32,506 bases of DNA from contig JAFOHE010000354.1 of assembly GCA_017421975.1 (NCBI GenBank), positions 1-32,506 on the forward strand. Direction: 5' to 3'. Under the pieces are notes generated by a model that ran no database searches, had not been told where the DNA came from, and saw only the letters and a program-made list of their open reading frames with translations. Shown piece by piece: positions 1-32,506 of this stretch (position 1 is the stretch's first letter; each line of letters starts with the position of its first letter). Both the position numbers and the translations under genes were made by a program. Source of the stretch: Pseudomonadota bacterium. GTDB lineage: Bacteria; Myxococcota_A; Bradymonadia; UBA4248.

Positions 1-137
1 CGGGGGCTACTCGCCCAAAGCCCTACGGGCTTTATATAATGCGTTATCTACAAACTTTGCGTGTATAGATAAAAACATACGAACAACTGGACTTGCATAT
101 TTCCACATCGTCATGTTTAGCTTGAGAATCCAGGATA
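1..137 (-). repeat. Left copy of ~137 bp terminal inverted repeat
   Basis: Positions 1-137 are the near-perfect reverse complement of 32364-32498. Reading both copies base by base, I find two single-base indels (in a T-run near 70-75 and near 134-136) and otherwise identity. The repeat holds a short hairpin around 18-34 whose arms are AAAGCCC and GGGCTTT. It contains no convincing gene. The left copy is cut by the window edge, while the right copy runs on for at least eight more bases, so the true element is longer. It is probably a dispersed repeat. Hairpin cluster A starts seven bases inside it. Confidence 0.9.
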
Positions 138-143
138 CAAAAC

Positions 144-284
144 CGCCCGCGTATTCCAACGGAATAGCGGGCGACAGCGAGCCGTATGCGCCACGCATAG
201 GCGAGCAACGCCGGGCGTATTTGCGACAGCAAATAGCCCGCGCCAAACAACAAAAGCAGCGTATTCCACAGGAATAGCTGCTTT
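144..284 (+). repeat. Hairpin cluster A: four tandem nested palindromes
   Basis: Four hairpins in the same orientation. H1 144-173: outer stem 144-150/167-173, unpaired G151, inner stem TATTCC/GGAATA. H2 181-202: outer GCC/GGC, unpaired G184, inner TATGCG/CGCATA. H3 212-240: outer CGGGC/GCCCG, unpaired G217, inner TATTTGC/GCAAATA. H4 253-284: outer AAAGCAGC/GCTGCTTT, unpaired G261, inner TATTCC/GGAATA. Outer stems differ completely, yet each has C before the unpaired G and TAT...ATA at the inner stem. The cluster lies downstream of the minus-strand lipoprotein gene. No T-tract follows, so it does not look like an ordinary terminator array. Confidence 0.88.
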
Positions 285-364
285 CATGACCTCCTAAAAT
301 GCGTCAGCACATCAACCTCCAATATGCCAGACACACCCTCCTCGCAAACGCGATACGGCAGATG

Positions 365-2368
365 CTATTTTTCAAAGCATTGCGGCGATGAGGCCTTCGC
401 CTTTTCAAGAACATCTTCTGGGATAATCGGTTCTTTGCCAATCCATTCGTCATCGCTCGTATAAGCATACGTCGTTTTATATATATGCGCCGACGATCCG
501 TTCCAATGAAGTAAGGCAAGCTGCTTAAAGGCACCCGTTTGCGCCAAAGATACGTTGGCCTGCTCATGGAGAAGCTTGCCATCAATGTAGACGCGCAATG
601 TCGCATAGGACAAACTGGGCATAAAACCGGCATCCTGATAATAATGAACACCGATTGCATACCACGTACAGGGAGACGGATTGTCGAGATTAATGTTTTC
701 CGGCCCATCGCCATCTTTATCATCGCGGTCAAGCGATGGAAGCTCATTGCCAAAGCCTTCCACGCTCCAGACGGGCTCGCGATTTTCAAAATAAACATCC
801 GTACCGTCATTTAGCACAGCAATTCCCTTATCACCCCATGTACCTATGCCCTGGCGTGCATTCTGGGTATCGTTGCCCTGAAGCATGCGCACAAAATGAA
901 GGTCGAGATCCGTGCCATCGTCATCACTCACAAGATCGGCTGGCGTATGCCAGACAAGCTGAAGATGAATCGTCTCTCGCGGTATGGCTGTCACAGTCAG
1001 ACAGTCTTCATTGCAACTCAGCATGCCACCTGAATCTTCAACATTCAGACATACGACATACGTTCCCGCAAGATCAGCAAAAAGCGTCGCCTGCGCATCC
1101 GAAATCGCAAGCTTCGATGTCGAATCCTTCGGCGCGGACCGAATCGTCCAATAATACTTGAGCGTGTTGGATTCAACGTCATGGGATAAGGCACCATCAA
1201 ACGTAATCGTATCGAGCGGAGCGGCATCAATCGTTCGTCCCCAATCGCTTGCCGCAAGAATACGCGCACGCGCCACAGCAGTCGGACACTGATTCGCACT
1301 CGACGTACCCATCACCGTGACTGTCGCATTGGGTTGAAGCGGGTCATTATTGACAACGACGTACTCCGCCTTATGCGTGCCTTCGCGATCCGGCGTATAG
1401 CTAATCTTCAGCGTTGCCGATTCCCCTTCCGAAAGCGGCTCATCTGCGCCAATCAATTCGTAACCAAACACGGCTTCACCGCTCGCTTTCATGACGCTTG
1501 TGATCGTCAGGGGAACAGAGCTGCAACTCGTCAGCGTAACATCGCGCGTCGCCGTCGTATTCACGCTCACCGCAGGATTGAACTCAACGATCACGGGCTG
1601 AACCTTGATACACGGCGTATCGCTGTTCGCCACGATGGGAAGCGTGTACGTCGGATGCGACGGATCATTCGAGTGGAAAACAAGGTTGCCTTCCATGCGT
1701 CCTGTACTGCTCGGCGTAAACGAAACCTTGATATCCATACGACTCTCGCCGCTCAACAACGAAACAGGGTAGCCAGAAACACCGACGACTTCGTATGAAA
1801 AATCTGATGGTGCCTGAAGGGCAACCTGAGATATCTCAAGCGGAAGATCGCCGCTATTCGTCACGACGACAGTTTTGGTCGCCGTTTGTCCGGCATCCAC
1901 CTGACCAAAAATGAGCTTTTCTTCGGCAGAAGGCACGACGTGAATTTGAGGTGCCAACTGCTGTGCAACGACGGGAAGATCGTATTCCGGATGGTTAATG
2001 TCATTCGAGTAAATGCGTATCACGCCATCCGGCGTGGGAGATGTCGTCGTCGGCGCAAAGTGAACAGCAATCGAAAATTGACCTCGCGTATCAAGAATGC
2101 GTGGAAAAGATGAGCCTTCGACAGAGAGGCGCACGTTCTCCGCACCACGCCATTCAATATGCGAAACTTTAAGCGGATCATGACCAACGTTCGATATCAT
2201 CACCGGTTGTGTGCGCGTCTCCCCCGTCCTCACACGCGAAAATGTGACTTGATTCGCAGGGTTGACGCGTAGCCGAGCATCGGAACCTTCTTCATAGGTT
2301 GGCCCACAACCACTCAAAAATATACTACCTGCGACGAGAATCGACGACAGTTCAATGGCGTATTTCAT
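365..2368 (-). CDS. Large lipoprotein with choice-of-anchor-D repeats and a PKD-like domain
   Basis: A 667-residue protein with a lipoprotein signal (hydrophobic stretch ending LSGC, lipid-attachment Cys21), so it is likely anchored on the envelope surface. About three immunoglobulin-like repeats of the choice-of-anchor-D/ASPM-SPD-2-Hydin kind follow (roughly residues 30-355), recognisable by recurring V-T-N-S-G-D-x-P-L and S-N-D-P-x-H-P-x-Y motifs. A PKD-like domain follows (about 360-465). The C-terminal ~200 residues contain a W-x-x-x-x-D-L-D-L-H motif seen in secreted proteins of Myxococcota. Metazoan-like adhesion or scaffolding folds of this type are usually structural; no catalytic motif is visible. 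The start is the ATG right before the signal peptide. It diverges from crcB with a 99 bp gap. Exact function is unknown. Confidence 0.88.
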   Translation of the reverse strand: MKYAIELSSILVAGSIFLSGCGPTYEEGSDARLRVNPANQVTFSRVRTGETRTQPVMISNVGHDPLKVSHIEWRGAENVRLSVEGSSFPRILDTRGQFSIAVHFAPTTTSPTPDGVIRIYSNDINHPEYDLPVVAQQLAPQIHVVPSAEEKLIFGQVDAGQTATKTVVVTNSGDLPLEISQVALQAPSDFSYEVVGVSGYPVSLLSGESRMDIKVSFTPSSTGRMEGNLVFHSNDPSHPTYTLPIVANSDTPCIKVQPVIVEFNPAVSVNTTATRDVTLTSCSSVPLTITSVMKASGEAVFGYELIGADEPLSEGESATLKISYTPDREGTHKAEYVVVNNDPLQPNATVTVMGTSSANQCPTAVARARILAASDWGRTIDAAPLDTITFDGALSHDVESNTLKYYWTIRSAPKDSTSKLAISDAQATLFADLAGTYVVCLNVEDSGGMLSCNEDCLTVTAIPRETIHLQLVWHTPADLVSDDDGTDLDLHFVRMLQGNDTQNARQGIGTWGDKGIAVLNDGTDVYFENREPVWSVEGFGNELPSLDRDDKDGDGPENINLDNPSPCTWYAIGVHYYQDAGFMPSLSYATLRVYIDGKLLHEQANVSLAQTGAFKQLALLHWNGSSAHIYKTTYAYTSDDEWIGKEPIIPEDVLEKAKASSPQCFEK

Positions 2369-2392
2369 GGATACTCACTCAATGGCTTTTTT

Positions 2393-2446
2393 TGATATAA
2401 ACAGACCATTGCCTTTCGGCAATGCCCCCTTCTCTATCTTATATCA
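2393..2446. promoter_or_regulatory. Nested dyad between divergent lipoprotein gene and crcB
   Basis: An outer inverted repeat TGATATAA (2393-2400) / TTATATCA (2439-2446) encloses a hairpin CATTGCC/GGCAATG (2407-2413/2418-2424) with loop TTTC. On the minus strand TTGCCG, a 17-base spacer and TATATC could be a promoter for the lipoprotein gene. The dyad may be an operator for both divergent genes. I do not see the conserved fluoride-riboswitch core, although crcB is a usual target of that switch. Confidence 0.4.
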
Positions 2447-2467
2447 GGACACACTTTCTGGAGAAAT

Positions 2468-2836
2468 ATGTTCGCACTTTTTTTAAAATTTATGGCTGTC
2501 GCCTTCGGTGGGGCATGTGGTGCCGCAGCGCGTTACGCCATAAGCCTTCTGCCAAATCCACTCTCCATCCCCTTCCCAATTTGGACATTTACCGTCAATA
2601 TCCTCGGCGCTATCGCCATCGGTTTTATCGTCGGACACCAATCCAAACTCGGCAATTATACCATGCTCGCGCTCAAAACAGGCTTCTGCGGCGGATTTAC
2701 GACGTTTTCGACATTTTCACATGAGACACTCGATCTCATCGATAAAAACCACATCATCCTCGCCGGCGTCTATGCCTTAGGCACCCTCGTTGCTTGCCTC
2801 ATCGGCGTATGCCTCGGACGAAAACTCGCCGCATAA
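2468..2836 (+). CDS. crcB: Fluoride exporter CrcB/FluC
   Basis: A 122-residue, four-helix membrane protein of normal family length. It exports fluoride ions across the inner membrane as a dual-topology dimer (family knowledge). Visible signatures are GGACGAAARY near the N-terminus, the TFTVNILGA segment in helix 2 with its conserved Asn, and GFCGGFTTFSTFS in helix 3, the region holding the Na+ site and the phenylalanine track. The ATG is preceded by GGAG at normal spacing. It stands alone as a single plus-strand gene between two minus-strand genes. Since only one copy is seen here, a homodimer is likely. Confidence 0.95.
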   Translation: MFALFLKFMAVAFGGACGAAARYAISLLPNPLSIPFPIWTFTVNILGAIAIGFIVGHQSKLGNYTMLALKTGFCGGFTTFSTFSHETLDLIDKNHIILAGVYALGTLVACLIGVCLGRKLAA

Positions 2837-2848
2837 AACCAATACACA

Positions 2849-3838
2849 TCAACAACTCTCTTCAGGGCGACAATTCTGAAAATCTCGCGTCACCTGAATA
2901 TGCGTGATTTGCTCAAGTTTGTGAAGACCAGCCTGATCAATCTGATTGTAACTGACATCGATCTTGCGAAGCTGAGGCAGTTCAGAAGCACTGATGATAT
3001 CCGCTGCCGTGTTCGTCAAAATGCCATCGCGGAGAATCAGCATCTGAAGGCGATCAAAATTCTCATTTTGAAGAAGCGTCATAAGCCCACTATCGCCAAT
3101 ACTCGTCCCTATAAGCGCCAAAATACGAAGGCGACTCGATTGCGGATCATCCACAATCATGTCACAAATCCCATCGTGCATACACCGTCTGTCCGAGGAA
3201 ATAAAACTGAGTGTTTCCAAATGACGAACGTGAGATTTACAGATCTCCGCATGCGCATCACTATGGTGCGGCATACTGACCGTCAAACTGTCAAGCGTCC
3301 GCACAGTCTCACTCGCCTTCTCCCAAAATGCACGATACGCTGCGACGGACGGATCTTCCTTAAAATGAAGATTAAGCACACGCAAAGGGCTAAAATTAAA
3401 CTGGCTCAGACATGACAAAACTTCATCCGCACTCACTGTAATACTCATATTGAGAAAACGCAGGCGACGATGATCTTCAGACGATACAGCTGCTGATAAA
3501 CGCGATAAATTGTCGGCGGTAATTTCCCACGACACATCCCGAAGATTGCCAAGCTTAAAGATTGGCGTCCACATCTTGTCCAATAAGGGCCACGATGTCC
3601 CAACGACCTGATCGAGGTGATCACGCATCAACTGATGACGAAGACGTTTCATATCAGCACATGCAATGGATTCCGTCGTACCATGTTCCGTTTCGTATGC
3701 CGATAGCGCACGCTCCGCAAACACAAAGGCTTCGCGGTATGCTTGGGATGCCATGCGTGCGTTCGCTGTTTCTGAAAGTTCCAAAAAAGATTCGGGGAAT
3801 GTGGACGAGGCGTTTTGATAATCTGAAAGACTGCGCAT
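2849..3838 (-). CDS. Leucine-rich-repeat protein
   Basis: A cytosolic-looking protein of about 329 residues. The C-terminal half shows LRR units of the ribonuclease-inhibitor kind, for example LRILALIGTSIGDSGL, LQMLILRDGILTNTAA and LRKIDVSYNQIDQAGL, at ~27-residue spacing. Such repeats bind other proteins; no partner is evident. The N-terminal ~60 residues look helical and resemble a TPR-like helix pair. The reading frame extends upstream to a TTG at 3913, but the extra 25 residues look unlike a real N-terminus and the GAGG there is too close, so the ATG at 3838 is preferred. Neither start has a strong ribosome site. LRR proteins of this style are common in Myxococcota. The gene is convergent with crcB, 12 bp apart, with no terminator hairpin between. 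Confidence 0.75.
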   Translation of the reverse strand: MRSLSDYQNASSTFPESFLELSETANARMASQAYREAFVFAERALSAYETEHGTTESIACADMKRLRHQLMRDHLDQVVGTSWPLLDKMWTPIFKLGNLRDVSWEITADNLSRLSAAVSSEDHRRLRFLNMSITVSADEVLSCLSQFNFSPLRVLNLHFKEDPSVAAYRAFWEKASETVRTLDSLTVSMPHHSDAHAEICKSHVRHLETLSFISSDRRCMHDGICDMIVDDPQSSRLRILALIGTSIGDSGLMTLLQNENFDRLQMLILRDGILTNTAADIISASELPQLRKIDVSYNQIDQAGLHKLEQITHIQVTRDFQNCRPEESC

Positions 3839-3994
3839 GAGGTTTATTTCCAATAAGTTTTGAGGAAACGGAAACACGCATGTTCCGATATAAACGCGAG
3901 GCCTGAAAGACAATCCTCAAAAGACCACGCTTCTAAACGCAAACACTTTAGACTTATCTTACGCGAAATTGCAAATCATTGTTCGATATCGACA

Positions 3995-4033
3995 AAAACA
4001 AAAAAAGCTCATCGCAATATGCGATGAGCTTTT
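3995..4033 (-). terminator. Intrinsic terminator of tRNA-Pro
   Basis: A 12-bp stem (AAAGCTCATCGC 4004-4015 / GCGATGAGCTTT 4021-4032) with a five-base loop. On the minus strand it is followed by a T-rich run (TTTTTTTGTTTTT). It sits four bases beyond the tRNA 3' end. Confidence 0.9.
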
Positions 4034-4036
4034 CGA

Positions 4037-4110
4037 TCGGGACGAGAGGATTTGAACCTCCGACCTTCTGCTCCCGAAGCAGACGCGCTACCAGACTGCG
4101 CTACGCCCCG
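4037..4110 (-). tRNA. tRNA-Pro(CGG)
   Basis: On the minus strand a full cloverleaf can be folded. The seven-pair acceptor stem (CGGGGCG/CGTCCCG) has C1-G72, typical of bacterial tRNA-Pro, and discriminator A73. The anticodon loop is TTCGGGA, giving anticodon CGG for CCG codons. The T-loop contains TTCAAAT. CCA is not encoded and would be added by the CCA-adding enzyme. The gene is 74 nt, has its own promoter and terminator, and so is a monocistronic unit. Confidence 0.96.
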
Positions 4111-4133
4111 TCAGTTTCATCTGACAGGAAAGC

Positions 4134-4162
4134 CTTCTACGCGTTACGATGGCTTTTGTCAA
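4134..4162 (-). promoter_or_regulatory. Promoter of tRNA-Pro
   Basis: On the minus strand: -35 TTGACA (4162-4157), 17-base spacer, -10 TAGAAG (4139-4134). The predicted start is about 15-20 nt before the tRNA 5' end at 4110. The same -10 variant is found before valS, and a close one before rpsT. Confidence 0.72.
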
Positions 4163-4175
4163 TAAAAAAATGAAA

Positions 4176-5873
4176 TCAAAACCATTTTTTTCGCCGCTGC
4201 CACCCCGTGACGAGCGGCGTCACGCGTATCTTTTGACGCATTGTGCGCAAGACGATATGCCAACGAATCAAAACGACAAACCATACAAGATCCAATACAG
4301 CAGCGATCAGCATCATCGTCAGATGATCCGTCAAATACAAACATACCGTCAATAACATGAGCATCAACGTTATACAGATACGCGTCGTCGCCGCATTGAT
4401 GGCATCACTGAGCTTATCCCCCGTCGATGATTGCACGCGAACTGCCAGGCCATCATATTCCAAATCCTGCATGAGCTGTGTCACTTGCACGGGTAACATG
4501 CGTGCAAAATCACTCGCTGTCAAACCAAACTGAAGCAAACTCAGCTTAAAGGCATCCTGACCAAAGGCATCCTGAAACAATTTATGCGCATACACCGAAA
4601 GCGTCTGCATCACATCAAGTTCAGGCTCCAAATGCTGAATAATCCCTTCTATCCCCAAAAGCGCCCGTACTGCACAGCTAAACTCACTCGGAATCTGAAT
4701 GGCGTATTTTTGTCCCGCTGAAACAAAATCATGCGCAAATGCCGCAATATCCATCTTATTGAGCGATGTCTTCAAATGACGTTGCAAAATCGACGATATG
4801 TCATTTTCAAGATCACTGATGACGACGCGCTTCGTCGGATGACCAAGTGCCATAAGCGTGCGCGCCATCATGCCGCAATCACCAACATTCGCACCCAATA
4901 TCAGGCGCATTAATAGATCGCGCTGACGCGGTGAAAATGAACCTACAGCACCAAAATCAAGAACGGCTATGCGGTCATCCGGCGTCGCAAAAATATTACC
5001 AGGATGCGGATCACCATGGAATACCCCATCCTTAAAAATCATCTCAAACGCAAGTTCCAACATCGCATGCGCCATCTTATGCGCCACTTCCGTATTCGGT
5101 TCAACCGTCGTGATCTTCTTGCCAACGAGTTCCGCCATCACAAGAATATTCGAGCACGATAATTCGACGTATGGCGTCGGAAATTCAAACATCGCTTTAT
5201 CGCCATAGCGCGATATAAAATGCTCAATGTTGTGACGCTCCCGCGAAAAATCGAGTTCCTCAACAATCGTGCGTTCAAACTCATCAACGAGTGACGGAAG
5301 ATTGAAATACCCAATTTCTTCGATGAGACTGTCAAGCATCCGCGCAAGCGTGCGAAGAATATCGACATCACTCCGAATAAGCGGCAAAAGCCCGGGACGC
5401 TGCACTTTCAAAACGACTTTTGTCCCATCCTTCAATATCGCACGATGTACCTGCGCAATCGAGGCCGAACCAAGTGGCGTCGGATCAATCTCCGAAAAAT
5501 AGGTGTGCCAGTCGCCATAATGTTCGTTCAGTATCACCTCAACCGTCGAAAAGGGAAGCTCCGGCGTGTTATCCTGGAGCTTCGATAACTCTCGGATAAA
5601 CGCTTCCGGCAACAAATCACTGCGCGTCGAAAGCATCTGGCCAAACTTAATGTAAGTCGTGCCCAATTCCGCAATCGCCAGACGCACTTTCTCCGCCGTC
5701 GATGACGGATCATGTTTCAAATCCTCCAAAAGTGCTGTGTCCCGCTGACTACCACGATCTCCAAAAAATGTACTCAATCCGTATTTGCTCAGTACAGAAA
5801 CGATCTTGCCAAAACGTTTCGCATCCTGAAACATCGCCCCCGTCAGGGATATCGCTCGCTTATCTTTCGTCAT
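4176..5873 (-). CDS. UbiB/AarF (ABC1) family atypical kinase-like protein
   Basis: A protein of about 565 residues of the ABC1/ADCK/UbiB family, membrane-associated ATPases/kinase-like proteins linked to isoprenoid quinone biosynthesis and lipid homeostasis. Family marks are the KxGQ motif (KFGQ, residues 76-79), the PLGSASIAQVH nucleotide loop (134-143), the ATP-binding lysine in VVLKVQRPG (Lys156), the VEELDFSRE helix, HGDPHPGN in the catalytic loop, and VLDFG for metal binding. The C-terminus has two predicted membrane helices, as usual. The ATG at 5873 is chosen; an in-frame TTG at 5885 is possible and has GAGG upstream. It overlaps the end of the rluD-like gene, so the two are likely translationally coupled. 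No ubiquinone or menaquinone genes are nearby, so the precise role is open. Confidence 0.92.
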   Translation of the reverse strand: MTKDKRAISLTGAMFQDAKRFGKIVSVLSKYGLSTFFGDRGSQRDTALLEDLKHDPSSTAEKVRLAIAELGTTYIKFGQMLSTRSDLLPEAFIRELSKLQDNTPELPFSTVEVILNEHYGDWHTYFSEIDPTPLGSASIAQVHRAILKDGTKVVLKVQRPGLLPLIRSDVDILRTLARMLDSLIEEIGYFNLPSLVDEFERTIVEELDFSRERHNIEHFISRYGDKAMFEFPTPYVELSCSNILVMAELVGKKITTVEPNTEVAHKMAHAMLELAFEMIFKDGVFHGDPHPGNIFATPDDRIAVLDFGAVGSFSPRQRDLLMRLILGANVGDCGMMARTLMALGHPTKRVVISDLENDISSILQRHLKTSLNKMDIAAFAHDFVSAGQKYAIQIPSEFSCAVRALLGIEGIIQHLEPELDVMQTLSVYAHKLFQDAFGQDAFKLSLLQFGLTASDFARMLPVQVTQLMQDLEYDGLAVRVQSSTGDKLSDAINAATTRICITLMLMLLTVCLYLTDHLTMMLIAAVLDLVWFVVLIRWHIVLRTMRQKIRVTPLVTGWQRRKKWF

Positions 5874-6831
5874 AGTCGATTCCAAGCTTCCTCAATGCTG
5901 CATCAAATGCCTCTGGCAGCGGAACTTCAAAATGCATGGCATCACCACGTATCGGATGCGAAAAACTGAGCGCACCGGCATGAAGCGCAAGACGGTCAAT
6001 CGCACGATGATGCGCATATTGTTGTGGTGCATAAAGCGTATCGCCGAGGATTGGCGCACCATGCTCACTCAAATGGACGCGGACCTGATGCGTGCGCCCT
6101 GTCTCAAGGTCACATTGAATAAGGGCAAAACCTCCCAGACTTCTGGAAACCACGGTGTAATGCGTTATCGCTCGCTTATAATCACCACACTCAGTCTTGC
6201 CGTTTCCCAGATGACATGACGTAAATTTGACGCGTTGCGTCGGATGACGGCCGTATGGCGTATCAAATGTACCGCTGTCATTCAGGCGAGGCGCATGACA
6301 AATCGCCCAATATCGCCGTTGAACAGCATGACGCGAAAACATTTCAACAAGAACAGAATAGGCCGCGTTCGTTCGTGCCACAAGCATCAAACCGCTCGTT
6401 TCCCGATCGAGACGATGCACGATACCTGGACGATCCGCTTCCCCAACTTGTGCTATCGCCGGATCTATCGCCAAAAGACCATTCACAAGCGTGCCCGTCG
6501 GATGGCCTGCACCAGGGTGAACAACCAATCCACTCGGCTTGTGAATCACAAAAATAGCCTCGTCCTCATAAAGAATTTCAAATGGAATCGCTTCTGCTTG
6601 CGGATTTTTCGGATCCACAGGTGCTGACGGTCGTTCTATGTCAATCACTTCATGAACATGGCACTTGCGCGACGCTTTCGTCACTGCTCGACCATCGATT
6701 AATACAGCACCACTTTCGATGGCTTCCTTGAGACGCGAACGACCCAGTTCCGGATACTTGCGACTCAGATAAGCATCCAGACGCATTTCACTCTCCTCCA
6801 CGGTCACGCAAAAAATCTCTCGTTCGTTCAA
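5860..6831 (-). CDS. rluD: RluA/RluD-family 23S rRNA pseudouridine synthase
   Basis: A 323-residue cytosolic enzyme that isomerises uridine to pseudouridine in 23S rRNA. Residues 16-65 form the S4 RNA-binding domain. The catalytic motif GIVHRLDRETSGLM (137-149) has the nucleophile Asp142. The downstream LETGRTHQVRVHL motif is standard for the family. Length and domain order match RluD, though RluA-family members can be hard to separate. The start is a TTG at 6831 overlapping the tmk stop by TTGA. An alternative ATG at 6786 has a strong GGAGGAG seven bases upstream but would drop the strand before the S4 domain that RluD keeps. It lies in a tight run with tmk and the UbiB-like gene. Confidence 0.9.
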   Translation of the reverse strand: MNEREIFCVTVEESEMRLDAYLSRKYPELGRSRLKEAIESGAVLIDGRAVTKASRKCHVHEVIDIERPSAPVDPKNPQAEAIPFEILYEDEAIFVIHKPSGLVVHPGAGHPTGTLVNGLLAIDPAIAQVGEADRPGIVHRLDRETSGLMLVARTNAAYSVLVEMFSRHAVQRRYWAICHAPRLNDSGTFDTPYGRHPTQRVKFTSCHLGNGKTECGDYKRAITHYTVVSRSLGGFALIQCDLETGRTHQVRVHLSEHGAPILGDTLYAPQQYAHHRAIDRLALHAGALSFSHPIRGDAMHFEVPLPEAFDAALRKLGIDYDER

Positions 6832-7484
6832 AGCACTACTCCACGTCTGCCAAAACCATCCAAAACAATCGATTGAAGACGCGCACTGACTGTTGCTTCA
6901 TCCCCAGATGCATCGACGGTCACAACTTCCGTCTTGCCCGTCGCACGTATCAAGCGTTCGACACGAGAAAATGACGCACGTACCTGCATCAAATTCTCCC
7001 GCGTCTCAAAACTATCCACGCAAACGCGGTTTTGAGAAATCCTTTTAAGCGCTTCCTCTACAGACATATCGAATATAATGAGCATATCCGCACACGGTGC
7101 AAATGCTTCATTCTCCTTGCGTATCTCCTCAAACATACCATCGATGGCCGCCTCATCGAAAAATCCATAATATGATGACAAACGCGTCCCCTGATAAGCC
7201 ATGGAGCTGTAATAATAACGGTCACACAAAACGACCTTGCCACTTCGAAGCGCAGGCAAAATTACCGTCTCTACATGCTCGCGACGATCAAGAACAAAGG
7301 CTTCTCGCTCCTCAAGCGGCGACAAGCGCGGATTCGCTTCGCGAATCCTCTTACCATACCCCTGATGCGTCGGTTCACAGGTCACAAGCGAATCATGACC
7401 GCGATTCTTTAACCATATCGATAGTTGACGGATCTGCGTCGATTTGCCGGCTCCGTCTATGCCCTCAAATGCAATGATTGGCAT
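6828..7484 (-). CDS. tmk: Thymidylate kinase
   Basis: A 218-residue dTMP kinase, which phosphorylates dTMP to dTDP using ATP in dTTP synthesis. The P-loop GIDGAGKST is at residues 8-16, the DRYYYSSMAYQG motif (DRY/substrate-binding) near 93-104, and the lid region follows. Length is normal. The ATG is preceded by GAGGAG at good spacing. It is the first gene of a three-gene overlapping run: its TGA overlaps the TTG start of the pseudouridine synthase. Confidence 0.96.
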   Translation of the reverse strand: MPIIAFEGIDGAGKSTQIRQLSIWLKNRGHDSLVTCEPTHQGYGKRIREANPRLSPLEEREAFVLDRREHVETVILPALRSGKVVLCDRYYYSSMAYQGTRLSSYYGFFDEAAIDGMFEEIRKENEAFAPCADMLIIFDMSVEEALKRISQNRVCVDSFETRENLMQVRASFSRVERLIRATGKTEVVTVDASGDEATVSARLQSIVLDGFGRRGVVL

Positions 7485-7545
7485 AATTCTCCTCTATTGC
7501 TTCACCACGCGTTTCGTTCCTTCTGAAGGATGATCTAATCAAAAC

Positions 7546-8346
7546 TTAGCGCGTATTCTTGTTCTTGACCGTGATATTGCGCGTACCGCGTCCCAAAAAT
7601 ATAAAATGTAATATCAACATCACAAAAATTAAATTAAATGATATAAGACCAGCAATTAAAAATAAAAAATGATTCTCATGATAAGTCGATAAATATGTTA
7701 TAAAATGACCACCAAAAAGACTCTTTATAAGTGACATTTGAACAAAATTTAATGCCGGAAATTCATTGTGAATAATTTGATCCATATACCCCCAGTCCAC
7801 AAGTGCCGTAAAAATTGTTGTGCAAAACATAACAAGCAATTGAACACCAATGCGCTGAGCTCGATACGCCGTGTGATATACAAATATAGTACCAATCATA
7901 TATAATGTAATAACTGGTGCTGTAAATAAAAAATTCGGTGCAATAAACCTAAAATGAATCGTCGTCGTTAGATTTGTAATCACGACTAATAACAATAATA
8001 ATATGGTATAAGGAATTAACGACACGCGGCCGGGAACACTGACGACATCCCCCTTGATGGCAACCCCTTGCTGATGCGCAAGTTCCATCGTCAACATGGC
8101 ATCGCGCGCCTGCTCACCGCGTGAACGCGGATCCGCTTTGTCATATTTCAAAAGCTCGCTAATGCTCTCTGCCTCCTTCAACGACTCAAGAAGACTCTCT
8201 TCTCCAGAATGTACAGATGTCATCGATGGATCAATCTCAAAACTTCTGAGATTGTCTGCGGCATGTACATCTGCACTGCCTGATGCGCCTTGCGCTTGAA
8301 CATGCCCTTTCTCGGCCGACGATGAAGACTGGTGGGACGTTGTCAT
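7546..8346 (-). CDS. Multi-pass membrane protein of unknown function
   Basis: A 266-residue protein I do not recognise. The first ~105 residues are hydrophilic, Ser/Ala/Glu-rich and probably disordered in the cytosol. Four membrane helices follow at about 110-130, 135-157, 164-187 and 225-250, with a short basic tail. Base use changes within the gene: the soluble part resembles its neighbours, while the membrane part (about 7550-8030) is clearly AT-rich, with many AAA/ATA/TTA-type codons. The ribosome site upstream of the ATG is weak. It lies 61 bp upstream of tmk and ~115 bp downstream of a coiled-coil membrane protein, with a terminator between the latter and itself. Confidence 0.75.
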   Translation of the reverse strand: MTTSHQSSSSAEKGHVQAQGASGSADVHAADNLRSFEIDPSMTSVHSGEESLLESLKEAESISELLKYDKADPRSRGEQARDAMLTMELAHQQGVAIKGDVVSVPGRVSLIPYTILLLLLVVITNLTTTIHFRFIAPNFLFTAPVITLYMIGTIFVYHTAYRAQRIGVQLLVMFCTTIFTALVDWGYMDQIIHNEFPALNFVQMSLIKSLFGGHFITYLSTYHENHFLFLIAGLISFNLIFVMLILHFIFLGRGTRNITVKNKNTR

Positions 8347-8396
8347 AAATTTGCCGTTCGATATTCAAATGACGTTTCCAAGGCTTCCATACTTCC

Positions 8397-8438
8397 AAAA
8401 AAAAGCGGCGATCCCGTCAGGAATCGGGAAAACGCCGC
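8397..8438 (-). terminator. Intrinsic terminator of the coiled-coil protein gene
   Basis: The outer stem GCGGCG/CGCCGC (8405-8410/8433-8438) encloses an inner stem TCCCG/CGGGA. On the minus strand the stem is followed by eight T residues. It stands 24 bp beyond the stop codon of the gene at 8462-9361. Confidence 0.85.
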
Positions 8439-8461
8439 ATAATGCCATACTTGTCATACAG

Positions 8462-9361
8462 CTACTTAACGATACCACCACCCGTGCTAAAGACGTTCGT
8501 GACGGCAAATTCGTTGTTCTGTTTCTTCGTGCCAGATCCCTTCGTCGTGCGAGCTGCCTTCGGCGCTTCCTGCGTCACCATGTTCATCGCATACGCATTA
8601 TCCGTCATCTTCGTCTGCGGAATCGCCTCAACTTCGATCTTTATCGAAAGATATTCATCGGCAAGAGTGTAATAATCAGGCGCCTTTTTGGTCACAAAAT
8701 AGAAGGTCAAACCCGCTGATAAAACGACAAAGACAAGCGCCGCAACGCTAATAATAAGATTGCGTTTATTACGTGCACGACGTTCTTCTTCCATTTTCTT
8801 CGCCTGCATCGCCTTATTCTTGGCATCCAGTTCCGCCTGGTTCGCCTTCATTTCGGCAAGCTGACGCTCCAATTCCGCCTGCTCGGCAAGTTCCGCTTCC
8901 TCTTCCGCTTTCAGACGCGCTTCTTCCTCTGCTTTCTGACGGGCAACTTCCTCTTCGTCGTAACCCACTTCTTCAATTCGGCGCTGCTTCTCCATCTCGG
9001 CAAGCATCTTCGCCTTGCGCGCTTTCATCTCTTCTATGCGCTTGTTTTCCTCGGCAATACGTCTCACCGACTCTAAACGACGTTTGCGTGCTGCCTCCTC
9101 TTCTTCCGCTTTCTTCTTCGCTTCCGCTTCCGCACGTTTACGCTTCCGCTCTTCAACTTCCTGCTGCGCATCCGCATCACTAAAAAGATCACTCAGAAGA
9201 CTGCCAGCATTATCACCCGTCTTCTTGCCACGCTCGGCTTCCGTCGCTATCGATGAACGTACTCGTGCCGCTGTTGCACCTTCCTCTTCAGCAATGACGC
9301 TCATATCCATGTCTGCAGCTTCCTGGATCTTGCCCAGGTCCTGATCGATTGATCCGCTCAT
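8462..9361 (-). CDS. Highly charged coiled-coil protein with one membrane helix
   Basis: A 299-residue protein not matched to a named family. Residues ~70-200 are an almost uninterrupted Glu/Lys/Arg/Ala heptad-type coiled coil (motifs such as KKAEEEEAARKRR), preceded by an acidic segment. A single hydrophobic helix follows at about 203-225, then a ~75-residue C-terminal domain probably outside the membrane. The layout recalls TolA-like or cytoskeletal linker proteins, but the order here is coiled coil inside, helix, small outer domain, and no TolA C-terminal signature is seen. The ATG is preceded by GAGGAG. It has its own terminator and a long upstream gap containing hairpin cluster B. Confidence 0.8.
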   Translation of the reverse strand: MSGSIDQDLGKIQEAADMDMSVIAEEEGATAARVRSSIATEAERGKKTGDNAGSLLSDLFSDADAQQEVEERKRKRAEAEAKKKAEEEEAARKRRLESVRRIAEENKRIEEMKARKAKMLAEMEKQRRIEEVGYDEEEVARQKAEEEARLKAEEEAELAEQAELERQLAEMKANQAELDAKNKAMQAKKMEEERRARNKRNLIISVAALVFVVLSAGLTFYFVTKKAPDYYTLADEYLSIKIEVEAIPQTKMTDNAYAMNMVTQEAPKAARTTKGSGTKKQNNEFAVTNVFSTGGGIVK

Positions 9362-9531
9362 TTCTATCTCCTCGAATTCCTAACCATATCATCGGGGTTT
9401 GTATGCATGGCGCATATCTGGGGCACACGATTAGGCATCTTCACAAAAAACGCAAAAATGCCTCTACGCTTAATATATGAAAATGAAAATTATCGCAAGA
9501 TATGCTTTGATTTCGTCACAAAATCATAGGG

Positions 9532-9632
9532 CGCAAACCTATGCCGCGGCATACGGTTTGCGGTGTCCTATGCGCCCCTGGTAGGGACGCATACGGACAC
9601 CTGCTCCGGCTATTGCCTCACGGCAATACGCC
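9532..9632 (-). repeat. Hairpin cluster B: three tandem nested palindromes
   Basis: Three abutting hairpins oriented so that the unpaired base is C on the plus strand. H5 9532-9562: outer CGCAAACC/GGTTTGCG, unpaired C9554, inner TATGCCG/CGGCATA with no loop. H6 9562-9601: outer GGTGTCC/GGACACC, unpaired C9594, inner TATGCG/CGCATA, with a further CCCT/AGGG pairing in the loop. H7 9608-9632: outer GGC/GCC, unpaired C9629, inner TATTGCC/GGCAATA. The geometry is the same as cluster A on the opposite strand. The cluster lies in a divergent intergenic region upstream of both neighbours, which argues against a terminator role. Confidence 0.88.
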
Positions 9633-9799
9633 TCCGCGATTGCATAAACTTAAATCCGTCTTGCCAAATGTTCAATGCCTCGCTTCCGCATAACCACGCC
9701 ACTTAAATCCTCCTTTTATACACAGTCTCGCTCAAAAATGAACAAAATAAATCCAAACAAACACTGCCCTTCTTACCTTCGCATGAAACATAAAAAGCG

Positions 9800-9827
9800 T
9801 GCTTTTAAACGCAAATCACCCTATAAT
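9800..9827 (+). promoter_or_regulatory. Candidate promoter of the flippase gene
   Basis: A perfect -10 TATAAT at 9822-9827 lies 83 bp before the ATG. The matching -35 region (TGCTTT around 9800) is poor, so this is a tentative call. Confidence 0.4.
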
Positions 9828-9910
9828 CTAAACCGATGGTGGGTCACGGCCACCGACGATAATGCGTCTTTTGCGCACTTCAATGCGCATCTTCGGTTGT
9901 ATGGCTAAAC

Positions 9911-11356
9911 ATGAAGCATAAATATAAAACAAGTCTAAAACAAAATTTTATATATCAAATGCTTTATGAAATCCTTATCATTATCCTTCCACTCGTCCTT
10001 TCGCCATACCTCTCCCGCATTCTCGGTGCTGATGCACTGGGCACTTACGCTTATTATTATGTCATCGCCAATTATTTCGTCCTCTTTTCTATCCTGGGAT
10101 TGAAAAATCACGGCAAAAGAACAATCGCTCAGTGCCGCGATCACGACGACAAACTTAACCTCGAATTTTCAAACCTTGCAACACTCCATATCGTCATCTC
10201 ACTCTTGTGTTGTATCGCTTATGCCGTTTACATCTGCCTCTTCGCCAAAGACCGTCTCATGGCTTCGATCATGGCTTTTCAGGTGCTCAGCGGACTCTTC
10301 GATATCAGCTGGCTCTACTTTGGACTCGAAAAATTCAAACTCACCGTTCTGCGTACCGTCATCACCAAAATCCTGACCGTCATTGCCATCTTCTGCTTTG
10401 TACATACCGTCGATGATCTGCCCATCTACGGCCTCATTATGTCCGTCGGTATGCTGGTCACTCAGCTCATTCTGTGGATACCACTCAAAAAATATGTCCG
10501 CTGGGTTAAACCGAATCCCCGCCAAATGTTGGCACACCTCAAACCCATGCTCCTTCTCTTCATCCCTGGCATCGCCGTGAGTTTATATAAACTCATGGAT
10601 AAAATTATGCTCGGCGATATGTCCAGTCACACACAGTTGGGATTTTATGATAATGCCGAAAAAATAGTCAATCTACCAATGACAATCATCACGTCTTTTG
10701 GTGCTGTCATGCTACCCAGGATATCCAACCTCGTCGCACACAAAGATAACGAAAAAACAAAGCGTTATACCGAGTATTCTTTTTATTATATATTATGGTT
10801 GGCGTATGCCTTCGCCTTCGGCGTCGCTTCCATATCCAATGTCTTTGCCCCCGTTTTCTGGGGCGAAGACTTTCGATCTGTCAATCGCCTCATGATGGGC
10901 CTAGCCATCACCATTCCTTTTTTTACTTTCGCAAACATCATTCGCACGCAATGCCTCATTCCTCAACATCGTGACAAAGATTTCCTCGTGTCTGTCATTG
11001 CAGGTGCCATCATCAATTTGCTCTTAAATTTATACCTCATTCCGCGCTATCACGCTTCTGGCGCCGTCATCGCGACAGTCGCTGCAGAAGCCAGCGTATG
11101 CGTCATTCAGGCATTTTGCGTGCGAAAAGACCTCCCTGTTCTTACGTATTTCAAACGCTCCCTCGTCTTTATTCCATTTGCCATCATCATGTTCCTCGCC
11201 GTCTATACCATTGGTTCAATGAGACAGCAATCCATTTTCACATTGATATTGCAAATTCTATCCGGGATTTTCATTTATATCGCGCTTTCATGTGCCTATT
11301 TTTATTACAAAAAAGATGCGTTTTTCATGAAATTAATGCATAAATTAAAAAAATAA
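9911..11356 (+). CDS. Wzx-type oligosaccharide flippase (MOP superfamily)
   Basis: A 481-residue polytopic membrane protein with about 12-14 helices and normal length for a polysaccharide flippase. It would move undecaprenol-linked oligosaccharide units across the inner membrane. Family features include the N-terminal LSPYLSRILGADALGTYAY motif, GLKNHGKRTIAQ after helix 2, ISWLYFGLEKFKLTV, and the mid-protein DKIMLGDM...LGFYDNAEKIV motif typical of PST/Wzx proteins. No glycosyltransferase or polymerase gene is adjacent, so it is an orphan. It is richer in A and T than its neighbours. Hairpin clusters B and C flank it in opposite orientation. The ribosome site is weak. Acquisition by transfer is possible but not shown. 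Confidence 0.9.
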   Translation: MKHKYKTSLKQNFIYQMLYEILIIILPLVLSPYLSRILGADALGTYAYYYVIANYFVLFSILGLKNHGKRTIAQCRDHDDKLNLEFSNLATLHIVISLLCCIAYAVYICLFAKDRLMASIMAFQVLSGLFDISWLYFGLEKFKLTVLRTVITKILTVIAIFCFVHTVDDLPIYGLIMSVGMLVTQLILWIPLKKYVRWVKPNPRQMLAHLKPMLLLFIPGIAVSLYKLMDKIMLGDMSSHTQLGFYDNAEKIVNLPMTIITSFGAVMLPRISNLVAHKDNEKTKRYTEYSFYYILWLAYAFAFGVASISNVFAPVFWGEDFRSVNRLMMGLAITIPFFTFANIIRTQCLIPQHRDKDFLVSVIAGAIINLLLNLYLIPRYHASGAVIATVAAEASVCVIQAFCVRKDLPVLTYFKRSLVFIPFAIIMFLAVYTIGSMRQQSIFTLILQILSGIFIYIALSCAYFYYKKDAFFMKLMHKLKK

Positions 11357-11388
11357 TATCATAGAACATTTCATCATATAGATGTATA

Positions 11389-11411
11389 GACGTTCGATGA
11401 AACGTTCCTAC
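11389..11411 (+). repeat. Near-copy of the inner palindrome of hairpin E
   Basis: These 23 bases match the reverse complement of 21994-22016, part of the inner stem and loop of hairpin H12, at 21 of 23 positions. The copy stands free, 29 bp before hairpin cluster C. It supports a shared, mobile sequence module rather than independent hairpins. Confidence 0.65.
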
Positions 11412-11439
11412 GACATACCTGATAACCGCTCAAAGTTCA

Positions 11440-11583
11440 CACGCGCCGTATGGGCGAAGACCGCTTGAGGGCGAGCCCATAGGCGCGTGAAGCTGGCGTA
11501 TGGTGAGTCATGGGAGACATGCGGACATGCGTCTCCCATGACTCACCATAGCCAAGCTGGCGAGGCCGTATCGCAGATAGGCC
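11440..11583 (+). repeat. Hairpin cluster C: three tandem nested palindromes
   Basis: H8 11440-11489: outer CACGCGCC/GGCGCGTG, unpaired G11448, inner TATGGGC/GCCCATA, 19-base loop. H9 11491-11558: outer AGCT plus GGC pairing with GCC and AGCT (one extra A on the 3' side), unpaired G11498, and a long perfect inner stem of 20 bp (11499-11518/11531-11550). H10 11564-11583: outer GGCC/GGCC, unpaired G11568, inner TATC/GATA, loop GCA. The cluster fills the space between the convergent flippase and acyl-CoA dehydrogenase genes. Confidence 0.88.
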
Positions 11584-11599
11584 GCGCAACAAATAAAAA

Positions 11600-12748
11600 T
11601 TAAATCAAACGCGATAAATTTTTTTGTAAGGCTTCGTTCGTGCCCCCACCAATCGACAACAATACAGCATCGCGGTGAAGCCGTTCGACGGGATAAGCGC
11701 GGCTGTAGCCATTGGCACCCAAAACCTGAATGGCTGATCGACTAACGAATTCACCCATTTCGGAGCAACAGAGCTTCACGGCATCGGCATCTATAGATGC
11801 ACGCGGCTTACCATCGATGAGATCTTCAAGTGTTTCGTACAAAAAACAACGTGATGCGCGATATTTTGCATAACATTCAGAGACAATGCGTTGAATCTGT
11901 CCAAAATCTGAAATCGGTTTTCCAAACGCATGACGTTCGCGCATGTAAGCAATCATAATATCGAGGCATGTTTTAGCAAGTCCGCATGATTCAGCAGCCA
12001 AACCGAGACGTTCAATCGCGAGATTTCGAAGCATGGGGCGCAAACCTTCATGGAGGTTCCCGACGAGGCGATCAGCGGGCACGCGACATTGCGTAAATGT
12101 GAGTGATCCCGTCGGGCTTGAACGCATGCCCATTTTTTTTTCGGGCGTTCCACGCATAAAGCCAGAATCTGTACTTTTAATGAGAAAAAGGCTGATATCG
12201 CGTCTACCTTCTCCCGTGCGTGCGTAGACGAGGAAAGCATCACCAACGGGGGCATTGGTAATCCATTGTTTTGTACCGTTGATAATAAAAGTCCCATCAT
12301 CCTGACGTTCAGCCGTCGTTTTCATGCCGAGGACATCCGTGCCTGCATCGGGTTCGGTCATTCCCATGCCGGCAATGGGGTGTGATCGCAAAACTTCGTC
12401 GTGGGAGGCGGGCATTTTTTGTCCACTAAGTTCCCACGTTCGCCAAAGCTGATGCGTAAAGAGCAATTCTTGTGCGAGGTAACTCATGGAAAAAGCAGGG
12501 TCAACCTCAGCCAACGTTTCGATGAGGATAACGGGCGCAGCTTCATCAAGGCCAGCTCCTCCAAGGCTTTCCGGAAGCGTTGAACCGGTAATGCCGAGTT
12601 CTGTCGTGAGACGGCGAAACAGCGAAACGTCAAAAAACTCCGTTTCATCGCGCATCGAAGCACCTGGTTCGAGATTCTGATGCGCCCAAGTGCGCACAGA
12701 TTCTCGAAGAGTTGTATGTATTTCGCTTTGATCAAAACGAGAAGACAT
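11600..12748 (-). CDS. Acyl-CoA dehydrogenase
   Basis: A 382-residue FAD enzyme of the acyl-CoA dehydrogenase family, which introduces a trans-2 double bond into acyl-CoA. Domains run in normal order: N-terminal helical, beta-barrel with GMTEPDAGTD (129-138) and the WITNA FAD motif (162-166), and C-terminal helical with RHAFGKPISDFG and QVLGANGYSRAYPVERLHRDA. In many members the catalytic Glu lies in an EGT motif near the end; here the matching site reads GGGTNE. The base is therefore likely Glu246 in AIERLGLA, the position used by isovaleryl-CoA and long-chain dehydrogenases. Substrate is not certain. Its start overlaps the end of the upstream lipoprotein gene by 17 bp. No ETF or other beta-oxidation gene is nearby. 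Confidence 0.93.
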   Translation of the reverse strand: MSSRFDQSEIHTTLRESVRTWAHQNLEPGASMRDETEFFDVSLFRRLTTELGITGSTLPESLGGAGLDEAAPVILIETLAEVDPAFSMSYLAQELLFTHQLWRTWELSGQKMPASHDEVLRSHPIAGMGMTEPDAGTDVLGMKTTAERQDDGTFIINGTKQWITNAPVGDAFLVYARTGEGRRDISLFLIKSTDSGFMRGTPEKKMGMRSSPTGSLTFTQCRVPADRLVGNLHEGLRPMLRNLAIERLGLAAESCGLAKTCLDIMIAYMRERHAFGKPISDFGQIQRIVSECYAKYRASRCFLYETLEDLIDGKPRASIDADAVKLCCSEMGEFVSRSAIQVLGANGYSRAYPVERLHRDAVLLSIGGGTNEALQKNLSRLI

Positions 12749-13511
12749 TGAGATCCTCCTTTTTCACGCGGATATAACGCGCTGTAAGCGGCGCTACATA
12801 AGGGGCAAAAGTCGGTGATGCAGCGACAGCAGGATCAGGCATAAGTTCAAGCTGATCCTTATCGATCCATTTGAGTTCAAAGGCTATGTCTGATTCTTTC
12901 TCGCTGATGAGTTTGACGGGCTCACGCGTATTGCCATGATATTGGCCTTTTGTATTGATGACCATCTGAGGTTCAGTCAGGCGCATCGTCACGACGATGA
13001 CATTTTCATCGAGCTGATAGATTTCGAGCGACTGGCCGAGGGATGCGCGAAAATAACCCTGATAGAGCTTTGGTGCGGCAATCAAAACGGCGCGATTGAG
13101 CTGTTCACGGATCTTTGAAGCACGATTTTCAGAGACTTTTGCATAAGCCATTTTCGCGTCCATCCCCGTCTGAATGAGCGCATTCATCTCGACCCCGCGT
13201 CCTTGCCGCATCCAAAGATCCTGCGCAGCATCTAGTTTTGCAATTTCATCGTCATCGAGAAGATTCTTAGCATCCGCGAGCGCCTCCTGGAGTTCTTTTT
13301 CAGCTTTATTCCCATTATCCATGGTTTTGAGAATATTCGCACGGACTTCATGCTGTCGCCTTAGTTCATCGGGAGAAAGTTCGTCCTCACCAGCGACGAC
13401 GACAGCCACTTTTTCCTCATTTGTCATTTCGTCATAGCTCTTTTTGGCCTGGCAGGCAGAAATGAGGAGGAAGAAAGAAAACAAAGAAATAAGCAGAAAA
13501 ACTCGCTTCAT
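12732..13511 (-). CDS. Lipoprotein of unknown function
   Basis: A 259-residue lipoprotein with a hydrophobic signal ending ISAC (Cys20). Residues ~60-150 are helical and charged and include LDAAQDLWMRQGRGVEMNA, which weakly resembles LprI/DUF1311 lysozyme-inhibitor domains. A C-terminal beta-rich region follows, ending in basic and Phe residues. No catalytic motif is visible. The ATG follows the sequence GATGGAGCATC, giving a GGAG site. It overlaps the acyl-CoA dehydrogenase gene and so probably shares its transcript. A terminator of the PP2C gene lies upstream. Confidence 0.8.
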   Translation of the reverse strand: MKRVFLLISLFSFFLLISACQAKKSYDEMTNEEKVAVVVAGEDELSPDELRRQHEVRANILKTMDNGNKAEKELQEALADAKNLLDDDEIAKLDAAQDLWMRQGRGVEMNALIQTGMDAKMAYAKVSENRASKIREQLNRAVLIAAPKLYQGYFRASLGQSLEIYQLDENVIVVTMRLTEPQMVINTKGQYHGNTREPVKLISEKESDIAFELKWIDKDQLELMPDPAVAASPTFAPYVAPLTARYIRVKKEDLNVFSF

Positions 13512-13628
13512 GATGCTCCATCATAAACGAAGGCACTGTCTTACACGTCTGGATATTGCGTCATTCAAAGATACAGCGCAATGCGCGCATCAAACGACTC
13601 AATTCACGCTGTTTTGACAACCTTAAAA

Positions 13629-13654
13629 CAAAAGCGGCGAAAAACGCCGCTTTT
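13629..13654 (-). terminator. Intrinsic terminator of the PP2C gene
   Basis: A 10-bp perfect stem AAAAGCGGCG/CGCCGCTTTT (13630-13639/13645-13654) with an AAAAA loop. It lies 30 bp past the PP2C stop codon and gives T-rich ends on the minus strand. Confidence 0.85.
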
Positions 13655-13683
13655 AGAGTTACAAAACGCGATCGCAAGATCGG

Positions 13684-15609
13684 TTAGAGGAAGAAATCGT
13701 CATCGTCATCCGACGAAGGCGGACGAATGGCTTCTTTAGGTGCCACATACGTATTTGGACCGACAGGTTTAGATGAAATGGGAAAACCACTGTCATCGTC
13801 AAAAACAGCCTGAGGCGAAGGTCGATACGAGAAAGGCGGTACAGAAGGCGGTTTAGCTGACGCAGCCTGGGAAGACACTTTATTCAACCCGGAATTGGAA
13901 TTGGCCTTGGGAATCGGCGGAGGCGTACCCACACCGGAAGGTGTTGAGGGTTGTTTTGGAATTGGCGGTACCTGATCGAAAAAGCCATCAGGAATAACAT
14001 TTTCAAGAACCGTCTTAGGCCCCAATTCGTCATCATCAAAATCATCGTGTCCCAAAAGGTCATCGGCCTCTTTTTCTTCAGCCGAAGTTGGCGGAGCCAT
14101 CAAGAGGAGATCTGTACTTGGACGCGGAACGCTTTCTTCATCATTGACTGAATCCGATTTTATGAGACGCGGCGAATCCACGGGTCCGGACGAAGCAGGC
14201 GCACCGGCTGCGGCTGCAGAAGCTGCGGCAGCTGCGGCGATGTCACGCAAAATCTCTTCCCTTGATTGGATCTTAGTCGCGCAATTCTCATCGTCTTCGT
14301 CTTCGTCTTCATCGTAGGAACGTTTGGTATCAAACGCTTCATCAGGAATAGGCTCATTGAGCATAGACGCCTTAGTGACCTTAGGCATGGCTGGCATAGA
14401 AGATCGCGAAGACGAGAGGGGTTTCGGCATAACCGCACGCTTCGGCGCAACAGGTGACAAAGCTTCCGGAACGTATTCACGAACGGAATGCATACGTACT
14501 GGCTGTGCTGCGGAAGCTGCAGAAGCTGCATTGCTGCTCATTGAAGAGGGCATGGGTGCCATAGCATTTCTCGGCATTCCAACCATTTTTCGCGCCTGTG
14601 GTGCCACCGGCATGGGCTGACCCACCGGCATCGGTTGACCCACCGGCATCGGTTGACCCACCGGCATCGGCTGACCCATCGGCATCGGCTGACCCATTGG
14701 CATGGGTTGACCCATTGGCATCGGCTGACCCATCGGCATGGGTTGACCCATTGGCATCGGCTGACCCATCGGCGGTCTCTGAGCACCGGCCTGAGCCGGC
14801 ATAGACTGGCTCGTATAACGCGGTTGGGCTCCGGAGCTGTCTTCCTGTTCGATGCAAACAGTCACAACCGTCACGTTATCCTTACCACCAGCTTTTAGTG
14901 CAAGACCAATCAGCGCATTGCACGCCTCTGTGAGATTCGGGGCATTGGATATCGCTTGCGCGATAAGCGGTTCGCTGACGATATCGCTTAAGCCGTCCGA
15001 ACACATCATATAGATATCGCCCTGCTCACGCTTCACTTCCTTGACTTCGACTTCAACATTATCCTTCAAACCGATCGCACGAAGAATAACATTCTTATTG
15101 GCGAATTTTGGAATATCTTCCGGCTTGAGTTCGCCCTTGTCAAGCAAGTGATTCATGAGGGAATGGTCACGGCTCATTTGCTGAATCTGGCCATTGCGGA
15201 CACGATAAATTCTCGAATCTCCAACCCACGCGAGAACTAAACCATGCGGCGCATTATATATGGCCGTCACTGTCGTTCCCATACCTTCCATTGTACGATC
15301 TTTGCAGGACTGGATATAAACGCGTTCATTTGCAAACTTAATTGCATTGATGAGCACGTTTGCTTCGTAGCTCACGTTCGGATTTGTCGGATACATAAAC
15401 TTGAATCCGGGCTGTTTTGCCACATCACAAACGAATTGAGAAACGTGTTTCACGCAGAGCGTGGATGCGACCTCTCCCGAAGCATGTCCGCCCATGCCGT
15501 CAGCCAAAACATAAAGTCCATGGCTGGGAACCATGATAAAATTGTCTTCATTATTTGTGCGCTTGAGCCCGACATCCGTCTTAGCTGCCCACGCGAGCCG
15601 CGTTGCCAT
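13684..15609 (-). CDS. PP2C-type Ser/Thr protein phosphatase with a repeat-rich tail
   Basis: A 641-residue protein. Residues 1-250 are a complete PP2C catalytic domain that removes phosphate from Ser/Thr with two metal ions. Motifs are TNNEDN (18-23, metal Asp22), LADGMGGHASGEVAS (35-49, Asp37), VGDSRIYR, DHSLMNHL, MCSDGLSD and GGKDNVT, so all metal ligands appear present. The ~390-residue tail is low-complexity: nine (M/V)GQPMP units, alanine runs, acidic runs (DEDEDEDDEN) and proline-rich stretches. No membrane helix is seen, so it is probably cytosolic. The tail may bind partners or be a phosphorylation target (inference). The ATG is preceded by AGAGG. An FHA protein occurs elsewhere in the window. 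Confidence 0.93.
   Translation of the reverse strand: MATRLAWAAKTDVGLKRTNNEDNFIMVPSHGLYVLADGMGGHASGEVASTLCVKHVSQFVCDVAKQPGFKFMYPTNPNVSYEANVLINAIKFANERVYIQSCKDRTMEGMGTTVTAIYNAPHGLVLAWVGDSRIYRVRNGQIQQMSRDHSLMNHLLDKGELKPEDIPKFANKNVILRAIGLKDNVEVEVKEVKREQGDIYMMCSDGLSDIVSEPLIAQAISNAPNLTEACNALIGLALKAGGKDNVTVVTVCIEQEDSSGAQPRYTSQSMPAQAGAQRPPMGQPMPMGQPMPMGQPMPMGQPMPMGQPMPMGQPMPVGQPMPVGQPMPVGQPMPVAPQARKMVGMPRNAMAPMPSSMSSNAASAASAAQPVRMHSVREYVPEALSPVAPKRAVMPKPLSSSRSSMPAMPKVTKASMLNEPIPDEAFDTKRSYDEDEDEDDENCATKIQSREEILRDIAAAAAASAAAAGAPASSGPVDSPRLIKSDSVNDEESVPRPSTDLLLMAPPTSAEEKEADDLLGHDDFDDDELGPKTVLENVIPDGFFDQVPPIPKQPSTPSGVGTPPPIPKANSNSGLNKVSSQAASAKPPSVPPFSYRPSPQAVFDDDSGFPISSKPVGPNTYVAPKEAIRPPSSDDDDDFFL
14610..14771 (-). 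repeat. Nine tandem 18-bp repeats inside the PP2C gene
   Basis: Nine units of 18 bp encode (M/V)GQPMP, six with Met first and three with Val first. Copies differ mainly at silent GGC/GGT and TTG/CTG-type positions and at the Met/Val codon. The unit is a multiple of three, so copy-number change would keep the frame. Confidence 0.92.
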
Positions 15610-15702
15610 TATCAGCCTCTTTTTTTAACAATCCGTGTCGAATCAAACAGCATGAACTGTCCGGATAGAACCATCATGTTGGCAATGTGCTGCCAGCCAA
15701 AA

Positions 15703-16119
15703 TCATTTATAGGTTACTTCAAGTGTATATTCAGATTCATACGTTTCGCAAGTAATTTCGAGGTAATAATGCCCCGGAAGCGCATGGAACTCCTGAAGAT
15801 TGCGTGCTCCCGGTGTAAAACGACGCGTGTAAAACTCCTCACCCGTTGCTTTATAGATGACAACTTTCCCGCCTGCGGTCGGTTCATCAAACGCAAAAGC
15901 AAGAACCATATCGCCTTCCTCGGAAACGCTAAAATATTTCCAGTCCGTCTTGTCACCATCAATGCAGGTCACAAAGTCGAGAACCAGATCATTAATCTTG
16001 AACTCAACCGCGCCAAGGCGATCTCGGTCCTCAGTCGAATTGGCTTCGGGACCGAGGGCGCAACCCGTCGCAAACGCAGCTGTGGCGGCCAGCATAAGAC
16101 CAAATTTCAGAAATTTCAT
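15703..16119 (-). CDS. Small lipoprotein with a pre-peptidase-like domain
   Basis: A 138-residue lipoprotein with signal ending ATGC (Cys20). The mature part is beta-rich with the pattern DWKYFSV...GGKVVIYKATGEEF...LPGHYYLEI...YTLEV, which fits a bacterial pre-peptidase C-terminal (PPC)-like beta-sandwich. Such domains are usually accessory binding modules. Two Cys remain in the mature part, possibly a disulphide. The ATG follows GAAGGAG at ideal spacing. It has a strong promoter of its own (16170-16199) and lies 93 bp upstream of the PP2C start. Confidence 0.82.
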   Translation of the reverse strand: MKFLKFGLMLAATAAFATGCALGPEANSTEDRDRLGAVEFKINDLVLDFVTCIDGDKTDWKYFSVSEEGDMVLAFAFDEPTAGGKVVIYKATGEEFYTRRFTPGARNLQEFHALPGHYYLEITCETYESEYTLEVTYK

Positions 16120-16169
16120 ACACTCTCCTTCAATGTTGTCGTCAATTCAAGATGACACATAGTTAACCT

Positions 16170-16199
16170 ATTATACCCCTAAAGCCCGATGACGGTCAA
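16170..16199 (-). promoter_or_regulatory. Promoter of the small lipoprotein gene
   Basis: On the minus strand: -35 TTGACC (16199-16194), 18-base spacer, perfect -10 TATAAT (16175-16170). The start codon is 51 bp downstream of the -10. Confidence 0.75.
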
Positions 16200-16265
16200 G
16201 GCAGCATAACGCGTCAAAGTTTTTTCCACGCAAAATATATGATATGCAAAAATGCGAAAATGCTG

Positions 16266-16294
16266 TTGACAGATATTCCCTCACATGCTAGAAA
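16266..16294 (+). promoter_or_regulatory. Promoter of rpsT
   Basis: -35 TTGACA (16266-16271), 17-base spacer, -10 TAGAAA (16289-16294). It gives a leader of about 80 nt before the GTG start at 16382. Confidence 0.7.
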
Positions 16295-16381
16295 CTGCGC
16301 CCGTTATTGGCACCTGTATGCTCAGGCGTCTTATAGACATGGGTCTTTTGCTATTAGCCCGTAAATTTGAGGAGAATTAAA

Positions 16382-16642
16382 GTGGCGCACCATAAATCAG
16401 CCATTAAACGTATTCGTCAGACGATCACCAGAGCTGAACGCAATCGCTCCGGTCGTACCAAAGTTAAAAACACTGTCCGCGCATTCCGTGAAGCCTGTGA
16501 TGCAAAGACCAATACTGCGGATCAGCTCAGAAACGCGATCTCCGTGATTGACGCCGCCGCGTCCAAAGGATTCATTCCTGCCAAACGCGCCAGCCGTAAA
16601 ATCAGCCGCCTCGCAAAAGCCGCTAACCGCGCTCAGGCTTAA
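16382..16642 (+). CDS. rpsT: 30S ribosomal protein S20
   Basis: An 86-residue, strongly basic, helical protein that binds 16S rRNA early in 30S assembly. The N-terminus reads VAHHKSAIKRIRQ, and the C-terminal KGFIPAKRASRKISRLAKAAN is characteristic. The start is a GTG at 16382 with GAGGAG eight bases upstream. A longer frame from TTG 16367 would swallow the ribosome site and is rejected. A GTG (or other non-ATG) start is known in some S20 genes and may relate to autoregulation. It forms a single-gene unit with clear promoter and terminator. Confidence 0.97.
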   Translation: MAHHKSAIKRIRQTITRAERNRSGRTKVKNTVRAFREACDAKTNTADQLRNAISVIDAAASKGFIPAKRASRKISRLAKAANRAQA

Positions 16643-16671
16643 TGACTTCGCTCTGATAGCCTTCAAAAAAA

Positions 16672-16704
16672 GACAGCAACTTTATCGTTGCTGTCTTTTT
16701 TTTT
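16672..16704 (+). terminator. Intrinsic terminator of rpsT
   Basis: A 9-bp perfect stem GACAGCAAC/GTTGCTGTC (16672-16680/16687-16695) with a six-base loop, followed by nine T residues. Confidence 0.95.
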
Positions 16705-16744
16705 CCCATTTTTATTACGCATATATGCCTTTTTCATGCCGACT

Positions 16745-16774
16745 TTTCTGCGAAATGAGATATACTTCTATAAT
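16745..16774 (+). promoter_or_regulatory. Candidate promoter of the secreted protein gene
   Basis: A perfect -10 TATAAT at 16769-16774, 76 bp before the ATG at 16850. The -35 (TTTCTG, 16745-16750, 18-base spacer) is weak. Confidence 0.45.
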
Positions 16775-16849
16775 TGTGTTTACTCGCCTGCAATCTTCTC
16801 AGGCTCGCTTCTCTGACGCATCACGCACGTTATCTTACGGAGTAATGCC

Positions 16850-17608
16850 ATGTCAATGCTACATAAAATGATAACAACGACCCTAACGCTCGCTCTCGGC
16901 ATGACAACCGTTTTGTCCCTCGCTTCCGCCGGCAGCATCGAAAATGGTAAATATACGAGCAATTTAGGCTACTCTTTCATGCCTCCTGACGGCTGGATCA
17001 AATATGATGCCTCGACATCCACTACGCTGCCTGGCATTCCCACAAATCTCAAAGAAATCAGTTTCAAACGTTTCGACACCGTCTTTTTCCAGCCTTCCAA
17101 AAATTATTCCGCCGACAATCTCGCTGCCGATACACAGCGCGTCGAGGAACGCAAAAAAGCAATCATCGCCGGTTCCCGTCCCGCACCCGGTACGTCGGAT
17201 GGGGATGCACTCGACAAATCTGAGGCCGATGCGCGAAAAGATGCCCTGCCGCAATCACCGGAATTTGCAGCAAGCATCGCCATCATGGTCGTGCAACACG
17301 CGCCATCCAACACCAATACCGATACGGCCAACATGTATGCCGAAAAATTCAAACAAGATATCGGTAGCTTCGTGGCTTCCAACGCCAACGTCGTCATCAA
17401 AAAATCCACATCCGATGAAATTCACGGCAAAAAAGCCCTGCTCTTCTCTATGGATGTGAAGAATGACAGCCGTGATCTCCACATTGATCAGACAGTCATC
17501 ACCAATCAAGATAAATCCATTGTCGTCACATGCATCAGCGATAACAATGAAACCATGCCAGATAAGAATTGGTGCATGAAAGCGACAAACTCCATCCACT
17601 TTAACTAG
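16850..17608 (+). CDS. Secreted protein of unknown function
   Basis: A 252-residue protein with a Sec signal peptide (hydrophobic core TTTLTLALGMTTVLSLASAG, cleavage likely after ASA). The mature start YTSNLGYSFMPPDGWIKYDAS resembles the opening strand of PsbP/DcrB-like domains, a tentative link only. A charged Ala/Asp/Lys region in the middle is followed by a second beta-alpha region with DQTVITNQDKSIVVTC near the end. Two Cys near the C-terminus may form a disulphide. The ATG is preceded by GGAG. It is placed between rpsT and the peptidase gene and appears monocistronic. Confidence 0.78.
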   Translation: MSMLHKMITTTLTLALGMTTVLSLASAGSIENGKYTSNLGYSFMPPDGWIKYDASTSTTLPGIPTNLKEISFKRFDTVFFQPSKNYSADNLAADTQRVEERKKAIIAGSRPAPGTSDGDALDKSEADARKDALPQSPEFAASIAIMVVQHAPSNTNTDTANMYAEKFKQDIGSFVASNANVVIKKSTSDEIHGKKALLFSMDVKNDSRDLHIDQTVITNQDKSIVVTCISDNNETMPDKNWCMKATNSIHFN

Positions 17609-17948
17609 TTTTCGGCACGCCATACGAGGTAAAATTCAAACGACCAACGCACTGACACGCGTCGGCTTGCGTTCATCAGCAAGAATGGCACAAACCGCCA
17701 AATCGCACGCGGCTTGTGCCCGTCTTATCCTGCTTCCTCGCACACACATGTCCTAACTATCGTAAGGGCGAGGCTTTGACCCGCCACAAAATGGACTTGA
17801 TCACGCCGTTCCCATATATCTTCCCCAATAGAGAGGACAGATGGAACGACGATGGATATGGTGTGGGGCACTGCTTTCCACTGACATGGCTAAAACACAG
17901 CATTGTCACTTCTCTCTAATGGTATCCCATCGAATGGCTTCTATCCTT
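17609..17948. other. Intergenic region with one hairpin
   Basis: No gene is supported. A hairpin at 17687-17720 has outer arms GGCACAA/TTGTGCC, an A-C mismatch and inner arms CCGC/GCGG. It lacks the unpaired G and TAT/ATA marks of the nested-palindrome family. The frame upstream of the peptidase start (from 17841) has no ribosome site and is not included in that gene. Confidence 0.5.
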
Positions 17949-20105
17949 ATGAAAAAACACATCCTTTTGCTCTCTCTCTTTTTACTCTTGGCCGGATGCA
18001 GTACAGCGCCAACATCTAACATTAACACACCTACGACGATGAACGAACAAACCTTAGCGCCACATCCCGACAATCACCGCGGCACAGATGCCGATGTCCT
18101 TTGGGGCACAACGGTTCCAGATCCTTACCGTTGGCTCGAAGATGCCACTTCACCAGAAGTACAAAACTGGGTACAGGCTCAGGACAGCCGTGCACGTGCT
18201 TATCTGTCCAAGCTCCCCATGCGCGATCAATTTGCCAAACGGCTGGCAGAGTTGCTCTATGTACCGACGATTTCCACGCCAACAGCACGCGGTGAAAAGC
18301 TCTTCTACTTCGCCAAAAACGCCAATCAGGAAAAGAGCGTCTTCTATGTCCGCGATGTCAATGATAGCGAAGACAAAGCCGTCGTCCTCATCGATCCCAA
18401 TACGCTTTCCAAAGATGGCTCCATTTCCCTGGGCGATGTCCATATCTCCCCGGATGGCAAAAAATTCGCCTATAAACTCAAAAAAAATGGTGCCGATCAG
18501 GCAACGCTCTATATTCGAGATATGGAAACTCAGAAGGATCTACCCGATGTCATTGAAAACGCGCGTTATGCAGATCCGGAATGGCTGCCGGACGGAAGCG
18601 GCTTCTATTACACGTATTTTCCGACGGATGCTGAAATTCCCGTCGATATGCGCCCGGGCATGACGGATATCCGTTTTCACAAACTGGGTACACCTGCCGA
18701 AGAAGATGCCGTCATCATTGAACCGCTCAAAGATCCGACAAAATTCCATTCGGTTGAACTTTCCGAGGATGGACAGTGGCTCGTCTACATCATCCAAGAT
18801 GGCTGGAACGGCACGATTATGTCCGTCAAACGCACGGCGGATAAGGATTGGAAATCGTTTGAAGCGCAAAAAAATGTCAGCTATTTCCCCATCATCCACC
18901 AGAATAAGGTCTATCTTCACACCAATGAGGGTGCTGCCAAATTCAAACTCGTTCGAATCGATTTGACGGATCCCTCCGCCACACTCGATCGAGACCGCTG
19001 GGAAACCATCATTCCGGAAGAAGATAATGCCATTCTCGAAGGCGCCCGCATCGTCCGCGACAAAATATTCGTCACCAAAATCCGCGATGTCGTCAGCGAA
19101 CTCTCAGTCTATGATCTCGACGGAAAGTTCCTGAAAACGCTCGAACTCCCCGAAAAGGGCTCCATTTCTGCGCTTAAAGGCCGTCCCTCAAGCGATGCCG
19201 TCTATTTTGCTTTTACCTCGTACAAAACGCCGCAGAAAATCTTCCGCGTCGATGCCGATACCCTCGAAATGACGCCGTGGGCTGATGTCAAAACTGCGGC
19301 TAATACAAACGATGTCATTACAGAACAACGCTTTGCCACGAGCAAAGATGGCACAAAAGTCCCCATGTTCATTCTGCGGAACAAAAATACGCCCCTCGAC
19401 GGCTCAGCCAAAACGATCGTCTATGGATACGGCGGTTTCAACTACGCCGTCACACCTGCTTTCAACGCCAGCGTCTACGCATGGATCGAGCAAGGTGGCA
19501 TCTACGTTTGGTCAAACCTCCGCGGTGGAAGCGAATACGGAGAATCGTGGCACCAGGACGGCATGCGACTCAAAAAACAAAATGTCTTTGACGATTATTT
19601 TGCCGTTGCCGAATACCTGATCGAAAACAAATACACCTCGAACAAACATATTGCCGCTTACGGCGGTTCCAACGGCGGTCTCCTCGTCGGTGCAGCCATG
19701 ACACAACGCCCCGATCTGTATGGCGCAATCACGTGCGCCGTCCCGCTGCTCGATATGGTCCGCTACCATCTGTTCGGTTCCGGACGCACGTGGATCAGCG
19801 AGTATTCTTCCGTCGACGAAAGCGAAGAAGATTTCAGAAACATCCTCGCCTACTCGCCTTATGCTCATGTTAAACCTGGAACAAAATATCCGCCGATCCT
19901 GTTTTTGGGTGCAGACAACGATGACCGCGTCGATCCCATGCATGCCCGCAAAATGACAGCCGCCATTCAGGATGCCAATGCAGGCAATACGCCCATTCTT
20001 CTTCGCATCGAAAAGAATGCCGGACACGGTGGTGCCGGACTCATCAGCAGTTTTGTCGAAAAAATGGCCGATACCTACGCCTTCTTCTTCGAGGCGCTTA
20101 AGTAA
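17949..20105 (+). CDS. Prolyl oligopeptidase, lipoprotein form
   Basis: A 718-residue S9A serine peptidase that cleaves short peptides after proline. The signal peptide ends LAGC (Cys17), so this form is lipid-anchored. Residues ~40-110 hold the N-terminal [20 protein letters not shown] motif, a seven-blade propeller covers ~115-450, and the alpha/beta-hydrolase domain follows with [14 protein letters not shown]-type sequence (here SNLRGG). Catalytic residues are Ser574 in GGSNGG, an Asp in NDDRVDP (658 or 659) and His693 in NAGHGG. The ATG at 17949 directly precedes the signal peptide; a longer frame from 17841 adds 36 residues without signal character. The ribosome site is weak. Export suggests a role in extracytoplasmic peptide use. 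Confidence 0.95.
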
Positions 20106-20145
20106 ACGCCGGATTTTTTAACCCACTCCGAAGACTTACATCCGA

Positions 20146-20264
20146 GGGGGCGTTGCGGGGGGGTTTCCCCCGCACGGGGGGTAGCGGCGTATGCCCGTTG
20201 TGTTGGGAACGCACCATCTGTCTTTCTACGCAACGGGCATAGCCGCGCAGGGGGGTTCCCCCCC
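20146..20264 (+). repeat. Hairpin D with G/C-rich flanking hairpins
   Basis: H11 20184-20246: outer GCGGC/GCCGC, unpaired G20189, 11-bp inner stem TATGCCCGTTG/CAACGGGCATA, 30-base loop. A G-run/C-run hairpin lies before it (20154-20174) and another after it (20250-20264). The outer arms, including GGGGGTAGCGGC upstream and GCCGCGCAGGGGG downstream, match those of hairpin E read on the other strand, but the inner stems differ. The segment GGCGTTGC followed by a G-run at about 20149-20163 resembles the outer end of the window-terminal inverted repeat. Confidence 0.85.
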
Positions 20265-20303
20265 ACAAAACCCATCGTCGATTTTTTGCCACGAAGACGC
20301 ATC

Positions 20304-21956
20304 ATGTTCCGATTTATCCGACTTCTTCAGATGCTTGGCATCGCCACACTCCTCCTGCTTCACAATCCGTCCGAAAGCAGCGCCAAACCGCATGCTGATT
20401 CGACGACGTCGAGTGCGAAGGCAAAACCCGACAAAAAAAAGAAGTCCAAAGCACACAACGATACGCCGGCACTCAGTCCGGAAGCGCGGCAAAAAAAGCT
20501 CGTCGAAGCCAGCCGCGCCTGTATCGAAGCCAACCAAAGGCAGCTGTACGCAAGCGCACGCGCCTATTGTGAAGAAGCGTTATCCCTGACAGACGAAGGT
20601 TCGGAGGCCTTCATCCATCTGGCTCTGGCATGCATTTTCCTCTACAACAAGACAGATGAACCGCAAAAGGCACTCGTTCTGCTCGACAAACTCATCGCAT
20701 CCAACAAAGATGAGCGCGTGGCCTATAACCTCTGCTTTGACCGTGGCATGACGCTCATTCGTCTCCATCGGTACGAAGATGCCCTTCAGACGCTCAATGC
20801 CTGCCCGCCGGACGAGGCGGATCAAGGCAAACACGACGGTGCCATTGCAGAACTCTACATGATGATGGGCGATGCCGAAAAAGCCGCCGCCGCTTATGAC
20901 GAAGCCCTCGCCTACGATAATAAAAATAGCTTTGCCTGGTTCGGTGCCATGGCCGCCCGAATGCGTGCCGGGCGTTCTGCTGATGCGAAAAAGGCCTTCC
21001 TCAACGGGGTTGCCGTCGATCCGACACTCGCCTTTTTCGACGTCTCCTTTTTCGAACCCGAAGGCGAGACGTATTTTCACCGTGCGCTTCTCATGCTCTT
21101 TTCGCAACGCCACGCAGATGCCATCCACGACCTCGAAGAAAATCTCAAATACGAACGACGACAGCCTTACCGCGATATCGCCCAAGCCCTGCTCGATATG
21201 CTTCGCTCTCCCGATACGCACGATCCACGCCTGGCCACATGGCCCGTCCTGCTCAATAAAGTCACTGCCGTCGCCATCAACAAAGACGCACATTACCTGG
21301 CGTATGCCGATCAAAATACGGCCACCGTCTGGCTTTTTGACACCGATGCCGGACAACTCTCATGTCGCATCACAAACATCTCAAACGTCAAAAGCATGGC
21401 CTTTGATGATCAGGACACGCTTCACATTCTGACGCGCACGCACCGCTATGCCCTCTCGCCCAACTCTACCGACTACTACCTCTACGCAAACAGTCCGGCA
21501 ACCGTCGCATGGAACACGCTCTCCGACAACGGAAAATATATCATTGGCATAAACGGCCTTGATCAGCTCGTCAAGGCGCCATTTCTCGCACCTGACCACT
21601 TTGAAACCATCGCCAAAATTCCCACGGAAACGCAAAATGTCCTCCTTTCCGACGACGCCAAAACGGCCTTTCTCGAAACAAAACGCATCAACATTCTGAC
21701 CGATATCGAAAATGACCGCATCGTCTCTACACCCGCGGCCACAAAATTCATCCTCGGCATGGCGACGAGCCAAAACCGCTTTGCCATCGCACTCACGCAC
21801 GGTATCTATATTTTCGATGCGGAAAATCACCCAATCGCCCGCCTCGAACCACATCCCAACGAACCCTTCTCTGTCATGGCCTTCGATCCGACGGGCCGTT
21901 ATCTGCTCACGCTCAACGGCACCATTGCCGAAGTCTGGGACACACATATTTTCTGA
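20304..21956 (+). CDS. TPR and beta-propeller-like exported protein
   Basis: A 550-residue protein with a signal sequence or anchor (LLQMLGIATLLLL), then a Lys/Ser-rich linker. Residues ~65-290 contain several TPR helix pairs (for example the AYDEALAYDNKNSFAWFGA unit). Residues ~310-550 look like WD40/beta-propeller blades (AINKDAHYLAYADQNTATVWLFDT; FDPTGRYLLTLNGTIAEVWDT). No enzyme motif is present; a scaffold role is likely. The ATG at 20304 is preferred over an upstream ATG at 20286 because it gives a better signal peptide. Hairpins D and E flank the gene in opposite orientation. Confidence 0.83.
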   Translation: MFRFIRLLQMLGIATLLLLHNPSESSAKPHADSTTSSAKAKPDKKKKSKAHNDTPALSPEARQKKLVEASRACIEANQRQLYASARAYCEEALSLTDEGSEAFIHLALACIFLYNKTDEPQKALVLLDKLIASNKDERVAYNLCFDRGMTLIRLHRYEDALQTLNACPPDEADQGKHDGAIAELYMMMGDAEKAAAAYDEALAYDNKNSFAWFGAMAARMRAGRSADAKKAFLNGVAVDPTLAFFDVSFFEPEGETYFHRALLMLFSQRHADAIHDLEENLKYERRQPYRDIAQALLDMLRSPDTHDPRLATWPVLLNKVTAVAINKDAHYLAYADQNTATVWLFDTDAGQLSCRITNISNVKSMAFDDQDTLHILTRTHRYALSPNSTDYYLYANSPATVAWNTLSDNGKYIIGINGLDQLVKAPFLAPDHFETIAKIPTETQNVLLSDDAKTAFLETKRINILTDIENDRIVSTPAATKFILGMATSQNRFAIALTHGIYIFDAENHPIARLEPHPNEPFSVMAFDPTGRYLLTLNGTIAEVWDTHIF

Positions 21957-21960
21957 TGGT

Positions 21961-22036
21961 GGGGGAAGTCTCCCCCTACGCGGCTATTTTTCTGTAGGAA
22001 CGTTTCATGAAACGTCCCTACAGAAAAATACGCCGC
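21961..22036 (-). repeat. Hairpin E with flanking G/C hairpin
   Basis: H12 21980-22036: outer GCGGC/GCCGC, unpaired C22031, 14-bp inner stem (21985-21998/22017-22030), and a loop that is itself a 16-base perfect palindrome (22000-22015). A small hairpin GGGGGA/TCCCCC stands at 21961-21976. On the minus strand the outer arms equal those of hairpin D. It lies between two plus-strand genes but in minus orientation, so its direction does not follow transcription. Confidence 0.87.
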
Positions 22037-22181
22037 TACCCCCTCGTTCTCCGTCATGGATCACGCGTATAAACGCGCGTATTCTTTCAATTCGTTCTAT
22101 CTATGCTTCATTTATGACTCAGGCATCCCATGCGGGTTCTTCACCACACACGCGCCTGAATAACTTTGGATTTTGGAAACC

Positions 22182-23408
22182 ATGAAAACATTACGCTTTA
22201 TGATGTTATTGGCCGTCATCGTTTTGAGCGGCTGTCAGACAAAGGAAGACCGAAATTCCGCTTTATCCGATTCCCCTGAAGTGCCCACTGTTGCCGTGGA
22301 TCAACAGTCTACCCAAGACACAGAGCAACACGACAATGCACTCGATCCATCAAAGCTCATTCCAGTACAAAATGCAGGCGGCGACGTCGTTGCAGGCACA
22401 CGGACAACGCGTTCAACCGCACAAAAGGATCACATCCGGCGAACGCAAGACGAACAAAATACCATCGATATCTTCAGTAACAGTGCGCCAGCCACCGTCT
22501 TCGTCATCCAAAATCAGCTCAAACGCGACTTTTGGTCGGCGCGGGCAACCGAAGTTCCAGCCGGTTCCGGTTCCGGCTTTATCTGGGACAACAAGGGCCA
22601 CATTGTCACAAATTATCACGTCGTTCAAGGCGGATCGAGCTTCTCCGTCACGCTCTATAACCAAAAAAAGTATTCGGCTGAAATCGTCGGTGTCGAACCC
22701 AAAAAAGACATCGCCGTCCTCAAAATCAACGCCCCTGCACAGGAATTGACGCCCATTCAGGTACCGCGTGATGATTATCAGCTCCAGGTCGGGCAAAAAA
22801 CGATCGCAATCGGCAACCCCTTTGGCTTGGATCATACGCTGACAACAGGCATTATATCCGCCATCGGAAGAGAAATGGCCGGCATCGGCGGCGTCACCAT
22901 ACGCGATATGATTCAGACGGATGCGGCCATCAATATGGGCAATTCGGGCGGTCCTCTACTCGATTCCGAAGGTCAGCTCATCGGCATGAACACCATGATT
23001 TACTCCCCTTCGGGCTCCTCCGCAGGCATCGGTTTCGCCGTGCCCTACACGGCCATCAAACGCGTCGTGCCGCAAATTATCCGAACGGGAAAAGCCGAAC
23101 AAGTCGGTCTGGGCATTTCCATCGTCTCGGACGACATCGCCAAGCGAAACAAAATTAAAGGCGTCATCATTATGAGCGTCTCCCCCGGTTCTCCTGCTGA
23201 AAAAGCCGGACTCCTCGGCATTTCAGAAACGAACTCCGGTATCTTTATCAACGATATTATCGTCGGTATTGATGAACACCCTGTGACAAATTATGACTCT
23301 CTCTACAATGCTCTCGACGCACATAAACCAGGCGATGTCGTCCAAGTCAAGATCCTTCGCAAAGGTGAACCCAAAACTGTCCCCGTAAAATTGACGGTCT
23401 TAAAATAA
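22182..23408 (+). CDS. HtrA/DegP-like trypsin-fold serine protease, lipoprotein
   Basis: A 408-residue envelope protease with a lipoprotein signal ending LSGC (Cys18). A ~75-residue linker leads to the trypsin-like domain. The triad is His146 (TNYHVV), Asp176 (KKDIAV) and Ser255 (MGNSGGPLL), with the usual GSGSGFIW start and AIGNPFGL motif. One PDZ domain follows (about 310-405), with GVIIMSVSPGSPAEKAGL. It resembles DegS/HtrA in having a single PDZ, but is lipid-anchored instead of having a transmembrane helix. It probably degrades or senses misfolded envelope proteins. ATG at 22182 is chosen; a TTG 9 bp upstream is in frame. It is followed after 4 bp by rsmE, probably in one transcript. Confidence 0.93.
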   Translation: MKTLRFMMLLAVIVLSGCQTKEDRNSALSDSPEVPTVAVDQQSTQDTEQHDNALDPSKLIPVQNAGGDVVAGTRTTRSTAQKDHIRRTQDEQNTIDIFSNSAPATVFVIQNQLKRDFWSARATEVPAGSGSGFIWDNKGHIVTNYHVVQGGSSFSVTLYNQKKYSAEIVGVEPKKDIAVLKINAPAQELTPIQVPRDDYQLQVGQKTIAIGNPFGLDHTLTTGIISAIGREMAGIGGVTIRDMIQTDAAINMGNSGGPLLDSEGQLIGMNTMIYSPSGSSAGIGFAVPYTAIKRVVPQIIRTGKAEQVGLGISIVSDDIAKRNKIKGVIIMSVSPGSPAEKAGLLGISETNSGIFINDIIVGIDEHPVTNYDSLYNALDAHKPGDVVQVKILRKGEPKTVPVKLTVLK

Positions 23409-23412
23409 TTTT

Positions 23413-24123
23413 ATGAAACGCTTTATCACACAGATTACCGACCTCTCTCTTTGGCAACCGAACGGCGAATTCCCTGTACCACAGGACGTCGCACATCACG
23501 TCTTTCACGTCATGCGCATGAATGTCGGCGATACGCTCGAGTTCATGGATTCAGCAGGGAATCTCGTTTCTGCCAAAATAACGCGTGATGAAAACGTCGT
23601 CTGCATGACACGCACGACTGTGCAACGTGAGGCCAATGCCATCGATGTTTCCCTGGGCGTCGCCCTATTCAAATGGCCCCGCTTCGAATGGATGCTCGAA
23701 AAAGTTGCCGAAGTCGGTGTCACAAGCATTACGCCGCTTTGCTGTGAAAGAAGCGTCATTAAAATTCAGGATTGGACACATAAATCGGATCGGCTTCAAA
23801 AAATCATTGCCGAAGCCGCCAGACAATCCCTCAATCCCCAACCACCACACCTTGAAACGCCAAAAACTGTGCGCGAATTTGTCGCAAATACCGACAAACA
23901 ACGCACATTCTTTGCCCACATCGGCAATTATCCACGACCTTCGCAAATCATCCCCAACCTCAAAGGTGAAATCCGCTTCCTCATCGGCCCTGAAGGCGGC
24001 TTTTCTCCCACTGAGACTGACTTTCTCCTTGAACACGCTTCCCCCATCTCACTCGGCCACAACATCCTCAGAGCAGAAACTGCCGCCATCGCTTGTGCAA
24101 TGACGCATTTACTTTGTTCGTAA
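23413..24123 (+). CDS. rsmE: 16S rRNA (uracil1498-N3)-methyltransferase RsmE
   Basis: A 236-residue SPOUT-fold enzyme that methylates N3 of U1498 of 16S rRNA with S-adenosylmethionine. The N-terminal PUA-like part has HHVFHVMRMNVGD; the C-terminal knot carries FLIGPEGGFSPTETDFL and LGHNILRAETAAI, both family hallmarks. Full length. It begins 4 bp after the HtrA-like gene. Confidence 0.95.
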   Translation: MKRFITQITDLSLWQPNGEFPVPQDVAHHVFHVMRMNVGDTLEFMDSAGNLVSAKITRDENVVCMTRTTVQREANAIDVSLGVALFKWPRFEWMLEKVAEVGVTSITPLCCERSVIKIQDWTHKSDRLQKIIAEAARQSLNPQPPHLETPKTVREFVANTDKQRTFFAHIGNYPRPSQIIPNLKGEIRFLIGPEGGFSPTETDFLLEHASPISLGHNILRAETAAIACAMTHLLCS

Positions 24124-24197
24124 ATTTTTACCATAAAACTGGCATGATTTTCGTTAATGCTCTATGAAGGCCAAACGTCTCTTTGAGGATGAACGCT

Positions 24198-24821
24198 ATG
24201 CGACGATTTTCAACAAGATTATTGAACTTTATGACACTTCTCATGTTCACCAGCTGCGGTTGGGGACACGAAGCTTTTTGCGAACCGCACGAAGTGTCAT
24301 CGCCGGATCTCAAAAAGATCAAGGTAAAGCAGAACCGCGCACCAGGACGGCTCATCATCTACGCAAACTATGCCACGCATAAAATTTTGCTCGATGAAGA
24401 AGAAGTACCGGCTTACCTGAGTGACATTGGCGTCGAAGTCAGCTCAAACGTCATTCATAAGATCAAAGTTACTGCCGATTCTACGGAACGTCTCTATCAA
24501 GTCAGCGTCGATCCTGGACAAACGATGGTTCTCTACGTTGACCTCGGCTCCAAAAAGGCCGTGAAAAAAGACGATACTTCAAAGAAGAAAAAAAATGACG
24601 ACGGCACAAAGGGGTTCGTCACCATTACGGCTGAATCGGATGCTCAAGTCTATGTCGATGGCAAACTTGTTTCCGCAAAAGCCCCCGTCAAAAAGCACGA
24701 GGTTTCCACGGGCTCCCATACCGTTCGCGTATATTTCCTCGATACGAAAAAGTTTTCAAAATCACGCGAAGTTTACGTCGGCAAAAATGCCACGATGAGC
24801 GTCCACTTTACAAAAGATTAA
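24198..24821 (+). CDS. PEGA-domain envelope protein
   Basis: A 207-residue protein with an N-terminal signal (LLNFMTLLMFTSC); Cys at the end of that segment may be lipidated, though the lipobox FTSC is not ideal. Two PEGA-like beta domains can be seen, one at about 45-110 (GRLIIYANYATHKILLDEE) and a clearer one at about 135-205 (GFVTITAESDAQVYVDGKL, then GSHTVRVYFLD). A Lys/Asp-rich linker separates them. PEGA domains are surface beta-sandwiches of uncertain binding role. ATG 24198 is chosen because GAGG at 24184-24187 fits; frames from 24183 or 24189 are alternatives. It converges with the Cys-rich lipoprotein gene across a shared terminator. Confidence 0.82.
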   Translation: MRRFSTRLLNFMTLLMFTSCGWGHEAFCEPHEVSSPDLKKIKVKQNRAPGRLIIYANYATHKILLDEEEVPAYLSDIGVEVSSNVIHKIKVTADSTERLYQVSVDPGQTMVLYVDLGSKKAVKKDDTSKKKKNDDGTKGFVTITAESDAQVYVDGKLVSAKAPVKKHEVSTGSHTVRVYFLDTKKFSKSREVYVGKNATMSVHFTKD

Positions 24822-24883
24822 ACAACCTCACTGAACAGATCAGATGGCGTTCAAATCGCCGGTTCAGCCCGAATAAAGACCAG

Positions 24884-24919
24884 AAACAAAAAAGGCTCGC
24901 TGATGCGAGCCTTTTTTGT
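24884..24919. terminator. Bidirectional intrinsic terminator
   Basis: A stem AAAAGGCTCGC/GCGAGCCTTTT with a TGAT loop, A-rich on one side and T-rich on the other. It sits between convergent genes ending at 24821 (+) and 24938 (-) and can serve both. Confidence 0.93.
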
Positions 24920-24937
24920 TTGATATCGATCAAACGA

Positions 24938-25507
24938 TTATTCTGCCACCGAAGGCGTCGTTGTACTCGTGTTGTTGTTCGTACCGGTACCGGGCGTCAC
25001 AGACGTTACCACTTGGTCAGGCGGACGCACGCAATAAAAGGCCGATGTTCCCTTCGTCCATTCAGCACAAATAGCTCCTTCTTCAGCACCGTCACATTCT
25101 TGGGGATGATCTTTACCTATGCAATCTTTGCCAGGAGGACAAGATACATCCTGCGTTCCGCATTTCACGACTTCTACACCATCGACCTTTTCGCGCGTCG
25201 GTTCTTCATAACCAGTGATTTTGCCTTGCGCATCCTTAATAGGAAGATTGTAGCACAATGTCGGGACACAACGACGCGTACAATAAGGACCATCGTTGTT
25301 ATAAACACCGCAAAGGAGAGAATCACAGTCAAAAATGTGTTCAATAACACATGTGGCAGCCTGATCCTGGGTTGCACTGCAGGCGGCGCGTGCTTTGGGC
25401 GTATTAGGAATCGAGCAAACGCCGTATTCTTCCGGTGAACATGCTGCCAATCCCAAAGCGAGACCGACCATGAGAGCGATTGAACCAAATAATTTGAGAT
25501 GAGACAT
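24938..25507 (-). CDS. Cysteine-rich lipoprotein
   Basis: A 189-residue lipoprotein with signal peptide ending LAAC (Cys23 from the ATG at 25507). The mature protein has many Cys residues (CSIP, CSAT, CVIEHIFDCDSLLC, CTRRCVPTLC, CPPGKDC), which suggests several disulphides and an exported, stable fold. The last ~25 residues are Thr/Asn/Pro-rich. I do not recognise a family; small Cys-rich lipoproteins are common in Myxococcota. The ATG at 25507 has GGAG upstream; an earlier in-frame start at 25537 adds 10 residues before the signal. A strong promoter is 87 bp upstream. Confidence 0.82.
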   Translation of the reverse strand: MSHLKLFGSIALMVGLALGLAACSPEEYGVCSIPNTPKARAACSATQDQAATCVIEHIFDCDSLLCGVYNNDGPYCTRRCVPTLCYNLPIKDAQGKITGYEEPTREKVDGVEVVKCGTQDVSCPPGKDCIGKDHPQECDGAEEGAICAEWTKGTSAFYCVRPPDQVVTSVTPGTGTNNNTSTTTPSVAE

Positions 25508-25821
25508 TCTCGCAACTCCACGATTATTGAGAGTCAATAAGCATGCGGATAATCATGGCAGCTAAGTGTGCCAATACCACAAAAAGCTCTGTCTATATAA
25601 AAGATACGTCGCACAAAGTCAATCACTACTCTAAGTTTGACAAGTACGACAAAATGAATGCTACGGATGACTGTTATCTTCCTGACGCTTCAAGGCCATA
25701 AAAGCAAAACACACGCGTTTCACGCATCGGCACTTACTGACGTCAGGACACTTCTCACACAATCATGACCACTGCCTTGATAAAAACGTGAAACGAAATT
25801 TGCCGTTCGGATTTGTAGAGA
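25508..25821. other. Intergenic region with promoter of the Cys-rich lipoprotein
   Basis: This 314 bp gap carries the promoter at 25594-25622 and a 9-base inverted repeat CGTTTCACG (about 25718) / CGTGAAACG (about 25785). No gene or RNA is recognised in the rest. Confidence 0.5.
25594..25622 (-). promoter_or_regulatory. Promoter of the Cys-rich lipoprotein gene
   Basis: On the minus strand: -35 TTGACT (25622-25617), 17-base spacer, -10 TATATA (25599-25594). The leader would be about 80 nt. Confidence 0.7.
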
Positions 25822-26667
25822 CTAGAAGAGAGATTTGAACTTAAACTCGGTTCTGCCAAGACGAATCGTATCGTTGTCAATGAGATCTGATTTCGTGCAT
25901 CGTTTCTGATTGACAAAGGTTCCGTTCATAGAATCGAGGTCTGTGACCTGGAAATTGCCGTTTTCATGACGAATCGTGCAATGCTTCGCCGAAAGATAGG
26001 GGTCTGTGATAACGATATCGCAGTCTGCCGCTGTACCAAGAATGTTTTTGCCATCATAAATACGGAAATCCTCACCACGATGATTACCGTTCTGTGCAAC
26101 GATCCATCCGACGACGGAACGCGTTTCCTTAGCCGAAATATCAGAAAGATTAATCGCGACCGTCTTTTCACCACCGGCTTCTATGCCCGCAGGTGCACCC
26201 ATAACGGCTTGTGGTGCTGCTGCTCCAACCTGACCAACAGGCGTACCGCAGTACGGACACATATCCCAATCCGCCTGAAGTTCAGACCCACAGCTCATGC
26301 AGGTGACAGTCATAGCACGCTGCCTAACGTTTTTATTTCCTTTACCCATTTTAGCTGAACCCTGTTGTTTCTTGGCAACCTGGCTTGCCTGAGGCATTCC
26401 TCCGGCCGCTCCACCAGCACCTCCAGCACCGCCACGCACTCCGGGCGCGCCTTTCGCCAGCTTTGGACTGCCATTATCTTGTTTGTTAAGTCCTGTTACC
26501 TTGTCTGATGCTTTATAGGCCGCTTCATCAAGTTTGATCTGCGCCTTCATCGCTTTCGCCTGGACTTTACCAATCGTGGCACGCTTGATCTGCGCTCCCA
26601 TCCTCATCTTGTAACGAGACGCTGAGGATCGAAACAACGAAGTAAACAAATTAGAAAAATAATTCAT
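25822..26667 (-). CDS. FHA-domain protein with zinc ribbon
   Basis: A 281-residue cytosolic protein. Residues 1-60 are basic and helical, and 70-112 form a Gly/Ala-rich linker. A four-Cys zinc ribbon follows (Cys123, 126, 137, 140; CMSCGSEL and CPYCGTP). The C-terminal FHA domain (about 187-278) reads phosphothreonine peptides; its binding motifs are ILGTAADCDIVI, LSAKH (225-229) and SMNGTFVN (246-253). This layout is seen in phosphosignalling and secretion-related FHA proteins of Myxococcota. No kinase is encoded nearby. A PP2C phosphatase lies 10 kb away on the same strand, a possible but unproven partner. The ribosome site is GGGGTG upstream of the ATG. Confidence 0.9.
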   Translation of the reverse strand: MNYFSNLFTSLFRSSASRYKMRMGAQIKRATIGKVQAKAMKAQIKLDEAAYKASDKVTGLNKQDNGSPKLAKGAPGVRGGAGGAGGAAGGMPQASQVAKKQQGSAKMGKGNKNVRQRAMTVTCMSCGSELQADWDMCPYCGTPVGQVGAAAPQAVMGAPAGIEAGGEKTVAINLSDISAKETRSVVGWIVAQNGNHRGEDFRIYDGKNILGTAADCDIVITDPYLSAKHCTIRHENGNFQVTDLDSMNGTFVNQKRCTKSDLIDNDTIRLGRTEFKFKSLF

Positions 26668-26731
26668 TTTTCACCCCGATAGATAAGCAACGATGATGTA
26701 CTCTTTCGCGCAACACACGCAAAGGCGCAGT

Positions 26732-26761
26732 ATTTTAACACACTTTATCACATCTTGGCAA
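26732..26761 (-). promoter_or_regulatory. Candidate promoter of the FHA gene
   Basis: On the minus strand: -35 TTGCCA (26761-26756), 18-base spacer, -10 TAAAAT (26737-26732). The ATG is 65 bp downstream. Confidence 0.5.
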
Positions 26762-26790
26762 TAGAACTTACATCCTTCCATACAAAGCTG

Positions 26791-28392
26791 CTAGCGAATC
26801 TCTCGATGATAGGACAATATAAGCGCCACAAGACCAAACATAATCATAAAAATGCCAATCCCCTGACTCGTCGTCAATATTGTGACATGGTTCGGATCGA
26901 CATCTAAAAGCCGATTCAGGGGTTCAATCGTCTGCTCAAAGAAATACCCCCGTTCCGTATCATCCCGCATCATTTCGACGATAATTCGCCATACGCCATA
27001 ACCGATAAACCAAATCGCCGTCATTCGCCCAGGATGAACTTTGACATTGTCCACAAGCGTGGCACGCTTCGACGATGTTTCTGATGCTGATGCTTCCGTC
27101 TCCACAGACGCTTTCAAATTGTCTTTCGGGGACGCCGATACGTCCTTGGCATCCAAAGACACACCAGGCTTGCCTTTTGCATCCGCTAAATTCCCTTCCT
27201 TTTGCAATGCCGCTGATCCCGCATCCGCTTCGCTTCCCTTCGAGGCAAGCGCTGATGATGCAGGCACAACAGCCTCACCATCGCCACGCTCCGACACAGG
27301 CTCGTCTCCCTTCGGAAGTGCTGAAAGCCCCGCAAGTGCTGCATCGAGTGCTTGATTGGCAAGACCGCTCTTCAAAGAACTCACTTGTTCCGACGACGAT
27401 GAAACACATTCGGTCGATCGAACTGCCGCTTGCGCCACTTCACCTCGAATCGTCTCCGGATCCTGTGACGCACTGCCAATCACACGCCCCTTCAAATGCT
27501 TATTCTGACGCCAGCCCATGAAGAATAAAATCCCAAAAATGAGAAATTCTACACCAGCTTCATAGAGTTGCGTCGGATGCATACCCGGCGTCTCCTGCGT
27601 CTTCAAAATAACATCAGCCCATTGCGGATCTTTGAGAAGCTCCATATAGGCAAACGAACCAGGACCATAGTGGATTCCAAATCCCGATTGCGTCACTGCA
27701 CCCCAACAACATCCTGCTGCAAGACAGCCAATCCGCCCAAAGGCATGCGTGATCGCCAATGACATCGCCAACAAATCTGTCAGCGTTAAAAAACTAAACC
27801 GCGCATGACGACGCTTCTGCTGAATCACGCCGACAAGCAATACCAAAAATCCTGAAATCACACCGCCATAAAATGTCAGTCCCCCCTCCGAAACGCGCAA
27901 AACGCGCAGACAGTCCGGCGCTGACATGCCGACTTTCGACGGCTCAAAACAGGAGTCCAGATAAAACTGATAATCCACAAGCACGTGGACGGCGCGAGCG
28001 CCAACAAAGCCAATCAACACAAACCATAGACACAGCTTCGCATACCACATCCGATCAATTCCACGGTAAGGCGCATAAGACATCCCCGAAAGAATGCCAA
28101 AAATAATGCCCACGAGAATACAAAACGCATACGAATGGATCACGACTGGCTCGCTAAACTTCAAGGCATAATCCGGCTCAAACGTCCCCATAAAAGACGG
28201 AATGAGCCAAATCAATGCCAAAACGACAATCACCCCCTGGATAAAGGCTTCCTGCCAACGGCCTTTGATAAAAATACCGATGGAACTCAAAAAACCCCAT
28301 ATCATCAGGAGTGAGCCAATGCCCCAAAGGATGCGTTCAAACATCACGCCATGAAGCGTTATGCCAAATATCTCAAGTAGATCGGGATACAT
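26791..28392 (-). CDS. lgt: Prolipoprotein diacylglyceryl transferase with large insertion
   Basis: A 533-residue polytopic membrane enzyme, far longer than the ~260-300 usual for Lgt. Lgt moves diacylglycerol from phosphatidylglycerol to the lipobox Cys of prolipoproteins. Core motifs are IHSYAF (85-90), EGGLTFYGG (169-177), THAFGRIGCLAAGCCWG (215-231, His216 and Arg220), MHPTQLYE (271-278) and GYGVWRIIVEMMRDD (464-478). An N-terminal extension of about 80 residues adds two helices. Residues ~303-454 are a soluble, Ala/Ser/Glu/Lys-rich, low-complexity insertion in the loop before the conserved last part. The catalytic set looks intact, so an active enzyme is likely. It would process the many lipoproteins of the window. 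It lies downstream of valS. Confidence 0.92.
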   Translation of the reverse strand: MYPDLLEIFGITLHGVMFERILWGIGSLLMIWGFLSSIGIFIKGRWQEAFIQGVIVVLALIWLIPSFMGTFEPDYALKFSEPVVIHSYAFCILVGIIFGILSGMSYAPYRGIDRMWYAKLCLWFVLIGFVGARAVHVLVDYQFYLDSCFEPSKVGMSAPDCLRVLRVSEGGLTFYGGVISGFLVLLVGVIQQKRRHARFSFLTLTDLLAMSLAITHAFGRIGCLAAGCCWGAVTQSGFGIHYGPGSFAYMELLKDPQWADVILKTQETPGMHPTQLYEAGVEFLIFGILFFMGWRQNKHLKGRVIGSASQDPETIRGEVAQAAVRSTECVSSSSEQVSSLKSGLANQALDAALAGLSALPKGDEPVSERGDGEAVVPASSALASKGSEADAGSAALQKEGNLADAKGKPGVSLDAKDVSASPKDNLKASVETEASASETSSKRATLVDNVKVHPGRMTAIWFIGYGVWRIIVEMMRDDTERGYFFEQTIEPLNRLLDVDPNHVTILTTSQGIGIFMIMFGLVALILSYHREIR

Positions 28393-28448
28393 AGACGATG
28401 GTTCTTGTCAAATGTGTTTTGGTTGTGTTGATTTGAGTGACGCTTGCT

Positions 28449-31289
28449 TTAGCCGAGCTGAGCACGGGCTTTCGTAAGCTTCTCAAGCTCATTGCGGCCA
28501 TTCTCAACACGCGCTTTTTCTGTCTCAACGACTTCCGGTTTGGCACGGGCGACAAAGTTCGGATTCGAAAGCTTGCGTTCGCTCGCTTCAAGATCCTTTT
28601 TAACTTTCGCAATCGCTTTATCAAGACGATCTCGTTCGGCAGAAACGTCGATCAGATCAGCAAACGGAATCACAAGCTCTATGCCATCGGCGACGCCAAG
28701 CGCACACGGTGACGGTTTCTCATGATCCGCACCTGATACGATGATCGCTTCCACACGACCAAGCTGCTTGATCGAAGAGGCCATGGACGCCACAATCTCG
28801 CGTTTGCCTTCGTCATCGCTCAGCGCATACAACTGCGGAATTACCTTACTCGGCGCAATATTTGCCTCACCACGGATGTTGCGGATCGAACTCACAATCG
28901 CGATAAGGGTACGCGTGCGTTCGGCTTCCTTCTCATTCAAAAAGCCTTCATCAACAACCGGCCACGGCGCAATCATAATCGATTCAGGTGCTTCCGAACA
29001 CTTCGGAAGATTCTGCCATATCTCTTCCGTGATAAACGGTGCAAACGGATGAAGCAGACGAAGAATCGTCTCAAGTACATGAACAAGTACAAGGCGCGTC
29101 GTGCGACGACGTGCAGCTGCCGACTCTTCCTTGTTGTACAAAACAACCTTCGAAAGCTCAATGTACCAGTCGCAGTATTCATTCCACAGAAAATCATAAA
29201 TACACTGCGCAGCTTCATTAAAGTTAAAGGCTTCAATCTGATCTGTCACCGTCTTCACAACGCGGTTCAGACGATCAAGAATCCAGGCATCCGCCATCGA
29301 AAGTTCCTTCGCCTCAAACGGTGCTTTGCAACCCGATGACGTGATGTTCGAGACAATGTCAGATTCCCCCTCGACATTCATCAAGACAAAGCGGCTCGCC
29401 TGCCACACTTTGTTCAAAAAGGCACGATAGCCTTCGATACGGCGAATGTCGAGACGCACGTCGCGGCCCTGGGCTGCAAGCATGGTCAACGAAAAACGAA
29501 GCGCATCACTTCCCTGTGGATCAATACCATTCGGATAATCATCAAAGAGCTGACGCGATGCCGCTTTCTCATCCTCGGGAACCGTGTCCGGATGACACCC
29601 ATAAATCAAAAGAAGCGGATCAATGACATTCCCTTTCGTCTTCGACATCTTCACGCCCTGCTTGTCACGGACAAGCGCATGAAAATAGATATCCTTAAAG
29701 GGCGTCTCGCCCATAAAATGAATACCGAACATCATCATGCGGGCAACCCAGAAGAAAATAATATCTGCCGCCGTCTCCATCACGCTCGTCGGATAAAACT
29801 TCTTCAACGTATCCGTCTGCTCCGGCCACCCCATCGTCGAAAACGGCCACAAACCTGAGCTAAACCACGTATCAAGAACATCCGGCTCCTGTATCAGATG
29901 CGTTGAACCACAAACGGGACATTTCTCCGGTTTGCTCTTCGCAACAATCGGTTTGGCCTGCGCATCAATCCGAAGATCCGGATCCTTCTGACCTGGATTC
30001 GTAATATAATGAATATGTCCCTTGCAACAGTCTTCACAATACCACGCTGGAATCTGATGACCCCACCAAAGCTGACGGCTGATACACCAATCACGAATGT
30101 TGTTCATCCAGTTGAAAAACGTCTTTTCCCAAAGGCGCGGCGTCATGCGCGTCTCACCTTTTTCAACGGCTTCAATCGCAGGTTTCGCAAGGACTTTGGC
30201 GTTGACCCACCACTGCGGAAGAAGAAGCGGCTCTACCAACGCACCCGATCGCTGAGAACGCGACGGCATGTGACGATAATCTTCCACGCGAACGAGATTG
30301 CCCGATGCCGTCAAATCTTCGATCACAGCTTCACGGCACTTCTCCCGCGTCATGCCACGGTACTTCTCAGGCACATTGGCCGTCATACACGCATCAATGC
30401 CAATCACCTGAATACGCGGCAAATGATTGCGTTTGCCTGTCTCAAAATCATTAAAGTCATGAGCCGGCGTAATTTTCACGGCACCCGTACCAAACGCCAT
30501 ATCCGCTGCTTCCGCATCCGCAATGATCGGTATTTCACGATCCGTCAACGGAAGTTTGACTTTCTTCCCGACAATCGCTTTGTAACGCTCATCATCCGGA
30601 TGAACCGCAACCGCCGTATCGCCAAACAGCGTCTCCGGACGCGTCGTCGATATCTCAATCGATCCCGTACCATCCACCAAATCATATCGTAGATGCCACA
30701 AATGACCCGCTTCCTCTTCCTGATCAATCTCAAGGTCGCTCAATACGGTCTGTGCCACTGGATCCCAGTTAACAAGGCGTTCATCGCGATAAATCAGCCC
30801 CTCTTCATAAAGACGCACAAAAACTTCTCGGACGGCCCGCGACAGACCTTCGTCCATCGTAAACCGCTCACGCTCCCAGTCGCAGCTCGCGCCGAGAATC
30901 TTCAACTGCTCAATGATGTTCGAACCCTTCTCGCGCTTCCACGCCCAGACGCGTTCCAAAAATGCATCGCGACCAATCTCAAGACGCGTCTTGCCTTCTT
31001 TGGCAAGCTGACGCTCCACCATCACTTGCGTCGCAATCCCCGCATGATCCGTACCAGGAAGCCATAACGCCTCAAATCCCTGCATGCGCTTAAAACGCGT
31101 GAGAAGATCCTGAATCGTCACAAAAAGCGCATGGCCCATGTGCAGCTTACCCGTGACGTTCGGCGGCGGAATCACAATCGTAAACGGCGGTTTCTTCGAA
31201 TGCTCATCCGCATGAAAATACCCCTTCTCCGTCCAAAATGGATACCAGCGTTTCTCAACTTCCGTCGGTTGGTACGTCTTATCTATCAT
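28449..31289 (-). CDS. valS: Valyl-tRNA synthetase
   Basis: A 946-residue class Ia aminoacyl-tRNA synthetase that charges tRNA-Val and edits threonyl products. The HIGH-type motif HMGH (50-53) lies within PPPNVTGKLHMGHA. The CP1 editing domain is inserted at about 190-390 (ISTTRPETLFGDTAV). The second signature reads KMSKT (547-551) where KMSKS is usual. The C-terminal coiled-coil arm (DRLDKAIAKVKKDLEASER) is present. The ATG at 31289 is preceded by GAGGAG; a longer frame to 31334 would include that site and is rejected. A promoter and a leader hairpin are seen upstream. Confidence 0.97.
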   Translation of the reverse strand: MIDKTYQPTEVEKRWYPFWTEKGYFHADEHSKKPPFTIVIPPPNVTGKLHMGHALFVTIQDLLTRFKRMQGFEALWLPGTDHAGIATQVMVERQLAKEGKTRLEIGRDAFLERVWAWKREKGSNIIEQLKILGASCDWERERFTMDEGLSRAVREVFVRLYEEGLIYRDERLVNWDPVAQTVLSDLEIDQEEEAGHLWHLRYDLVDGTGSIEISTTRPETLFGDTAVAVHPDDERYKAIVGKKVKLPLTDREIPIIADAEAADMAFGTGAVKITPAHDFNDFETGKRNHLPRIQVIGIDACMTANVPEKYRGMTREKCREAVIEDLTASGNLVRVEDYRHMPSRSQRSGALVEPLLLPQWWVNAKVLAKPAIEAVEKGETRMTPRLWEKTFFNWMNNIRDWCISRQLWWGHQIPAWYCEDCCKGHIHYITNPGQKDPDLRIDAQAKPIVAKSKPEKCPVCGSTHLIQEPDVLDTWFSSGLWPFSTMGWPEQTDTLKKFYPTSVMETAADIIFFWVARMMMFGIHFMGETPFKDIYFHALVRDKQGVKMSKTKGNVIDPLLLIYGCHPDTVPEDEKAASRQLFDDYPNGIDPQGSDALRFSLTMLAAQGRDVRLDIRRIEGYRAFLNKVWQASRFVLMNVEGESDIVSNITSSGCKAPFEAKELSMADAWILDRLNRVVKTVTDQIEAFNFNEAAQCIYDFLWNEYCDWYIELSKVVLYNKEESAAARRRTTRLVLVHVLETILRLLHPFAPFITEEIWQNLPKCSEAPESIMIAPWPVVDEGFLNEKEAERTRTLIAIVSSIRNIRGEANIAPSKVIPQLYALSDDEGKREIVASMASSIKQLGRVEAIIVSGADHEKPSPCALGVADGIELVIPFADLIDVSAERDRLDKAIAKVKKDLEASERKLSNPNFVARAKPEVVETEKARVENGRNELEKLTKARAQLG

Positions 31290-31322
31290 ATTCAAGCTCC
31301 TCAATTTCGATGAATGACAGGC

Positions 31323-31347
31323 TGCTACCAGCATATACTGGTAAGCA
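31323..31347 (-). promoter_or_regulatory. Hairpin in valS leader
   Basis: Outer TGC/GCA, inner TACCAG/CTGGTA, loop of six, with one unpaired base (A31344 on the plus strand). It lies between the predicted promoter and the ribosome site. Its geometry partly recalls the nested-palindrome family (inner stem bounded by TA), but the unpaired base and the third stem base differ. No T-box features are seen. Confidence 0.4.
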
Positions 31348-31370
31348 TTTCCCCCAAAAAAACGGCGAGA

Positions 31371-31399
31371 CTTCTATCATTTTTATCTGTAACACGCAA
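31371..31399 (-). promoter_or_regulatory. Candidate promoter of valS
   Basis: On the minus strand: -35 TTGCGT (31399-31394), 17-base spacer, -10 TAGAAG (31376-31371). The -10 equals that of tRNA-Pro. Confidence 0.5.
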
Positions 31400-31481
31400 C
31401 GCGTTGACGGCTATTCTTCAACGTTTCCACGCCACTTCCCGCCGATGGTCAGCATCATGGAACCATTCTTTTATGGTCGCA

Positions 31482-31617
31482 GGGCTATGCGCCGATTGGC
31501 GCATACGCCCCGCGCATCGGCCTATGCGCCGTCGGCGCATACGGCCTCTGGACGCCCGCTATTTGCAGATGGTACAGTCGCGCTGTCCGCACGTCTGTAC
31601 CATCCGCAAATACGCGG
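31482..31617 (-). repeat. Hairpin cluster F: three tandem nested palindromes
   Basis: H13 31482-31510: outer GGGC/GCCC, unpaired C31506, inner TATGCGCC/GGCGCATA. H14 31519-31546: outer GGCC/GGCC, unpaired C31542, inner stem of nine pairs with one loop base. H15 31556-31617: outer CCGC/GCGG, unpaired C31613, inner TATTTGC/GCAAATA extended past one mismatch by a further ten pairs (31568-31577/31595-31604). Inner stems of H13/H14 share TATGCG with H2 and H6; H15 shares TATTTGC with H3. Confidence 0.88.
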
Positions 31618-31699
31618 CCGCAAACGCTTGCCACGCACCAGTTTGTGCGATGCAATTTTTTCATTTTTTTGGTTTTTTAAGGCTTGATTTTTTTATCAT

Positions 31700-31736
31700 G
31701 CAACGGTCATTTTTGGAATGACGCAACGGTCATTTT
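31700..31736 (+). promoter_or_regulatory. Pair of 14-bp direct repeats upstream of the broken lipoprotein
   Basis: GCAACGGTCATTTT occurs exactly at 31700-31713 and again at 31723-31736, with a 23-bp period (about two helical turns). A TTGACA follows at 31739-31744, but no -10 fits at normal spacing before the start at 31768. The pair may be a regulator-binding site. Confidence 0.45.
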
Positions 31737-31767
31737 AATTGACATATCAAACCGCGTGGAGGAGATC

Positions 31768-32343
31768 ATGTTCCGTGGATATCATTATTTTTTAGTAAGC
31801 TCGGTCGCCATGTTGTTTAACTTATGTTTGGCTGGTTGCAGTGTATTGAGTAAACAAACAGAGTAAACAGATATTCTTCAAGTAAACAACATATCGTTAA
31901 ATGAGGATGTGCGTCGTCCTTCTGAAGTGTTGCGCAGCGAAGATCCTGGTACCAAAAGTCATAATGTCTATTTAGAAAAGCAGAGTTCGCAATTTGATAC
32001 GGTTCATATTCCAAACGAAATTGATTACGAACCTGTAAAACTCGTGTTTATTCGAACTGAAGAGAATAAGGATAGTACGGGCGGTCCATATTTAAAATAT
32101 CTTGAATTGTTACAACAGGCAGATAAATTGGGTGCACATGATATTGTTAATGTTAGGATTGAACGAACAGAGAACTGTGTAAAGACAGTTAAAAAAGAAC
32201 CAGAATGTAAAAATGTGCGATTCGGATCTGCTCTTGCAATACGTTATACGAAACCGATTACACTCAAAACTCTTGAACCGAATACAACTTGTAAAAGTTC
32301 GAACAACGTGTCTGAGCAACAAAGTACGAGTAACACTAAATAA
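31768..32343 (+). pseudogene. Lipoprotein gene interrupted by one in-frame stop
   Basis: An ATG at 31768 with a strong GGAGGAG site opens a lipoprotein signal ending LAGC (Cys24). After 32 codons there is TAA at 31864-31866. The same frame then stays open for 158 codons to a TAA at 32341, so the full product would be ~190 residues with one nonsense codon. The downstream part contains LLQQADKLGAHDIVNVRI and later CKNVRFGSALAIRY, which faintly recall RcsF/YbjQ-like envelope stress proteins (tentative). Restart of translation at GTG 31909 is possible but poorly supported. The gene is AT-rich compared with its neighbours. It lies next to the right terminal repeat. A sequencing error, readthrough or true decay all remain possible. 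Confidence 0.7.
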
Positions 32344-32363
32344 CATATAAAATTCTGATTTAA

Positions 32364-32498
32364 TACCTGGATTCTCAAGCTAAACATGACGATGTGGAAA
32401 TATGCAAGTCCAGTTGTTCGTATGTTTTTTCTATACACGCAAAGTTTGTAGATAACGCATTATATAAAGCCCGTAGGGCTTTGGGCGAGTAGCCCCCG
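32364..32498 (+). repeat. Right copy of terminal inverted repeat
   Basis: The reverse complement of 1-137 with two single-base indels. Beyond 32498 the sequence continues as GCAACGCC to the window end. Read on the minus strand, the outer end begins GGCGTTGCCGGGGG, similar to the G-rich arm before hairpin D. No gene is seen in it. Confidence 0.9.
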
Positions 32499-32506
32499 GC
32501 AACGCC

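Follow-up and report, generated by a model that had tools for sequence, protein, structure and literature searches.

Two hairpins within a common frame

The DNA analyzed here, hereafter the window, is a stretch of 32,506 nucleotides that carries two complex hairpins with the same flanks, D on the forward strand and E on the reverse strand. D opens with an upstream hairpin, TGCGGGGGGG-TTT-CCCCCGCA (20154-20174), a type I leader that most type I copies have. It is followed by a left frame (20176-20188) composed of a G-run (20176-20181) and TAGCGGC (20182-20188), in which GCGGC (20184-20188) is the outer arm, and by one additional G (20189). The inner part (20190-20241) is an 11-bp stem, TATGCCCGTTG/CAACGGGCATA, with arms at 20190-20200 and 20231-20241, a TA at 20190-20191 and a 30-nt loop. 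The right frame (20242-20255) consists of GCCGCGCA and a second G-run (20250-20255), with GCCGC at 20242-20246 followed by GCA, and this G-run is also part of a downstream hairpin, GGGGGG-TT-CCCCCCC (20250-20264). E has the same plan on the reverse strand: a left frame (22032-22043) with its G-run at 22043-22039 and TAGCGGC (outer arm GCGGC, 22036-22032), the additional G (22031), an inner palindrome TATTTTTCT-GTAGGGACGTTTCATGAAACGTTCCTAC-AGAAAAATA (21985-22030, with TA at 21986-21985), a right frame (21972-21984) of GCCGCGTA and a G-run (21976-21972), with GCCGC at 21984-21980, and a downstream hairpin GGGGGAGACTTCCCCC (21961-21976). The two elements differ outside the frame too, where D has the extra upstream hairpin (GCGGGGG..CCCCCGC) and E has a AGAACGAG leader.

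The original prediction, made from the sequence of the window, described these flanks correctly, with a G-run, TAGCGGC, an extra G and TAT on the left in element orientation and ATA, GCCGCG(C/T)A and a G-run on the right. It also held for the folds, which confirmed the 11-bp stem and 30-nt loop of D and a palindromic inner part in E that is nearly perfect up to its tip. Compared with shuffled sequences, z-scores were −4.1 (DNA) and −4.5 (RNA) for D and −9.9 (DNA) and −8.2 (RNA) for E, and no shuffle of either element folded equally well. The G between the arm and TAT had been noted as a shared base; it is indeed present in both, and we re-read it as a one-base bulge found at the same spot in every member, with a C-G pair below and a T-A pair above in D and E.

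Size and host range of the hairpin family

The frame common to D and E is not a chance resemblance. In the 3.63-Mb assembly TAGCGGCGTAT occurs 175 times vs 5 times for the reversed pattern, and the class with a GGC outer arm (GGCGTAT...ATAGCC) has 393 matches genome-wide vs 8 for the reversed control. Detailed sampling by regions covered 0.86 Mb of this genome and contained about 80 framed copies including D and E, referred to here as class A, which are defined by the G-rich frame and the outer arm GCGGC. A second class, class B, has the same C-g-TA/TA-G junction with any outer arm; it is common and forms head-to-tail arrays, in which all 30 of 30 neighbors had the same orientation and gaps were mostly 0-12 nt. 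The C-g-TA/TA-G junction was seen in 65 hairpins in the 383 kb that were read in detail, vs 0-4 for each of eight control motif pairs, which were used because reversal keeps hairpins and reversed sequence is therefore an unsuitable control for a junction. The same junction was by far the commonest among hairpins with a single-base bulge in related genomes (118, with 13 for the next type).

Class B hairpins lie at four places in the window: three head-to-tail hairpins with other outer arms at 144-284 on the forward strand, a pair at 9533-9601 on the reverse strand, a pair at 11440-11554 on the forward strand, the second with an 18-bp inner stem, and a triplet at 31482-31617 on the reverse strand. 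The ends of the contig (1-134 and 32366-32498), with class B arrays beside both, form an almost perfect 134-bp inverted repeat, which probably marks an assembly break at a dispersed repeat.

Among the genomes searched, all of them draft MAGs, the hairpin class is confined to one family of Myxococcota. Matches to the GGC class numbered 106-565 in each of seven same-family relatives (7/7), and they were at or near the control level in 50 other genomes searched from the same order, class or phylum. The named relatives are MAGs from gut, rumen and termite (Myxococcales bacterium UBA4248, Proteobacteria RGIG4413 and RGIG7731, uncultured Myxococcales and Cu122P3bin5). Matches in Halopseudomonas, an Acidobacteria MAG and Chitinophaga were set aside, their number being about the chance expectation for that pattern. 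Only two matching stretches were found in a viral collection, both on a single 43-kb contig filed as viral (IMGVR_UViG_3300020112_001123; L194 and L195) that has two class A frames; this contig could belong to a phage of the lineage or be host DNA that was mis-binned.

A constant frame around a free inner stem

The class A frame reads GGGGGTAGCGGC-g-TA ... TA-GCCGCG(T/C)AGGGGG. Across the 77 class A copies whose TA ends are intact, between-copy identity was 94% over the 12+12-nt frame vs 38% over the first 6+6 nt inside it, and the inner part was distinct in 76 of the 77, as expected from the original proposal of unrelated inner palindromes within a common frame. The inner arms thus have no common stem consensus, constancy being limited to the frame and the junction. 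They are nevertheless paired: at inner pairs 1 to 7, 461 of 489 cells (94%) are Watson-Crick, with all four pair types in use, 9 G.T and 8 A.C, vs a shuffled-arm control in which at most 49 of 74-77 were paired at pairs 2 and 3. Inner stems can be up to 27 bp long and include nested repeats.

Some inner parts are related to each other. Four near-identical copies, TTTTNCGAAAGC...GCTTTCGN'AAAA, have C-G, A-T, G-C or T-A at one pair, with both sides changed. The proposed origin of the inner parts was thus borne out insofar as unrelated types occupy one frame, but other types are connected by gradual paired substitutions (TTTTNCGAAAGC, where N is C, A, G or T), and this was the observation that the proposal itself had named as a refutation of pure cassette exchange. 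Mismatches in the copies of this genome showed no significant strand bias (19 G.T vs 11 A.C, p = 0.2), which leaves a gap in the argument for DNA rather than RNA, and an excess of C.A mismatches in the relatives is no general feature, as it stems from one conserved position of the long inner type described below.

The alternative that a palindrome had been inserted into a single TA fared less well. A genome-wide search for empty frames, with the two halves 0-12 nt apart, returned only two coding-like matches, and the shortest frames still hold an inner hairpin of 8-13 nt. Since no empty frame was found, the inner (upper) hairpin is an obligate part of the element rather than an insertion, and the TA boundary most plausibly represents the bulged junction. 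Nesting does occur; the GACGT palindromes involved sit in the loop, and the TA is not their point of entry. The GTAGGGACGTTTCATGAAACGTTCCTAC within E (21994-22021, reverse strand) belongs to a family of palindromes (GGGACGTT..., AGAGACGTG...) seen both inside and outside C-g-TA/TA-G hairpins; some of those scored as outside lie within frames with a mismatched outer arm, and several are clearly free (e.g., L016, L018, L177, L178 and L188). In each of four class A copies, a pair of class B hairpins lies within the inner part, on the other strand. The long inner type, TATGCGCGCAG-[variable palindrome]-CGAGCACATA, accounts for 46 of 68 frames in RGIG7731; RGIG4413 has it in 6 of 41 frames and this genome in 1 of 81. 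It is also found with other outer arms.

Orthologous sites in two species

RGIG7731 (G003) and RGIG4413 were compared site by site, with orthology assigned by anchoring of the flanks, since global alignment is unsuited to rearranged pairs. Ten class A sites were common to the two species, and position and orientation agreed in all ten. At two more sites the class A element is absent in the other species; because contigs were chosen for holding frames, conserved sites are over-represented, which does not affect the agreement at the ten. The inner type was unrelated at 6-7 of the 10 shared sites, as for TTTGCgaaGCAAA vs TGCGCGGAGCCTGAAAGGCGAGCACA at L029/L179. Only one species has a 23-nt apical palindrome at L046/L187, through either gain or loss, and at L050/L204, L062/L035 and L115/L210 the differences are in the loop or are paired changes in the stem.

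Orthologous frames that were kept while the inner part became unrelated support exchange within a common frame, as had been suggested. The intergenic DNA beyond the frame is saturated, and the orthologous frames have no private, site-specific variants in common, so that exchange of the inner part alone and replacement of the whole element look alike.

Loops and genomic position

On the bulge strand, the loops take the form C(GNA)G or C(GNNA)G, with 52 GNA vs 4 TNC (p = 1e-11) and 29 GNNA vs 0 TNNC (p = 4e-9). Loops of the GNA and GNNA type closed by G-C pairs are extraordinarily stable mini-hairpins in DNA (PMC4686876). Class A elements are intergenic in 73 of 83 non-edge copies, in a sample that is 87% coding, and they lie near gene 3′ ends and avoid divergent promoters, where 4 of the 73 are located, compared with 72 of 361 gaps in the background.

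This position, together with the strong folds and covarying stems, would suit a structured RNA or terminator acting at the 3′ ends of genes, with inner stems drifting by compensatory mutation. We tested this reading and regard it as quite unlikely. Class A elements occur in both orientations relative to genes (25 same and 33 opposite in tandem gaps), and G.T pairs, at 9 of 489 cells, are as rare as A.C. RNA hairpins would favor GNRA loops, but on the bulge strand GNYA is the commoner (18 vs 11 GNRA). Furthermore, neither D nor E was called as an intrinsic terminator, the frames seen were followed by A-rich sequence with no T-run, and no Rfam family was matched at the gathering score.

Possible relationship to Y1 transposases

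Genes for IS200-type Y1 transposases (Y1_Tnp) were found in 6 of 8 genomes of the family. G003 (99% complete) and G004, the genome with the most copies, yielded none, and a present-day Y1 driver is therefore not general; these two genomes rule out a Y1 transposase as the sole driver. Of three Y1 proteins from relatives that were scored, two were above the NCBIfam IS200/IS605 cut-off, and all were far below the REP_Tyr_transpos cut-off. A class B hairpin with the C-g-TA/TA-G junction lies within 250 nt of 6 of 14 Y1 genes, in five cases, the gene of this genome included, downstream in gene orientation, vs a background of 10.9% of genes with such a hairpin within 250 nt (from this genome only). 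The distance was set after the first four cases, making the test partly post hoc, and the proximity is suggestive. The sole Y1_Tnp gene found in this genome (L131, 1000-1770) is preceded by a TAGGGCGGGT...ACCCGCCC palindrome, and three C-g-TA/TA-G hairpins start 23 nt after it, a REPtron-like layout.

Interpretation of the hairpin family

D and E belong to a new, lineage-specific form of REP-like repeat that retains its frame and bulged junction, whereas its upper hairpin is replaced or rewritten. Our leading explanation, held with confidence and doubt about evenly balanced, is that the elements function as DNA in the folded, single-stranded state, the bulged junction C-g-TA/TA-G being constant and the upper arm above it free in sequence. 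A putative DNA-binding or DNA-processing protein would recognize the bulged junction and need the upper hairpin only as a structure; if the arm above the junction needs only to be a hairpin, its sequence is free. In E. coli REP elements, TnpA_REP requires the mid-stem bulge, and the upper stem-loop can be swapped, its role being purely structural (PMC8266576); a reader of the TnpA_REP type would by analogy leave the part above the bulge free, as observed. Complementarity of the arms may arise when one arm is copied from the other by template switching during replication, which can yield perfect stems and paired changes (PMC8794818), rather than by slow RNA-type compensation through G.U pairs. 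Inner variants could then pass between dispersed copies by gene-conversion-like exchange with the shared frame as homology, and the presence of one inner type across the frames of a species fits such exchange. An IS200-type Y1 (HUH) transposase may have first spread the elements.

Several other processes would also yield different inner parts in a similar frame. If ectopic gene conversion homogenized ordinary REP-like repeats or replaced them whole, inner part and frame would change together and the frame would merely look constant, and the absence of site-specific variants in orthologous frames, the dominance of one inner type per species and the existence of near-identical dispersed copies are all compatible with such concerted evolution. 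Against it, related inner parts occur together with both leader types (I and II) and with different downstream loops, and inner types are also found with other outer arms, so that we think it rather unlikely. Somewhat less credible still is that a palindromic mobile element entered the single TA of an existing frame and that different cassettes gave D and E. Inner types that differ at orthologous sites, GACGT palindromes found both inside and outside hairpins and the apical palindrome present in only one species at L046/L187 speak for it, but a whole genome in which no frame is empty and the shortest ones hold a hairpin, the paired gradual changes within inner families, and nesting in the loop instead of at the TA have largely refuted cassette insertion as a general mechanism; for the nested GACGT palindromes it is possible. 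A different route to genome-wide cassette exchange, one with no gene cargo, would be a putative ssDNA-hairpin enzyme that targets the C-g-TA/TA-G junction, cuts at TA.TA and swaps the upper hairpin, which we judge improbable, to the same degree as an RNA element. The resemblance to integron attC sites, which are recombination sites of folded single-stranded DNA that leave a base extrahelical and vary in their terminal structure, extends to strand asymmetry and a variable apical part, and attC is recognized via flipped-out bases (PMC8266576). However, RYYYAAC/GTTRRRY (R/L) boxes were absent from the frame and arms of the 88 class A copies read, no gene cassettes lie between neighboring hairpins, whose gaps are mostly a few nucleotides (0-12), and the elements are dispersed rather than clustered; an attC-like function is extremely improbable.

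Comparison with known repeats

Among known repeats, those closest to the D/E family include REP elements and REPtrons with a group 2 TnpA_REP (RAYT), such as the y, z1 and z2 repeats of E. coli, which are likewise high-copy, extragenic, imperfect palindromes with a mid-stem bulge (PMC8266576). In E. coli the bulge is important and nothing specific is needed in the upper stem-loop (PMC8266576), similar to the free upper arm seen here. GTAG, a terminal tag of REP sequences, stands at both stem feet of class A and is absent from class B; IS200/HUH genes occur in most genomes of the family, and two have no Y1 gene. Unlike REP, the arms have no shared consensus and are free in sequence within a G-rich double-hairpin frame, and inner palindromes are replaced at conserved sites. 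The arrays are head-to-tail only, and the alternating orientation of BIMEs was absent from all 30 pairs of class B neighbors.

In palindromic repeats tagged with GTAG/CGTC, too, members of a family differ in their loops and in stem residues that stay complementary (PMC3733652), and the self-complementary loops of GTAG-3 and GTAG-14 (PMC3733652) resemble the inner palindromes of the GTAGGGACG type. In those repeats stems of 6-13 bp define the family (PMC3733652), whereas here only the junction and frame are constant and the inner stems extend to 27 bp, with nested repeats. Mitochondrial double-hairpin or repetitive hairpin-forming elements are similar in being tandem, intergenic, confined to lineages and variable in their loops (PMC2800124), but in the sponge elements the stems are conserved and substitutions fall in the loops (PMC2800124), in contrast to stems that change as pairs in the D/E family. 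Hairpin evolution by template switching (PMC8794818) accounts for perfect arms and multi-base paired changes; it is a mutational process and not an element family, and its action here is our inference.

A known REP family is identified by its stem sequence. In the D/E family the stem is the most variable part, and the bulged junction and frame persist at the same loci across species. The family is therefore a natural experiment in which parts of a hairpin its reader needs, and in whether palindromes are perfect by selection or by copying from arm to arm. Each genome has hundreds of copies and there are several related species, so that counting in pairs of strains can answer the question of selection vs copying.

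Other repeats in this and related genomes

Near-identical hairpin units are arranged in tandem with a 42-nt period in this genome, at L016 (reverse strand, ~16755-16870; G000:C55) and at the contig end of L019 (G000:C80:8080-8174), and an array in a relative (L038, 5289-5440) resembles them. At L178 (8900-9200) GACGTG palindromes alternate with TATTGGCC hairpins at about 68 nt per unit. Within the window, an 18-nt coding tandem repeat (MPMGQP) was observed at 14604-14809 in a gene for a PP2C-type phosphatase.
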